Assembly (NCBI RefSeq): GCF_003337555.1 | Contig: NZ_QPJK01000002.1 | Span: 186,001-250,000 of the forward strand | Length of the DNA: 64,000 nt | Source of the DNA: Pseudorhodoferax soli | GTDB taxonomy: Bacteria; Pseudomonadota; Gammaproteobacteria; Burkholderiales; Burkholderiaceae_C | Direction: 5' to 3' | Shown here: positions 1 through 64,000 of the stretch, in pieces | Layout of the letters: each line of letters begins with the position of its first letter | Numbering within the stretch: position 1 is the stretch's first letter | Program-made: the position numbers and the translations under genes | The notes under the pieces: model-generated | What the model saw: the letters and a program-made list of their open reading frames with translations, nothing else | Told to the model about the DNA's origin: nothing | The model's database searches: none

Positions 1-134
1 TTGCAGCCGGCAGCAGTCGGCAGATGGGCATTGCGATCTCCTGGCGCTCGCCCCACTCCAACGTCCTGGCGCAGCCGACGGACCTCGATTGCCCCGCGCA
101 AAGCAGCTGCCATGTCACCTACGTCCCGTTTTGA
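1..134 (+). CDS. pilV: PilV-type minor pilin, C-terminal end (partial)
   Basis: The window opens inside an open frame read from base 3 that ends at the TGA at 132-134. It encodes about 43 residues ending in SCHVTYVPF and containing the patch IAISWR. An I-x-I/V-S-W strand near the C-terminus is common in PilV-type minor pseudopilins, and the next gene is a PilW-type protein. In Burkholderiales pil operons pilV directly precedes pilW, so position is the main support. The stop lies 23 bases inside pilW, so the two are translationally overlapped. The prepilin N-terminus is outside the window, so the family cannot be confirmed from its own signature. Confidence 0.6.
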   Translation, partial: AAGSSRQMGIAISWRSPHSNVLAQPTDLDCPAQSSCHVTYVPF

Positions 135-879
135 GCGGCAAAGCGGCCGCATGCTGCTCGAGCTCATCGTGGCGCTCGCGGTGGGCCTGGGCGTTGTGCT
201 GACTGCGATGGGGACGCTGGCTTTCGTGCAGGCCAGCGCCACCGTCCACGGCGACGCCCTCCTATTGCAGCAGCGTGCTGATATCGCGCTTCATGCGATC
301 GGCCAGCAGCTGCGGCAGGCCGGCGCCGTCGAGTTGGTGGAGAACACCGATGGCAGCGTGCGCTTCAGTAACGCGTTCGACGGTCATGCTGCCAGCGGCT
401 TCGCCGTGCAAGGAGAGAACGGCAGCCCGGGCAAACCCGACACGCTGAGCACGAGTCGACAGGACGACGGCGAGGCACACGATTGCCTCGGCAACCGCCC
501 TGACGCCACAGCCCGAGGCATCCGCATGGACAGCCGCTTCTCCGTAGCCGGCGGCAGCCTGCGCTGCCTGGGCGCACAGACGGCCAGCGGCAGCCAGATC
601 ATTGTGGACGGCGTGGAGGACTTCCAGGTCCTCTATGGCGTGCGCTCGACCGGCTCGGGCGGCGACCAGTTCCGGTTCGTCGATGCCGATGGGCTCGCCG
701 GTCGGTGGGCCGATGTGGCCGCAGTCCAGATCTGCCTTCAGCTGCGCGGCGAGCACCTCCATCCACAGGCGGCGAGCGTGCGCAACTGTCAGGGGGTGGA
801 CCAGGCCGCAGACGGCAGGCTGCACCGCGTGGCGTACGCCACGTTCAGCCTGCGCAACATCCACCCTACCGGTTCGTGA
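112..879 (+). CDS. pilW: PilW-type type IV pilus minor pseudopilin
   Basis: This 255-residue minor pseudopilin is thought to help prime type IV pilus assembly in the inner membrane. The ATG at 112 leaves a short leader ending SGR-MLLE. Cleavage after Gly12 would put the conserved Glu at mature position 5, followed by a hydrophobic helix (about residues 14-40). Mature residue 1 would be Arg rather than the usual Phe or Met, which is unusual. The rest is a Gly/Asp-rich globular domain with Cys residues near 120, 155, 205 and 225, as in PilW homologues. It overlaps the upstream pilV tail and is followed after 8 bases by pilX. The frame stays open upstream of 112, but starting there would put non-pilin sequence before the leader. 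Confidence 0.8.
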   Translation: MSPTSRFERQSGRMLLELIVALAVGLGVVLTAMGTLAFVQASATVHGDALLLQQRADIALHAIGQQLRQAGAVELVENTDGSVRFSNAFDGHAASGFAVQGENGSPGKPDTLSTSRQDDGEAHDCLGNRPDATARGIRMDSRFSVAGGSLRCLGAQTASGSQIIVDGVEDFQVLYGVRSTGSGGDQFRFVDADGLAGRWADVAAVQICLQLRGEHLHPQAASVRNCQGVDQAADGRLHRVAYATFSLRNIHPTGS

Positions 880-887
880 GGTCAAGC

Positions 888-1577
888 ATGCAAGAGCGTG
901 GCATCGCCCTTCTGAGCGTGATGGTGACACTGGTACTTGCCGGCCTTGCAGTGCTGGCCAGTGCCCGCGCCGGACTGCTGTACGAAATGGTGGCGGGACA
1001 CCGGTCCGACCGGCTGCGCACGCATGCCATGGCGGAGGCCCTGCTGCTCGATGCCGAAGCCGACATCCTCGGGCGCCATGGCGATGCGCCCTGCCAGCCC
1101 AGCGCCGCGGGGTCGCAGCGCACCGCAAGCGGCTTCATCGGCTGCCGTGAACGCGGCACGGCATCGGTCGCCGCGGCGCCCTACTTCCCACAGGACACGG
1201 AGGAGTTCGACGAGGTGCGTTCCCTGCTTCAGGTCGGCGCCGCCGTGCCATGCCGCGACGGCATCTGCGCGCCTGCAAGCCTCCATGCCCTGGCCAGCAC
1301 CGCGGCGCTGCCAGAAGCGCTCGGCGCCCGGCTCGGACAGTTCACCCGGCCGAGCGATGGCGCAGGGTCGGCAACCAGCATGCGCGGTCGGTACTGGGTC
1401 GAGATCTTCCTGTTCCACGGCGAAGGAACGGCCCCGACAAGCCTGCAGCAAGTCTTGCCAGACCCGGCACGCCCCTTCGTCTACCGCATCACTGCGCTGG
1501 CCGAAGGCCACAAGCCAGGCACGCAGGTGGTTCTCAGGAGCCTGTTCGTTCCCTATCCCAGAAGCCAGCTGCAATGA
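888..1577 (+). CDS. pilX: PilX-type minor pilin
   Basis: This 229-residue protein has a very short N-terminus (MQERG) before a hydrophobic stretch (IALLSVMVTLVLAGLAVLAS), typical of PilX-like minor pilins associated with the type IV pilus tip. There is no Glu at mature position 5, a known feature of several PilX proteins. The body contains several cysteines that could form disulfides in the periplasm. It lies between pilW and pilY1, and its stop TGA overlaps the pilY1 ATG (ATGA at 1574-1577), implying translational coupling. Assignment rests on the N-terminal helix and operon position, because PilX bodies are poorly conserved. Confidence 0.75.
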   Translation: MQERGIALLSVMVTLVLAGLAVLASARAGLLYEMVAGHRSDRLRTHAMAEALLLDAEADILGRHGDAPCQPSAAGSQRTASGFIGCRERGTASVAAAPYFPQDTEEFDEVRSLLQVGAAVPCRDGICAPASLHALASTAALPEALGARLGQFTRPSDGAGSATSMRGRYWVEIFLFHGEGTAPTSLQQVLPDPARPFVYRITALAEGHKPGTQVVLRSLFVPYPRSQLQ

Positions 1578-3319
1578 CACGACTGCCCCTGTGCGCCTGC
1601 GCTGCCTTGCTCAGCGTGCTCGCCACCAATGCCATTGCAGAGCCGCAGGCCAGCGCCATCGTCGCGGCTTCGGGCAGCCAGACGCAAAGCCAACAGATCT
1701 TCGTTGGCTGGTACGACAACGCCGCCGGCGACGTGCAGGCTCTGGACAGCCCCGCGGCAAGCCATCCACGGTGGAGCGCTGCCGCGCGGCTGCAAGGCCT
1801 GGGCAGTGCATCGCGCACCCTGGCAAGCGCCGGTGTGGAGCGCGGCAGCGCCGCCTGGACCGCATTGGCCGACCAATACGGGGCCGCGGCGCTGGGAGCA
1901 GTGCGCAACGCCAACCTGTGGTTCGTCGCGGGGCGCGCTGGCGTGCCAGGAGGGCGCGCCATGGTCTATGCCGGCGCCACCGACGGCATGCTGCACGGGT
2001 TTGCCGCCGACGACGGCAGCGAGCTGCTGGCGTATCTGCCACGCCGACTGCAGCGCCGGTCCGGAATGGCAGCTGTCGATGGACCGGTGTTTGGTGGCGA
2101 CGCCCCAGTTGGCGCCCAGGCCGCGCCGCGCAGCTTGCTCGTGGCCGGGCTCGGCCTGGGCGGGCCGGGCTATGTGGTGCTGGATGTGGGCATGCCCGAC
2201 CGCTTCGCATCGGCCCGCGCCACCGATCTCGTCGTCGCCGACACCACCGACGGGACGGACGCCGACATCGGCCAGCTGCACGCCCCTGCCGTGCTCGACG
2301 ACGCGAACGCCAACCGTGCCCGCCACATCGTGCAGATGGCCAACGGCCGCTGGGCGCTGGTGATCGGCAATGGCTACTTCAGCACCGCGGGCCGGCCTGT
2401 CTTGCTGGTGCAGTACCTCGATCAGGCCCGCGAATTGCTGCGCCTGTCTCCCTGCATGGCGGATGCGCCGTGCGCCTACGCGGGCGGCAACGGCCTGGCC
2501 ATGCCGAGGTTGCTCGACACCGATGGCGACGGCCGCATGGACCTGGCCTACGCGGGCGATCTGCAGGGGCAGCTGTGGCGCTTCGACATGGGCGGCACCG
2601 AAAGTGACTGGCGCGCCAGCCGTGTCTTCACGGCCTGCGACGCGCAAGGCCGCCGCCAGCCCATCACCACGGCACCCTATGCGCAACACCATCCCCAGGG
2701 CGGATGGATGCTGGTGTTCGGGACCGGTCGCCATCTGCTCGACCAGGACAGCGCCGTCGCGGACCCGCAATCGCTGTATGGCGTGCACGACCGCGGCCCA
2801 TCCGACCCGCTGCAACCGGAAAACGCCGCCTGCCGGCGCCCAGACACGCTGAGCGCGCTGGCCTACGGCGACGCGAGTGCCTCGCAAGGCACGGACTACC
2901 ACGACATTCGCAAGCTGGTGCAGCCCGAAACCGCCGCACGATCGCGCGGTTGGTGGATCGACTTGCCGCACCCTGGGCAGCGCGTGCTGCACAACCCGCA
3001 GCTGTTCGAGGGCTACAAGCTGCTGGTACGCAGCGTGGTGCCCGTCGGCGGCGCACAGCCGCGCAGCGCCGGGCGCGCCTGGGTATCGGTGCTCAACCTG
3101 CTGACTGGCATGCCGCCGGCTCAGCCGCCCTTCGTGCTGGCCGACGCCGGCCTGCAGGCGCAGCCATTGGCCATGGCCAGCGTGCCGACCGGACCGGCGC
3201 TGCTGTCGCGCCGCCCCGGCAGTCGTGAAGCTCTGCTGCGCTCCGCCAACGGCCAGCAGCTGGCGCTGCGCACCGGCACGACGGTGGGTGCACGGGCCGG
3301 CTGGCGCGAACAGCCCTGA
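1574..3319 (+). CDS. pilY1: PilY1/PilC-type pilus tip adhesin, short form
   Basis: This 581-residue secreted protein has a signal peptide (residues 1-22, ending TNAIA) and a beta-propeller-like domain typical of the PilY1 C-terminal half. One signature is YAGATDGMLHGF near residue 130. A calcium-binding loop DTDGDGRMD at residues 315-323 matches the PilY1 site that controls retraction in Pseudomonas. Full PilY1 proteins are about 1000-1200 residues. Here the N-terminal adhesive (von Willebrand-like) region is missing, and the protein starts almost directly at the propeller. The start overlaps the pilX stop. No pilE or fimT follows; the next gene is ribD. Confidence 0.82.
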   Translation: MTRLPLCACAALLSVLATNAIAEPQASAIVAASGSQTQSQQIFVGWYDNAAGDVQALDSPAASHPRWSAAARLQGLGSASRTLASAGVERGSAAWTALADQYGAAALGAVRNANLWFVAGRAGVPGGRAMVYAGATDGMLHGFAADDGSELLAYLPRRLQRRSGMAAVDGPVFGGDAPVGAQAAPRSLLVAGLGLGGPGYVVLDVGMPDRFASARATDLVVADTTDGTDADIGQLHAPAVLDDANANRARHIVQMANGRWALVIGNGYFSTAGRPVLLVQYLDQARELLRLSPCMADAPCAYAGGNGLAMPRLLDTDGDGRMDLAYAGDLQGQLWRFDMGGTESDWRASRVFTACDAQGRRQPITTAPYAQHHPQGGWMLVFGTGRHLLDQDSAVADPQSLYGVHDRGPSDPLQPENAACRRPDTLSALAYGDASASQGTDYHDIRKLVQPETAARSRGWWIDLPHPGQRVLHNPQLFEGYKLLVRSVVPVGGAQPRSAGRAWVSVLNLLTGMPPAQPPFVLADAGLQAQPLAMASVPTGPALLSRRPGSREALLRSANGQQLALRTGTTVGARAGWREQP

Positions 3320-3341
3320 GCGATCCCTGACAATCCGGCGC

Positions 3342-4454
3342 GTGACCCCCGATTTCATGCCCGAGGCACTGGCGCTGGCCGAACAGGCGCTGACCCTTTC
3401 CAACCCCAACCCGCGCGTCGGCTGCGTGCTCAGTGACGCCCAGGGCGGCGTGCTGGGCCGCGGCTTCACACAACAGGCCGGCGGGCCGCACGCGGAAGTC
3501 ATGGCACTGCGCGACGCACAGGAGCGAGGCCATTCGGTGGTCGGCGCCACCGCCTGGGTCACGCTGGAACCCTGCGCCCACCATGGCCGCACCGGCCCCT
3601 GCTGCGATGCGCTGGTCGCAGCCGGGGTGGCCCGCGTCGTCGCGGCCTGCGAAGACCCCAACCCCCAGGTGGCAGGCCAGGGCCTGGCCCGTCTCGCTGC
3701 GGCCGGCGTTGCGATCGAGTGCGGACCGGGCGGCGCCGCCTCGCGCGCACTGAACATCGGCTTCTTCAGCCGCATGCTGCGCGGCCAGCCCTGGGTGCGC
3801 ATGAAGATCGCCGCCTCGCTGGACGGCCGCACCGCCTTGGACGATGGCCGCAGCCAATGGATCACCGACACGCCCGCCCGGACCGACGGCCATGCATGGC
3901 GCGCGCGCGCCTGCGCCGTGCTGACCGGCATTGGCACTGTGCTGCAGGACGACCCGCTGCTGGACGTGCGCCTGGTACCCAGCACACGCCAGCCGCATCT
4001 GGTGCTGGTCGACAGCCGGCTGCAGCTGCCGCTGACGGCCAATCTGTTCGCCCCCAAGCGGCAATTGCTGATCTATACCGCCAGCGACGACGCGGCCAAG
4101 GCCGAGGCCCTGCGCGCACGCGGCGCCACGGTCATCCGTCTCCCGGGCCAGACACCGCAAACCGCCGCCAAGGTCGATCTCGCCGCACTGCTGCACGACC
4201 TGGCCGCGCGCGAGGTCAACGAAGTCCACGTGGAAGCCGGCACCCAACTCAACGGTTCGCTGCTGCGCGAGGGCCTGGTGGACGAGCTGCTGGTCTACCT
4301 CGCCCCCAAGCTGATCGGCCAGGGCATGGGCATGGCGCGCCTGGGTCCGCTGGACGACCTCGCCGAGGCCCTGGCCTTGGAATGGGGCACCGTGGAACGC
4401 GTCGGCGCCGACCTGCGCATCCTCGCCCGCATCCCCGGCCGCGACCAGATCTGA
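3342..4454 (+). CDS. ribD: Bifunctional riboflavin deaminase/reductase RibD
   Basis: RibD performs the second and third steps of riboflavin synthesis: deamination of the diaminopyrimidine product of GTP cyclohydrolase II, then reduction of the ribose side chain. The N-terminal CMP/dCMP-deaminase-like domain shows the zinc ligands His50 (HAE motif), Cys78 and Cys87 (EPCAHHGRTGPC). From about residue 150 a dihydrofolate-reductase-like domain follows (MKIAASLDGRTA, HVEAG). The GTG at 3342 gives a 370-residue protein with the usual N-terminus (D-x3-M-x2-AL-x-LA); an ATG at 3357 is the alternative. It heads a ribD-ribE-ribBA-ribH-nusB run. I see no FMN riboswitch upstream. Confidence 0.93.
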   Translation: MTPDFMPEALALAEQALTLSNPNPRVGCVLSDAQGGVLGRGFTQQAGGPHAEVMALRDAQERGHSVVGATAWVTLEPCAHHGRTGPCCDALVAAGVARVVAACEDPNPQVAGQGLARLAAAGVAIECGPGGAASRALNIGFFSRMLRGQPWVRMKIAASLDGRTALDDGRSQWITDTPARTDGHAWRARACAVLTGIGTVLQDDPLLDVRLVPSTRQPHLVLVDSRLQLPLTANLFAPKRQLLIYTASDDAAKAEALRARGATVIRLPGQTPQTAAKVDLAALLHDLAAREVNEVHVEAGTQLNGSLLREGLVDELLVYLAPKLIGQGMGMARLGPLDDLAEALALEWGTVERVGADLRILARIPGRDQI

Positions 4455-4500
4455 CCCCGCGCGCCCGGCGCAGGCGCAAAGCCTGCGAAAATACGCGGCT

Positions 4501-5133
4501 ATGTTCACGGGAATCATCACCGGAGTGGGGCGCATCGCCGCTGTCCACGACCTCGGCAGCTCCTCCAGCTACGGCAAGCGGCTTGTCATCGAGACGCCGA
4601 CCGCCTACCTCGACGATGTGGGCCTGGGCGACAGCATCGCGCTCAACGGCGCCTGCATGACGGTCACGACGCTGGACGCTCCCGGGCTCCGCTTCACCGT
4701 CGACGTCTCGGCCGAATCGCTGGCCCGCACCGCGGGACTGGCCGACACCGGCCGCGTCAACCTCGAAAAGGCGCTGCGCGCGCACGACCGGCTCGGCGGC
4801 CACATCGTCTCGGGCCATGTGGACGGCCTCGGCCATGTGCAGCGCTTCGAGCAGGTCGGCGAAAGCTGGGCGCTGGACATCCTGGCCCCGACCGAGCTGG
4901 CCCGCTACATGGCCTACAAGGGCTCGGTCACGGTGCAGGGCGTGAGCCTCACGGTCAATGCCGTCGAGGATGTGGCAGATGGTTGCATCATCCGCATCAA
5001 CCTCATCCCCCATACGGTAGAGAACACCACCCTGGGCGACTTGCGCCAGGGTTCGCCCGTGAATCTCGAAATCGACACCATCGCCCGCTACGTGGAACGC
5101 ATGCTGCGGCTGGGCAAGGACAACAACGCATGA
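4501..5133 (+). CDS. ribE: Riboflavin synthase, alpha chain
   Basis: The 210-residue protein begins MFTGIITGVG, the hallmark of riboflavin synthase. It consists of two tandem lumazine-binding domains of about 95 residues each, the second marked by FTGII-like GHIVSGHVDG and SLTVN. It dismutates two molecules of 6,7-dimethyl-8-ribityllumazine to riboflavin and the pyrimidine precursor, working with the lumazine synthase encoded downstream by ribH. The E. coli homologue is named ribC. Its stop overlaps the next start (ATGA at 5130-5133). An AAAAT-rich stretch just upstream (about 4488) could be a -10 element of an internal promoter, but this is weak. Confidence 0.95.
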   Translation: MFTGIITGVGRIAAVHDLGSSSSYGKRLVIETPTAYLDDVGLGDSIALNGACMTVTTLDAPGLRFTVDVSAESLARTAGLADTGRVNLEKALRAHDRLGGHIVSGHVDGLGHVQRFEQVGESWALDILAPTELARYMAYKGSVTVQGVSLTVNAVEDVADGCIIRINLIPHTVENTTLGDLRQGSPVNLEIDTIARYVERMLRLGKDNNA

Positions 5134-6266
5134 CATCCCCCTCCCCCGCGCCGATCTCCCCGGTCGCGGACATCGTCGCCGAGCTGCGCGCCGGCCGCAT
5201 GGTCATCCTCGTGGACGAGGAAGACCGCGAGAACGAAGGCGACCTGGTGCTGGCGGCTGACCACGTCACGCCCGAGGCGATCAACTTCATGGCCCGCCAT
5301 GCGCGCGGCCTGATCTGCCTGACGCTGTCGCGCGCGCTCTGCGAACGCCTGCGCCTGCCGCCCATGGTGGCACGCAACGGCGCCAAGCACTCCACCGCGT
5401 TCACCGTTTCCATCGAGGCCGCCGAGGGCGTCACCACCGGCATCTCGGCCGCCGACCGTGCGCGCACCGTGCAGGCTGCCGTGGCGCCAAACGCGCGGGC
5501 CGAAGACCTGGTGCAGCCCGGCCACATCTTCCCCCTGCAGGCCGTGGACGGCGGCGTGCTCATGCGCGCCGGCCACACCGAAGCCGGCTGCGACTTGTCC
5601 GTCATGGCCGGCTGCAGCCCTGCCTCGGTCATCTGCGAGGTCATGAACGAGGACGGCACCATGGCCCGCCTGCCGGACCTGCAGCTGTTCGCCGCCCAGC
5701 ACGGCCTGAAGATCGGCACCATCGCCGACCTGATCGAGTACCGCAGCCGCACCGAGTCGCTCGTCGAGCGGGTGGGCAGCCGCGAGATCCAGACCGCCTA
5801 CGGCCCGTTCACGGCCCATGCCTACCAGGACAAGCCCAGCGCCAGCGTGCACCTGGCCCTGGTCAAGGGCAGCTGGAGCCCCGATACGAGCGTGGCGGTG
5901 CGTGTGCACGAGCCGCTGTCCGCACTCGACCTGCTGGAGGTCGACCGCTCCATGCACTCGTGGACGCTGCCATCGAGCCTGGAGCACATCGCGCGCGAAG
6001 GAGCAGGCGTGGCCGTGCTGCTCAACTGCGGCGAAAGCGCCGCCGAGCTCCTGGCCCAGTTCGAGGGCACGGCGCGCGCAGCCCAGGCCCCCGAACGCGG
6101 CCGCATGGATCTGCGGACTTACGGTGTGGGCGCACAGATCCTGCGCGATTGCGGCGTGCACCGTATGCGCCTCATGGGCAACCCGCGGCGCATGCCCAGC
6201 ATGACGGGCTACGGCCTGGAAAGCACGGGCTACCTCGCGCCCGGCCAAGACAAGGAAGAACAATGA
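5130..6266 (+). CDS. ribBA: 3,4-dihydroxy-2-butanone 4-phosphate synthase with degenerate GTP cyclohydrolase II domain
   Basis: This 378-residue protein has an N-terminal RibB domain (about 10-205) with the metal- and substrate-binding motif DEEDRENEG at residues 29-37 and the RAGHTEA motif. RibB makes the four-carbon donor for lumazine from ribulose 5-phosphate. The C-terminal 170 residues align in style with GTP cyclohydrolase II ([27 protein letters not shown]) but lack the C-x10-C-x-C zinc cluster and the adjacent catalytic segment. That half is probably not an active GTP cyclohydrolase, so a separate ribA should exist elsewhere. The start overlaps ribE and the stop overlaps ribH, both by four bases. 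Confidence 0.9.
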
Positions 6267-6742
6267 AGGGCGCCAACCAGGGCGAACTCGCCGGCAACGA
6301 TCCCCGCCTGGACGGCCGTGGCCTGTCCATCGGCATCGTGCAGGCCCGCTTCAACGCCGACATCACCGACGCGCTGGCCCAGGCCTGCAAAGAGGAACTG
6401 GCCGCGTTGGGGGTCGCTGCCGACCAGATCCGCCATGAAACCGTTCCCGGCGCGCTGGAAGTACCCATTGCGCTGCAGGCCATGGCCGCCTCGCGCCGCT
6501 ACGACGCGCTGGTCGCCCTGGGCTGCATCGTGCGCGGCGAGACCTACCACTTCGAACTGGTGGCCAACGAATCGGGCGCCAGTGTGAGCCGCATCGCGCT
6601 GGACCACAGCATCCCGATCGCCAACGCGATCCTGACCACCGAAAACATGGAGCAGGCCGTGGCCCGCCAGACCGACAAGGGCCGCGACGCGGCCCGCGTG
6701 GCGGTCGAGATGGCACGCCTGCTCGAACAAGTGCGCACATGA
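6263..6742 (+). CDS. ribH: 6,7-dimethyl-8-ribityllumazine synthase
   Basis: The 159-residue product is lumazine synthase, which condenses the ribitylaminopyrimidine with dihydroxybutanone phosphate. Family motifs visible are [11 protein letters not shown] (substrate pocket, near residue 24), [10 protein letters not shown], and [17 protein letters not shown], which includes the phosphate-binding and catalytic His region. These proteins usually assemble into pentamers or icosahedral shells. It overlaps ribBA by four bases at its start and nusB by four bases at its end, so the whole run is likely one translationally coupled operon. Confidence 0.95.
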
Positions 6743-7278
6743 CCGAGCAAACCAACGACGACGCGCCCCCCATGGGCCACCAGACCCGCACCGGCCGCAC
6801 TGCCACCGGCGCGCGCAAGGCGGCCGCCAAAAACGCACGCAGCCGCGCACGCGAATTCGCGCTGCAGGCGCTGTACCAGCACGTGGTGAGCGGCAACGAT
6901 GCCGCGGCCATCGACGTCTTCACGCGCGACCTGTCGGGCTTCCACAAAGCCGACGCCGCGCACTACGACGCCCTGCTGCACGGCTGCATCGCCGAGGCGG
7001 GACAGATGGACGCGCTGATGGAGCCGCTGCTGGACCGCACCATGGAACGCATCTCGCCGATCGAGCATGTGGTCCTGTGGATCGGCATCTACGAGATGCG
7101 CCACTGCCCGGACGTGCCCTGGCGCGTGGTGCTCAACGAGTGCATCGAGCTGGCCAAGGAATTTGGCGGCACCGATGGCCACAAGTACGTCAACGGCATC
7201 CTGAACGGGCTGTCGCCGCAGCTGCGCGCGACCGAAGTCGAGGCCGACCGCGGCAAGAAGAAGCCGCCAAGCGCATGA
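6739..7278 (+). CDS. nusB: Transcription antitermination factor NusB
   Basis: This 179-residue all-helical protein carries the NusB N-terminus [14 protein letters not shown] (near residue 34) and C-terminal motif [24 protein letters not shown]. NusB binds boxA RNA together with NusE (ribosomal protein S10) during rRNA antitermination. It has a roughly 30-residue basic, disordered N-terminal extension common in Burkholderiales. Linkage to ribH is conserved across many bacteria. The start overlaps ribH, and the stop overlaps the aminotransferase start (ATGA at 7275-7278). Confidence 0.95.
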
Positions 7279-8459
7279 GGATTTCGCGCCGGGCCCAGGC
7301 CATCGAACCCTTCTACGTGATGGAGGTGGCCAAGGAGGCCGCCGCGCTTGCGCGCGAGGTGGCTGGTGGATCGCAGCCCATGGTGTTTCTCAACATTGGC
7401 GAGCCCGACTTCACGGCCCCGCCGCTGGTCCAGGAGGCCGCAGCACGTGCCGTGCGCGATGGCCGCACGCAGTACACCCAGGCCACCGGCCTGCCCGAGC
7501 TGCGCGAGCGCATCAGCGCCTGGTACGCCGAACGCCTGGGCGTGCAGGTTCCGGCGCGCCGCATCGTCGTCACGGCCGGCGCCTCTGCCGCGCTGCAGCT
7601 GGCGTGCCTGGCACTCATCGAGGCCGGCGACGAAGTGCTGATGCCGGACCCTAGTTACCCCTGCAACCGGCATTTCGTGAGCGCCGCCGAAGGCCGCGCC
7701 GTGCTGCTGCCGACCACGGCGGCCGAGCGCTTCCAGCTCAGCGCCGACAAGGTTGCCGCTGCCTGGAACGCGCAGACGCGCGGCGTGCTGCTGGCCTCGC
7801 CGTCCAACCCCACGGGCACCTCGATCGCGCCGGAAGAACTGGCCCGCATCCACGCCCAGGTGCTGGCGCGCGGCGGCATCACGCTCATCGACGAGATCTA
7901 CCTGGGCCTGTCCTACGACCCGGCTTTCGGCCGCAGCGCGCTGGCGCTGGGCGACGACGTGGTCAGCATCAACAGCTTCTCCAAGTACTTCAACATGACG
8001 GGCTGGCGGCTGGGCTGGCTGGTCGTGCCCGATGCGCTGGTGCCCGTCGTCGAGCGCATCGCGCAGAACCTGTTCATCTGCGCCAGCACCATTGCCCAGC
8101 ATGCGGCGCTGGCCTGTTTCGAGGCCGAAAGCATCGCGCTGTACGAGCAGCGCCGTGCCGAATTCCGCGCGCGGCGCGACTACTTCGTGCCAGCGCTCGA
8201 CGCGCTGGGCCTGAAGGTGCCCGTCATGCCCGACGGCGCCTTCTACGCCTGGGCCGATTGCGCGCAGGCCTGCGAGCGTCTGGGTGTGCAAGGCAGCTGG
8301 GACCTCACCTTCGCGCTCATGCACCAGGCCCACCTGGCCGTGACGCCAGGCCGCGATTTCGGCCAAGCCGACACCGGCCGGTTCATCCGCTTCTCCACGG
8401 CCAGCTCCATGGCCCACCTGCAGGAAGCCGTGGCGCGCCTGCGCACCCTGCTCGCATGA
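7275..8459 (+). CDS. Fold-type I PLP-dependent aminotransferase
   Basis: The 394-residue protein is a class I/II aminotransferase (aspartate aminotransferase superfamily). Visible elements are the N-terminal NIGEPDF, the PLP phosphate-binding region [19 protein letters not shown], and the Schiff-base lysine at about residue 237 in [16 protein letters not shown]. The C-terminal RFSTASS matches the substrate carboxylate-binding Arg. The GEPDF start and length suggest a broad aspartate/alanine/aromatic type, but the substrate cannot be read from sequence. It overlaps nusB upstream and ybgC downstream by four bases each, so it is transcribed with them. Confidence 0.88.
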
Positions 8460-8875
8460 CGGCCGATGTCTTCCGCTTCCCGGTGCGCGTGTACTGGGAA
8501 GACACCGATGCCGGCGGCATCGTGTTCTATGTGAACTACCTGAAGTTCTTCGAGCGGGCTCGCACCGAATGGCTGCGTGCGCGCGGCATCGGCCAGCGCG
8601 CGCTCAAGGACCAGAGCGGCGGCATGTTCGTCGTCAGCGCCACCGAGGTGCGCTATCTGCGGCCCGCGCGGCTGGACGACGAACTGTTGGTCACCGTGCG
8701 CGTGGAACGTTTTGGCGCCGCCTCGCTCCTACTGGCCCAGCAGGTGCTGGCGGGGCCCGCAGCCGGCGGGCCTGTGCTTTGCGAGGGAAGCATCCGCATC
8801 GGCTGGGTCCAGGCCGACACCCTGCGTCCTGCGAGAATCCCGCCCTCCGTTTTGAACGTGCTCGAACATCCATGA
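8456..8875 (+). CDS. ybgC: Tol-Pal-associated acyl-CoA thioesterase YbgC
   Basis: The 139-residue protein is a hot-dog-fold thioesterase of the YbgC/4-hydroxybenzoyl-CoA thioesterase family. The signature YWEDTDAGGIVFYVNYLKFFERARTEWLR is present near the N-terminus in shortened form here (YWEDTDAGG...YFERARTEW-like), with the catalytic Asp at residue 18. YbgC proteins hydrolyse short acyl-CoAs and are classically encoded at the head of tol-pal clusters, as here, 34 bases before tolQ. The start overlaps the aminotransferase stop by four bases, joining the rib/nusB run to the tol genes. Confidence 0.9.
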   Translation: MTADVFRFPVRVYWEDTDAGGIVFYVNYLKFFERARTEWLRARGIGQRALKDQSGGMFVVSATEVRYLRPARLDDELLVTVRVERFGAASLLLAQQVLAGPAAGGPVLCEGSIRIGWVQADTLRPARIPPSVLNVLEHP

Positions 8876-8909
8876 CGCTTACCTTGCGCCCTTCCGTCCG
8901 GAGTCCCCG

Positions 8910-9602
<693 letters not shown>

Positions 9603-9603
9603 C

Positions 9604-10023
9604 ATGCCAGGAACGATCTCAAGGGGCCGCGGCCGCCGCACCATGAACGAGATCAACATGGTGCCCTTCATCGACGTGATGCTGGTCCTGCTGATCATCT
9701 TCATGGTCACGGCCCCCATGGTCACGCCCAGCCTGATCGACCTGCCCAGCGTGGGCAAGGCGGGGCGCCAGCCGGACAAGATCATCCAGGTCGTCATCAA
9801 CAAGGATGAGCGGCTGGAGGTCAAGGGCGGCGATGGCAGCCAGCAGGTCTCGCAGCGCGAGCTGGCCGCCGCCGTCAAGCGCGCCCAGGGCGAAGACACC
9901 AATGCGCCTGTCGTGATCAGCGCCGACCGCAACGTGAAATACGAGACCGTGGTCAAGGCCATGGACGCGTTGCAGCGCGCCGGCGTCGCGCGCGTGGGCC
10001 TGTCGGTGCAGCTCGGCCAGTAG
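9604..10023 (+). CDS. tolR: Tol-Pal system subunit TolR
   Basis: The 139-residue ExbD/TolR-family protein has a single transmembrane helix (about 20-42) with the proton-carrying Asp24 in INMVPFIDVMLVLLIIFMV. The cytoplasmic N-terminus is short and basic. The periplasmic domain ends with a conserved amphipathic segment (VVKAMDALQRAGVARVGL). It forms the energised TolQ5R2 complex that drives TolA. The gap to tolQ is a single base and to tolA 11 bases. Confidence 0.95.
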   Translation: MPGTISRGRGRRTMNEINMVPFIDVMLVLLIIFMVTAPMVTPSLIDLPSVGKAGRQPDKIIQVVINKDERLEVKGGDGSQQVSQRELAAAVKRAQGEDTNAPVVISADRNVKYETVVKAMDALQRAGVARVGLSVQLGQ

Positions 10024-10034
10024 GCGAAGGGCCA

Positions 10035-11069
10035 ATGGCTACCTTGACCCACGCTGCACTGGAGCCGTCCAGCCTCACGCCACCGCAACAGGACGGCCTG
10101 CTGCGCTCCGTCGGCCTGGCGCTGGTGGCGCATGCGCTGCTGATCGCCGCTCTGACCTGGGGCGTGAACTGGAAGTCGCAGGAAACCCCGGCCGTGGAGG
10201 CCGAGATCTGGTCGTCCGTGCGCCAGCAGGCCGCACCGCGCGCAGTCGAGCCGCCAGCGGTGCAGCCCGAGCCCGAACCGCCCAAGCCCGAGCCCAAGCC
10301 CGAGCCCAAGCCCGAGCCCAAGCCCGAGCCCAAGGTCGAACCGCCTCCGACCCCACCGGCGCCACCCAAGGTCGCTCCGCCGCCTGACACCAGCGTGCGC
10401 GACGCGCAGATCGCGCTGGAACGCGAGAAGCAGGAACGCGAACGCAAGGAGCGCGAGCGCGAATTGGCCGAGCGCCGCGAACAGCAGAAGAAGGCCGCCG
10501 CCGAAAAACAGCGCCAGGAAGACCTGGCCGAAGCCAAGCGCGAAGCCCAGCAAAAGGCCGAGGCGCAGAAGAAGCTCGAAGCCCAGAAGAAGGCGGAGGC
10601 ACAGAAGAAGGCCGACGCCGAGGAACGCAAGGCGGCCGAGGCTGCCGAAGCCAAGCGCAAGCAGCAGCAGGCGGCCGTGAAGGCCGCCGACGAGAAGGCC
10701 GCCGAGGCCCGTCGCCAGGAGAACATCCGCCGCATGCAAGGCATGGCCGGCGCGAGCGGCGGCGCCACGGCCACCGGCAGCGCCCTGCAGTCCACCGGCC
10801 CATCGGCCAGCTACGGCGCGCGCGTGGCGGCACGCGTGCGGCCCAACATCGTGTTCCCCGACAGCGTGCAAGGCAACCCGAGCGCCGAGGTCGAGGTGCG
10901 CAGCGCGCCGGACGGCACCATCATCGGCAAGCGCCTCACCAAATCCAGCGGCAACAAGGCCTGGGACGATGCCGTGCTGCGCGCCATCGACAAGACCGAG
11001 ACCCTGCCACGGGACACCGACGGCCGCGTGCCCGGGCTCATGACGATCAGCTTCCGGCCCAAGGAATAA
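10035..11069 (+). CDS. tolA: Tol-Pal system envelope-spanning protein TolA
   Basis: TolA (344 residues) links the inner-membrane motor to the outer-membrane Pal system. It has one transmembrane helix (about 25-46), a Pro/Glu/Lys region (75-115) and a long charged Ala/Lys/Glu coiled coil (about 125-240). The C-terminal TonB/TolA-type domain (about 262-344) contains VRPNIVF and WDDAVLRAIDKTETLP. The Pro-rich region is built from tandem 12-bp repeats. tolB and pal do not follow, which is unusual; the next gene, acnB, converges across a terminator. Confidence 0.93.
   Translation: MATLTHAALEPSSLTPPQQDGLLRSVGLALVAHALLIAALTWGVNWKSQETPAVEAEIWSSVRQQAAPRAVEPPAVQPEPEPPKPEPKPEPKPEPKPEPKVEPPPTPPAPPKVAPPPDTSVRDAQIALEREKQERERKERERELAERREQQKKAAAEKQRQEDLAEAKREAQQKAEAQKKLEAQKKAEAQKKADAEERKAAEAAEAKRKQQQAAVKAADEKAAEARRQENIRRMQGMAGASGGATATGSALQSTGPSASYGARVAARVRPNIVFPDSVQGNPSAEVEVRSAPDGTIIGKRLTKSSGNKAWDDAVLRAIDKTETLPRDTDGRVPGLMTISFRPKE
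10281..10334 (+). repeat. Tandem 12-bp repeat inside tolA (about 4.5 copies)
   Basis: The unit cccaagcccgag is repeated four times exactly from 10281 to 10328, plus a half copy to 10334. It encodes a Pro-Lys-Pro-Glu run in the periplasmic linker of TolA. The copies are identical at the DNA level, so copy number could vary by slippage without changing the reading frame. Confidence 0.95.
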
Positions 11070-11083
11070 GGCACTTCTGCCCG

Positions 11084-11120
11084 CCAAAGAAAAAGCCCGC
11101 GATGCGGGCTTTTTCTTTGG
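11084..11120. terminator. Bidirectional intrinsic terminator between tolA and acnB
   Basis: A perfect 17-bp inverted repeat CCAAAGAAAAAGCCCGC at 11084-11100 and its complement at 11104-11120 surround a 3-base loop. The G+C-rich core is flanked by A-runs on one side and T-runs on the other, so it would terminate both tolA (plus strand) and acnB (minus strand) transcripts. Confidence 0.92.
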
Positions 11121-11148
11121 GCAGCGGGCCGCAAGCCCGCTGGGACGG

Positions 11149-13740
11149 TCAGGCCGGAACCTTGTCCGCCACGTCCGTGTAGTCCTGGATCTTGTCGAAG
11201 TTCAGGTACTGGTAGATCTGGCCGCTGGCGGCTGTCAGCACGCCCATGTCGACCATGTACTCTTCCTTGGTCGGGATGCGGCCCAGCTTGGAGCAGATCG
11301 AGGCCAGCTCGGCCGAACCCAGGTACACGTTGGTGTTCTTGCCCAGGCGGTTCGGGAAGTTGCGCGTGCTGGTCGACATCACGGTCGCGCCCTCGCGCAC
11401 CTGCGCCTGGTTGCCCATGCACAGCGAGCAGCCCGGCATTTCGGTGCGGGCGCCGGCGTTGCCGAACACGCCGTAATGGCCTTCCTCGGTCAGCTGCTGC
11501 GCGTCCATCTTGGTCGGCGGCGCGATCCACAGCTTGACCGGGATGTCGCGCTTGCCTTCGAGCAGCTTGGACGCCGCACGGAAGTGGCCGATGTTGGTCA
11601 TGCACGAGCCGATGAACACCTCATCGATCTTGGCGCCGGCCACGTCGGACAGCGTCTTCACGTCGTCCGGGTCGTTCGGGCAGGCCACGATGGGTTCGTG
11701 GATGTCGGCCAAATCGATCTCGATCACAGCTGCGTACTCCGCGTCGGCATCGCCCTGGAGCAACTGCTGGTCCTTGAGCCAGGCTTCCTGCGCAGCGATG
11801 CGGCGCTGCAGCGTGCGCGCATCGGCATAGCCCTCGGCGATCATCCACTTCATCAGCGTGATGTTGCTGTTGATGTACTCGGCGATCGGTTCCTTGTTCA
11901 GGTGCACCGTGCAGCCGGCAGCCGAACGCTCGGCCGAAGCATCGGACAGTTCGAAGGCCTGTTCCACCTTCAGGTCGGGCAGGCCTTCGATCTCGAGGAT
12001 GCGGCCCGAGAAGATGTTCTTCTTGCCCTTCTTCTCGACCGTCAGCAGGCCCTGCTTGATGGCGTACAGCGGGATCGCGTTGACCAGGTCACGCAGGGTC
12101 ACACCGGGCTGCATCTTGCCCTTGAACTTCACCAGCACGGACTCGGGCATGTCCAGCGGCATCACGCCGGTGGCGGCCGCGAAGGCCACCAGGCCGGAGC
12201 CTGCGGGGAAGCTGATGCCGATCGGGAAGCGCGTGTGCGAATCGCCGCCAGTGCCCACGGTGTCGGGCGTCAACAGGCGGTTGAGCCAGCTGTGGATCAC
12301 GCCGTCGCCCGGGCGCAGCGAGATGCCGCCGCGGTTGGCCATGAAGTCCGGCAGCTCGTGGTGCATCTTCACGTCCACCTTCTTCGGGTAGGCGGCGGTG
12401 TGGCAGAACGATTGCATGACCAGGTCGGCCGAGAAGCCCAGGCAGGCCAGGTCCTTCAGTTCGTCGCGCGTCATCGGGCCGGTGGTGTCTTGCGAGCCGA
12501 CCGAGGTCATCTTCGGTTCGCAGTAGGTGCCCGGTCGGACGCCCTGGCCTTCGGGCAGGCCACAGGCGCGGCCGACCATCTTCTGCGCCAGCGAAAAGCC
12601 CTTGCCGCTGTCCACCGGGGCCTGCGGCAGGCGGAACAGGGTGGATGCAGGCAATCCGAGGGCCTCGCGGGCCTTGGACGTCAGGCCGCGGCCGATGATC
12701 AGCGGAATGCGGCCACCGGCGCGCACTTCGTCGAACAGCACCTCGCTCTTGACCTGGAACTCGGCGATGACCTGGCCATCCTTGAGTGCCTTGCCTTCGT
12801 AGGGGCGCAGTTCGACCGTGTCGCCCATGTTCATCTGGCTCACGTCGAGCTCGATCGGCAGCGCGCCGGCATCTTCCATGGTGTTGTAGAAGATGGGAGC
12901 GATCTTCGTACCCAGGCAGACACCGCCGAACTTCTTGTTCGGGATGAAGGGGATGTCTTCACCGGTGAACCACAGCACCGAGTTGGTGGCCGACTTGCGG
13001 GAGGACCCGGTGCCGACCACGTCGCCCACGTAGGCGACCGGCAGGCCGCGGGCCACCAGTTCCTCGATGAACTTGATCGGGCCGCGCTTGCCGTCTTCTT
13101 CGGGCGTGAAGGGCGCGCCGTCGCGCTTGTTCTTCAGCATGGCCAGCGCGTGCATGGGGATGTCCGGGCGCGTGGTGGCGTCGGGAGCCGGCGACAGGTC
13201 GTCGGTGTTGGTTTCGCCGGGCACCTTGAACACCGTGAAGGTGATGCTCTTGGGCACTTCCGGGCGGCTGGTGAACCATTCCGCGTCGGCCCAGCTCTGC
13301 AGCACGGCCTTGGCGTTGGCATTGCCCGCGTCGGCCAGTTCCTTGACGTCGTGGAACTGGTCGAACATCAGCAGCGTCTTCTTGAGGCCGTTGGCGGCCA
13401 CAGTGCCAACCTCTGCGTCCTTGAGCAGGTCGACCATGGGGCCAATGTTGTAGCCGCCCAGCATGGTGCCCAGCAGCTCGGTGGCCTTGGCGCGCGAGAT
13501 CAGCGGGCTCTTCTCGGCGCCATGCGCCACGGCCGCCAGGTAGCTGGCCTTGACCTTGGCAGCGTCGTCCACACCGGCCGGCACGCGGTGGGTGATCAGG
13601 TTCAGCAGGAACGCTTCCTCGCCCGCGGGCGGTGCCTTCAGCAGCTCGATGAGCTCGGCCGTTTGCTGCGCCGACAACGGCAGCGGAGGAATACCCAGCG
13701 CAGCGCGCTCGGCAACGTGTTCACGGTAGGCTTGCAACAT
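11149..13740 (-). CDS. acnB: Aconitate hydratase B (bifunctional 2-methylisocitrate dehydratase)
   Basis: AcnB (863 residues) isomerises citrate and isocitrate in the TCA cycle and can also dehydrate 2-methylisocitrate. It starts with the AcnB-specific HEAT-like domain ([20 protein letters not shown]), followed by the swivel domain with [10 protein letters not shown]. Three iron-sulfur cluster ligands lie in [13 protein letters not shown] and [11 protein letters not shown]. The ATG at 13740 is preceded by a good AGGAGAAG ribosome-binding site, although the frame stays open upstream. It is transcribed away from the TCA regulator region, downstream of a small periplasmic-protein gene. Confidence 0.96.
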
Positions 13741-13813
13741 TTTCTTCTCCTGGGAACAGACCGACGGACGCATAAGCAAGAAGCGCACCGTTGGCGTGGG
13801 GCTGAATCTTGTG

Positions 13814-14413
13814 TTAGTTCTTGGGCGCGTCCGCGCTCTCAAAGATGGACCTGGGCGGGTTCTTCTTCATCTCGTCGGCAAACGCGAGCTGCGCCGGCGC
13901 CTGGCACTCATCCGCCACGCGAACGCCCTGCTTCTGGTTCATGAGCATGGACTTGTTGCCCAACTGCAGCCACATGGCGCCAGCCTTCGGATCTTCCAGA
14001 CGGATCGCGCCGGTGCGGCTTTCGACCGGATGCATACGGTAACGGGCGCCCTTGGTGGAGACCGTGAAGAAGCCGGGCTTCTGCTCGTCTGCCGTCACGA
14101 CCACATCGGCACCCAGCTCGCACTGGATCTTGCCGGTGAACACCCTTTGCGCGACTGCCAGATCGGCGTCGGAGATGACCACGTGCGTGTCCTCGGAGAT
14201 CGGCGTGACCTCTTCGACGGCCTTGGCCGCACTGCGCCGGATCGGCGCCTTCTTCGGCTCCGCCTTGGCGGTCGGTTTGGCGGCGGCCTTGGCAACCGGC
14301 TTGGCAGCGGTCTTCGTGGAGGTCTCGGCGGCGGCCTTGGACGTGCTGCTTTGGGCCGAGGCTGCAAACGGCAGAGCCATCGACAAGACAGCGATGAGGG
14401 CGAGCTTCTTCAT
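13814..14413 (-). CDS. Conserved hypothetical exported protein
   Basis: I do not recognise a named family. The 199-residue product starts with a clear Sec signal peptide (about 1-20, ending AASAQ). An Ala/Lys/Pro/Thr-rich, probably disordered linker follows (about 21-65), then a compact domain of about 125 residues. The domain has two cysteines, in KIQCELG and VADEC, that could pair in the periplasm. Segments [26 protein letters not shown] and [17 protein letters not shown] (listed in part) look like a beta-rich fold. It lies between the CitE-like lyase and acnB on the same strand, with 29- and 73-base gaps. A role in the TCA cluster is not implied by its sequence. Confidence 0.75.
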
Positions 14414-14442
14414 GGGAGGGAATTTCCTTGGCGGATGGGTTG

Positions 14443-15456
14443 CTAGGTTGCTGGCTGGCGTTCAGGCACGAAGAACGCCTGCGCCTGGTGCGGGAGCACA
14501 CGCCCTGTGGCGTGCGCACGCACCAGCACCTGCCAGAAATGGCGGTAGCTTGCACGGTCGTGCAATGTGCCTTCGAAGCTGACGGGCGCCCAGCTTGCAC
14601 CGATGGCGGCGTCCAGGATCTGTGCGGCTTGGTGGATCTGCTCTTCGTCCGGCGCGAACGCTTCAAGAATCGGACGGATTTGGCTGGGGTGGATGCTCCA
14701 CATCCGCGTGTAGCCAAACTCGCGCGCTGCGCGGCGGGCCGCCATGCGCATGGCCTCGCCATTGCTGAACTCGGTCACGACGCAGTGCGACGGCACCTTG
14801 CCGTGGGCGTGGGCGGCCGAGGCGATTTCGAGCTTGGCGCGCACGACCAGCGAATGGGCGAACTGCCCGGCCACGCCCATGCCGTCGGCAGGGATCGCGC
14901 CGGCGTGGGCCGAGACGAAGTCCATGAGGCCGAAGCTCAGCGACTGCACGCGTGCGTGGGCCGCGATGTCGAAGGCATTGCGCACGGCCAGCGGCGATTC
15001 GATCAGCACATGCAGCGGCAGCTGCGACGCACCCGCTGCATCGAGCGCCTGCACTGCGCGCACCACATCGGCCAGGCTCTCGACCTTGGGCACCATCAGG
15101 TGGCTCAGGCGCGCGCCGGCGCGGCCCGCGATGAAGGACACATCGCTGTCGAACGCGGCATGGTCGACCGGGTGCACGCGCACGCCGACCCGCATGCCGG
15201 GCGCAGCGGCCAGCGCCAGTTCGGTGACCAAGGCGGCATGCTCGGCCTCGCCACCCACGGGCGCGCCGTCTTCGCAGTCCAGCGTGACGTCGAACACGCA
15301 GGCGCCGAATTCCTGGGCCATCTCGGCCTGCAGCGCCAGGCTCTTGCGCATGCGCGCCTCGACGCCGCTGTAGTGGTCACAGACCGGCAGCGTGACGGCG
15401 CCGGCCTGCGCGCCGAGCAGCACGGTGGCGGGATGGTTGGCAGCGGTGACGGTCAT
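14443..15456 (-). CDS. HpcH/HpaI-family (CitE-like) acyl-CoA lyase or aldolase
   Basis: The 337-residue protein belongs to the HpcH/HpaI aldolase / citrate lyase beta-subunit superfamily, whose TIM-barrel enzymes cleave or form C-C bonds in malyl-CoA, citramalyl-CoA or similar substrates. Motifs seen are LDCEDGAP (metal-binding acid), VRVHPVD, the catalytic region HVLIESPLAV and SFGLMDFVSAHAG, and WSIHPSQI near the end. The start ATG at 15456 overlaps the tam stop by four bases. The neighbours tam, mdh and acnB suggest a role close to TCA intermediates, but the substrate cannot be assigned from sequence. Confidence 0.82.
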   Translation of the reverse strand: MTVTAANHPATVLLGAQAGAVTLPVCDHYSGVEARMRKSLALQAEMAQEFGACVFDVTLDCEDGAPVGGEAEHAALVTELALAAAPGMRVGVRVHPVDHAAFDSDVSFIAGRAGARLSHLMVPKVESLADVVRAVQALDAAGASQLPLHVLIESPLAVRNAFDIAAHARVQSLSFGLMDFVSAHAGAIPADGMGVAGQFAHSLVVRAKLEIASAAHAHGKVPSHCVVTEFSNGEAMRMAARRAAREFGYTRMWSIHPSQIRPILEAFAPDEEQIHQAAQILDAAIGASWAPVSFEGTLHDRASYRHFWQVLVRAHATGRVLPHQAQAFFVPERQPAT

Positions 15457-16241
15457 GCGGATTGACGTGCCACGATGAACATGCGGGGAAAGGCCAGCAG
15501 CCGCTTGCCGTCGGCACGCGGTGCGTACGCCGCATCGACGCGCCGCTCGTACTCCGCCAGGTAGCTGGACTGCAGCGCGGCCGGCAGGCGGTCGACAAAG
15601 GGCTTGAGCCCGGTGCCGCGCACCCATTCGACGATGGCCGCGGCCGAGGCCATTGGGTGCTGGTAGATGGTGTGCCAGACGTCCACCTGCGCCGCCAGCG
15701 GGGCCAGTAGGTCGTAGTAGCCGCCGATGCCCAGCAGTTCGGTGCGCAGCTTGTCTGCGTCGCCGATGGGCTCGGCCCAGGGCGCCAGGGCCGCCACCTC
15801 GCGCATCAGCCGATGGGTCGGCTGCTGCCGGTTGTCGGGCATCTGGATGGCCAGCACGCCGCCCGGCGCCAGCGCCGCAAACAGGCGCGGGACCAGCGTC
15901 TCGTGGCCAGGCACCCATTGCAGGGCGGCGTTGGCATAAATGAGGTCGGGCGCGGGTCCATCGGCCTCTTGCGGCGCCCAGGCCGCGATGTCACCCCATG
16001 CGAAGCGCGCCTGCGGCAGGCGCTCGCGCGCATTGGCCAGCATGGGTTCGGAATTGTCGATCCCGACGACCTTGGCGCCGGGAAAACGCTGCACCAGCAG
16101 CTCGGTGGAATTGCCCGGTCCACAGCCCAGGTCGACCACGTGGGCGGCCTGTGCCAGCGGCACACGCGCCAGCAGATCCTGTGCGGGCCGCGTGCGCTCG
16201 TCCTCGTAACGACGGTAGAGCGTGGGGTTCCAGTCGAGCAT
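15453..16241 (-). CDS. tam: Trans-aconitate 2-methyltransferase
   Basis: The 262-residue class I SAM methyltransferase starts with [20 protein letters not shown], characteristic of Tam. SAM motif I is [15 protein letters not shown] (about residues 36-50), with further motifs [15 protein letters not shown] and [17 protein letters not shown]. Tam methylates trans-aconitate, a spontaneous by-product and inhibitor of aconitase. Its location with acnB in the same cluster fits that detoxifying role. It lies 13 bases downstream of mdh and overlaps the CitE-like gene by four bases, so all three are probably co-transcribed. Confidence 0.92.
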
Positions 16242-16254
16242 GCCGGCTTCCTGC

Positions 16255-17241
16255 TTACAGGAGGTGCTTGACGCCGTCCTGCTCGCTTTGCAGCTCGGCC
16301 AGCGTCTTGTCGATGCGCTCCTGGCTGAATGCGTCGATCTCCAGGCCCTCGACCAGCTTGTACTCGCCGTTCTCGCAGGTGACGGGGAAGCCGAACATCA
16401 CGTCCTTCGGAATGCCGTACTGGCCGTCCGACGGAATGCCCATGGTCACCCACTTGCCGTTGGTCCCCAGGGCCCAGTCGCGCATGTGGTCGATGGCGGC
16501 GTTGGCAGCCGAGGCGGCCGACGACAGGCCACGCGCTTCGATGATGGCGGCACCGCGCTTGCCCACGGTGGGCAGGAAGGTGTCGGCGTTCCAGACCTGG
16601 TCGTTGATCATCTTGGCCACGCTTTCGCCGCCGATGGTGGCGAAGCGGTAGTCGGCGTACATCGTGGGCGAGTGGTTGCCCCAAACGGTCAGCTTCTCGA
16701 TGTCGGCCACGGGCTTGCCGGTCTTGGCAGCCAGCTGGCTGGCGGCGCGGTTGTGGTCCAGGCGCAGCATGGCGGTGAAGTTCTTGCGCGGCAGGTCCGG
16801 CGCGCTCTTCATGGCGATGTAGGCGTTGGTGTTGGCCGGGTTGCCGACCACCAGCACCTTGACGTTGCGGCTGGCGACGGCGTTCAGCGCCTTGCCCTGG
16901 GCCGTGAAGATGGCGCCATTGACGGCCAGCAGCTCGGCACGTTCCATGCCGGGGCCACGCGGACGCGAGCCGACCAGCAGGGCGTAGTCGGTATCCTTGA
17001 ACGCGGTCATCGGGTCGCTGTGCGCCTCGATGCCAACCAGCAGCGGGAACGCGCAGTCGTCCAGCTCCATGATCACGCCCTTGAGCGCCTTCTGCGCCTT
17101 CTCGTCCGGGATTTCCAGCAATTGCAGGATCACCGGCTGGTCCTTGCCGAGCATTTCGCCCGAGGCGATGCGGAACAGGAGGGCGTAACCGATTTGACCA
17201 GCTGCACCAGTGACGGCAACGCGGACGGGCTTTTTGCTCAT
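16255..17241 (-). CDS. mdh: Malate dehydrogenase
   Basis: The 328-residue NAD-dependent malate dehydrogenase interconverts malate and oxaloacetate. Visible are the nucleotide-binding glycine motif [12 protein letters not shown], the substrate Arg region [27 protein letters not shown], and the active-site His in [10 protein letters not shown]. Length and motifs fit the cytosolic-type MDH usual in Burkholderiales. The ATG at 17241 is chosen over longer starts because [15 protein letters not shown] matches the family N-terminus. It is transcribed divergently from gntR across a 271-bp region with a clear promoter and operator. Confidence 0.95.
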
Positions 17242-17328
17242 GAGGAAGGCTCCGGAAAGGAAGGAGGGAGAAACACCCCCGCCCAGGCGACGGAACAGTG
17301 AGCGCACGGGCCCGGGGGACAGCCCTAG

Positions 17329-17358
17329 AGTTTACCCGTGTTCCGCAAAAGTGGTCAA
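17329..17358 (-). promoter_or_regulatory. Predicted sigma-70 promoter of mdh
   Basis: On the minus strand a TTGACC -35 element (17358-17353) and a TAAACT -10 element (17334-17329) are separated by 18 bases, upstream of the mdh ATG at 17241. The palindromic operator at 17363-17386 lies just upstream of the -35 box. Confidence 0.6.
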
Positions 17359-17380
17359 TTTGTCTTATGTCTTATATAAG
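17352..17380 (+). promoter_or_regulatory. Possible gntR promoter overlapping the operator
   Basis: TGGTCA (17352-17357) and TATAAG (17375-17380) are 17 bases apart. The -35 is a poor match; the -10 is good and lies inside the TCTTATATAAGA palindrome, which would allow autorepression by GntR. The predicted 5' leader before the ATG at 17513 is about 125 bases. Confidence 0.4.
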
Positions 17381-17386
17381 ATAAGA
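17363..17386. promoter_or_regulatory. Palindromic operator between mdh and gntR
   Basis: The core TCTTATATAAGA (17370-17381) is a perfect 12-bp palindrome. It is flanked by another TCTTAT at 17363-17368 and another ATAAGA at 17381-17386, giving a doubled, nearly symmetric A+T-rich element in a G+C-rich genome. GntR/HutC proteins bind such palindromes, and the gntR gene is adjacent. Binding by this regulator is inferred, not shown. Confidence 0.65.
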
Positions 17387-17512
17387 TTGCCCGCCGCGCA
17401 GGCCGCTGCGGCACCGCGTGCGCGGGCATGGAAGGCTGGCTAGAACGCCGGCCGTCCGCGCGTCATCCAACCCCGCCGGGCGTTCCGACTCCCGGCACCC
17501 TGCCCCAGTTCC

Positions 17513-18313
17513 ATGCCCGCACCCATCTCCGGCAACGCCGCCGAGCCGTCCCTGGACACGGGCCTGAGCGCCACGCCGGCCTTCAGCCCGCTGTACCAGC
17601 AGATCAAGGGCCTGATCCTGCAGCGCCTGCAGGCTGGCGAGTGGAAGCCTGGCGAACTGATCCCGAGCGAGATCGAACTGGCCGCCCGCTTCCGCGTGAG
17701 CCAGGGAACGGTGCGCAAGGCGGTCGACGAACTGGCCGGGGAGAACCTGCTGGTGCGGCGCCAGGGCAAGGGCACCTTCGTCGCAACGCACACCGAGCAG
17801 CATGTGCGCTACCGCTTCCTCAAGCTCGTGCCCGACGACGGCGACCTCATCCGCGAAGGCCCCGCCCAACGCGCCTTTCTCGAATGCAAGCGCACCCGGG
17901 CCAGCGCGGAGATCGCGCGCGCACTGGGCTTGCGCAGCGGTGACGCGGTGATGCAGGTGCGCCGCGTGCTCTCCTTTGCCGCGGATGGCGGCGCCCAGAC
18001 GCCGACCATCCTCGAAGACCTTTGGCTGCCGGGCGGGCCCTTCAAGGGCCTCACCGCCGAGCGCATGGCAGGCTTTCGCGGGCCGACCTACGCCCTGTTC
18101 GAAACCGAGTTCGGCGTGCGCATGGTGCGCGCCGAGGAGAAGATCCGCGCCGTGCTGCCCGATGCAGACCAGGCCGGCATCCTGCAGGTCGCACCCGCCA
18201 CGCCACTGCTCAGCGTGGAGCGCGTGGCCTACACCTACAACGACACGCCCATGGAACTGCGGCGCGGCCTGTACCGCACCGACACGCACCACTATCGCAA
18301 CGATCTGAGCTGA
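17513..18313 (+). CDS. GntR/HutC-family transcriptional regulator
   Basis: The 266-residue regulator has an N-terminal winged helix-turn-helix (about 25-95). Its typical GntR features are PLYQQIKGLILQRL, GELIPSEIELAARF, VSQGTVRKAVDEL and RRQGKGTFVA. A UTRA ligand-binding domain (about 110-260) ends with VERVAYTYNDTPMELRRGLYRTD, which marks the HutC subfamily. It lies between divergent mdh and the sdh-gltA operon, so it may act on one or both. The ligand is unknown; a TCA-related metabolite is plausible from context. The ATG at 17513 was chosen because upstream in-frame sequence is not conserved in character. Confidence 0.88.
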   Translation: MPAPISGNAAEPSLDTGLSATPAFSPLYQQIKGLILQRLQAGEWKPGELIPSEIELAARFRVSQGTVRKAVDELAGENLLVRRQGKGTFVATHTEQHVRYRFLKLVPDDGDLIREGPAQRAFLECKRTRASAEIARALGLRSGDAVMQVRRVLSFAADGGAQTPTILEDLWLPGGPFKGLTAERMAGFRGPTYALFETEFGVRMVRAEEKIRAVLPDADQAGILQVAPATPLLSVERVAYTYNDTPMELRRGLYRTDTHHYRNDLS

Positions 18314-18375
18314 CTTTCGCGCATGGGCAGACGCATGTGCGACTGGCTTTGCAAGACCTCGTCGCGTTTGTCCTG

Positions 18376-18392
18376 TTGCATTGCAATAGAAT
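18376..18392 (+). promoter_or_regulatory. Candidate sdhC promoter region
   Basis: A TAGAAT -10-like hexamer at 18387-18392 abuts an 11-bp palindrome TTGCATTGCAA at 18376-18386, about 60 bases upstream of sdhC. No strong -35 is visible. The palindrome differs from the mdh-gntR operator, so a different activator or repressor may act here. Confidence 0.35.
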
Positions 18393-18449
18393 TTTGGGCT
18401 AACCGCCGCGACAGAATTACAAGGCAGTTACATCCACGAAAGCGCATTC

Positions 18450-18896
18450 ATGACAGAAGCCGCCTCCTCAGCACGACCCAAACGCCCCGAGTTCCGCAAC
18501 ATCAACGCCCTCACCGATCTGCCGACCTACCGGTTGCCGGCTGCAGGTTGGGTGTCCATCCTGCACCGCGCCAGCGGCGTGCTGATGTTCCTGTTGATGC
18601 CGTTCATCATCTGGATGTTCGACACCTCGGTCACGTCCGAACTGTCGTTCGCACGCTTCAAGGCCGCGTTCAACACCGGCCTGGGTTTTGCGCCGGGCTG
18701 GTTCCTGAAGCTCGTGGTACTGGCGCTGATGTGGGCCTACCTCCACCACTTCATCGCCGGGCTGCGCCACCTGTGGATGGACGTGAGCCATGACGCTGTC
18801 AACAAGCAGTTTGGCAAGACCTCCGCCACCACCGTGCTGGTGCTGAGCCTGGGCCTCACGCTGGTGCTGGGCCTGAAGCTTTTCGGCGTCTACTGA
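18450..18896 (+). CDS. sdhC: Succinate dehydrogenase cytochrome b556 subunit
   Basis: The 148-residue membrane anchor has three predicted transmembrane helices (about 36-56, 82-104, 125-145). Motifs are SILHRASGVLMF (quinone-site Ser/Arg) and the haem-ligand His in AYLHHFIAGLRHLWMD. With SdhD it holds haem b and the ubiquinone site of complex II. It is the first gene of sdhCDAB-sdhE-gltA; sdhD follows after 23 bases. Confidence 0.94.
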   Translation: MTEAASSARPKRPEFRNINALTDLPTYRLPAAGWVSILHRASGVLMFLLMPFIIWMFDTSVTSELSFARFKAAFNTGLGFAPGWFLKLVVLALMWAYLHHFIAGLRHLWMDVSHDAVNKQFGKTSATTVLVLSLGLTLVLGLKLFGVY

Positions 18897-18919
18897 TCAC
18901 AACAAGGAAAAGTCTCCCC

Positions 18920-19288
18920 ATGGCTGTCAACTACGGATCCAAGCGCATCGTCGTCGGTGCGCACTACGGCTTGCGCGACTGGCTGGCGCAACGCGTCACC
19001 GGCGTGCTCATGGCGCTGTTCACCGTCATCGTGCTGGCCCAGCTGCTGCTGACCAAGGGCCCGGTGGGCTACGACCTGTGGGCCGGCATCTTCGCCGCCC
19101 AATGGATGAAGGTGCTGACCTTCTCCGTGATCATTGCCCTGATCTACCACGTGTGGGTGGGCATCCGCGATGTGTTGATGGACTACATCACCGCAGCAGT
19201 CTGGCTCCGTCTCGCGCTCCAGATTTTCACCATCGTCTGGCTGGTCGGCTGTGCCGGCTGGGCCATCCAAGTCCTCTGGAGACTGTGA
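18920..19288 (+). CDS. sdhD: Succinate dehydrogenase hydrophobic anchor subunit
   Basis: The 122-residue anchor carries GLRDWLAQRVTGVLMALF and the haem-ligand region IIALIYHVWVGIRDVLMDY, with three hydrophobic helices. It pairs with SdhC to bind haem b and ubiquinone. The start follows an AAGGAAAAG ribosome-binding sequence (18903-18911). sdhA starts two bases after its stop. Confidence 0.92.
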   Translation: MAVNYGSKRIVVGAHYGLRDWLAQRVTGVLMALFTVIVLAQLLLTKGPVGYDLWAGIFAAQWMKVLTFSVIIALIYHVWVGIRDVLMDYITAAVWLRLALQIFTIVWLVGCAGWAIQVLWRL

Positions 19289-19290
19289 GC

Positions 19291-21096
19291 ATGAGCTACA
19301 CCAAGAAGAACATCAACAAGCGCAAGTTCGACGTCGTCATCGTCGGCGCCGGCGGCTCCGGCATGCGCGCTGCACTCGAACTCTCGCGCGCCGGCCTGTC
19401 CGTCGCTTCGCTGTCCAAGGTTTTCCCGACGCGCTCGCACACGGTGGCGGCGCAGGGCGGCGTGTCCGCCTCGCTGGGCAACATGTCCGAGGACAACTGG
19501 CACTACCACTTCTACGACACCATCAAGGGCTCCGATTGGTTGGGCGACCAGGACGCCATCGAGTTCATGTGCCGTGAAGCGCCCAAGGTGGTGATCGAGC
19601 TCGAGCACTTCGGCATGCCATTCGACCGCAACCCGGACGGCACGATCTACCAGCGCCCGTTCGGCGGCCACACCGCCAACTACGGCGAGAAGCCCGTGCA
19701 GCGCGCCTGCGCCGCGGCCGACCGCACCGGCCACGCCATGCTGCACACCCTGTACCAGCAAAACGTCAAGGCCAAGACCAACTTCTTCGTCGAGTGGATG
19801 GCGCTGGACCTGATCCGCGACGCCGATGGCGACGTGGTCGGTGTCACCGCGCTCGAACTGGAAACCGGCGAGCTGTACGCGCTGCAGGCCAAGGCCGTGC
19901 TGCTGGCCACCGGCGGCGCCGGCCGCATCTTCGCGGCATCGACCAACGCCTTCATCAACACCGGCGACGGCCTGGGCATGGCGGCGCGCGCCGGCATCCC
20001 GTTGCAGGACATGGAGTTCTGGCAATTCCACCCGACCGGCGTGGCCGGCGCGGGCGTGCTGCTGACCGAAGGCTGCCGCGGCGAAGGCGCCATCCTGCTC
20101 AACAGCAATGGCGAACGTTTCATGGAGCGCTACGCGCCCACGCTGAAGGACCTGGCACCGCGCGACTTCGTCTCGCGTTCCATGGACCAGGAGATCAAGG
20201 AAGGTCGCGGCTGCGGTCCCAACAAGGACTACATTCTCATGAAGCTGGACCACCTGGGCGCCGACACCATCCGCAAGCGCCTGCCCTCGGTGGAAGAGAT
20301 CGGCCACAACTTCGCCAACGTCGACATCACCAAAGAGCCAATCCCGGTGGTGCCGACCATCCACTACCAGATGGGTGGCATCCCGACCAACATCAACGGC
20401 CAGGTCGTCACGCACGACGGCCAGCAGAACAACATCGTCAACGGCCTGTACGCGGTCGGCGAGTGCTCCTGCGTGTCGGTGCATGGCGCCAACCGCCTGG
20501 GCACGAACTCGCTGCTGGACCTGCTGGTGTTCGGCAAGTCCGCCGGCAAGCACATCGTCGAATTCATCCGCGGCAGCGGCGAGCACAAGCCGCTGCCGGC
20601 CGATGCAGGCGACAAGACGCTGGCCCGCCTGAACCAGTTGCAGGAATCCACGGATGGCGCCTACGCGCAGGACGTGGCCAACGACATCCGCGCCACCATG
20701 CAGCAACACGCCGGCGTGTTCCGCACGCAGGCCAGCATGGACGAGGGCGTGGTCAAGGTCGACGCCATCCGCGACCGCGTCTCCGGCGTCACGCTGAAGG
20801 ACAAGTCGATGGTCTGGAACACGGCCCGCATGGAAGCGCTGGAAGTCGACAACCTGATCGAAGTCGCGCAGGCCACCATGACCTCGGCCGCCGCGCGCAA
20901 GGAATGCCGCGGCGCCCACACCGTCTACGACTACGAGCACCCGGCCGACCATGCCGAGTTCCCGCTGGGCCGCAACGACAAGGAATGGATGAAGCACACG
21001 CTGTGGCACAGCGAAGGCAACAACCTGACCTACAAGCCGGTCAACCTGAAGCCCCTGACGGTCGATTCGATCCCGCCCAAGGTCCGTACGTTCTAA
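19291..21096 (+). CDS. sdhA: Succinate dehydrogenase flavoprotein subunit
   Basis: SdhA (601 residues) oxidises succinate to fumarate using covalently bound FAD. Visible are the dinucleotide fold VIVGAGGSGMRAAL (about 15-28), the flavinylated His in TRSHTVAAQGG, FAD- and substrate-site segments FHPTG and GCRGEGAILLN, the catalytic loop MDQEIKEGRGCG, and GECSCVSVHGANRLGTNSL. Length is normal. The ATG at 19291 follows sdhD with two bases between. SdhE, encoded in the same operon, would promote flavinylation. Confidence 0.97.
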   Translation: MSYTKKNINKRKFDVVIVGAGGSGMRAALELSRAGLSVASLSKVFPTRSHTVAAQGGVSASLGNMSEDNWHYHFYDTIKGSDWLGDQDAIEFMCREAPKVVIELEHFGMPFDRNPDGTIYQRPFGGHTANYGEKPVQRACAAADRTGHAMLHTLYQQNVKAKTNFFVEWMALDLIRDADGDVVGVTALELETGELYALQAKAVLLATGGAGRIFAASTNAFINTGDGLGMAARAGIPLQDMEFWQFHPTGVAGAGVLLTEGCRGEGAILLNSNGERFMERYAPTLKDLAPRDFVSRSMDQEIKEGRGCGPNKDYILMKLDHLGADTIRKRLPSVEEIGHNFANVDITKEPIPVVPTIHYQMGGIPTNINGQVVTHDGQQNNIVNGLYAVGECSCVSVHGANRLGTNSLLDLLVFGKSAGKHIVEFIRGSGEHKPLPADAGDKTLARLNQLQESTDGAYAQDVANDIRATMQQHAGVFRTQASMDEGVVKVDAIRDRVSGVTLKDKSMVWNTARMEALEVDNLIEVAQATMTSAAARKECRGAHTVYDYEHPADHAEFPLGRNDKEWMKHTLWHSEGNNLTYKPVNLKPLTVDSIPPKVRTF

Positions 21097-21110
21097 CAAG
21101 GTCCCACACG

Positions 21111-21812
21111 ATGAAGCGCACATTCCAGATCTACCGCTACGACCCGGACAAGGACGCCAAGCCTTACATGCAGACCGTCGAGATCGAGCTCGACGGCAGC
21201 GAACGCATGCTGCTGGATGCCCTGGTCAAGCTCAAGCAGCAAGACCCGACGATCTCGTTCCGCCGCTCCTGCCGCGAAGGCGTCTGCGGCTCCGATGCGA
21301 TGAACATCAACGGCAAGAACGGCCTGGCCTGCCTGACCAACATGAACACGCTGAAGGACCCCGTCGTCCTGAAGCCGCTGCCAGGCCTGCCCGTGATCCG
21401 CGACCTGATCGTGGACATGACGCAGTTCTTCAAGCAGTACCACTCGATCAAGCCCTACCTCATCACCGAAAGCCTGGCCCCCGACAAGGAACGCCTGCAA
21501 TCGCCCGAGGAGCGCGACGAGCTGAACGGCCTGTACGAGTGCATCTTGTGTGCGAGCTGCTCCACGAGCTGCCCGAGCTTCTGGTGGAACCCGGACAAGT
21601 TCGTGGGCCCGGCCGGCCTGCTGCAGGCCTACCGCTTCATCGCCGACAGCCGCGACGAAGCCACGGCCGAACGCCTGGACAACCTGGAAGACCCGTACCG
21701 CCTGTTCCGCTGCCACACCATCATGAACTGCGTGGACGTGTGCCCCAAGCATCTGAACCCGACCAAGGCCATCGGGAAGATCAAGGAGATGATGGTGCTT
21801 CGCACCGTCTGA
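21111..21812 (+). CDS. sdhB: Succinate dehydrogenase iron-sulfur subunit
   Basis: The 233-residue subunit carries the three clusters that wire FAD to ubiquinone. The 2Fe-2S site is CREGVCGSD with a later Cys in GLAC. The 4Fe-4S and 3Fe-4S ligands lie in CILCASCSTSCP and CVDVCPKHLNP with the RCHTIMNC segment. It starts 14 bases after sdhA, and sdhE begins five bases past its stop. Confidence 0.97.
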   Translation: MKRTFQIYRYDPDKDAKPYMQTVEIELDGSERMLLDALVKLKQQDPTISFRRSCREGVCGSDAMNINGKNGLACLTNMNTLKDPVVLKPLPGLPVIRDLIVDMTQFFKQYHSIKPYLITESLAPDKERLQSPEERDELNGLYECILCASCSTSCPSFWWNPDKFVGPAGLLQAYRFIADSRDEATAERLDNLEDPYRLFRCHTIMNCVDVCPKHLNPTKAIGKIKEMMVLRTV

Positions 21813-21817
21813 ATGCC

Positions 21818-22102
21818 GTGGCCCAAGCGCAGGAAGTCCTCGACGAACGCGCGCTGGCGATGCTGCGCTGGCGCTGCCGGCGCGGCCTGCTGGAGAACGA
21901 TCTGTTCCTGGAACGATTCTTCGAACGCCACGGTCCAAATGTCACTGCGGCGCAGGCCGATGCCCTGTCGCAATTGATGGAATTGGGAGACCACGACCTG
22001 CTCGACCTGCAACTGGCACGCAAGACGCTGGAACAGGTCAGTCCTGCGCTGGACAACGCCGAGACGCGCGCTGTCCTGAATCTGTTACGAGAAAACCGCT
22101 GA
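21818..22102 (+). CDS. sdhE: FAD assembly factor SdhE
   Basis: The 94-residue protein contains the SdhE signature [15 protein letters not shown] (the RGxxE motif), needed for covalent attachment of FAD to SdhA. The GTG at 21818 is five bases after sdhB and gives the full N-terminal helix; an ATG at 21860 would give an 80-residue form that still contains the motif. Location between sdhB and gltA matches the usual arrangement in Betaproteobacteria. Confidence 0.9.
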
Positions 22103-22112
22103 AAGGGTGAAC

Positions 22113-23423
22113 ATGAAACTAGCCGAAAACAAAGCCACGCTGTCGTTCAGCAATGGCAGTCCGAGCGTCGAGTTGCCTGTGTACCAGGGCAACGTCGGTC
22201 CGGATGTCGTGGACATCCGCAAGCTCTACGCGCAGACCGGAATGTTCACCTACGACCCGGGCTTCCTCTCCACGGCATCGTGCCAATCCGCCATCACCTA
22301 CATCGATGGCGACAAGGGCGAGCTGCTGTACCGCGGCTACCCCATCGAGCAGTTGGCCACGAACTGCGACTTCCTGGAAACCTGCCACCTGCTGCTGTAC
22401 GGCGAACTGCCGAACACGGAGGAAAAGGGCAAGTTCACCAAGCTCGTGACCAACCACACGATGGTCAACGAGCAGATGCAGTTCTTCCTGCGTGGCTTCC
22501 GCCGCGATGCGCATCCGATGGCCATCATGACGGGCCTGGTCGGCGCGTTGTCGGCCTTCTACCACGACAGCACGGACATCAACAATCCGGAGCACCGCAA
22601 CATCTCCGCGATCCGCCTGATCGCCAAGATGCCCACGCTGGTCTCGATGGCCTACAAGTACACCATCGGCCAGCCGTACATGTACCCGCGCAACGACCTC
22701 AGCTATGCAGGCAATTTCCTGCACATGATGTTCGCGACGCCCTGCGAGGAATACAAGGTCAGCCCGGTGCTCGAACGCGCGCTGGACCGCATCTTCATCC
22801 TGCACGCCGACCACGAGCAGAACGCCTCCACCTCCACGGTGCGCCTGTGCGGCTCCTCGGGCACCAACCCGTTCGCCGCCATCGCCGCCGGTGTCGCCTG
22901 CCTGTGGGGCCCTGCCCACGGCGGTGCCAACGAGGCTGCGCTGAACATGCTGTATGACATCCAGCGCGAAGGCGGCGTTGAGAAGATCGGCGAGTTCATC
23001 AAGAAGGTCAAGGACAAGAACTCCAGCGTCAAGCTGATGGGCTTCGGTCACCGCGTCTACAAGAACTACGACCCGCGCGCCAAGCTCATGCAGGAAACCT
23101 GCAACGAGGTGCTGACCGAGCTGGGCCTGGAGAAGGATCCGCTGTTCAAGCTGGCCAAGGAGCTGGAGAAGATCGCCCTGGAAGACGAGTACTTCGTCTC
23201 GCGCAAGCTGTACCCGAACGTGGACTTCTACTCGGGCATCGTGCAGCGCGCCATCGGCATCCCGGTGCCGCTGTTCACGGCCATCTTCGCGCTGGCCCGC
23301 ACGGTCGGCTGGATTGCCCAGTTGAACGAAATGATCGGCGACCCCGAGTACAAGATCGGCCGTCCGCGGCAGCTGTTCACGGGCTCGACCAAGCGCGACG
23401 TGCAGCCGCTCGCAAAGCGCTGA
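22113..23423 (+). CDS. gltA: Citrate synthase
   Basis: The 436-residue type II (Gram-negative, hexameric) citrate synthase condenses oxaloacetate with acetyl-CoA. Motifs seen are the catalytic His regions [11 protein letters not shown] and [14 protein letters not shown], the Asp region DFYSGIV, and [17 protein letters not shown] at 22107 is in frame, but the ATG at 22113 with GAAAGGG just upstream is the better start. It ends the sdh operon and is followed by a clear terminator. Confidence 0.96.
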
Positions 23424-23447
23424 TCGACTGTTGCCTTCGGGCACAAG

Positions 23448-23481
23448 AGCCCCGCCGGCCCTCTGGCCCGCGGGGCTTTTT
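23448..23481 (+). terminator. Intrinsic terminator after gltA
   Basis: AGCCCCGC (23448-23455) pairs with GCGGGGCT (23470-23477) and is followed by a T-run. It lies 25 bases after the gltA stop and would end the sdh-gltA transcript. Confidence 0.88.
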
Positions 23482-23503
23482 CTCGTCCACGGCCGGCAGG
23501 AGG

Positions 23504-23576
23504 GGCATCGCGATCGGCGATGCCTCCGGCCTTAAAACTGGTGGAAAATGGCCGCCCCGTCGCCGCAGGCGATGCC
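23504..23576. promoter_or_regulatory. Inverted and direct repeats upstream of the lysR-type gene
   Basis: GGCATCGC (23504-23511) and GCGATGCC (23517-23524) form a perfect 8-bp inverted repeat with a 5-base loop. A further copy GGCGATGCC occurs at 23568-23576, six bases before the regulator ATG at 23582. Repeats of this type upstream of a LysR gene could be autoregulatory sites, but this is inferred from position only. Confidence 0.4.
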
Positions 23577-23581
23577 CCACC

Positions 23582-24550
23582 ATGATGAAACCGTCCGAAC
23601 GCAACTTTGCCCGCCGCATCGACCTCACGTCGTTGCAGCTGTTCGTGGCCGTCTACGAACTGGGCAGCATCGGCAAGGCTGCCGAGCGGGAGTTCATCGC
23701 TGCCTCGGCCGTCAGCAAGCGGCTGTCCGACCTGGAAACGCTGTTGCAGACCACGCTGCTGTACCGCCACGCGCGCGGTGTGGACCTGACGCCGGCCGGC
23801 GAAAGCCTGCTGCACCATGCCCGCTCCGTGCTGTTCAGCCTGGACCGCATGCAGGGCGAGCTCAGCGAGTACGCCGACGGCGTGCGCGGCCATGTGCGCG
23901 TGCACGCCAGCATCTCGGCCATCGTGCAGTTCCTGCCCGAAGACCTGGGCGATTTCGTGCGGCGCCATGGCGGCATCAAGATCGACCTGGAAGAGCATTT
24001 GTCCAGCGAGGTCGTGCGCGCAGTGCAGGAGGGCGCGGCCGACCTGGGCATCTGCCATGCCGCGGCCGCCGAGACCAGTGACACGTTGCAGACCCGCCCC
24101 TACCGGCGCGACCGGCTGGTGCTGATCGTGCCGCGCGGCCACCAGTTGGCAGGACGCGGGGCCGTGCCGTTCGATGCCACGCTGGCTTTCGACCAGGTGG
24201 GCCTGCACAGCAACAGCTCCATCCACCTGGCCATGCACAGCGCGGCCGCGAGCCTGGGCCGCACCATCAAGCTGCGCATCCAGGTCACGGGCCTGGATGC
24301 CATGTGCCGCATGATCCACAACGGCCTGGGCATCGGCGTGATGCCGCAGCGCGCGTTCGAACTCATGCACGGCGTGGGCGACCTCGAGCATGTGCCGCTC
24401 AGCGACGCCTGGGCCGAACGCCAGATCCGCATGGTGGCGCGCGACTTCTCCACGCTGCCGGTCACGGCGCGGCTGCTGGTCGAGCACCTGGCCCCGCCTC
24501 CCGAACCACCTGCCGAGCCTGTGTCTGCCGACCAGGCCTTGGCCGTTTGA
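23582..24550 (+). CDS. LysR-family transcriptional regulator
   Basis: The 322-residue regulator has an N-terminal helix-turn-helix (about 14-75; [40 protein letters not shown]) and a periplasmic-binding-protein-like co-inducer domain (about 100-300). It is on the same strand as leuC, only 28 bases upstream, so it may be co-transcribed with leuC. Whether it regulates leucine synthesis is unknown. LysR regulators often act on a divergent neighbour, and here there is none. Confidence 0.9.
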
Positions 24551-24578
24551 ACGAACCAGTCCCCCACGAAAGAAGCCC

Positions 24579-26024
24579 ATGAGCCTCACCACCAGCCCCG
24601 CGGGTGCGCGCACCCTGTACGACAAGATCTTCGACGAGCACACCGTCCACACCGAGGAAGACGGCACGGCCGTGCTGTACATCGACCGCCACCTGGTGCA
24701 CGAGGTCACGAGCCCGCAGGCCTTCGAAGGCATCCGCCAGGCCGGCCGCAAGGTGTGGCGCGTGAGCTCCATCGTGGCCACGGCCGACCACAACACCCCC
24801 ACCACGGGCTGGGAACAGGGCTACGACGGCATTGCCGACCCGATCAGTAAGGAACAGATCACCACGCTGAACAGCAACATCAAGGAGTTCGGCGCGGCCG
24901 CGTTCTTCCCCTTCATGCACAAGCGCCAGGGCATCGTGCACGTGATCGGCCCGGAGAACGGTGCCACGCTGCCGGGCATGACGGTGGTCTGCGGTGACAG
25001 CCACACCAGCACGCACGGTGCCTTCGGTGCGCTCGCGCATGGCATCGGCACCAGCGAGGTCGAGCACGTGATGGCCACGCAGACACTGCTGGCCAAGAAG
25101 GCCAAGAACATGCTCGTCAAGGTCGAGGGCCAACTGGCCAAGGGCGTCACGGCCAAGGACATCGTGCTGGCCATCATCGGCAAGATCGGCACCGCCGGCG
25201 GCACGGGCTACACCATCGAATTTGCCGGCTCCGCCATCCGCAGCCTCAGCATGGAAGGCCGCATGACGGTCTGCAACATGGCCATCGAAGGCGGCGCGCG
25301 TGCCGGCCTGGTGGCGGTGGATGACAAGACCATCGATTACGTCAAGGGCCGCCCGCTCGCACCCACCGGCGTGGCTTGGGATCAGGCCGTTGCCTACTGG
25401 AAGACGCTGCACTCCGACCCGGGCGCCCACTTCGACACCGTGGTCGAGCTGGACGCCACGCAGATCGTGCCGCAGGTCACCTGGGGCACCTCGCCCGAGA
25501 TGGTGCTGGGCATCGACGGCCGGGTGCCCGATCCCGACAAGGAGAAGGACGCCAACAAGCGCGGTGCCATCGAGCGCGCGCTGACCTACATGAACCTGGA
25601 GCCGGGCAAGGCGCTCGACGACATCTTCGTCGACAAGGTGTTCATCGGCAGCTGCACCAACAGCCGCATCGAGGACATGCGCGAAGCCGCCGCCGTGGTC
25701 AAGAAGCTCGGACAGAAGGTGGCCAAGAACGTCAAGCTCGCCATGGTGGTGCCGGGCTCGGGTCTCGTGAAGGAACAGGCCGAGCGCGAAGGCCTGCACG
25801 AGATCTTCAAGGCCGCCGGCTTCGAATGGCGCGAGCCGGGCTGCTCGATGTGCTTGGCCATGAACGCCGACCGGCTGGAGCCGGGCGAGCGCTGCGCCTC
25901 CACCAGCAACCGCAACTTCGAAGGCCGCCAGGGTGCCGGCGGACGCACGCACCTCGTCAGCCCGGCCATGGCCGCGGCCGCTGCCGTGCATGGCCACTTC
26001 GTCGACGTGCGCCAGTTCGCCTGA
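24579..26024 (+). CDS. leuC: 3-isopropylmalate dehydratase large subunit
   Basis: LeuC (481 residues) is the aconitase-like large subunit that isomerises 2- and 3-isopropylmalate in leucine synthesis, with LeuD. Cluster-ligand motifs are [15 protein letters not shown] and [29 protein letters not shown] is another family signature. The ATG at 24579 follows an AAAGAAG sequence and gives the standard N-terminus ([11 protein letters not shown]). The entericidin-type gene begins 10 bases after its stop, then leuD. Confidence 0.96.
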
Positions 26025-26034
26025 GGCAGCCCCC

Positions 26035-26157
26035 ATGAAAGCCACCACCGCACTGCTGCTGGCTGCTGCCTTCGCGCTGGCCGCATGCAACACCGTCAAG
26101 GGTGTCGGCAAGGACGTGCAACGTGCCGGCGAAGCCATCGAGCGCTCGGCCAAGTAA
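26035..26157 (+). CDS. Entericidin-like small lipoprotein
   Basis: This 40-residue ORF encodes a lipoprotein precursor with a short basic start (MKATT), a hydrophobic stretch and the lipobox LAAC (lipidated Cys18). The 22-residue tail [19 protein letters not shown] is typical of entericidin A/B. In E. coli entericidins form a stress-related toxin/antidote lipoprotein pair, but many homologues are single and of unknown role. Here one copy sits between leuC and leuD, 10 bases after leuC and 16 before leuD, so it is almost certainly co-transcribed with the leucine genes. Confidence 0.87.
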
Positions 26158-26173
26158 ACACAGGAACACCGCC

Positions 26174-26827
26174 ATGCAGAAATTCACCATCCACAAGGGC
26201 CTCGTCGCGCCCATGGACCGCGAGAACGTCGACACCGACGCCATCATCCCCAAGCAGTTCCTCAAATCGATCAAGAAGACCGGCTTCGGCATCAACCTGT
26301 TCGACGAGTGGCGTTACCTGGACAAGGGCGAGCCCGGCGTGCCCGAGTCCGCGCGCAAGCCCAACCCCGACTTCGTGCTGAACCAGCCACGCTACGCCGG
26401 CGCCTCGGTGCTGCTGGCGCGCAAGAACTTCGGCTGCGGCTCCTCGCGCGAGCACGCGCCCTGGGCGCTGGACCAGTACGGCTTTCGCGCCATCCTGGCG
26501 CCGAGCTTTGCCGACATCTTCTTCAACAACAGCTTCAAGAACGGCCTCTTGCCCATCGTGCTGCCCGAAGCCACCGTGGCCCAGCTGTTCGACGAGTGCT
26601 TTGCGTTCCCGGGCTACCAGCTGACGGTCGATCTGGAGCGCCAGGTCGTCGTGCGCCCGCAGGGCGAGGAGATCGCGTTCGACGTCCAGCCCTTCCGCAA
26701 GTACTGCCTGCTCAACGGCTTTGACGACATCGGCCTGACCTTGCGCCACGCCGACAAGATCCGCGCCTACGAGGCCGAGCGCCTGGCCGCCAAGCCCTGG
26801 CTGGCCAACACCATGCTGTCCGCCTGA
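26174..26827 (+). CDS. leuD: 3-isopropylmalate dehydratase small subunit
   Basis: LeuD (217 residues) forms the swivelling domain that completes the isopropylmalate isomerase active site. Family motifs are [13 protein letters not shown], the loop [15 protein letters not shown] and [16 protein letters not shown]. It starts 16 bases after the entericidin-like gene, with leuB 28 bases downstream. Confidence 0.96.
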
Positions 26828-26855
26828 TCCCTTTTCCAACCTATCTTCATCGCTT

Positions 26856-27926
<1,071 letters not shown>

Positions 27927-27937
27927 AATCTCGCCCC

Positions 27938-28036
27938 ATGTCCGCCGCCGCCTGCTCCGCAATCCTGTCCATGCCGTTCGGCATGGCTGCGGCGGCCGAC
28001 ATCTCCACCAAAACCACGACCACCATTACGGGCTGA
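27938..28036 (+). CDS. Thr/Ile-rich leader peptide upstream of asd
   Basis: A 32-codon ORF starts at ATG 27938 and ends at TGA 28034-28036. Its C-terminal part reads ISTKTTTTITG, with six Thr and two Ile codons in 11 positions, mostly ACC/ACG. This strongly resembles the threonine-operon leader peptides of enterobacteria (thrL), where ribosome stalling at Thr/Ile codons controls attenuation. It lies 97 bases upstream of asd, a gene of the aspartate-to-Thr/Ile pathway, and is followed by competing hairpins. Internal ATGs at 27971 and 27983 could also serve as the start. Translation is inferred. Confidence 0.65.
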   Translation: MSAAACSAILSMPFGMAAAADISTKTTTTITG

Positions 28037-28114
28037 CTCAGCCTGGTTCGTCGTGCGCCCTTCCTGGCCGTCGACGCGCCAGGCGAGCAGTCCCTCTAGG
28101 CGCTGTTTGTTTTT
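28030..28114 (+). promoter_or_regulatory. Predicted transcription attenuator upstream of asd
   Basis: Several mutually exclusive pairings are possible. GGCTG (28031-28035, over the leader stop) pairs with CAGCC (28039-28043). GCCTGG (28041-28046) can pair with CCAGGC (28079-28084). CCTGGC (28063-28068) can pair with GCCAGG (28078-28083). GCGCC (28076-28080) can pair with GGCGC (28099-28103), directly before the T-rich stretch 28104-28114. The last pair would be the terminator; pairings using 28078-28084 would block it. The terminator stem is only five base pairs with a long loop, so its strength is uncertain. Confidence 0.5.
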
Positions 28115-28132
28115 ACTTGAAAGGGCAATGTG

Positions 28133-29296
28133 ATGAAGGTAGGTAATCTGGTCGGCCTCGTCGGCTGGCGCGGCATGGTCGGCTCGGTCCTGATCGACCG
28201 CATGCAGGCCGAGGGCGATTTCGAGTTGATCGAACCGGTGTTCTTCTCGACCTCCAACGCGGGCGGCAAGGCCCCTGCGCAAGCCAAGAACGAGACCACG
28301 CTGCAGGACGCCTACGACATCGCCGCGCTCAAGCGCTGCGACATCATCATCACGGCCCAGGGCGGCGACTACACCAGCGAAGTTTTCCCCAAGCTGCGCG
28401 CCGCCGGCTGGAACGGCCACTGGATCGACGCAGCCTCCACGCTGCGCATGAAGGACGACGCGGTCATCGTGCTCGACCCGGTCAACCTGCCGGTGATGCA
28501 GCGTGCGTTGGCCAAGGGCGGCAGGAACTGGATCGGCGGCAACTGCACCGTCAGCTGCATGCTGATGGGCGTGGGCGCGCTGTACAAGGCCGGCCTGGTC
28601 GAATGGATGAGCACCATGACCTACCAGGCCGCATCCGGCGGTGGCGCCCAGCACATGCGCGAGCTGCTGACGCAGTTCGGCAGCATCCACGGCGAGGTGC
28701 GCGACCTGCTCAACGACCCCAAGTCGGCGATCCTGGAGATCGACCGCAAGGTGCTGGCCAGGCAAAAGGCCCTTTCCGCCGACGAGACCGCCAACTTCGG
28801 CGTGCCGCTGGGTGGCAGCCTGATCCCGTGGATCGACAAGGACCTGGGCCTGGGCAAGTCGCAGGACGATGCCGAATGGGGCATGTCCAAGGAAGAGTGG
28901 AAGGGCGGCGCCGAGACCAACAAGATCCTGGGCCAGGGTCCGTCCTTCGGCACCGGCATCACGCCGGTCGACGGCTTCTGCGTGCGCATCGGCGCCATGC
29001 GCTGCCACAGCCAGGCGCTGACCTTCAAGCTAAAGAAGAACGTGCCGCTGGCCGACATCGAAGCCATGCTGGCCGCCGACAACGAGTGGGTGCGCGTGGT
29101 GCCGAACACGCGCGAGGACACGCTCAAGGGCCTGACGCCCGTGGCCACCACCGGCACCCTGACGATCCCGGTCGGCCGCATCCGCAAGCTGGCCATGGGC
29201 CCGGAATACGTGGGCGCGTTCACGGTCGGCGACCAACTGCTGTGGGGCGCAGCCGAGCCGCTGCGCCGCACGCTGCGCGTGCTGCTGCAGGCCTGA
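28133..29296 (+). CDS. asd: Aspartate-semialdehyde dehydrogenase
   Basis: Asd (387 residues) reduces aspartyl phosphate to aspartate semialdehyde, the branch compound for Lys, Met, Thr, Ile and diaminopimelate. It begins [14 protein letters not shown] (NADP fold) and has the catalytic Cys138 in [30 protein letters not shown] is another family segment. It is the Gram-negative (E. coli-like) form. The ATG at 28133 is seven bases after GAAAGGG (28119-28125). An in-frame GTG lies at 28130, and a start-stop ATGTGA (28128-28133) sits between the ribosome-binding site and the true start. Confidence 0.95.
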
Positions 29297-29316
29297 GCCG
29301 CACCCTTCCCCCTGAC

Positions 29317-29339
29317 ACGGCCCGCCTCTGGCGGGCCGT
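29317..29339 (+). terminator. Hairpin after asd (likely terminator)
   Basis: ACGGCCCGCC (29317-29326) pairs perfectly with GGCGGGCCGT (29330-29339) around a 3-base loop, 20 bases after the asd stop. The following T-run is very short, so termination may be partial or factor-assisted. Confidence 0.65.
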
Positions 29340-29476
29340 TGGCGTCTGGCAACATCGGGGGGCAGCGAGAATGGCGCGCTCCAATGCGGCGCCAAGTTCG
29401 AACCCGCTTCAGCTTGTCAGCCTAAAGCATTGCTGCTACCGTTCTTTTTAGTAACCAAGTCGGCCCGTCCATTTGC

Positions 29477-32017
29477 ATGATCAAACGTTCCAATGCTGCT
29501 GAACAGGCCGATGACAAACCACTGGTGAAGCCGGCCTTGCAGGGCTGGACGCGCAGCATGGTGGCCGCAACCGCCACCGCGGCATTGCTGGCGCCGCTGC
29601 AGCAGGCCCAGGCATTGACCTTGGGCCGGGCCTCGGTGCAATCGGCCCTCGGCGAGCCGTTGCGCGCCGAGATCGAGCTGCCGGACATCACGGAAGAAGA
29701 GTCCCGCACGCTGCAGACCGCGATCGCGACGCCCCAGGCGTTCCGCGCGGCCGGGCTCGAGTACAACGCCGCCCTGGGCACGGTGCGCATCGAACGGGCG
29801 CGCCGCGCCGATGGTCGCGCCGTGCTGCGGCTCAGCAGCGACCAGCCCGTCCGCGAGCCCTTCATCGACCTGATCCTGCAGGCCAACTGGGCCTCGGGCC
29901 GGGCGGTGCGCGATTACACCTTGCTGCTGGACCCACCGTCGCAGCGCCAACCCGCTGCGCAGACGGCGCCGCAGTTGCCGCCCAGCGCCGCCGCGGCACC
30001 GCCTGCCGTGGCCGCGCCGCCTGCTCGCCCACCCGCCGCGCCCCCGGCGGCTTCGGCGCCAGCGCCGGCCCCAGCGCCAGCCGCCACTCCAGCGCCGCCC
30101 TCGCCTCCTGCAGCGCCGCCGGCTCCGGCAGCACGCGCAGCCGCACCCCCACCGGCGCCCGGCGCCACGCCAGACACCGCCACCGTGCGCCGTGGCGACA
30201 CCGCCAGCCGCATCGCCTCCGCCAACCGGCCGCCCAACGTCTCGCTCGACCAGATGCTGGTCGCCATGTTGCGGGGCAATCCGAACGCCTTCATCGACGG
30301 CAACGTCAACCGCCTGCGTGCCGGTGCCGTGCTGGACTTGCCCAACGCCAGCCAGGCCGCCGCCGTTCCCGCGGACGAAGCCACGCGCACGATCGCGGCC
30401 CAGTCGCGCGACTTCAACGCCTACCGCAGCCAGATGGCGGGCCAGGTGCCCACGGTCCCGGGCGGCGCGCAGCGTTCTGCCAGCGGCCGGGTGCAAGGCA
30501 AGGTCGACGACAGCCGGCCCGCGGCGACGGCACCGGACCGGCTGACCCTGTCCAAGGGTGGCGTGCAAAGCCGCGCGCAGGAAGAAAAGATTGCGCGCGA
30601 AAAGGCCAGCAAGGAAGCCGCCGAACGCGTCGCGGAACTCTCGCGCAACATCGACGCGCTCAACAAGCTGGGCGCGGGCGGCCCCGCATCATCCGCATCC
30701 GCATCCGCACCTGCGCCCGCCCCAGCGCCGGCGCCGGAACCTGCGGCCTGGGCTGCTGCGCAGGTCCCTGCCCCGCAAGCTTCGGCCCCAGCCCCGGCGT
30801 CCGCCCCGGAACCCGCCGCATCGGTGCCTGCAGCCGAGCCGCCTGCCTCCGCCAAGGCCCTGCCAGCCCCCGGCCCAATGCCCGCGGCGCAGGAACAGGG
30901 CGGCCTGCTCGACAGCCTGCGCCGCAACCCGCTGCTGCTGGCCGCGGCGGCCGTCCTGCTCGCCCTGCTGGCCGCGTTGGGCATCTACCGCGCACGCCAG
31001 CGCCGCCAGGCCGCCGAAGAGGAGAGCCGCCTGCAGGAGCCGGTGGAGTCGTTCTTCGCCAGCAGCGGTGGCCAGCATGTGGACACCACCGCCGAGAGCG
31101 AGGCGGCGGCTACCGCCGTCTACTCGCCCAGCCAGTCCGACACCAGCAGCGAGGTTGATCCGGTGGCCGAAGCAGAGGTCTACCTCGCTTACGGCCGCAA
31201 TCTGCAGGCCGAGGAAATCCTCCAGGAAGCCCTGCGCACCACGCCCGAACGCGTGGCCATCCACGCCAAGCTGGCCGAGATCCATGCCAAGCGCCGCGAC
31301 GCGACCGCGCTGCAGGCGACCGCGGCGAAGGTGCACGCCCTGACCGGCGGCACTGGCCCCGAATGGGAAGCTGTCGCGGCACTGGGCCGCGAACTGCAAC
31401 CAGAACACCCGCTCTGGCGCGATGCCGCCGTGGCGGGCCTGGGCGCGGCAGCCGCAGGCGCCGCTGTCGCTGTGGCTGGCGCCGCGCCGCCGCCGCCCGC
31501 GGCCGATGACAGCGATGCTTCGCTGTGGCCGGACTCCACGGCGACCCCGCCCGCGCCGTCGGCACCCGCACTGCAGCCCATGCCGGACATTAGCCTGGAC
31601 CTCGGCGACGACGACAGCCCGGCCCCGCGGGCGCCGCCTGCCAAGCCCGCGGCCGATGCCGAGCCACCGGCGCCACCGATGGCCGAAGCCATGGACCTCG
31701 ACTTCGACGTGCAGAGCACCTACAAGGCGCCGTTGGCGGCGCCCACGCCCGCACCGGCCACGGACTCCGACCTGCTGCCGTTCGACCTGGGCTCGCTGTC
31801 GCTGGACCTCGGCGAACCCGCCGACAAGGGCTCGGCCGCCGAGCCCATCGCCGAACCGGAGGCCGACGACCCGCTCGCCACCAAGCTGGCCCTGGCCGAG
31901 GAATTCCAGGCCATTGGTGATGACGACGGCGCGCGCGCGCTGGCAGAAGAGGTGCTGGCCGAAGCCACCGGGCCGCTCAAGGCCCAGGCGCAGCGCTTCC
32001 TGGCCGAACTCGGCTGA
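29477..32017 (+). CDS. fimV: FimV/HubP-type polar hub protein
   Basis: The 846-residue protein has a signal or anchor segment (about 28-48) and the FimV N-terminal domain (LGRASVQSALGEPLRAEIEL). A Pro/Ala-rich stretch precedes a LysM peptidoglycan-binding domain at about 235-290 (TVRRGDTASRIA). A transmembrane helix lies at about 485-505, followed by an acidic cytoplasmic region with TPR-like repeats. The last 45 residues are the conserved FimV C-terminal motif (KLALAEEFQAIGDDDGARALAEEVL). FimV/HubP proteins organise the cell pole and type IV pilus or twitching machinery. Linkage to truA and trp genes is the usual one. Confidence 0.9.
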   Translation: MIKRSNAAEQADDKPLVKPALQGWTRSMVAATATAALLAPLQQAQALTLGRASVQSALGEPLRAEIELPDITEEESRTLQTAIATPQAFRAAGLEYNAALGTVRIERARRADGRAVLRLSSDQPVREPFIDLILQANWASGRAVRDYTLLLDPPSQRQPAAQTAPQLPPSAAAAPPAVAAPPARPPAAPPAASAPAPAPAPAATPAPPSPPAAPPAPAARAAAPPPAPGATPDTATVRRGDTASRIASANRPPNVSLDQMLVAMLRGNPNAFIDGNVNRLRAGAVLDLPNASQAAAVPADEATRTIAAQSRDFNAYRSQMAGQVPTVPGGAQRSASGRVQGKVDDSRPAATAPDRLTLSKGGVQSRAQEEKIAREKASKEAAERVAELSRNIDALNKLGAGGPASSASASAPAPAPAPAPEPAAWAAAQVPAPQASAPAPASAPEPAASVPAAEPPASAKALPAPGPMPAAQEQGGLLDSLRRNPLLLAAAAVLLALLAALGIYRARQRRQAAEEESRLQEPVESFFASSGGQHVDTTAESEAAATAVYSPSQSDTSSEVDPVAEAEVYLAYGRNLQAEEILQEALRTTPERVAIHAKLAEIHAKRRDATALQATAAKVHALTGGTGPEWEAVAALGRELQPEHPLWRDAAVAGLGAAAAGAAVAVAGAAPPPPAADDSDASLWPDSTATPPAPSAPALQPMPDISLDLGDDDSPAPRAPPAKPAADAEPPAPPMAEAMDLDFDVQSTYKAPLAAPTPAPATDSDLLPFDLGSLSLDLGEPADKGSAAEPIAEPEADDPLATKLALAEEFQAIGDDDGARALAEEVLAEATGPLKAQAQRFLAELG

Positions 32018-32039
32018 GCGGCGCGCCGGGGAGGGATCG

Positions 32040-32825
32040 ATGGTGCGTCTGGCACTCGGGGTCAGCTATGCGGGCCAGGCCTACGACGGCTGGCAGAGCC
32101 AGCCTTCGGGCAACACCGTGCAGGACAAGCTCGAAGCGGCGCTGCGCAGCTTCGCGCAGCAGGACATCGGCACCCTCTGCGCCGGCCGCACCGATGCCGG
32201 TGTGCATGGCCTCATGCAGGTGGTGCACTTCGACACCACGGTCCGGCGCGAGACCCATGCCTGGGTGCGCGGCACCAACAGCTTCCTGCCTGGTGACATC
32301 GCCGTGCAATGGGCCCATCCCGTCACGGAGCAGTTCCACGCACGCGCCAGCGCCATCGGCCGGCGCTACGCCTACGTGCTGATGGAGTCGCCCGTGCGGC
32401 CCAGTGTGGAGCGCGGGCGCATCGGCTGGGTGCACCGCCCGCTCGACCACGCAGCCATGCAGGCGGCGGCCGTGCTGTTGCTGGGCGAGCACGATTTCAC
32501 ATCCTTCCGCGCCTCGCAGTGCCAGGCGCGCACGCCCGTCAAGACCATGCGCCGCATCGACATCACGCGGCGCGGCGCCTACTGGCGTTTCGAGTTCGAG
32601 GCCGATGCATTCCTGCACCACATGATCCGCAACCTCATGGGTTGCCTGCTGGTCGTCGGCAAGGGCGACCGGCCCGTGGAATGGATGGCCGAGGTGCTGG
32701 CCGCGCGCGACCGCCGCGTAGCCGCCCCCACCTTCTCACCCGACGGTCTGTACTTCCTGGGCCCGCGCTACGAAGACCATTGGGGCCTCCCGGAACGCAC
32801 GGTTGCCTATGATTGGCTCCCCTGA
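32040..32825 (+). CDS. truA: tRNA pseudouridine(38-40) synthase
   Basis: TruA (261 residues) isomerises uridines 38-40 in tRNA anticodon arms. The catalytic Asp52 lies in CAGRTDAGVHG, and RYAYVLMESP, DFTSFRASQC and FLHHMIRNLMGCLL are family motifs. The ATG at 32040 follows GGGGAGG (32027-32033). The fimV-truA-trpF order is typical of Beta- and Gammaproteobacteria. Confidence 0.95.
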   Translation: MVRLALGVSYAGQAYDGWQSQPSGNTVQDKLEAALRSFAQQDIGTLCAGRTDAGVHGLMQVVHFDTTVRRETHAWVRGTNSFLPGDIAVQWAHPVTEQFHARASAIGRRYAYVLMESPVRPSVERGRIGWVHRPLDHAAMQAAAVLLLGEHDFTSFRASQCQARTPVKTMRRIDITRRGAYWRFEFEADAFLHHMIRNLMGCLLVVGKGDRPVEWMAEVLAARDRRVAAPTFSPDGLYFLGPRYEDHWGLPERTVAYDWLP

Positions 32826-32879
32826 GCGCTTCGCCTGAAAGCGCCCCACCGCCGCCCGTTTGGGCAGAGGTTTCCCCCT

Positions 32880-33558
32880 ATGACCAGAACCCGCATCAAG
32901 ATCTGCGGCATCACGCGCGAACAAGACCTGGACGCCGCCGTGGCCGCTGGCGCCGACGCCGTCGGCTTCGTGCTCTACGCCAATAGCCCGCGCTGTGTCG
33001 CACCGCGCCGCGCGGCCGAGCTTGCACGCCGGCTGCCGCCCTTCGTCACGCCCGTGCTGTTGTTCGTCAACACCCCGCCCCAGGAAGTGGCCGCCGCCTG
33101 CGACCAGGTGCCTGGCGCCACGGTGCAGTTCCACGGCGACGAGACGCCGGCCCAATGCCTGGCTGCCACGGCACGCCCCGCCCGCCCCTTCCTGCGCGCA
33201 GCCCGCATTCCGCTGGATGAAAACGCAGGGCCGTTCGACTTGGTAAGATTCGCGGCCGAATTCTCCCAAGCCCAGGCCATCCTGCTCGACGCCCATGTCG
33301 AGGGATACGGCGGCGGCGGCAAGGCATTCAATTGGTCACTCCTGCCAACAAGCGTCGACTCTCACCTCGTCTTGAGTGGTGGACTCACGCCTGCAAACGT
33401 GACCGATGGCATCTTGCAGGTGCGGCCACGCGCGCTGTCGCTGGCCGTTGATGTGAGTTCCGGCGTCGAGGCCTCCAAGGGCATCAAGGACGCCGACAAG
33501 ATCAACCGCTTCGTCGCGGCCGTCCGCGCCGCCGACGCGCACTTTGCAAAGATTCATC

Positions 33559-33584
<26 letters not shown>
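32880..33584 (+). CDS. trpF: Phosphoribosylanthranilate isomerase
   Basis: The 234-residue TIM-barrel enzyme catalyses the Amadori rearrangement of phosphoribosylanthranilate in tryptophan synthesis. It begins [16 protein letters not shown] with the catalytic Cys and has [25 protein letters not shown] and [10 protein letters not shown], the last including the phosphate-binding loop. Length is slightly above average owing to a C-terminal extension. trpB starts inside its last 26 bases. There is no Trp-rich leader peptide upstream. Confidence 0.95.
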
Positions 33585-34823
<1,239 letters not shown>

Positions 34824-34827
<4 letters not shown>

Positions 34828-35633
34828 GCCGCATCGCCACCACCTTCGCCGGGCTCAAGGCGCAAGGCCGCAAGGCGCTGATCCCCTATGTCACGGCCGG
34901 CTTCCCCTATGCCGACGTCACGCCCGAACTCATGCACGCCATGGTCGCGGCCGGCGCCGACGTGATCGAACTCGGCGTGCCGTTCAGCGACCCGATGGCC
35001 GACGGGCCGGTGATCCAGGAGGCAGGCGAGAAGGCCCTGGCCCTGGGCATCGGCATGGCGCAGGTGCTCGCGATGGTGAAGGCTTTCCGCGTGCAGGATA
35101 CGCAGACGCCCGTGGTGCTGATGGGCTACGCCAACCCGGTCGAGCGTTACGAGCAGCGCCACGGCGCCGACAGCTTTCCGCGCGATGCGGCGGCCGCCGG
35201 TGTCGACGGCGTGCTCGTCGTCGACTACCCGCCCGAGGAGTGCGTGGACTTTGCGGCCCGCCTGCGCGCCAAGGGCATCGACCTGATCTTCCTGCTGGCT
35301 CCCACCTCGACCGACGAGCGCATGCGCCAGGTGGCCGAGGTGGCGAGCGGCTACGTCTACTACGTCTCGCTCAAGGGCGTGACGGGTGCCGGCACGCTGG
35401 ACACCGCGGCTGTGGAGGCCATGCTGCCGCGCATCCGCCGCCATGTGCAGCTGCCCGTCGGCGTCGGCTTCGGCATCCGCGATGCCAGCACGGCCCAGAC
35501 CGTGGGCCGCGTGGCCGATGCGGTGGTCATCGGCAGCAAGATCATCCAGCTGCTCGACGGGCAGCCGCGCGACCAGGTCGCCAGCACGGCGGCTGGGTTC
35601 CTGCGCGGCATCCGTTCGGCACTCGACGCATAA
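34824..35633 (+). CDS. trpA: Tryptophan synthase alpha subunit
   Basis: TrpA (269 residues) cleaves indole-glycerol phosphate and passes indole through a tunnel to TrpB. Motifs are the catalytic Glu/Asp region [18 protein letters not shown], the acid in VVDYPPEE, and the phosphate-binding VGVGFGIRD. It is translationally coupled to trpB; accD follows after 37 bases, the usual trpFBA-accD order. Confidence 0.97.
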
Positions 35634-35670
35634 TCCTTCCCCCGTTCGCTCACCGGAGTAGCCAAATCTC

Positions 35671-36549
35671 ATGTCCTGGCTCGAAAAACTGCTTCCCGCC
35701 AAGATCCAGCCCAGCGACCCGGCCGAGCGCCGCCAGGTCCCCGAGGGCCTGTGGATCAAGTGCCCCAGCTGCGAGACCGTGCTCTACAAGACGGATCTCG
35801 AGAAGAACCTGAACGTCTGCCCGACCTGCGGCCACCACCACCGCATCACGGCGCGTGCACGGCTGGACACCTTCCTGGATCCCGAAGGCCGCTACGAGAT
35901 CGGCCACGAGGTCCTGCCCATGGACCCGCTCAAGTTCAAGGACAGCCGCAAGTACCCTGAGCGGCTCAAGGAAGCGCTGGACAACACCGAGGAAACCGAT
36001 GCGCTGATCGTCATGGGCGGCGCACTCCATGGGCTGAACGTGGTGGTCGCCTGCTTCGAGTTCGAGTTCATGGGCGGCAGCATGGGCAGCGTGGTGGGCG
36101 AACGCTTCGTGCGCGGCGTGCACGCGGCCATCGACCAGAAGGTGCCCTTCATTTGCTTCACCGCCACCGGCGGTGCGCGCATGCAGGAGGGCCTGCTCTC
36201 GCTGATGCAGATGGCCAAGACCAATGCCTCGCTGACGCGCCTGGCCAAGAAGGGCCTGCCCTACATCAGCGTGCTGACCGACCCGACCATGGGCGGCGTG
36301 AGCGCCGGCTTCGCCTTCGTCGGCGACCTGGTCATCGCCGAACCCAAGGCGCTGATCGGCTTCGCCGGCCCGCGCGTGATCGAGTCCACCGTGCGCGTGA
36401 CGCTGCCCGAGGGCTTCCAGCGCGCCGAATTCCTGCAGCAAAAGGGCGCGGTCGACCTGATCTGCAACCGCAAGGACCTGCGCCGCACCATCGCCAGCAC
36501 GCTGGCCATGCTGCAGCGCCAGCCGGCCGACGCCGTCAGCGCCGGCTGA
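35671..36549 (+). CDS. accD: Acetyl-CoA carboxylase carboxyltransferase subunit beta
   Basis: AccD (292 residues) transfers the carboxyl group from carboxybiotin to acetyl-CoA, with AccA. The N-terminal zinc ribbon has Cys31, Cys34, Cys50 and Cys53 (CPSC, CPTCG). The crotonase-like core shows [26 protein letters not shown] and [12 protein letters not shown]. It ends directly next to the oppositely transcribed yggT gene, with no base between the two stop codons. Confidence 0.96.
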
Positions 36550-37104
36550 TCAGAAGCTCATGCCGCCCAGCACGCCGCGCAAGGCGTGCTGCAGCACGAT
36601 GGACGCCACCTGCAGCAACACCAGCAGGATCAGCGGCGTGAGATCCATGCCGCCCACCAGCGGCACCACGCGCCGCAACGGCCGCAGGGGCGGCGCCACC
36701 AAGCGGCCGATCACGTCGTACAGCGGCGACTGCGCCTGCACCCACGAGAGGATGGCGTAGACGATCAACAGGCCCGTGAGGCCGTAGATCACCAGGCCGA
36801 TCACGCCGAAGATCGCCATCACCGGCACGACGACCAGTGCGCCGCCGGTCAGCAACCACAGCAGGAAGAATTGCGCCAGCTTGAGCAGCAAGGCTCCGGC
36901 CAGGCTGGCCATGTCCCAGCGCCCCACCGGGCGCAGCACCTTGCGCAGCGGCAGCACCAACCAGTCCGTCAGCGCGAACACCATGTTGCCGATCGGGTTG
37001 CCGAACGGGATGCGCTGGTGCTGCATGTACAGCCGCAGCAGGCAGGCGCTGCCCAGCAGGCCGGCGGCCACCTCGAGCAGAAAAGCGAAGATTTGATACA
37101 GCAT
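36550..37104 (-). CDS. YggT-family membrane protein
   Basis: The 184-residue protein has four to five hydrophobic helices arranged as two YGGT repeats; PFGNPIGNMVFALTDWLVLPLR and SPLYDVIGRLVAPPLRPLRR (shown in part) carry the typical N-P-I and R-P-L-R signatures. Family members are inner-membrane proteins linked to osmotic tolerance or cell-division factors in some bacteria; the molecular role is not settled. It is the only minus-strand gene in this part of the window and converges exactly on accD. Confidence 0.85.
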   Translation of the reverse strand: MLYQIFAFLLEVAAGLLGSACLLRLYMQHQRIPFGNPIGNMVFALTDWLVLPLRKVLRPVGRWDMASLAGALLLKLAQFFLLWLLTGGALVVVPVMAIFGVIGLVIYGLTGLLIVYAILSWVQAQSPLYDVIGRLVAPPLRPLRRVVPLVGGMDLTPLILLVLLQVASIVLQHALRGVLGGMSF

Positions 37105-37112
37105 GCGGCCCT

Positions 37113-37781
37113 ATGAAAAGCGCATGGGATGATAGCGGCTGCAACAATCCCGCCGGTCCCTTGATTCCCTCGCCGCTGCCCCTGTTTCCGCTGTCCACCG
37201 TGTTGTTCCCAGGGGGCGTGTTGCCGCTGCGCATCTTCGAGGTGCGCTACCTCGACTTGATCGGCCAGTGCCAGCGTGAAGGCAAGCCCTTTGGCGTGGT
37301 CGCTTTGCACCAGGGCACCGAGGTGCGCCGGGCCGGCGCGCCTGCGGAGGAATTCCTGCAGGTCGGCACCCTGGCCCACCTGCGCGATGTCGAGCGGCCA
37401 CAGCCTGGGCTCATCAACATCGTCTGCGACGCAGGCGCACGCTTTCGCATCGAGGGTGCGCGCCAGCTTCCGCACGGCCTGTGGATGGCCGATGTGCAGG
37501 CCATACCCGACGACGCAGCCGTGCCCGTGCCCGACGACCTGAGCGAGGTGGCCACGGCGCTTGAACAGCTGCTGGACAGCTGGCGCGCGCGCGCCATCCC
37601 CGAAGACCAGTGGCCGCTGCGCGCGCCCTGGCGCTGGGACGACTGCGGCTGGCTGGCCAACCGCTGGTGCGAACTGCTGCCGCTGCCACTGGCCGTGAAG
37701 CAGCAGCTCATGGAACTGGACAATCCGCTGGTGCGGCTGGAGCTGGTGGGTGATCTGCTGGCACGGCACGGCCAGGCCTGA
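37113..37781 (+). CDS. Stand-alone LON N-terminal (substrate-binding) domain protein
   Basis: The 222-residue protein resembles the N-terminal domain of Lon protease, with LPLFPLSTVLFPGGVLPLRIFEVRY near residue 21 (given in part) and a helical C-terminus. It has neither the AAA+ ATPase nor the Ser-Lys protease domain of Lon. Stand-alone LON-domain proteins are widespread in proteobacteria and their function is mostly unknown. Its TGA overlaps the ATG of the WbpM-like gene by one base (TGATG at 37779-37783), so it may be co-translated with the glycan operon. Confidence 0.85.
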   Translation: MKSAWDDSGCNNPAGPLIPSPLPLFPLSTVLFPGGVLPLRIFEVRYLDLIGQCQREGKPFGVVALHQGTEVRRAGAPAEEFLQVGTLAHLRDVERPQPGLINIVCDAGARFRIEGARQLPHGLWMADVQAIPDDAAVPVPDDLSEVATALEQLLDSWRARAIPEDQWPLRAPWRWDDCGWLANRWCELLPLPLAVKQQLMELDNPLVRLELVGDLLARHGQA

Positions 37782-39724
37782 TGCCGGCAGCGCGCGCTTC
37801 TTCTTCCGTGCTCGGCTGGCCCCGCGCCGTCAAGCGCGTCGTGGTCGTGGTGACGGACGTGGCCCTGTCGCTTGCGGCGACCTGGCTGGCCTTCACGCTG
37901 CGCCTGGACACGCTGCACTGGCCCGCGCAAGACCAATGGGCCGTGTACACGGTGGCACCGCTGCTGTCTGTGCCGGTGTTCGTGCGCTTCGGCTTGTACC
38001 GCGCGATCTTCCGCTACACGGGCGTGGCCACGCTGGTCGCCACGGCCAAGGCCATCGCGCTGTACGCGCTGATGCTGCTGGCCGCGCTGGCCGTGATGCA
38101 GAACGCGGGCCTGTCGGTCGTGCCGCGCAGCCTGGGCATCCTGCAGCCGCTGATCTTTCTGCTGCTGGTGCTGGCCAGCCGCACGCTCGCGCGCGCCTGG
38201 CTGGACGCGCAGGCGCAGCACGGTCTGCGTGCCCCGCGCCGGCTCATGGTGTATGGCGCAGGCCAGGCCGGCGCGGAGGCCGCCGCCGCGCTGCTGAACG
38301 GCCGCCAGCCCTACCGCTTGCTCGGCTTCATCGACGACGACGCGGCCAAGGTCGGCCGCAGCATCCATGGCGTGCGCGTGTTCGCGCCACGCGAACTTCC
38401 CGCCTTGGTCGCGCGCCTGCGCGTGCAGGACATCCTGCTGGCCATCCCGAGCGCGGCCCGCGAACGCCGCAATGACATCCTCAAGGGCCTGCAGCCGCTG
38501 CCGGTGCACGTGCGCACGCTGCCCAGCCTGGCCGACTTGGCCAGCGGCCGCGTCAGCGTGCAGGACATCCACGAGCTGGACATCGAGGACCTGCTGGGCC
38601 GCGAACCCGTGCCGCCGCGGCCCGAACTGCTGGCGCGCAACCTGGCCGGCCGCACGGTGCTGGTCACCGGGGCGGGCGGCAGCATCGGCAGTGAACTGTG
38701 CCGCCAGATCCTGCGCGAAAGGCCGACGCGGCTGGTGCTGCTGGACCACAGCGAGTTCGCGCTCTACACCATCCACGAGGAACTGCAAGGCCTGGGAACG
38801 CGCCTGGGCAGCGAAGTGGACCTGGTGGCCGTATTGGGCAGTGTCGTGCACTACGCCCGCCTGACCGCGCTGTTCCAGCGCTGGCAGCCCACCACGGTCT
38901 ACCATGCCGCGGCCTACAAGCACGTGCCACTGGTCGAGGACAACGCGGCCGAGGGCGTCATGAACAACGTGCTCGGCACGCTGAACCTCGCGCGCGCCGC
39001 CATGGCCGGAGGCGCCGAGCACTTCGTCCTGATCTCCACCGACAAAGCCGTGCGGCCGACGAACGTGATGGGGGGCAGCAAACGCGTTGCCGAGCTGATC
39101 CTGCAGGCGCTGGCGGCGACGCCGGTCGCCGTGTTCGACACGCCGCGCGACGCGCCCCCGGCTGAGCTGCGCAACCGCACGCGCTTTTCGATGGTGCGCT
39201 TCGGCAACGTGCTGGGCTCCAGTGGCAGCGTGGTGCCGCTGTTCCGCCGGCAGCTCGCGGCTGGTGGGCCGTTGACGGTCACGCATGCGGAGGTCACGCG
39301 CTACTTCATGACCATCACCGAGGCCGCGCAACTGGTGTTGCAAGCCAGCGCCATGGCCCAAGGCGGCGAGGTGTTCGTGCTGGACATGGGGCAGCCCGTG
39401 AAGATCATGGACCTTGCGCGGCGCATGGTGGACCTGTCGGGGCTGCGCGTGCGCGACGAAGTGCATCCGTACGGCGACATCGCCATCACGGTCACGGGCT
39501 TGCGTCCGGGCGAAAAGCTCTACGAGGAACTGCTGATCGGCGACAACCCGGAGCCGACAGAGCATCCGCGGATTCTCCGGGCGCGGGAGGAGCACATGGA
39601 CTGGGACGTGCTGAGCACGCACCTGCAGGCCTTGACGGATGCGGCGCGGCATGGCGAGACCACTTCCATGCTGGAGCAGCTGCGACAGCTCGTCCCCGGA
39701 TATCGGGGCGGCGAACGGGCCTGA
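37781..39724 (+). CDS. Membrane nucleotide-sugar 4,6-dehydratase (WbpM/PglF/CapD family)
   Basis: The 647-residue protein has four N-terminal transmembrane helices (about 17-130), a first nucleotide-binding fold near residue 155 (YGAGQAGAEAA), and a C-terminal SDR domain from about 288 (VTGAGGSIGSEL). The active site is the SMK type of the inverting large dehydratases (TDKAVRPTNVMGGSKR). Such enzymes convert UDP-GlcNAc to a 4-keto-6-deoxy sugar used for QuiNAc, FucNAc or bacillosamine. It opens the glycan cluster; a matching 4-reductase-type SDR and sugar-phosphate transferase lie at the cluster's end. Confidence 0.9.
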   Translation: MPAARASSSVLGWPRAVKRVVVVVTDVALSLAATWLAFTLRLDTLHWPAQDQWAVYTVAPLLSVPVFVRFGLYRAIFRYTGVATLVATAKAIALYALMLLAALAVMQNAGLSVVPRSLGILQPLIFLLLVLASRTLARAWLDAQAQHGLRAPRRLMVYGAGQAGAEAAAALLNGRQPYRLLGFIDDDAAKVGRSIHGVRVFAPRELPALVARLRVQDILLAIPSAARERRNDILKGLQPLPVHVRTLPSLADLASGRVSVQDIHELDIEDLLGREPVPPRPELLARNLAGRTVLVTGAGGSIGSELCRQILRERPTRLVLLDHSEFALYTIHEELQGLGTRLGSEVDLVAVLGSVVHYARLTALFQRWQPTTVYHAAAYKHVPLVEDNAAEGVMNNVLGTLNLARAAMAGGAEHFVLISTDKAVRPTNVMGGSKRVAELILQALAATPVAVFDTPRDAPPAELRNRTRFSMVRFGNVLGSSGSVVPLFRRQLAAGGPLTVTHAEVTRYFMTITEAAQLVLQASAMAQGGEVFVLDMGQPVKIMDLARRMVDLSGLRVRDEVHPYGDIAITVTGLRPGEKLYEELLIGDNPEPTEHPRILRAREEHMDWDVLSTHLQALTDAARHGETTSMLEQLRQLVPGYRGGERA

Positions 39725-39750
39725 GAACATGCCGGCTAAGCGCACCGCCA

Positions 39751-41184
39751 ATGCATTGCACAGAGGCAGCCCGGATGGCGCGTTGCGGGCCGATGGCTGA
39801 GCCGGCAGCAGACGACAACGGGGTACAGACCGCAGCGCCTGGCCTCCTGTCCAGGGCCGAAGCACACCGCAGCATCGTGCATGGCGTGGTCTGGGTTTCG
39901 GCGTTGGCGCTGCTGGGCAAGCTTGCCAGCGCGGCCAAGGAAATGGCCGTTGCCTGGCGCCACGGGACCAGCGCCGCCGTGGATGCCTACCTCTTCACCT
40001 ACAACCTCATCGCCTGGCCGATCGCGGTGTGGTTCGGCGTTCTTCTGGCGGTTCTGGTTCCCCTGCTTTCGCGGCTGCAGATCGACCGCAGCGCCGAGGC
40101 CCGCAGCCAGGCGCGCCTGTTTCGCGCCGAGCTGCTCGGCACGTCCATGCTGCTGGCAGGCGCATTGGGCCTGGCCACCTGGGCGGCACTTCAACTGATC
40201 CTCGGCGCAGGCTGGACCGGGCTGCCTGCGGGCACCGCGCACCTTGCGCGCGATGCCAGTGCGCCGATGGCTGCGCTTGTTCCACTCGGCATGCTGGTCT
40301 GCCTGCTGTCGTCCTGGATGCTGGCGCAAGGGCGGCACAGCAACACGCTCATGGAAAGCCTGCCCGCCATCGTGATCATGGCTAGCGTGCTGCTGTGGCC
40401 GTCACGCGCCATCGGTCCGCTGGTCTGGGGCACCGTCGCAGGCTTTGGGCTGCAACTGGCTTGTCTCACCCTGGCGCTGCGACGGCAGAACGGCATCGTG
40501 CCGCCGCGCCTGGGCCTCCGCGCTTCACACTGGCCAGCGTTCTGGCGAGGCTTCGGGCCGATGCTGTTCAGCCAGTCGCTGCTGGTCACCGCCGTCCTGG
40601 TCGACCAATTCTCGGCGATCCACTTGCCCGTCGGCTCCGTCGCCACGCTGAGCTACGCCAACCGCATCCTGGCGCTGCTGATCGCCGTCGGCGTCACAGC
40701 CGTCTCACGTGCGACCCTGCCCGTGTTCTCCAGTGCGCATGCACTCGAGCCGCTCGTGGTGAAGCAGCTCGCAGAACGCTGGGCATGGATGATGTTCGGC
40801 GCCGGACTGCTCGTCATCGCGGGCGGCTGGCTGCTGGGCGGACTGGTGGTCCGCCTGCTCTTCGAGAACGGCGCCTTCGGCCCGTCCGATACGGCGTCGG
40901 TCACCCGCGTTCTGCAGCATGGCCTGCTGCAGCTTCCCTTCTACTTCTCTGGCATCGTGATGATGTCGTGGCTGTCGGCGCTGGGCCGCTACCGGGGCAT
41001 CCTGGTCGTGTCCGCCGGTGCGCTTGCGCTGAAAATCGCTGCCAACTTCTGGCTCGCCCCCCGTGTCGGCCTGGTCGGCATCCAATGGTCCACAGCAGCG
41101 ATGCATGCATTTTTCCTCCTCGGCCTGCAGGTGGTCATGCTCTGGCCATCCGCCGGGTGGCGCCAACGGAGAACGCCCCCATGA
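39751..41184 (+). CDS. MurJ/MviN-family lipid-linked oligosaccharide flippase
   Basis: The 477-residue polytopic protein has about 12-14 transmembrane helices of the MOP superfamily, closest in style to MurJ: KEMAVAWRHGTSAAVDAYLFTYNLIAWP near the start (given in part), and LSYANRILALLIAVGVTAVSRATLPVFS (in part) mid-protein. MurJ flips lipid II, but its place in a sugar-modification operon suggests that this copy exports the lipid-linked glycan made by its neighbours, replacing Wzx. ATGs at 39775 (with AGAGG upstream) and 39793 are alternative starts. Its stop overlaps the next start by four bases. Confidence 0.82.
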   Translation: MHCTEAARMARCGPMAEPAADDNGVQTAAPGLLSRAEAHRSIVHGVVWVSALALLGKLASAAKEMAVAWRHGTSAAVDAYLFTYNLIAWPIAVWFGVLLAVLVPLLSRLQIDRSAEARSQARLFRAELLGTSMLLAGALGLATWAALQLILGAGWTGLPAGTAHLARDASAPMAALVPLGMLVCLLSSWMLAQGRHSNTLMESLPAIVIMASVLLWPSRAIGPLVWGTVAGFGLQLACLTLALRRQNGIVPPRLGLRASHWPAFWRGFGPMLFSQSLLVTAVLVDQFSAIHLPVGSVATLSYANRILALLIAVGVTAVSRATLPVFSSAHALEPLVVKQLAERWAWMMFGAGLLVIAGGWLLGGLVVRLLFENGAFGPSDTASVTRVLQHGLLQLPFYFSGIVMMSWLSALGRYRGILVVSAGALALKIAANFWLAPRVGLVGIQWSTAAMHAFFLLGLQVVMLWPSAGWRQRRTPP

Positions 41185-41867
41185 TCAACCGGATCATTGC
41201 CGCGTTCCAGCGTCCGGAAGACGGCTGGGACCCCATCCGCCCGCAGTACGCGGCGGCCTATGCGCGCGAGCACGGGGAGGAGGCAGACGAAACGTTGGTC
41301 GATGCGCTGGAGGCGTGGATCGGCGGCTTCGCTGGAAAGCATGTCCTCGACCTGGGGAGCGGGCCTGGGCAGTACGCCGTCGCGTTCGCCCGGCGCGGTG
41401 CCCTCGTCACCTGCCACGACATCTCCCGCAGCTACCTCCAGATCGCCCGGGAGAAGGCGCAGGCATCCTGCGTGGCGGACCGGATGCGGTTCTCCATCGG
41501 CTACATGGACGACGCCCTGTGCCTGGCGCCGGGTCCGTGGGATCTTGTGTTCAACCGCGTCTGCTGGTACTACGCCTTCGACGACCGCTCTTTCGCGGAG
41601 TTGATCTATCGCCTCATCGCGCCCGGAGGGTATGGCTACATCGACACGCACAATGCCAGCTTCCGACGGGAAGACCTGAGCCTGTCATCGGCCGTGCGCA
41701 CGTGGATGAACAGCCACTTGGGGCTGAAGATCGGACATCCCCATCCCCCACGTGGGCGCATCGAGCAATTGCTCAAGCGCCATCCCTTCAAGCGGCTCGA
41801 CGCCGACTACAGCAGCCCCGGCAACGACCGGATCAGGCTGGAAAAACCCGAAGGCGCAAGCACATGA
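41181..41867 (+). CDS. Class I SAM-dependent methyltransferase
   Basis: The 228-residue protein carries SAM motif I VLDLGSGPGQYAVAFA (about residues 53-68), motif DLVFNRVCWYYAF, and IAPGGYGYIDTHN. Its acceptor is unknown; in this cluster a sugar hydroxyl or amino group is likely. It overlaps the MurJ-like gene and the deacetylase-like gene by four bases on each side. Confidence 0.85.
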   Translation: MINRIIAAFQRPEDGWDPIRPQYAAAYAREHGEEADETLVDALEAWIGGFAGKHVLDLGSGPGQYAVAFARRGALVTCHDISRSYLQIAREKAQASCVADRMRFSIGYMDDALCLAPGPWDLVFNRVCWYYAFDDRSFAELIYRLIAPGGYGYIDTHNASFRREDLSLSSAVRTWMNSHLGLKIGHPHPPRGRIEQLLKRHPFKRLDADYSSPGNDRIRLEKPEGAST

Positions 41868-42613
41868 GTGCCGAGTATCTGGTGCGGTTCGACGACATCT
41901 GTCCCACCATGAACTGGGAGCACTGGGCACGCATCGAGGCCATCCTGGCGCGCCACCGTGTCAGGCCGATCCTCGCCGTAACACCCGACAACCACGACCC
42001 GCAACTCATTGCCGGACCGGCGCGGCCCGACTTCTGGGATTACATCCGCGAGCGCCAGCGCTGCGGCTGGAGCATTGCGTTGCATGGCTGCCACCACAAG
42101 TACGAGACCACCGACGCAGGCTTGCTGGCGCTCAACCCATTCAGCGAATTCGCCGGGCTGCCGCGCGCAGCGCAGCAGGCCAAGCTCGCCTCTGCATGCC
42201 GCATCTTCGAAGCACAACGCGTACGCATCGACGCCTGGATCGCACCGGCCCACAGCTTCGACGCGACGACAGTCGAGTTGCTGCTCCAACTGGGCATCCG
42301 CACCATCAGCGATGGCTTGTTCACGCGGCCCGTTCGATGGCTGGGTGCGACCTGGGTACCCCAACAACTGTGGCGGTTTCACGCCATGCCAGCAGGCCTG
42401 TGGACGGTCTGCTTCCACAGCAACGGATTCACAGAGGGGGGATTCGACGCGTTCGCACGGAGCATCGAACGGCATGCACCGCGCATCACGGCACTCGATG
42501 CCGTGCTTGCGCGCACGCAGGCCGCGCCACTGCACTGGACCGACCGAGGGTTCGCGCAGCTGTGGCTTTGGATGTTGCGGCTGCGCCGCCGGCTTCGCCC
42601 CGCACGCGCATGA
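41864..42613 (+). CDS. Polysaccharide-deacetylase-like (DUF2334-type) protein
   Basis: The 249-residue protein begins YLVRFDDICPTMNW, with the Asp-Asp pair of NodB-type or DUF2334 deacetylases, and has a His motif HGCHHKYE (H-x3-H shape) near residue 73. APAHSFD later matches the catalytic region in this superfamily. It is cytoplasmic by sequence, with no signal peptide, so it may act on a nucleotide- or lipid-linked sugar. Deacetylase activity is inferred from the metal-ligand pattern only. It overlaps both neighbours by four bases. Confidence 0.72.
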   Translation: MSAEYLVRFDDICPTMNWEHWARIEAILARHRVRPILAVTPDNHDPQLIAGPARPDFWDYIRERQRCGWSIALHGCHHKYETTDAGLLALNPFSEFAGLPRAAQQAKLASACRIFEAQRVRIDAWIAPAHSFDATTVELLLQLGIRTISDGLFTRPVRWLGATWVPQQLWRFHAMPAGLWTVCFHSNGFTEGGFDAFARSIERHAPRITALDAVLARTQAAPLHWTDRGFAQLWLWMLRLRRRLRPARA

Positions 42614-43740
42614 TCGTGGCCATCGTCATCACAGGGCTTTCGGTCGGCGGCGCCGAAGTCATGTTGCTCCAGCTACTGGAACGACTGGACCGCGCGCGCT
42701 TCCAGCCCCACGTTTTTTCGCTGACCACGGTCGGAGAAATCGGGCCCCGCATCGCCGCGCTCGGCATTCCCGTGGAAGCGCTCGGCTTGCGCACCGGCGC
42801 GCCCAATCCATTGCGACTGTGGCATCTGGCCCGCCGCCTGCGTGCCATCCGGGCCGATGTCGTCCACACCTGGCTGTACCACGCCGACCTGCTGGGTTCG
42901 GTTGCTGCGCGTTGGGCAGGCATCCGCGCCGTTGCCTGGGGCATCCACCACAGCAACCTGGACCCTTCGCTGAACAAGCGTTCGACGCTCGCCGTCGCCC
43001 GGCTGTGTGCGCGGCTGTCCACGCGCTGGCCGCGGCGCATTGCGCTGTGCTCCGAGGCGGCCATGCGCAGCCACATCGCCTTCGGCTATGACGCAGGCAA
43101 GATGGAAGTCATCCCCAATGGGTTCGACCTTGCGCGCTTCCAGCCCGACCCGCAGGCCGGCGTGCGTCTCCGTGCGGAACTCGGCTTGCCCGATGACACG
43201 CCGCTCATCGGCCTCGTTGGCCGGCTCGATCCGCAGAAGAACCACGGCGGATTCCTGGTTGCCATGGGCATGCTGCACCGCCGCTTGCCACTGGCCCGGT
43301 TCGTACTGGCGGGGCGCGGCGTGGACCCGCAGGCCGATGGCATCACTGCGCTCGCAGCGCGATCAGGCATCCTGGACGCATGCCATCTGCTGGGCTACCG
43401 CGCCGACATGCCGAACATCATGGCCGCACTCGATGTGCTGGTCTCTTCGTCGCACGGCGAAGCGTTCGGCAACGTCATCGGCGAGGCCATGGCCTGCGGT
43501 GTTCCCTGCGTCGTTACCGATGTCGGTGTTTCCGCGCACATCGTCGGTGACACGGGGTTGGTCGTTCCCGCGGGAGATCCAGCCGCCCTGGCGAACGCTG
43601 TGCAAACCCTGATCGAGCAGCCTGCGACGGAGAAGGCACACCGTGCACAGGCGGCGCGCGCGCGGATCGCTGTGCTGTTCGAGATCGGCGTTGTCGTGCG
43701 CCGCTATGAACGCTTCTACGAAGACGTGGCCAGAGCATGA
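42610..43740 (+). CDS. GT4-family glycosyltransferase
   Basis: The 376-residue GT-B enzyme begins IVITGLSVGGAEVMLLQLLE, the N-terminal signature of many retaining GT4 transferases. In the C-terminal nucleotide-sugar domain it has IGLVGRLDPQKNHGGFL and EAFGNVIGEAMACGVPCVVTD (E-x7-E). It would add a sugar to the lipid-linked glycan on the cytoplasmic face. Donor and acceptor are unknown. It overlaps the upstream deacetylase-like gene and the downstream FkbM gene by four bases each. Confidence 0.88.
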   Translation: MIVAIVITGLSVGGAEVMLLQLLERLDRARFQPHVFSLTTVGEIGPRIAALGIPVEALGLRTGAPNPLRLWHLARRLRAIRADVVHTWLYHADLLGSVAARWAGIRAVAWGIHHSNLDPSLNKRSTLAVARLCARLSTRWPRRIALCSEAAMRSHIAFGYDAGKMEVIPNGFDLARFQPDPQAGVRLRAELGLPDDTPLIGLVGRLDPQKNHGGFLVAMGMLHRRLPLARFVLAGRGVDPQADGITALAARSGILDACHLLGYRADMPNIMAALDVLVSSSHGEAFGNVIGEAMACGVPCVVTDVGVSAHIVGDTGLVVPAGDPAALANAVQTLIEQPATEKAHRAQAARARIAVLFEIGVVVRRYERFYEDVARA

Positions 43741-44720
43741 GAGCACCCGGCAAGGCCCTGCTTCTGCTGGTGAACCTGAACCGCTCGCTCTGGCTGTTGC
43801 GGCTGGGTCGACGCCTCCATGCCGCATTCGGTGGACGATGGGGGCAGCTTCAGGACCCGGCCATTCTGCGCAAGCACATTCCCGGCTGGTGGCGTCCCGA
43901 TCCGTCTCGCACCGTCTCGATGACGATCGTCGAGGGGACGCGCATGGTCCTGGAACTCGACGACCACGTCCAGTTCCGGACTTTCATGGACGGCTACTTC
44001 GATCTTGTTCCGATCGCGCTTGCCAGGCAGCTGTGCCAGGGCGGTCTCGTCTACCTGGATGTCGGAGCCAACGTCGGGACCACGAGCATTCCCGTCGCGA
44101 ACCGTGGCGTTGCGACCATTGCGATCGAGGCGTCCACGCACATCCTCGCAAAGTTGTACCGAAACCTGGCACTCAATCCTGGCGCCACGATGCAGGTCTT
44201 CGGCTACGCCGTGGGAGAACACGACGGGGAGCAGGTGTCGCTCTTTCGCCCGTTGGACGGCAACCTGGGCGCGACATCGACACTGGCGGCTTGGGGTGGA
44301 GGCCATGCTGTCGCGGTCGAGAAAACGACGTCCTACCGCGTCGACACGGTGCTGGAGTTCCTCGGCGCAGGAAAGGTTGGCTTGATGAAGCTGGACATCG
44401 AAGGCGCGGAAGCGGCCGCTCTGGCTGGCAGCCAACGCCTGATCGCAGAGCAGATGCCGGCAGTCCTGTTCGAGTGGAGACCCGACATTGCCGCACACGC
44501 AGCAGGTGCGATCAGGCCTGCACACGCCATGCTGCCGACGCACTACCTGCTGTTCGGGGTCCGGCTGGCTGCGGCGCAGGGAGCATCGGGCAACAATCTG
44601 CAGCTGTCGCCATTCGACGCAAGGCAGAGCTACGAGAACATGCTGGCCGTGACGCCGCGCAACCTGCTTCACCACGGCTTGCTTGCCGCTGCTGGTGCGC
44701 GCATCGAATCCTGGGGCTGA
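43737..44720 (+). CDS. FkbM-family methyltransferase
   Basis: The 327-residue protein contains the FkbM core: motif I VYLDVGANVGTTSIPVA (about residues 103-119), AIEASTHILAKLYRNLALN, and the post-motif KLDIEGAEAAALAG. FkbM enzymes O-methylate macrolides or sugars, and in surface-glycan clusters they typically methylate a hexose. It overlaps the upstream glycosyltransferase by four bases; the next gene follows after three bases. Confidence 0.88.
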   Translation: MRAPGKALLLLVNLNRSLWLLRLGRRLHAAFGGRWGQLQDPAILRKHIPGWWRPDPSRTVSMTIVEGTRMVLELDDHVQFRTFMDGYFDLVPIALARQLCQGGLVYLDVGANVGTTSIPVANRGVATIAIEASTHILAKLYRNLALNPGATMQVFGYAVGEHDGEQVSLFRPLDGNLGATSTLAAWGGGHAVAVEKTTSYRVDTVLEFLGAGKVGLMKLDIEGAEAAALAGSQRLIAEQMPAVLFEWRPDIAAHAAGAIRPAHAMLPTHYLLFGVRLAAAQGASGNNLQLSPFDARQSYENMLAVTPRNLLHHGLLAAAGARIESWG

Positions 44721-44723
44721 CGC

Positions 44724-45581
44724 ATGGTCCCCTGGTATCTCAAGATTCCCATGAAGATGGTGCTGGCGCGCTTGCCGGTGCCCAGGTCGCTGTTCAACCG
44801 CCTGGGCGTCTTTCGGCACGGGGGCATGCGCAGGCCGGACTACGCCCTCGAGATCGTCCAGCGGCACACGGCCTTTGCACATGTCGACCTGGCCCGCAAG
44901 CATGTCCTGGAACTTGGGCCTGGCGACTCCGTCGGCAACGGCATCGTCGCCTATGCGCTGGGCGCGCGGAGCACCTGCCTGGTCGACGCGGGCGACTGGG
45001 CAACGCGCGACCTCGACGTCTACAGGGCATTCGTCCGCTGGCTCGACACAGCACTCCCCGACCCCACGCGGCTGCGCGAGGCCGGCACCGACTGGGCGGA
45101 TTTCGATGGCCTGCTGAGGGCCTTCAACATGCGTTACCTGACCAGCGGCCTCGCTGCGCTGCGCGGCTTGCCATCGCAGTCGATCGACTACTGCTTCTCA
45201 GAAGCCGTTCTCGAGCACATCCGCGTGCACGAGTTCGATCTGTCGATGGTGGAGCTGCAGCGCGTGCTGCGCCCAGGGGGAATTGCCAGCCACACCATCG
45301 ACTACAAGGACCATCTACAGGCCAGCCTGAACAACATGCGCTTCTCGCGAGAACGATGGGAAAGTCCGCTGTTCTCGGCATCCGGGTTCTACACGAACCG
45401 GCTGCGCCACAGCGACGTGATGGCTTCGTTCCAGCGCGCCGGCTTGCAGACCGTACGCGAGGAGCGCATGCACTGGGCCGCCCTGCCGATGAAGCGTTCC
45501 TGCGTCCACGCCCAGCTGCGCGGCTACACCGACGCTGACCTGCGGGTCCATGAAGCCTTCGTGGTGCTCCGCGTACCATGA
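44724..45581 (+). CDS. SAM-dependent methyltransferase (class I type)
   Basis: The 285-residue protein has motif I VLELGPGDSVGNGIVAYALGA (in part, about residue 55) and a post-motif ELQRVLRPGGIASHTIDYKDH. SQSIDYCFSEAVLEHI matches the methyltransferase_11-type acid-rich strand. The large insert between motifs (about 80-140) is atypical. It is the third methyltransferase of the cluster, and the acceptor is unknown. Its stop overlaps the next start by four bases. Confidence 0.78.
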   Translation: MVPWYLKIPMKMVLARLPVPRSLFNRLGVFRHGGMRRPDYALEIVQRHTAFAHVDLARKHVLELGPGDSVGNGIVAYALGARSTCLVDAGDWATRDLDVYRAFVRWLDTALPDPTRLREAGTDWADFDGLLRAFNMRYLTSGLAALRGLPSQSIDYCFSEAVLEHIRVHEFDLSMVELQRVLRPGGIASHTIDYKDHLQASLNNMRFSRERWESPLFSASGFYTNRLRHSDVMASFQRAGLQTVREERMHWAALPMKRSCVHAQLRGYTDADLRVHEAFVVLRVP

Positions 45582-46729
45582 GCGGCGAACCTGCCATGCC
45601 CAGGAAGCTGCTGTTCGTCGTCAACGTCGACTGGTTCTTCGTCTCTCACCGGCTTGCGATCGCCACTGCGGCCATTGCTGCCGGCTACGAGGTCCACCTT
45701 GCGGCCACCTTCACCGACAAGCGTGATGAGATCGAGGCACACGGCATCATCGCGCACCCGTTGGCCATCCGGCGCGGCGGCGCGAACCCGTGGTCGGAGT
45801 TGCAGAACCTGATGCGCGTGTTCGGTTTGGTGCGGTCGTTGTCTCCGGATGTTCTCCATCTCGTGACCATCAAGCCCATCATCATGGGCGGCCTGTCGGC
45901 GCGGCTGCTCGCGACCCGCGCCGTCGTCATGAGTGTTTCGGGCCTGGGCTTCGTGTTTTCGTCGAATGCGCGGTTCGCGGCAGCGGTACGGCCACTGGTT
46001 CTTTGGCTCTACCGCGCCTGCTTCAACCGGGAGAAGCTTCGGGTCATCTTCCAGAACCGCACGGACCAGGACACCATCTGCGCCGCTACCGGTCTGCCAA
46101 TCCGCAAATGCGTGCTGATCCGTGGATCGGGGGTCGACCTGGACCGCTTCGCCCCCGCACCGCGGGCGGCGTCAAAGCCGATCGTCGTCCTCGCCGCACG
46201 GCTGCTGAAAGACAAGGGCATCGCGGAGTTCGTGGAAGCGGCAAAGGCATTGCGCAGCAGGGGCGTCGAGGCCCGCATGTGCCTGGTGGGCGAGCCCGAC
46301 CCAGAGAGCCGGGCAAGCATCGAACCGGCCCAACTGGGAAGCTGGCGCGCAGAGGGGGCCGTCGAGCTATGGGGGCATCGGCAGGACATGCCCGCCGTAC
46401 TGCAGCAGGCGAGCATCGCGGTGCTTCCCTCGTACTATGGCGAGGGCGTTCCCAAGGTGTTGCTCGAAGCGGCGGCGTGCGGGTGCGCAGTCGTCACGAC
46501 CGACATGCCCGGCTGCCGCGATGCCATCACGCCTGGCAAAACGGGCCTGGTGGTAGCTCCGCGCGACGCTGAGGGTCTGGCCAACGCCATCGAGCGCTTG
46601 TTGGCAGAACCCGCGCTGTGCAACAGCATGGGGCGCGCCGGTCGAACCCTGGCGCAGGCCGAGTTCGGCATCGGGTCGGTCGTGGCAACGCATTTGCAGA
46701 TCTACGCCGAGCTGCTGGGGCCGCCATGA
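45578..46729 (+). CDS. GT4-family glycosyltransferase (PglA-like)
   Basis: The 383-residue enzyme begins LLFVVNVDWFFVSHRL, typical of GT4 transferases that act second on undecaprenyl-linked HexNAc (PglA, WbnH types). The C-terminal domain shows VVLAARLLKDKGIAEFVEA and EGVPKVLLEAAACGCAVVTTD. It would extend the sugar placed by the phosphoglycosyl transferase encoded two genes downstream. An internal ATG at 45596 would shorten it by six residues. It overlaps neighbours by four bases on both sides. Confidence 0.88.
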   Translation: MSGEPAMPRKLLFVVNVDWFFVSHRLAIATAAIAAGYEVHLAATFTDKRDEIEAHGIIAHPLAIRRGGANPWSELQNLMRVFGLVRSLSPDVLHLVTIKPIIMGGLSARLLATRAVVMSVSGLGFVFSSNARFAAAVRPLVLWLYRACFNREKLRVIFQNRTDQDTICAATGLPIRKCVLIRGSGVDLDRFAPAPRAASKPIVVLAARLLKDKGIAEFVEAAKALRSRGVEARMCLVGEPDPESRASIEPAQLGSWRAEGAVELWGHRQDMPAVLQQASIAVLPSYYGEGVPKVLLEAAACGCAVVTTDMPGCRDAITPGKTGLVVAPRDAEGLANAIERLLAEPALCNSMGRAGRTLAQAEFGIGSVVATHLQIYAELLGPP

Positions 46730-47670
46730 ACGTGCTTGTGACCGGCGCGAGCGGCTTCATCGGTTCGGCCCTGGCACGCCATGCGGCGCTGACGGCTGCG
46801 GGTCTGACATGGCGTCTGGCCTTGCGTGCCGGCTTCGCCGAGCGGGCACAGTTCGTCGAGAGCCCCGATCTGTCCGGCGCAGCGGATTGGCGGGAGGCCG
46901 TGCGTGGTTGCCATGCCGTCGTCCACGCCGCGGCGCGCGTGCATGTCGTGCGCGACCGGAACAGTGACCCGCTGGCGCTGTACCGTGCCGCCAACACCGA
47001 GGGGACCCTGCAGCTCGCTCGCCAGGCGGCGCAGGAGGGCGTCGGACGCTTCATCTTCCTCAGTTCAGTGAAGGTGCATGGCGAAGCCAGCACACCAGGA
47101 CGCGCGTTCACCGAACAGGTGGCGCCAATGCCGGCAGACCCCTATGGGACCAGCAAGCACGAAGCCGAACTCGGCCTGGCCACCATCGCACGGCAAACCG
47201 GCATGGACATCGTCATCATCCGGCCGCCCCTGGTGTACGGTCCAGGCGCAAAGGCCAACTTCGCCGCGCTGGTCCACGCTGTCGAGCACGGCTGGCCACT
47301 GCCGCTGCGCGCCATCCAGAACCGGCGCAGCCTGGTGGCGCTGGACAACCTCATCGACTTCATCCTGGTCTGCCTGCGCCATCCGGGCGCGGCCAATCAA
47401 ACTTTTTTGGTCAGCGACGGCGAAGACCTGTCCACGCCCTGCCTGTTGCGCCGATTGGGCGCCGCGATGGGCCGGCCGGCCCGTCTGTGGCCCATGCCGC
47501 CCGCCCTGCTGTGCGCTGGCGCGGCCATGCTCGGCCGCCGCGCCGCCGCTGAGCGCCTATGCGGCACGCTGCAGGTCGACATCACCAAGGCCCGCACGCT
47601 GTTGGGCTGGTCGCCGCCAGTCACCGTGGACGAGGGCCTTCGCCGCGCCATCCAGGGATTGCCGCCATGA
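46726..47670 (+). CDS. NAD-dependent SDR epimerase/reductase (WbpV/WbpK-like)
   Basis: The 314-residue extended SDR has the NAD motif VTGASGFIGSAL at its start, the SSVKVHGE strand and the catalytic YGTSK. Proteins of this size beside WbpM-type dehydratases usually reduce the 4-keto-6-deoxy-HexNAc to UDP-QuiNAc or UDP-FucNAc; a 4-epimerase role is the main alternative. It is flanked by a GT4 transferase and the phosphoglycosyl transferase, overlapping each by four bases. Confidence 0.85.
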   Translation: MNVLVTGASGFIGSALARHAALTAAGLTWRLALRAGFAERAQFVESPDLSGAADWREAVRGCHAVVHAAARVHVVRDRNSDPLALYRAANTEGTLQLARQAAQEGVGRFIFLSSVKVHGEASTPGRAFTEQVAPMPADPYGTSKHEAELGLATIARQTGMDIVIIRPPLVYGPGAKANFAALVHAVEHGWPLPLRAIQNRRSLVALDNLIDFILVCLRHPGAANQTFLVSDGEDLSTPCLLRRLGAAMGRPARLWPMPPALLCAGAAMLGRRAAAERLCGTLQVDITKARTLLGWSPPVTVDEGLRRAIQGLPP

Positions 47671-48227
47671 AGCGCCTGTTCGACCTGCTGTTTGCCCTGG
47701 CCCTGCTGCCCCTGCTCGCCCTCCCCCTGCTCTCCCTCGCCCTCGCCGTCCGCCTCACCTCCCCCGGCCCCGCCCTCTACTGGTCCGACCGCGTCGGCCG
47801 CCACAACCGCATCTTTCGCATGCCCAAGTTCCGCAGCATGCGCACCGACACGCCCGCCGTGGCCACGCACCTGCTCGAACGCCCCGAGCAATATCTCACG
47901 CCCATTGGCAGCTTCCTGCGCCAAAGCAGCCTGGACGAGTTGCCCCAGCTCTGGAGCATCCTCAAGGGCGATATGAGCTTCGTCGGCCCGCGCCCGGCCC
48001 TGTTCAACCAGCACGACCTCATCGCGCTGCGCACCCAACGCGGCGTCGATGCGCTGGCACCCGGCCTCACGGGCTGGGCCCAGGTCAACGGGCGCGACGA
48101 ACTGCCGATCCCTGTCAAGGCCGACTTCGACCACTGGTACCTGCAGCACCGCAGCCTGCGCGTGGACCTGCTGATCCTGTGGCGCACCGCGCGCAAGGTT
48201 CTGGCCCGCGACGGGGTCACGCATTGA
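47667..48227 (+). CDS. PglC-type polyprenyl-phosphate sugar-1-phosphate transferase
   Basis: The 186-residue monotopic phosphoglycosyl transferase has a short N-terminal membrane helix (about 3-28, with Ser-Pro helix-break region), the basic [12 protein letters not shown] and the catalytic Asp-Glu dyad in [24 protein letters not shown] (in part). It transfers a HexNAc-1-phosphate from UDP-sugar to undecaprenyl phosphate, the first membrane step in building the glycan. It is the last gene of the cluster; a new promoter for lysS follows. Confidence 0.92.
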
Positions 48228-48244
48228 TGCGCCCATTGAGCTTC

Positions 48245-48250
48245 TAAAAT
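48245..48250 (+). promoter_or_regulatory. -10-like element upstream of lysS
   Basis: TAAAAT lies about 50 bases before the lysS ATG, with no strong -35. Downstream, GGCGGG (48251-48256) can pair with CCCGCC (about 48269-48274) in the predicted 5' untranslated leader. Confidence 0.35.
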
Positions 48251-48300
48251 GGCGGGTTCGCCGCAGGCAGCCCGCCAGCGCGCCTTCCGTTCTTTCATCC

Positions 48301-49830
48301 ATGTCCGACCCCACCAGCACGCCCACCGCCACCGACGACAACCAGCTCATCGCCGAGCGGCGCGAGAAACTCAAGGCCCTGCGCGCGCTGCAGGCTGAGG
48401 GCGGCGGCGTGGCATTCCCCAACGACTTCAAGCCGCAGGACAAGGCCGCCGCGCTGCAGGCCGCGCACGAAGGCGTGGCCAACGACCAGTTGGAGCCTCA
48501 GGCCGTGCGCGCCGTGGTGGCCGGCCGCATGATGCTCAAGCGCGTGATGGGCAAGGCCTGCTTCGCCACGCTGCAGGACGCCACCGGCCGCATCCAGCTC
48601 TACATCACGCAGGACCTCGTGGGTCCCGAGGTCTTGGCGGCCTTCAAGCACTGGGACCTGGGCGACATCGTCGGCTGCGAGGGCACGCTGTTCCGCACCA
48701 AGACCGGCGAACTCTCGGTCAAGGCCACCAGCGTGCGCCTGCTCACCAAGTCGCTGCGCCCGTTGCCGGACAAGTTCCACGGCATGCAGGACCAGGAGCA
48801 GAAATACCGCCAGCGCTACGTCGACCTGATCACCGACGCGGACGCGCGTGCGCGCTTCACGGCGCGCAGCCAGGCCGTCTCGGCGATCCGCGGCTTCATG
48901 GTCGAGAACGGCTTCCTGGAGGTGGAGACACCCATGCTCCACCCGATTCCGGGCGGTGCCAACGCCAAGCCCTTCGCCACGCACCACAACGCGCTGGACC
49001 AGGAGATGTTCCTGCGCATCGCGCCCGAGCTGTACCTGAAGCGCCTGGTCGTCGGCGGCTTCGACCGGGTGTTCGAGATCAACCGCAATTTCCGCAACGA
49101 AGGCATCTCGGTCCGGCACAACCCGGAGTTCACGATGATGGAGTTCTACGCGGCCTACTGGAACTACCGCGACCTGATGGACTTCACCGAGGCGCTGGTC
49201 CGCCATGCCGCGCAGACCGCCTGCGGCACGCTGGCCCTGACCTACGGCGGCAAGCCGGTGGACCTGGCCCAGCCCTTCGCCCGCCTGACCATCCGCGAGG
49301 CCATCGTGGCCCACACCGACGCTGGCGACAACGTCGACAGTGCCGAGTGGCTCATCGCCGCGCTGCGCAAGCTCGGCATGACCGAGGAGAAGGACCGCCT
49401 GTCCAAGCGCAGCCTGGCCAGCCTGCAGGTGCTGTACTTCGAAGAAACGGTGGAAGAAAAGCTCTGGCAGCCCACCTTCATCATGGAACACCCGACCGAG
49501 ATCTCGCCACTGGCGCGCGCCAACGATGCACGGCCCGAAGTGACCGAGCGCTTCGAGCTGTACATCACCGGCCGCGAGTTCGGCAACGGCTTCTCCGAGC
49601 TCAACGACGCCGAAGAACAGGCGGCGCGCTTCCAGGCCCAGGTGGCCGCCAAGGACAGCGGCGACGACGAGGCCATGTACTTCGACCACGACTTCGTGCG
49701 TGCGCTCGAATACGGCATGCCACCCACGGGCGGCTGCGGCATCGGCATCGACCGGCTCATGATGTTGCTGACGGATTCGCCCAGCATCCGCGACGTGATC
49801 CTGTTCCCGGCCCTGCGCCGAGAGGGCTGA
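48301..49830 (+). CDS. lysS: Lysyl-tRNA synthetase, class II
   Basis: LysS (509 residues) charges tRNA-Lys. An N-terminal anticodon-binding OB domain (about 70-165) precedes the class II core with motif 2 [25 protein letters not shown] (given in part) and motif 3 [14 protein letters not shown], ending ILFPALR. Length is normal. It follows the glycan cluster and precedes a small MscS-like gene by four bases. Confidence 0.96.
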
Positions 49831-49834
49831 GCTC

Positions 49835-50407
49835 TTGGGGCTGCGCGACTACCTGCCCCTGTGGGCGCACGAGTGGATCGACGTCATCGTGCCGGGGCTG
49901 CAGATCGTCGGCATCCTGGTCGTGGCCTGGCTGCTGCAGTACCTGCTGCGCCGGATCGTGTCACGTGTCGGCCAGCGCTACCAGCTGCCGACGGACCTGG
50001 TGGCACCGGTGCGCAACATGCTGCGCTACCTGATCTACGGCGCCGCCTTCCTGCTTGTGATGGAACGGTTGGGCGTCTCGGCCACGGTGCTGTGGACCGG
50101 CTTCACGGGCTTCGTGACCGTGGCAGCCGTGGCCTTCTTCGCGGCCTGGAGCGTGCTGTCCAACCTGTTCTGCGCGGTGCTGATCTTCAGCACGCGGCCG
50201 TTCCGGCTCGGTGACGTGGTCGAGCTGATCGACTCGGGCGACAAGCCCGGCATCAAGGGGCGCGTGATCGACATCCAGCTGGTCTACACCACGCTGGAAG
50301 ACGTGACGGCCGAGCACGCTGGCGCGCTGCTGCAAGTGCCCAACGCGCTGTTCTTCCAGAAGTCGCTGCGCCGCTGGCGCACCGATCCGGGCACGTTGTC
50401 GCTGTGA
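49835..50407 (+). CDS. Small MscS-family mechanosensitive channel-like protein
   Basis: The 190-residue protein has three hydrophobic helices (about 18-40, 62-84, 88-115) and an MscS-type beta domain (IFSTRPFRLGDVVEL and KGRVIDIQLVYTTLE). It lacks the large N-terminal and C-terminal regions of many MscS-family proteins. A TTG at 49835, with GAGAGGG upstream, is the only plausible start. It follows lysS by four bases, and its stop overlaps the GTG of the Hsp70-like gene (GTGA at 50404-50407). Confidence 0.8.
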   Translation: MGLRDYLPLWAHEWIDVIVPGLQIVGILVVAWLLQYLLRRIVSRVGQRYQLPTDLVAPVRNMLRYLIYGAAFLLVMERLGVSATVLWTGFTGFVTVAAVAFFAAWSVLSNLFCAVLIFSTRPFRLGDVVELIDSGDKPGIKGRVIDIQLVYTTLEDVTAEHAGALLQVPNALFFQKSLRRWRTDPGTLSL

Positions 50408-51672
50408 AGACCTCCGCGCCGGCACTCGGCATCGATTTCGGCACCTCCAACTCGGCCGTTGCCTGGGTGGGCGCCGACGGCTTGGCGCAGGCCCTGGCCG
50501 TGGAGGGCGCCGCGACGACCCTGCCCACGGCGGTCTTCTACAACACCGAGGAAGGCCAGCGCCACTTCGGCCGCGACGCCATGGAGCAGTACCTGGCGGG
50601 GCTGGAGGGCCGCCTCATGCGCTCGCTCAAGAGCGTGCTGGGCAGCGCCCTGATGCAGGAGACCACGGCCATCGGCGACCAACTGGTGCGCTTTCAGGAT
50701 GTGGTGGCGCTGTTCCTCTCGGAACTGGCTGCGCGTGCCGAACACCGGCTGGGCAGCCGCCCGCGCCGCGTGGTGCTGGGCCGGCCCGTGCACTTCGTCG
50801 ACGACGACGACAAGCGCGACCGCCAGGCCGAAGACAGCCTGCGCGCGGCCGCGCAGAGCGCCGGCTTCGACGAAGTCGCATTCCAGTTCGAGCCCATCGC
50901 AGCGGCGCTGGACTATGAGCGCCGCATCGCGGGCGAGTCGCTGGTGCTGGTGGCCGACATCGGCGGCGGCACCTCGGACTTCACGGTCGTGCGGCTCGCG
51001 CCGGGCCGTGCCGGTGCGACGGACCGCAGCGGCGATGTGCTGGCCACCCGCGGCGTGCACATCGGCGGCACCGACTTCGACCAACGCCTCAACCTCGCGC
51101 GCGTGATGCCTGCGCTGGGCTTCGGCCACCATGGCCCCAGCGGCCGCGAGGTACCGAGCGCGATGTTCTTCGAGCTCTCGTCGTGGCATTTGATCCACTG
51201 GGTATCGGGCCCGCGCGCGGTGCGCGAGGCGCGTGCGCTGCGCGTGAACTACAGCGACCTGCGCCTGCACGACCGGCTGCTGCACGTGGTCGGCGAAGGC
51301 CAGGGCCACCGCATCGCGGAGACGGTGGAGCGGGCCAAGATCGCGGTTTCGCTGCGCGAGGCCGAGACGGCGATGGCACTGGATTGCATCGAGCCGGGGC
51401 TGGCCATCGCGCTGACACCCGCGCAGCTGGCCGATGAACTCGGCGCACTGCTGGCGCGCGTGGTCGCATGCGCCCAAGACTGCGTGCGCGCGGCTGGCAT
51501 CGCGCCGAGCGAGCTGCACGCTGTCTACCTGACGGGCGGCTCGTCCGCGCTGCGGCCCTTCCAGGCGGCGCTGCAAGCCGGCTTCGCGGGCGTGCCGCTG
51601 GTCGAAGGCGATCTGTTCGGCGGCGTCGCGGCCGGCCTGGCCTACCAGGCGCGCACGCTGTACGGCGCCTGA
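50404..51672 (+). CDS. Hsp70-family (YegD-like) ATPase-domain protein
   Basis: The 422-residue protein is an actin-like/Hsp70 nucleotide-binding domain: phosphate-1 loop GIDFGTSNSAVAW, phosphate-2 VLVADIGGGTSDFTVV and adenosine loop VYLTGGSSALRPFQ. It stops right after the ATPase fold with no substrate-binding domain, like YegD. The role is unknown; such proteins may act as partial chaperones. It starts at a GTG overlapping the MscS-like stop by four bases and converges with nagZ. Confidence 0.85.
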   Translation: MKTSAPALGIDFGTSNSAVAWVGADGLAQALAVEGAATTLPTAVFYNTEEGQRHFGRDAMEQYLAGLEGRLMRSLKSVLGSALMQETTAIGDQLVRFQDVVALFLSELAARAEHRLGSRPRRVVLGRPVHFVDDDDKRDRQAEDSLRAAAQSAGFDEVAFQFEPIAAALDYERRIAGESLVLVADIGGGTSDFTVVRLAPGRAGATDRSGDVLATRGVHIGGTDFDQRLNLARVMPALGFGHHGPSGREVPSAMFFELSSWHLIHWVSGPRAVREARALRVNYSDLRLHDRLLHVVGEGQGHRIAETVERAKIAVSLREAETAMALDCIEPGLAIALTPAQLADELGALLARVVACAQDCVRAAGIAPSELHAVYLTGGSSALRPFQAALQAGFAGVPLVEGDLFGGVAAGLAYQARTLYGA

Positions 51673-51676
51673 AACC

Positions 51677-52756
51677 TCAGGGCAGTTTCCAGAGCGCCTG
51701 CATGTAGGCCGGTTGCGTCATGAGCGCGTCCCAGTCCGTGGCCGGCGAGCGCGGCAGCAGGGCCAGGCGGCGCTGCTCCGATGCCTCGGACGGTTGCCAG
51801 CGGCCCTCGATCTGCGCCTGGGCCAGGCCGTCGATGAGCTTGTCCAGCACCGCGCCCTCCCCCAATGACTGGTTGCACAGCAGCGCCAGGTCGCAGCCCG
51901 CCTGCAGCGCGGCCAATGCAGCCTCGGTATAGGACAGGGTGCGGCCGTCCAGCTGGCGTGCGCCGGCCATGCTGAGGTCGTCGCTGAACACCGCACCATC
52001 GAAGCCCAGTTGGCCACGCAGGATGTCCTGCAGCCAGCGTGGCGAGAAGCCAGCCGGCCGCGCATCGACCTTGGTGTAGACCACGTGCGCAGGCATCACG
52101 GCGGTCAGCACGCCATCGAGCCAGCGGTAGGGCTGGGCATCGTCGGCCAGGATGGCCTTGAGGCTGCGGCGGTCGACCGGAGTGTCGGTGTGCGAATCGG
52201 CGCGCACGAAGCCGTGCCCGGGGAAATGCTTGCCGCAGTGGGCCATGCCGGCCTGCAGCAGGCCCTGGGCGACGCAACGGGCCAGCATGGCGACCACGCG
52301 CGGGTCGCGTGCAAAGGCACGGTCGCCGATCACGCCGCTGCCACCATGGTCCAGGTCGAGCACGGGCGTGAAGCTGAAGTCCACGCCGCAGGCACGCAGT
52401 TCGGCGCCCAGCACGTAGCCGCAGGCCGTCGCGGCCGCCATGGCGGCCATCGCACCCTCGCCGGACCGCTTCTCCTCGGCCTTGAGCCAAAGATCGCCCA
52501 GCGCGCGCATGGGCGGCAGATGGGTGAAGCCATCGGTCTTGAAGCGCTGCACGCGGCCACCTTCGTGGTCCACGCAGATGAGCAGGTCGGGCCGCAGCGC
52601 ATGGATCTCGGCGCACAGGGCCGTGAGCTGGGCGCGGTCCTGCCAGTTGCGGCTGAACAGGATCATGCCGCCCACCAGTGGATGGCTCAGGCGGCGCCGG
52701 TCGTCGTCGGTCAGCAGGGTGCCAGCGATGTCGAGAATCAGGGGAGCGTGTTGCAT
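51677..52756 (-). CDS. nagZ: Beta-N-acetylhexosaminidase
   Basis: NagZ (359 residues, family GH3) removes GlcNAc from muropeptides in cytoplasmic cell-wall recycling. It shows VDHEGGRVQRF, the flexible catalytic loop KHFPGHGFVRADSH with Asp/His, and the nucleophile region VFSDDLSMAGA. It is the last gene of the lepA-to-nagZ run; acpS ends two bases upstream on the same strand. Confidence 0.94.
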   Translation of the reverse strand: MQHAPLILDIAGTLLTDDDRRRLSHPLVGGMILFSRNWQDRAQLTALCAEIHALRPDLLICVDHEGGRVQRFKTDGFTHLPPMRALGDLWLKAEEKRSGEGAMAAMAAATACGYVLGAELRACGVDFSFTPVLDLDHGGSGVIGDRAFARDPRVVAMLARCVAQGLLQAGMAHCGKHFPGHGFVRADSHTDTPVDRRSLKAILADDAQPYRWLDGVLTAVMPAHVVYTKVDARPAGFSPRWLQDILRGQLGFDGAVFSDDLSMAGARQLDGRTLSYTEAALAALQAGCDLALLCNQSLGEGAVLDKLIDGLAQAQIEGRWQPSEASEQRRLALLPRSPATDWDALMTQPAYMQALWKLP

Positions 52757-52758
52757 CT

Positions 52759-53151
52759 TCAGTTTTTTTCCACGACCACGAAGCTTGCCGCGTAGTCGGT
52801 CTCGTCGGTCAACGTGACGTGTGCCGTGAAGCCCTGGGCCTCGAACCAGGTCTTGAGCGCGCCGTGCAGCACGATGACGGGCTGGCCGCTCGGCAGGTTG
52901 GCGATCTCGCAGGTGCGCCAGGTCATGGGCATGCGCATGCCCAGGCCGATGGCCTTGCTGAAGGCCTCCTTGGCCGAAAAGCGCGTGGCCAGGTAGCGCA
53001 GCCCGCGATCGGGCCAGCGCTCGCCGCGGCGGCGGTAGACGGCGAGTTCTGCTTCGCTGAGCACCTTCTCGGCGAAGCGCTCACCATGGCGTTCCACGCT
53101 CTCGCGGATGCGCCGCACGTCGCAGATGTCGGTGCCCAGGCCGTGGATCAT
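52759..53151 (-). CDS. acpS: Holo-[acyl-carrier-protein] synthase
   Basis: AcpS (130 residues) transfers 4'-phosphopantetheine from CoA to acyl carrier protein. The metal- and CoA-binding motifs [10 protein letters not shown] at the start and [13 protein letters not shown] near residue 58 are both present. The ATG at 53151 overlaps the pdxJ stop by four bases. The recO-pdxJ-acpS order is standard in proteobacteria. Confidence 0.95.
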
Positions 53152-53903
53152 GCAGCTTCGATGCAGGCCAGGTAGGCGCGCACGGTTTCGCTGTAGCCCA
53201 GCTCCAGCGCGTCGGCGACGAGCGCATGGCCGATGGACACCTCCTGCACGGCCGGGCAGGCCGCGAGGAAGGGCGTGAGGTTGTCGCGGTTGAGGTCGTG
53301 GCCGGCGTTCACACCCAGGCCTGCTGCGGCGGCCGCCCGCGCAGACTGCGCGAAGGCTTGCAGCACCTCGGCCTGTCGCGGGCTGCCGAAGGCCGCGGCA
53401 TAGGGCTCGGTGTAGAGCTCCACGCGGTCGGCACCCACGGCCCGGGCAGCGGCCATGGCCCCCGGCTCCGGGTCCATGAACAGGCTGACGCGCACGCCCA
53501 GGGATCGGGCCTCGGCGATCAGCGGACGCAGGCGCTCGCCGTCCTTGGCGAGATCCCAGCCATGGTCGCTCGTGAACTGGTCTTCGCCATCCGGCACGAA
53601 GGTGCATTGCGCAGGCCGCACGGCGCGCACGAACTCCATGAGGTTCTGGAAGGGGTTGCCCTCGATGTTGTACTCACGGTCGGGCCAGGCCTGCATCAGC
53701 GCGGCCAGTTGGTGCACGTCGTCCGTGCGGATGTGGCGCGCATCGGGCCGCGGGTGCACCGTGATGCCTTGCGCGCCGGCCTTCAGGCACAGCTCGGCCG
53801 CGCGCAGCACGCTCGGGATGCCCAGGTGCCGCGTGTTGCGCACCAGTGCGACCTTGTTGACGTTGACGGACAGCGCGCAGCGCTGCGGGGAAGGGGTGGT
53901 CAT
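53148..53903 (-). CDS. pdxJ: Pyridoxine 5'-phosphate synthase
   Basis: PdxJ (251 residues) is the TIM-barrel enzyme that closes the pyridoxine ring from deoxyxylulose 5-phosphate and aminoacetone phosphate. Motifs are [33 protein letters not shown] and the C-terminal VNAGHDLN and SIGHAL. It overlaps recO (upstream) and acpS (downstream) by four bases each. Confidence 0.95.
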
Positions 53904-54649
53904 AGGGCTTGCAGGTCCATCATCAGCTGCCGGGTGTGCAGCGGGGCGCCGCCGCAATGGTAGTGCAGCAGCGTGCGCAGCTGGGGCTTGAGGGCTGGCG
54001 CAAGGTGGGCACCTGCATGCAGCGTGGCCATGAAGGGCGCGGCATCCTGCAGCGCATCGTGCAGCGCGGTCCATTGCGCGCCGGAGAGGCCTGCGCGGTC
54101 GTCGCCATGGCGCTCGCGCAGGCCGCCCTCGGGCACCAGCGTGTACTGCGTTGCCGCGTGCAGCGGCGCCAGCGTGGCGGTCTGCAAGTCCAGCGCGGGC
54201 AGCACGCCGGTCTCGCGCAGCAGCAGGAGTTCGAAGGCACGCAGCACGGGCTGCAGCGCCTCGCCATGCTCGGACGCCAGCAGCGCCACAGCCTGGCCGT
54301 AGGCATCGAACAACTCGGGGTGTGCGTCCTCGCGTGCGAGCAGGCGCTGCAGCAACTCGTTGAGGTAGTAGCCGGCCAGCAGTGCGTCGCCGGTCGGCAT
54401 GACATGGCCGCCGCCCCACTCCGCGCCCTTGAGGGTGCGGATCTCGCCATCGCCGCCGAAGGCCAGGCGCAGGGCCTGCAGAGGCAGCAGCACGGGGCGG
54501 AAGCTGGAACTGGGCCGCTTGGCGCCCTTGGCCACCAGGGCCACACGGCCATGGCGGCGCGTGAACACGTCGAGGATCAGGCTGGACTCGCTCCAGTCGT
54601 AGCGGTGCAGCACATAGGCCGGCTCGTCGAGGACGCGTCGGACGGCCAC
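53900..54649 (-). CDS. recO: DNA repair protein RecO
   Basis: RecO (249 residues) loads RecA on SSB-coated DNA in the RecFOR pathway. An N-terminal OB fold ([34 protein letters not shown], shown in part) is followed by a helical C-terminal domain starting around residue 85. I see no zinc-finger cysteines, as in some RecO proteins. It starts four bases after the era stop and overlaps pdxJ by four bases. Confidence 0.93.
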
Positions 54650-54653
54650 ATGC

Positions 54654-55607
54654 TCACTCGTAACCGAACGAGCGCACGCGCGCTTCGTCGTCGGCCCAGC
54701 CCGAGCGCACCTTGACCCAGAGCTCGATGAAGACCTTGGCGTCCATCAGCTTCTCGAGTTCGACGCGTGTCTCGGTGCCGATGCGTTTGATGCGCTCGCC
54801 CTTGTCGCCGATCACCATGGCCTTGTGGCCATCGCGCTCGACCACGATGGTGGCGGCGATACGTACCAGGCGCTTGTTGGGCCCGCGGCCAGCCTCTTCG
54901 CTGTACTGGTCGATGATGACGGTAGAGGTGTAGGGCAACTCGTCGCCGGTCAGACGGAACAGCTTCTCGCGCACGGTCTCGGTGACGAGGAACTTCTCGC
55001 TGCGGTCGGTCAGCTCGTCCTCGGCGTAGAACCAGGCTTGCTCGGGCAGGTACTTCTCGCAGATGCCGAACAGGCGCTCGATGTCCTTGGCGTTCTTGGC
55101 CGACATGGGCACGAACTCGGCGAACGCGTGGCGCTCCTGCATGGACTTGAGCCAGGGCGCGATCTCTGCACGCCGGTGCACGTTGTCCAGCTTGTTGGCC
55201 AGCAGCACCACCGGTGTGCCTTCCTTGAGCAGGGAGAGCACCTTGGCGTCGGCCAGCGTGAAGCTGCCGGCCTCGACCACGAACAGCACCAGATCCACGT
55301 CGCCAACGGCGCCCAGCACGGTCTTGTTCAGCGAGCGGTTCAGGGCGTTGTCGTGCCGGGTTTGGAAGCCAGGCGTGTCGACGAAGACGAACTGCGTCGC
55401 GCCGCGTGTGCGCATGCCCGTGATGCGGTGGCGCGTGGTCTGCGCCTTGCGCGAGGTGATGCTGATCTTCTGGCCGACCAGCGCATTGAGCAGCGTGGAC
55501 TTGCCCACGTTGGGCTTGCCGACGATGGCGATCAGGCCGCAACGCTGGCCATCGGCGCCTGGCGCCGGCGGGATCTCGGGCATGGCAGGGGTAGCTTCTT
55601 CGCTCAT
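54654..55607 (-). CDS. era: GTPase Era
   Basis: Era (317 residues) is a Ras-like GTPase that binds 16S rRNA and assists 30S assembly. Visible are the P-loop [12 protein letters not shown], switch TRHRITG, DTPGF, NKLD and a C-terminal KH domain (about 220-317; [15 protein letters not shown]). The ATG at 55607 overlaps the rnc stop by four bases. The rnc-era-recO order is conserved. Confidence 0.96.
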
Positions 55608-56287
55608 GGCTTGCTCGCTTTCAGTTTGGCCAGCATGGCGGTTGCGGCGGCCTGTTCGCCGGCGCGGCGGGAGCCGCCGATGCCACGTTCGCGCAGGCCC
55701 ATCTCCTCGATGGCGCACTCCACGTCGAACGTCTGGCTGTGGGCAGCGCCCAGGGTGCCGACCACGGTGTAGGCCGGCAGCTTCATCTTGCGGCCTTGCA
55801 GCCACTCCTGCAAGGCCGTTTTCGGATCCTTGCCGATCGCCTGCATCTGCGGGTTGATGGCGATCTTGGCGAACAGGCGCTGCACCAGGGCCTCGCCCGC
55901 GGCGAAGCCGCCGTCCAGGTAGGTGGCGCCGATGATGGCCTCCAGTGCGTCGGCCAGGATGGAGGGCCGCTTGTAACCGCCCGAGCGCGCCTCGCCCTCG
56001 CCCAGGCGCAACATGGCCGGCAGGTCCAGGCCCAGCGCGATGCCGTGCAGGGTGTCCTGCTTGACCAGATTGGCGCGCACGCGTGAGAGATCGCCCTCGG
56101 GCAGTTCGGCCAGGCGCTGGTACAGGAGGGTGGAGACGGACAGGTTCAGCACCGAATCGCCCAGGAACTCCAGGCGCTCGTTGTGGTCGGCCGAAAAACT
56201 GCGGTGGGTGACGGCACGCAGCAGCAGGCGCTCATCGGAAAAGCGGTAATGCAGGCGCTGCTGCAGCGCCGCGAGGTCAGGATTCAC
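55604..56287 (-). CDS. rnc: Ribonuclease III
   Basis: RNase III (227 residues) cleaves double-stranded RNA in rRNA and mRNA processing. The catalytic signature [16 protein letters not shown] lies near residue 38 and the second acidic motif [18 protein letters not shown] near 110. A double-stranded RNA-binding domain fills the C-terminus ([32 protein letters not shown]). It is part of the lepA-lepB-rnc-era operon. Confidence 0.96.
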
Positions 56288-56296
56288 GCGGGGACA

Positions 56297-56665
56297 CTAG
56301 CGGGACCGGCCCTGGTACTTGAGCAACAGGTAGGCCGGACCGAACAGCGCGACCTCCTTGTTGTAGGCGAAGGCCACGACGACCTTGTCGCCTTCCTTGC
56401 TGATGTTGAGGTCCGTACCCTTGATGGACGAGATGTCGTCCACGGCTGCGGAACGGTCGAACAGCGAACGCACCTCGGCCACAGTGGTGCCCGCGGCGGC
56501 ACGATCGGCCGCCTTGCGGATGGCCTGGTACTCCACCACGGTCGGCACGACCTTGGCGCCGACGACGAAACAGAACACCACGATGGCGCCGACGATGATC
56601 ACGCCGAAGAAGCTCAAGCCGGTCTGCCGGCCGCCCACACGCCGATGCTGCGAAAGAGTCCGCAC
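56297..56665 (-). CDS. DUF4845-type small membrane protein
   Basis: The 122-residue protein has one transmembrane helix near residues 18-40 (GLSFFGVIIVGAIVVFCFVV) and a periplasmic tail of about 80 residues (VRSLFDRSAAVDDI, KEGDKVVVAFAYNKEVALF). Proteins of this DUF4845 type are routinely encoded between lepB and rnc in proteobacteria; their function is unknown. The start is a GTG at 56665 with GAGGAGG upstream. The frame extends further upstream but without character of a real protein. Confidence 0.82.
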   Translation of the reverse strand: MRTLSQHRRVGGRQTGLSFFGVIIVGAIVVFCFVVGAKVVPTVVEYQAIRKAADRAAAGTTVAEVRSLFDRSAAVDDISSIKGTDLNISKEGDKVVVAFAYNKEVALFGPAYLLLKYQGRSR

Positions 56666-56676
56666 TGTCTGCCTCC

Positions 56677-57644
56677 TCAATTGAAGGCGCCGATGCGCCC
56701 GAAACTGCCGAAGTTCATCCAGATGAAGAAGGCCTTGCCGACGATGTTGGCGTCCGGCACGAAGCCCCAATAGCGCGAGTCCAGCGAGTTGTCGCGGTTG
56801 TCGCCCATCATGAAGTAATTGCCCTCGGGCACTTTGCAGACAACGCCCTCGACGCTGTAGCGGCACTGGTCCTTGCCGGCGAAGTTCTCCACGCCGGGGA
56901 TGAAGGCGGGGCGGTCGTCATCGATCAGCAGGCGGTGCGGCTTTTCGCCGAGCTTTTCCTCGTACTGCTTGAAGTACCGCATCGCGTCCTGGTCGAAGAA
57001 CTCGGGCACGGAACTGGTGGGCACCGGTTGGCCGTTCACGGTCAGGCGCTTGTTCAGATAGGCCACCTCGTCGCCCGGCACGCCGACCACCCGCTTGATG
57101 TAGTCCAGGCTGGGCTTGGGCGGGTAGCGGAAGACCACCACATCGCCCCGCTGCAGCGGATTGCCATCGGTGATCTTCTTGTTGATGACCGGCAGGCGCA
57201 CGCCGTAGTGGAATTTGTTGACCAGGATCAGGTCGCCCACGAGCAGCGTCGGGATCATCGAGCCCGAGGGAATCTTGAACGGCTCGAACAGAAAGGAGCG
57301 CAGCAGGAACACCACCAGGATCACCGGGAACAGGCCGGCGGTCCAGTCCAGCCACCAGGGCTGCATCAGCAGACGGCTCTTGGCCTCGGCCAAGTCCACG
57401 TGGTCGACCTGGGTGATGCCCTTGCTGGCCAGGTCCTGCTTGCGTTGCGCAGTCTGTTGCTCGAGCAAGGCCACGGCCTTGCGCCGGCGCGGCAGGAACA
57501 CGAAGCGCTCGGCCAGCCAGTACAGGCCGGTCACGAAGGTCGCGAGGAACAGCAGCAGTGCGAAATTGCCTTCGAGGCGCCCGAGGTACCAGGCCCCCGC
57601 ATAGGCCACGAAGCCAGCGAGGATGGCGGCGGTGATGACCGGCA

Positions 57645-57645
<1 letters not shown>
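56677..57645 (-). CDS. lepB: Signal peptidase I
   Basis: LepB (322 residues) removes Sec and Tat signal peptides. It has N-terminal transmembrane helices, the catalytic Ser in KIPSGSMIPTLLVGD and the general-base Lys in YIKRVVGVPGDE, plus the family-specific MGDNRDNSLDSRYWGFV. It follows lepA with a one-base overlap and precedes the DUF4845-type gene, as usual. Confidence 0.96.
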
Positions 57646-59453
<1,808 letters not shown>

Positions 59454-59490
59454 CAACGGGAAGCTTTAAGTAATTGAATTTAGAGGGCGC

Positions 59491-59528
59491 ACAAAAAGAA
59501 AAAGGGCGCGTCGATCAACGACGCGCCC
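59491..59528 (-). terminator. Minus-strand intrinsic terminator 38 bases upstream of lepA
   Basis: CGACGCGCCC (59519-59528) and GGGCGCGTCG (59504-59513) form a perfect 10-bp stem with a 5-base loop. On the minus strand it is followed by a long U-rich tract (59503-59493). It would stop transcription coming from the degP side or end a small RNA. Confidence 0.88.
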
Positions 59529-59562
59529 AGAACCAACAATCTTTGGCAACTGCGATAGTTGG
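59491..59562 (-). ncRNA. Candidate small RNA or lepA leader RNA
   Basis: On the minus strand a TACAAT -10-like hexamer (59574-59569) lies just upstream of a stretch that folds as a 5' hairpin (GTTGG 59558-59562 pairing with CCAAC 59533-59537) followed by the terminator hairpin. This would give an RNA of about 72 bases. No convincing -35 is visible. Alternatively this is an attenuated leader of lepA. Expression is not shown. Confidence 0.35.
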
Positions 59563-59655
59563 AACTTCATTGTAGGCAAAAAGCCCAGACTGCATAGCCG
59601 AGGGAACTGGTCCAAGGGGTCGTTGCAGGGTCACAACAAGCATTTTATCTACAGC

Positions 59656-59664
59656 TTATCCACA
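59656..59664 (+). promoter_or_regulatory. Perfect DnaA box
   Basis: TTATCCACA matches the DnaA-box consensus exactly. A weaker inverted copy TGTGGATCG follows at 59704-59712. There are too few boxes and no dnaA/dnaN neighbours, so this is not proposed as the replication origin. Confidence 0.5.
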
Positions 59665-59703
59665 GGAATGCTGGATAGGTCTCTGGACAACTTGTGGGCG
59701 CCC

Positions 59704-59712
59704 TGTGGATCG
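59704..59712 (-). promoter_or_regulatory. DnaA-box-like site, inverted
   Basis: TGTGGATCG is the reverse of a DnaA box with two mismatches to TTATCCACA. It lies 40 bases from the perfect box at 59656-59664, in opposite orientation. Confidence 0.3.
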
Positions 59713-59866
59713 TATGGCCGTTGCCTGTTGGCATCCCGCATCGTGGATTGACGGACGCTTCGATATGCCGAGTACGCCGACATCCAGCGCCTGATTCTAT
59801 CCAAACCGCTTGATGAGGCCGGAAAGCTGGCGGGCGCTAACTTCCCATGGACAAGTTAATGCTGTG

Positions 59867-59894
59867 AAAAAAAACAGCCGAGAGTCGCATCGGC
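59867..59894 (-). terminator. Terminator after degP (minus strand)
   Basis: Read on the minus strand, GCCGA (59894-59890) pairs with TCGGC (59881-59877), followed by a run of eight T (59874-59867). It lies 70 bases after the degP stop and would end the rpoE-rseA-rseB-degP transcript. Confidence 0.75.
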
Positions 59895-59963
59895 ACCACC
59901 ATCGGCAGCCCCAAACCCTGCAAACCTGAGCAGAGGCTGGGGCCTTTATCCGCCGCGATCCGT

Positions 59964-61430
59964 TCAGCGCTGTGCGCGAATCAGCGCGTACTGGGCCCAG
60001 TCGCCGCGCCGGAACAGCACGTTCACAGGCTTGCTGCGGTCGACCTTGGCGATGACGGCCTCGAAATCCTTGACGCCCGTGATCTCCGTGTTGGCGATCG
60101 CGACGATCACATCGCCCTCGCGCAGGCCAGCCTGCGCCGCCCCCTCGGTGGCGGCATCGACCTTCACGCCGCCCTTGATGCGCATCTCCTTCTTCTGCGC
60201 ATCGGGCACCTCGCTGACCACCAGGCCGAGGGCCTGGCCGGCAGCGGAACCGCGCGGACGCTCTTCCTTGGCCTGAGCCTTGGCAACCGGTGTCTCGGCT
60301 TCGATCTCGGCCACGAGGATGCTGAGCTCCTTGGTCGCGCCACGGCGGAACACGGTGATGGCGCTCTTGGTGCCCGGCTTGGTGTTGCCGACCTGGCGCG
60401 GCAACTCGCCGAAGCGCTCGATCACACGGCCTTCGAAGCGCGTGATGATGTCGCCCGCTTCGATGCCGGCCTTCTCCGCTGGCGAGCCAGGCTCCACGCT
60501 GCGCACCAGCGCGCCCTGCGGCTTGCCCAGGCCGATGGATTCGGCAACGTCCTTGGTGACCTGCTCGATTTGCACGCCGATCTTGCCGCGCGACACGCGG
60601 CCAGTTGCACGCAGCTGCTCGCTCACGCGCGTGGCCTCGTCTATCGGGATCGCGAACGAGATGCCCATGAAACCGCCCGACCGCGAGTAAATCTGGCTGT
60701 TGATGCCCACCACCTCGCCGCGCATGTTGATCAGCGGCCCGCCGGAGTTGCCGGGATTGATCGCCACATCGGTCTGGATGAAAGGCAGGTAGTCACCCGT
60801 GTCGCGCTGCTTGGCACTGACGATGCCGGCAGTCACCGAGTTCTCCAAGCCGAACGGCGAGCCGATGGCCATGACCCACTCGCCCACCCGCAGGCGGTTG
60901 ACGTCGCCCAGCTTGACGGCCGGCAGGCCGGTGGCCTCGATCTTCACGACGGCCACATCGGTGCGCTTGTCCGAGCCGATCAGCTTGGCCTTGAACTCGC
61001 GCTTGTCGGTCAGCGTGACCAACACCTCGTCGGCGCCGTCGACCACGTGGTGGTTGGTCATGATCAGGCCGTCGGCGCTGAGGATGAAGCCCGAGCCCAC
61101 GCCGCGCGGCTGCGATTCGCCATCGGGCTGCTGCGGGCGCGGGCCCTGGCGCGGAATGTTGGGCAGCGGGATGCCGAAGCGGCGGAAGAACTCCAGCATC
61201 TCTTCGTCCGTGCCACCGGGGCCCGGGCGCGCGGCCGCGCGCTCGACCGTCCGGATGTTCACCACCGACGGACCGACTTGGTCGACCAGGTCCGTGAAGT
61301 CGGGCAGCCCGCGCACCTGCTGCGCCAGGACCGGCGTGTGCGGCGCAAGCGCCAGGGTTGCTGTGAGCGCCATGGCCCAGGCCATGGCCTGCACGCGCAG
61401 TTGTCGTCCGGCGAAGCTAGACATCGTCAT
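59964..61430 (-). CDS. degP: DegP/MucD-type periplasmic serine protease
   Basis: The 488-residue HtrA-family protease has a signal peptide (about 1-36, ending VLAQQ) and a trypsin-like domain with catalytic His (TNHHVVDG), Asp (KRTDVAVVKI) and Ser (NPGNSGGPLINM). Two PDZ domains follow (about 280-370 and 395-485). It degrades or refolds misfolded envelope proteins, and its position after rpoE-rseA-rseB matches MucD. The ATG at 61424 is an alternative start, with better spacing from AGAGG, that would remove two residues. Confidence 0.93.
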   Translation of the reverse strand: MTMSSFAGRQLRVQAMAWAMALTATLALAPHTPVLAQQVRGLPDFTDLVDQVGPSVVNIRTVERAAARPGPGGTDEEMLEFFRRFGIPLPNIPRQGPRPQQPDGESQPRGVGSGFILSADGLIMTNHHVVDGADEVLVTLTDKREFKAKLIGSDKRTDVAVVKIEATGLPAVKLGDVNRLRVGEWVMAIGSPFGLENSVTAGIVSAKQRDTGDYLPFIQTDVAINPGNSGGPLINMRGEVVGINSQIYSRSGGFMGISFAIPIDEATRVSEQLRATGRVSRGKIGVQIEQVTKDVAESIGLGKPQGALVRSVEPGSPAEKAGIEAGDIITRFEGRVIERFGELPRQVGNTKPGTKSAITVFRRGATKELSILVAEIEAETPVAKAQAKEERPRGSAAGQALGLVVSEVPDAQKKEMRIKGGVKVDAATEGAAQAGLREGDVIVAIANTEITGVKDFEAVIAKVDRSKPVNVLFRRGDWAQYALIRAQR

Positions 61431-61480
61431 CCACCTCTTTCCATCTCATGGTTCACAGGGCCTGCGCCCCATTTGCTCGT

Positions 61481-62503
61481 CTATTTGCGGGTGCGCTGCA
61501 GCGATGCGGCAAAGTTCTTGAGCGTGGCCGCCGGGACCTCGCCCACGGCGGTCAGCCACCAGTCCTCGCTGCGCCGCATCAGGGATTGCGTCGCGCCCAT
61601 TCCCACCAGCCCCTCCTTGAGGTGGCGCTGTGCATCGTAAGGCTCCACGAACAAGGAGACCGAAGCCAGGCCGTCAGAGAAGACCCATTGCATGGTGCTG
61701 GGCGGCGTCCCTGGCTGCGGCGCGCGCTTGATGCAACTCATGGAACGAAAGCCCGGCACGGGCTCGCTGAGCGTCCAGCCTTCGGTGGCAGGATCCGTGG
61801 CCAAGGTTTCCACGCGCTCGGTACGGTAGCCGGCCGTCTTGTTCATCATGCGCGCCAGGCTTTCCAGGCGCACAGGTGCGTCGATCTGCAGTTCGGAAAA
61901 GGCGGCCTGCTCGAGCACCTTGCCGTCCACATCCAGCGTCTGTAGCTTGATCACGAGGCCGGACTTCTTCTCGGTCCAGACCCGGTAGCCGAAACGCAGC
62001 TTGTCCCTGGGCTTGAGCAACACGATGTCGGCCTCGAAACCGGCCACGCGGTCCTGGCCGAGCCGCTTGGCGCTGTAGAACTCGGCGATCGAGGTGTCGG
62101 CGGCCTGCAGCAGATTGGGAAACAAGCCCAGGGCATCGCGCTTTTCCATGCGTGCGACCTTGCTGTCCTGCAGGAAGGTGACGACATGGTCGTTGCGCCT
62201 GAAAGTGGTGCGCGGCGGGCCTGTCAACGCATCCACGCGCTCGATCTGCTGCTCGCCTTCGCAGGCATGCCAGATGCGCGCGCTGGCCAACATGGCCTCC
62301 GACGACACGACGAAGGTGCCGGTGTAGGCGCGTTTGCGAGAAGCATCGTGCATGCGCGTCAGCCATTCGCCGATGCTGCGTTGATCGGAAGCAGCCGGCG
62401 CGGCATCGACCGAGGCCGGGGCAACCTGAGCCAGCGCGGCGCAGGCGGCCAGACCAAGGGAAACCGCGGCCACCGCGGCGCGGCCAGACGACAGCATGGA
62501 CAT
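61481..62503 (-). CDS. rseB: Sigma-E regulatory protein RseB/MucB
   Basis: The 340-residue periplasmic protein has a signal peptide (about 1-26, ending AALAQ) and the MucB/RseB fold: KRAYTGTFVVSSEAMLASARI (in part), the R-x-D region VEPYDAQ, and GLASVSLFVEPY near the end. It binds RseA and slows release of sigma-E, sensing mislocalised lipoprotein or LPS. The start is ATG 62503 (MSML), with an alternative ATG at 62497. It lies between rseA and degP. Confidence 0.9.
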   Translation of the reverse strand: MSMLSSGRAAVAAVSLGLAACAALAQVAPASVDAAPAASDQRSIGEWLTRMHDASRKRAYTGTFVVSSEAMLASARIWHACEGEQQIERVDALTGPPRTTFRRNDHVVTFLQDSKVARMEKRDALGLFPNLLQAADTSIAEFYSAKRLGQDRVAGFEADIVLLKPRDKLRFGYRVWTEKKSGLVIKLQTLDVDGKVLEQAAFSELQIDAPVRLESLARMMNKTAGYRTERVETLATDPATEGWTLSEPVPGFRSMSCIKRAPQPGTPPSTMQWVFSDGLASVSLFVEPYDAQRHLKEGLVGMGATQSLMRRSEDWWLTAVGEVPAATLKNFAASLQRTRK

Positions 62504-62531
62504 CGATAGCAAACTCACCCTTGACCGGCCA

Positions 62532-63197
62532 TCAACGCTCCGACGCCGTGAACGTGGCGCTGCGCAGCAGGCCGGCGGGCACAGGCATCTGCAGGGCGCT
62601 GGAACTGCCCGCCTGCTTGTGCGCGGCGAGCAACTCGTCCAGGCGCGCATCGCGCAACATCACCTGTGCCTCGCCACTGGGCAGCCGCACCTCCTGCTCG
62701 ACAACCTGTGGTGCCGCACTGGCCTCCAACACAGGCGCTTGCACAGCCGCCATCTGGGGCTGTGGCACGGCGGTACCGGCCCCGCCCACCACAGTCCAGG
62801 CCAGCGCGGCGACCGCGACGAAGGAGGCGCAGCCCGCCACCATCTTCCAGCGGAAACTGGCGTCGTTGGCCGGCTCGCGGCCCCGCACTGCCACGGCCAC
62901 AGGCTCCGCAACAGGCTCCGCAACAGGCACGGCAACCGGGCGAGCAGGCACCAGTGGCGGCTCCTGCGCGAGCCGCGTCTGCAGGCGCGAGAGGAAGTCG
63001 GAAGAAGCATGCACGGCGGTCTGCTCGCCGCCGCGCAGCACGTCGCCGATCAGGTGGTAGGTCTGCCAGGTCGTGTGGAGCCCGTCGTGCCCGGCCTGAG
63101 GCGCAGCCATCAACTGCGCGGTCTCGTCGCCACCGAGCTCGCCGTCGGCCAACGCCGAAAGCCGTTCGTGCAGCTTCAACACTTCGTCCTGGTTCAT
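62532..63197 (-). CDS. rseA: Anti-sigma-E factor RseA/MucA-like
   Basis: The 221-residue protein has an N-terminal sigma-binding domain (MNQDEVLKLHERLSALADGEL and TYHLIGDVLRG). A Pro/Val/Ala linker precedes a transmembrane helix at about 117-138 (MVAGCASFVAVAALAWTVV) and a periplasmic tail. The ATG at 63197 with AGGTGA six bases upstream is the best start; an in-frame ATG at 63212 exists. It follows rpoE by 34 bases and precedes rseB by 28. Confidence 0.88.
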   Translation of the reverse strand: MNQDEVLKLHERLSALADGELGGDETAQLMAAPQAGHDGLHTTWQTYHLIGDVLRGGEQTAVHASSDFLSRLQTRLAQEPPLVPARPVAVPVAEPVAEPVAVAVRGREPANDASFRWKMVAGCASFVAVAALAWTVVGGAGTAVPQPQMAAVQAPVLEASAAPQVVEQEVRLPSGEAQVMLRDARLDELLAAHKQAGSSSALQMPVPAGLLRSATFTASER

Positions 63198-63231
63198 CGT
63201 CGTCACCTGCATCACTGTTTCCGCCGCGCTG

Positions 63232-63855
63232 TCACCAGCGCTTGCCCGACTGGTTCTCCAGCAGGGGCTTGACCTTGGCCGAAATCGCCTCACGCGCACG
63301 GAAGATGCGGGAACGCACCGTTCCGATCGGGCAATTCATGGCTTCGGCGATTTCCTCGTAGCTGAGACCTTCGATCTCGCGCAGCGTCACGGCCTGGCGC
63401 AAATCTTCGGGCAAGGCTTCCATTGCCATGTTCACCACCGAGGAGATTTGCTTGGCCGCCAGCACGGTGTCGGGCGTCTCATGGCTGATTGGTTCGGTTT
63501 CGCCGCGGTAAGTTTCATCGTCGTCGTCACCGGAGCGCAGCGCCGCTTCCGCGACGGTGGGATCGCGCTTGAAGTCCATCAGCGTCTTCTTGGCGGTGTT
63601 GACCGCGATGCGGTACAGCCAAGTGTAAAACTGTGCATCGCCACGGAACTTCGGCAGCGCACGGTAGGCGCGGATGAAGGTTTCCTGGGCGATGTCCTCG
63701 ACCAGATCCACATCGCGCACCATGCGGGCGATGAGCCGCTGGATGCGGCGCTCGTACTTGAGGACCAGCAATTCGAAGGCACGCTGGTCGCCAGCGACCG
63801 CGCGCTCGACCAGCAGCAGGTCGCTGTCGCCCCCCGTGGGCGGGGTACCGCTCAC
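63232..63855 (-). CDS. rpoE: RNA polymerase sigma-E factor
   Basis: The 207-residue ECF sigma factor has region 2 (FELLVLKYERRIQRLIARMV, VEDIAQETFIRAYRALPKFRG, FYTWLYRIAVNTAKK) and region 4 (LPEDLRQAVTLREIEGLSYEEIAEAMNCPIGTVRSRIFRARE, both shown in part). It is the head of the envelope-stress operon. The GTG at 63855, with GGAG nearby and a stop of the upstream gene overlapping it (GTGA), is the likely start. Longer in-frame extensions upstream lack character of an ECF N-terminus. Confidence 0.93.
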   Translation of the reverse strand: MSGTPPTGGDSDLLLVERAVAGDQRAFELLVLKYERRIQRLIARMVRDVDLVEDIAQETFIRAYRALPKFRGDAQFYTWLYRIAVNTAKKTLMDFKRDPTVAEAALRSGDDDDETYRGETEPISHETPDTVLAAKQISSVVNMAMEALPEDLRQAVTLREIEGLSYEEIAEAMNCPIGTVRSRIFRAREAISAKVKPLLENQSGKRW

Positions 63856-64000
63856 GGATGGGGCTCCGGCACTGTCGATGGGGCAAGGCTTCGCTGGTAC
63901 AAGGCGCGGCGCAGATCGCGCCAGCGCGACGGCGCGGCCACACACGCCAGCCAGCGCCACTGCACACGGCCGGGCGCCCCCGTCATGCGCACGAGCACGG
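63852..64000 (-). CDS. Unidentified gene upstream of rpoE, C-terminal end (partial)
   Basis: The minus-strand frame entering from the window edge ends at TGA (63854-63852), overlapping the rpoE GTG by four bases. The 48-residue tail contains VQWRWLACVAAPSRWRDLRR and ends PEPHP. The Trp/Arg-rich composition and the exact GTGA junction support a real gene co-transcribed with rpoE. I do not recognise the family from this fragment. Confidence 0.6.
   Translation of the reverse strand, partial: VLVRMTGAPGRVQWRWLACVAAPSRWRDLRRALYQRSLAPSTVPEPHP

Follow-up and report, generated by a model that had tools for sequence, protein, structure and literature searches.

We identified, between leuB and asd in the window (the whole 64-kb stretch of DNA analysed here), a leader element that is probably a ribosome-mediated attenuator of asd responding to the supply of threonine, isoleucine and lysine. 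Leader-peptide ribosome-mediated attenuation is a known class; new here are the gene, the clade, the control set and a leader that is either leaderless or borne on LeuB. Thr, Ile, Lys and Met are all end products made from the product of Asd, and because Asd makes their common precursor, such a leader would read three of the four end products. In a wider reading, to which we give about an even chance, the element is an attenuator of joint Thr, Ile and Lys supply throughout the window's family, with a sensor that is interchangeable between a leaderless mini-mRNA and the LeuB C terminus, has switched repeatedly between these settings and acts at least partly at the level of translation.

We infer stalling, switching, the direction of control and the output step as follows. 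A ribosome would translate the Thr/Ile/Lys tail of the leader just 5′ of a conserved RNA switch. When any of the Thr-, Ile- and Lys-tRNAs runs short, it would stall on the tail, at about codons −11 to −6, and leave the downstream strand free, whereupon helix P2 would form; with P2 formed, neither helix P3 nor the sequestering helix would form and asd would be expressed. Where P2 is extended, the U-tract hairpin would also be excluded. If all three tRNAs are plentiful, the ribosome would reach the stop codon and cover the 5′ arm of P2; this would let P3 and the U-tract hairpin form, and the strand UUCGUC..GCCCUU would be free to pair with the ribosome-binding site and start of asd. This would turn the gene off because its translation could not start; where a lineage has a U-tract like the window's, premature termination would probably contribute as well. 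The tail would be modular, forming part of a probably leaderless 32-codon mRNA with its own promoter here and the C terminus of LeuB in many relatives. The tail and its codon specificity, helices P2 and P3, the −10 box and the fusion all emerge from comparison of sequences (Table 1).

Table 1. Features of the asd leader region, numbered from the first base of the window
Feature	Position	Strand	Basis or detail
leuB, without the C-terminal Thr/Ile/Lys extension of fused relatives	26856-27926	+	PF00180, 1.3e-138; tail lengths
Putative −10 box TAGAAT, leader's own promoter	27924-27929	+	Sequence; first three bases are the leuB stop
Leader ORF of 32 codons with a TGA stop, probably leaderless (transcription would start at or beside its ATG)	27938-28036	+	
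Control-codon tail ISTKTTTTITG (Thr, Ile, Lys)	28001-28033	+	Composition, codon-position entropy and ANN-codon test, 128 distinct elements
Helix P1	28030-28044	+	GGGCU 28030-28034 (last codons and stop) with AGCCU 28040-28044
Outer P2 extension	28030-28093	+	GGGCUG 28030-28035 with CAGUCC 28088-28093; CUC 28037-28039 with GAG 28085-28087
Helix P2 (ON, or antiterminator)	28041-28084	+	28041-28053 with 28072-28084; fold and covariation
Sequestering strand	28047-28062	+	UUCGUC 28047-28052, GCCCUU 28057-28062; duplex energies, folding
Helix P3 (OFF)	28063-28083	+	CCUGGC 28063-28068 with GCCAGG 28078-28083; 3′ strand common to P2
Terminator-like hairpin and U-tract	28085-28114	+	28085-28091 with 28102-28108, U-tract to 28114; predicted fold
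asd Shine-Dalgarno and start codons, putative target of the sequestering strand	28120-28137	+	
asd, aspartate-semialdehyde dehydrogenase, putative regulated gene	28130-29296	+	PF02774, 7e-40; PF01118, 5.2e-27

The leader ORF of the window (translation MSAAACSAILSMPFGMAAAADISTKTTTTITG) starts 11 nt 3′ of the leuB stop codon and ends 93 nt 5′ of the asd GTG, and it has no match to any Pfam family. As the initial annotation had reported, its last 11 codons include six for Thr and two for Ile. The assigned position between leuB and asd is likewise borne out: the Pfam matches of the neighbours agree with leuC, an entericidin-like small gene (PF08085, at 26035-26157, between leuC and leuD), leuD, leuB, asd and fimV. 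The same annotation proposed competing hairpins and a T-rich tract 3′ of the leader; predicted folds of 28033-28115 (−37 kcal/mol, z −3.5) and 27930-28128 (z −4.4) agree with this, and the tract TGTTTGTTTTT lies at 28104-28114. The hairpin 5′ of the tract is imperfect, with many A-U and G-U pairs, and a consensus scan of 27800-28250 found no terminator and no promoter. The asd Shine-Dalgarno (SD) sequence AAAGGG is at 28120-28125 and the start codon is either the GTG at 28130 or the ATG at 28133. One statement of the annotation, that the Thr run is very unlikely by chance, was too strong: across six frames of the window, at least six Thr codons occur in 26 of the 111,458 stop-free spans of 11 codons, at about ten separate places, and only the leader's own two spans combine at least six Thr with two Ile. 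As the Thr run alone is not very improbable, the case for the leader rests on comparison.

Conservation of the Thr run in relatives had been proposed as a check on the leader, and the element proved to be widespread. A covariance model, made from 55 of the 63 first-aligned sequences with near-copies and L015 left out, matches the asd strand in the window and in 70 of the best 80 asd loci, drawn from at least 591 in a genome-contig search; in the other ten (L006, L009, L025, L038, L042, L043, L044, L048, L054 and L072) the model finds no element. All five same-genus genomes that were fetched carry it. In the 8.16-Mb genome of origin the element itself is the one strong match (E 8.5e-17; the next is 0.67). 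Searches of more than 40 genomes used stricter filters and so lost weak matches; in the window's family such a search matched 333 of 399 sampled genomes at E≤0.1, in 125 of 141 genera, about 29 of the 333 being weaker than 1e-4 by hand count. In every one of the 64 family loci that were fetched at E≤1.1e-4, the element lies before asd. Among 300 genomes of the order, strong matches were confined to the nine that belong to the window's family, the genome of origin included, and among 13 genomes outside the family with best E-values of 6e-4 to 9e-3 the element precedes asd in one (G676). Weak matches at L147, L148, L155 and L157-L168 were taken as noise because no asd is present there. The counts that follow refer to 128 distinct elements obtained from 139 in the family, which are not a random sample, having been chosen from the best and from weaker matches; L034, cut at a contig end, is in none of them.

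Some individual loci depart from the common arrangement. At L144 (1501-1576) P2 is kept and LeuB ends in KALK, without Thr codons, as a stage of decay; at L042 (around 2950-3000) LeuB ends in VTNNKG, the RNA is lost and asd follows directly, which looks like a relic at a stage of decay. At L057 (2337-2980) a gene resembling a GNAT acetyltransferase by eye lies between the element and asd, and the element now precedes this other gene. Finally, behind a normal leader in ten loci (L102, L108, L111, L112, L114, L118, L119, L149, L150 and L154) asd is only 65-70% identical to that of the window, most others being about 78-87% identical; in these ten asd may have been replaced and the leader kept.

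The composition of the tail points to a control set of three amino acids. Across the 128 elements, Thr makes up 47% of codons −10 to −3, Ile 21% and Lys 15%, and hardly any specify Asn, Asp, Glu, Gln or Phe; the corresponding Thr, Ile and Lys values are 6%, 2% and 0.7% in codons −28 to −11 of the separate leaders and 5%, 5% and 3% in LeuB. Lys is present in 121 of the 128 tails; Ile is present in 123, two or more Thr codons are likewise present in 123, and 111 tails combine at least two Thr, one Ile and one Lys; Met, the fourth end product, appears in six. The Thr and Ile codons of the initial annotation therefore stand, with the amendment that Lys, as regular as Ile, is a third member of the control set. 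Part of the role of the Lys codons could be to keep the tail free of structure. Variation is greatest at third codon positions (0.94 bits of entropy in separate leaders against 0.14 and 0.56 at the other positions, and 1.49 bits in fused tails against 0.41 and 1.30), so amino acids are kept more than nucleotides, a codon constraint which argues that the tail is translated. It is kept in either setting, as a mini-ORF in 71 of the 128 elements and on LeuB in 57.

Almost every codon of the tail begins with A (first-position entropy 0.14 for separate leaders and 0.41 for fused ones), as might be expected if the tail were a sensor of ANN codons, rather than of Thr, Ile and Lys, with the modification t6A as its signal. 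t6A is made from threonine and is present in tRNAs for ANN codons. A passage of PMC4132733 has the related m6t6A affecting thr attenuation. We nonetheless consider this reading very unlikely: 850 of the 862 ANN codons in the tail specify Thr, Ile or Lys, compared with about 63% in asd, and hardly any specify Asn, Met, Ser or Arg, at 12 of 862 against about 37% in asd.

The RNA that follows the tail can adopt competing structures. In the window P2 has 12 pairs and one mismatch (28048/28077), and across the alignment 92% of its cells are paired, whereas structures slid by 1-3 columns pair in only 22-56%. The initial annotation had named compensatory changes as a further check, and P2 has them: double-change cells number 15 and 23, against shuffled means of 5.7 and 8.5 and with none of 500 shuffles as high, in shuffles that ignore the relatedness of the sequences. 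Other measures are less pronounced: 11 and 85 of 500 shuffles have as many pairs with double changes, pair types are no more numerous than in shuffles (151 and 388 of 500 have as many) and the RNAalifold covariation term is small (−0.57). P2 and P3 overlap on their 3′ strand in 116 of the 128 elements by an automatic parser. At one position of this shared strand, an A is accompanied by U in the P2 arm in 19 of 21 cases and in the P3 arm in 20 of 21, and a G by U in 23 of 83 and in 10 of 81 readable cases, respectively; this three-way covariation comes from the 104 of 128 elements that could be parsed, which are related sequences and so not independent. P1, which spans the stop codon, shows matching changes with the last codons, namely Ser GAGC/GCUC, Thr AGAC/GUCU in L051 and Arg GCGC/GCGC in L141. 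These exchanges are suggestive; a permutation test was not significant, with 174 of 500 as high.

How the switch would act on asd is best approached through the complementarity of the sequestering strand, in which UUCGUC matches the asd start GAUGAA (28132-28137) and GCCCUU the SD sequence AAGGGC (28121-28126). With the leader stop masked by a ribosome, this strand is predicted to pair with the SD and start of asd; if the mask is placed at the first Thr codon, the predicted fold has P2 in place of the sequestering helix. The stall was moved in the model from codon −5 to the first Thr codon, since starvation should halt a ribosome at the earliest codon whose tRNA is short. Folding took in 127 and 126 of the 128 elements. 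Over 126, predicted mean pairing of the SD with the leader is 0.72 with the ribosome at the stop and 0.38 with it at the first Thr codon, falling from 0.78 to 0.22 in separate elements and from 0.64 to 0.58 in fused ones. In 49 of the 126 the SD gains more than 0.1 in accessibility and in three it becomes less accessible, and it is predicted to be freed in 7 of 56 fused elements. With shuffled leader RNA the SD is unpaired at 0.40 and 0.39, compared with 0.23 and 0.35 in the same 60 native elements.

Duplex energies bear on the same point. In 124 of the 128 elements (L032, L065, L153 and L057 were out), the sequestering strand and the asd start form duplexes with a native mean of −14.58 kcal/mol, against −13.84 when partners are swapped among loci and −9.8 when shuffled. 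The best of 2000 swaps, −14.35 kcal/mol, falls short of the native mean, and for a given strand an average of 42% of the asd starts from other loci are better partners than its own; the compensatory signal in this duplex is thus weak. With the leuB start as a control the value is −6.3 kcal/mol, and the asd start is the stronger partner in 91 of 95. The asd starts of family loci that have no element match the strand as well (−11 to −16 kcal/mol in 7 of 10), so the strand seems to be fitted to a conserved target.

Transcription attenuation of the thrL type might instead be the whole of the mechanism, the extended P2 being the antiterminator, the U-tract hairpin the terminator and the complementarity to the asd ribosome-binding site incidental. 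A hairpin-like sequence with a U-tract is indeed present in the window and in all five same-genus relatives, and in folding with the ribosome masked at codon −8 the outer P2 extension occupies the 5′ arm of this hairpin in the window and in three same-genus loci that were displayed; the extension is not universal. By the rule of the stall-folding analysis a U-tract is found in 46 of the 71 distinct separate elements. It occurs in only 22 of 57 fused elements, however, and none is visible in the Burkholderiaceae-type leaders described below; moreover, the hairpin is weak and, as noted, the scan of its surroundings returned no terminator. We regard transcription attenuation alone as possible and on the whole unlikely. 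Defined as at least six T in 8 nt, the tract is present in 45 of 67 separate elements and 22 of 57 fused ones. Over all elements that have a U-tract, with the ribosome stalled at codon −8, the U-tract hairpin is predicted to be lower in 26 and higher in 9 of 46 separate elements, and lower in 4 and higher in 7 of 22 fused ones; with the stall at codon −5 it is predicted to be raised on average. From the SD-pairing predictions, the patchy U-tract and these stall-dependent hairpin results, we therefore favour translational control, with termination probably added in some lineages. Control may act on translation no less than on transcription, by SD sequestration and perhaps also by termination where there is a U-tract.

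The leader stop lies 59-138 nt 5′ of asd in all but one of 146 tabulated elements. This spacing would suit an ORF that senses no amino acids and whose sole role is reinitiation or translational coupling for asd, yet such a role leaves unexplained both the Thr/Ile/Lys specificity and the mutually exclusive, covarying helices, and its chances appear minimal.

Separate leaders probably are leaderless mRNAs with their own promoter and no Shine-Dalgarno sequence. A −10 box is found 6-9 nt 5′ of a leader ATG in 65 of the 69 separate leaders whose ATG is in range (TACAAT in 46, TAGAAT in 11, TATAAT in 5 and TAAAAT in 3), and the same test on control positions gave 5 of 8280. An SD-like motif 5′ of an ATG is present in 2 of 71 separate leaders. 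No conserved −35 box was seen among them.

The separate layout described in the initial annotation holds in the window and needs amending beyond it, as leuB itself bears the tail in many relatives. In 57 of the 128 elements there is no separate leader ORF and the tail is a C-terminal extension of LeuB, ending for example in DAVVAAITKKTITG in Variovorax and in DAVVAAITGKTITKS in other lineages. Beside separate leaders, LeuB ends 3-6 residues after its GDAVV motif (51 read); fused LeuB proteins continue for 9-20 residues after this core, with the one exception of L144, which has 4. The leader or LeuB tail, conserved as it is at the level of amino acids, might act as a peptide, either as an arrest peptide or as a functional extension of LeuB, and not through codon supply. 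To this we attach almost no probability: T, I and K come in varying order, fused tails differ in length over the range just given, some lineages show joint changes of the last codons and the 3′ arm of the RNA, and leuB lies within 400 nt upstream in only 41 of the 71 separate leaders.

The two settings appear to have been exchanged repeatedly. A LeuB tree of 129 rows was made by a quick search from stretches aligned to the window's LeuB, with most of the tail outside them, ten near-copies left out and six non-family rows with leaders labelled separate. As drawn, the first-branching family rows are fused, and parsimony requires 13 or more transitions between the fused, separate and absent states on this tree, in which 61 of 126 inner branches are poorly supported; its starred branches alone force at least three changes for fused and at least six for separate.

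The thrL leader contains Ile codons, and in ermC ribosome stalling in the leader frees a hidden ribosome-binding site. Vitreschak et al. (2004) reportedly predicted leader peptides by comparative genomics for Thr, branched-chain, His and other proteobacterial operons, mainly in gamma- and alpha-proteobacteria and, it is said, not for asd of Burkholderiales. The thrL attenuator of thrABC (RF00506) resembles our element in its runs of Thr codons in a short leader, its pathway, its alternative hairpins and the prominence of ACC codons; a passage of PMC4132733 gives the layout of a short leader with Thr-codon runs and alternative hairpins, and one of PMC1183508 gives eight ACC codons. The claim of the initial annotation that the element mirrors thrL holds for the logic and does not extend to a demonstrated terminator. 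Here asd rather than thrA is the putatively controlled gene, Lys codons are in the set, the hosts are Burkholderiales, the leader is probably leaderless or is fused to LeuB, and control may involve SD sequestration. Taken together, the comparisons support attenuation by the leader before asd, as far as sequences can speak to it.

Other systems share single traits with the element. As in the separate leaders, the mRNA of Sinorhizobium meliloti trpL is leaderless, its 5′ end being the ATG according to a passage of PMC7298713, but it serves Trp genes and has no fusion to an enzyme gene. In ermC-type translational attenuation (so named in a passage of PMC2965389) stalling frees a hidden ribosome-binding site, as we propose here; ermC answers an antibiotic, not amino-acid supply. 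The asd RNA motif of Lactobacillales (RF01732; a table row in PMC2864571) is likewise named for asd and belongs to another phylum. The 'Burkholderiales-1' motif of the same paper, compared by its table row only, reads '?', '?', 'n' there, which does not suggest a one-gene element. Rfam RF00506 gave no match at the element in its own genome; matches elsewhere fell under the cut-off, with similar ones in 13 of 14 control genomes. No family of Rfam 15, RF01732, T-box and riboswitches included, matched at the element in window positions 20000-36000 or in seven relatives, E-value searches returning three and one chance-level matches, respectively, none at the element. In open-access literature, taken as open-licence papers only, we found no Thr leader or attenuator before asd in Betaproteobacteria.

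If our reading is correct, it has several implications. First, ribosomes translating LeuB would double as a sensor for another pathway, and the fusion would be a case from nature in which the final codons of an enzyme gene act as an attenuator; unusual C-terminal tails of enzymes may more generally be regulatory codons rather than protein function. Second, a central enzyme of the aspartate family would be under amino-acid attenuation in Burkholderiales with a multi-product control set, and we know of no such case in that order. Finally, the repeated switches between fused and separate leaders would offer material for how leader peptides arise and are lost.

Comparable leaders also precede asd outside the window's family. 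Among 30 order-level asd loci a leader is present in two, one each from families f32 and f14, and absent in 28. We take f32 to be Burkholderiaceae in the narrow sense because records of Burkholderia multivorans and Caballeronia carry like leaders. A Thr/Ile-rich leader is present in 21 of the 30 f32 loci fetched, the best 30 of 60 genomes searched, and was not found in the remaining nine (L170, L199, L201, L203, L212, L218, L221, L222 and L224). Together with the two named records these make 23 Burkholderiaceae-type leaders, with tails of 36% Thr, 27% Ile and 19% Lys and with RNA that differs from that of the window's family and has no U-tract. Of these, 18 have an ATG in the scanned range, with a TGTA-type −10 box about 6-8 nt before it by eye. 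Three genomes of f14 (L175, L227 and L228) have a Thr/Ile/Lys leader before asd. A like control tail on unlike RNAs fits selection on codon supply. The f32 leaders (L171, L200-L226, L234 and L235) have a hairpin, CUUCCCCGC..GCGGGGAAG, shortly 5′ of the asd SD and without a U-tract, and one of the three f14 leaders, L175, has a UCGUC/GACGAG core like that of the window's family. One f32 genome, G717, also encodes a second, divergent asd with 52% identity.
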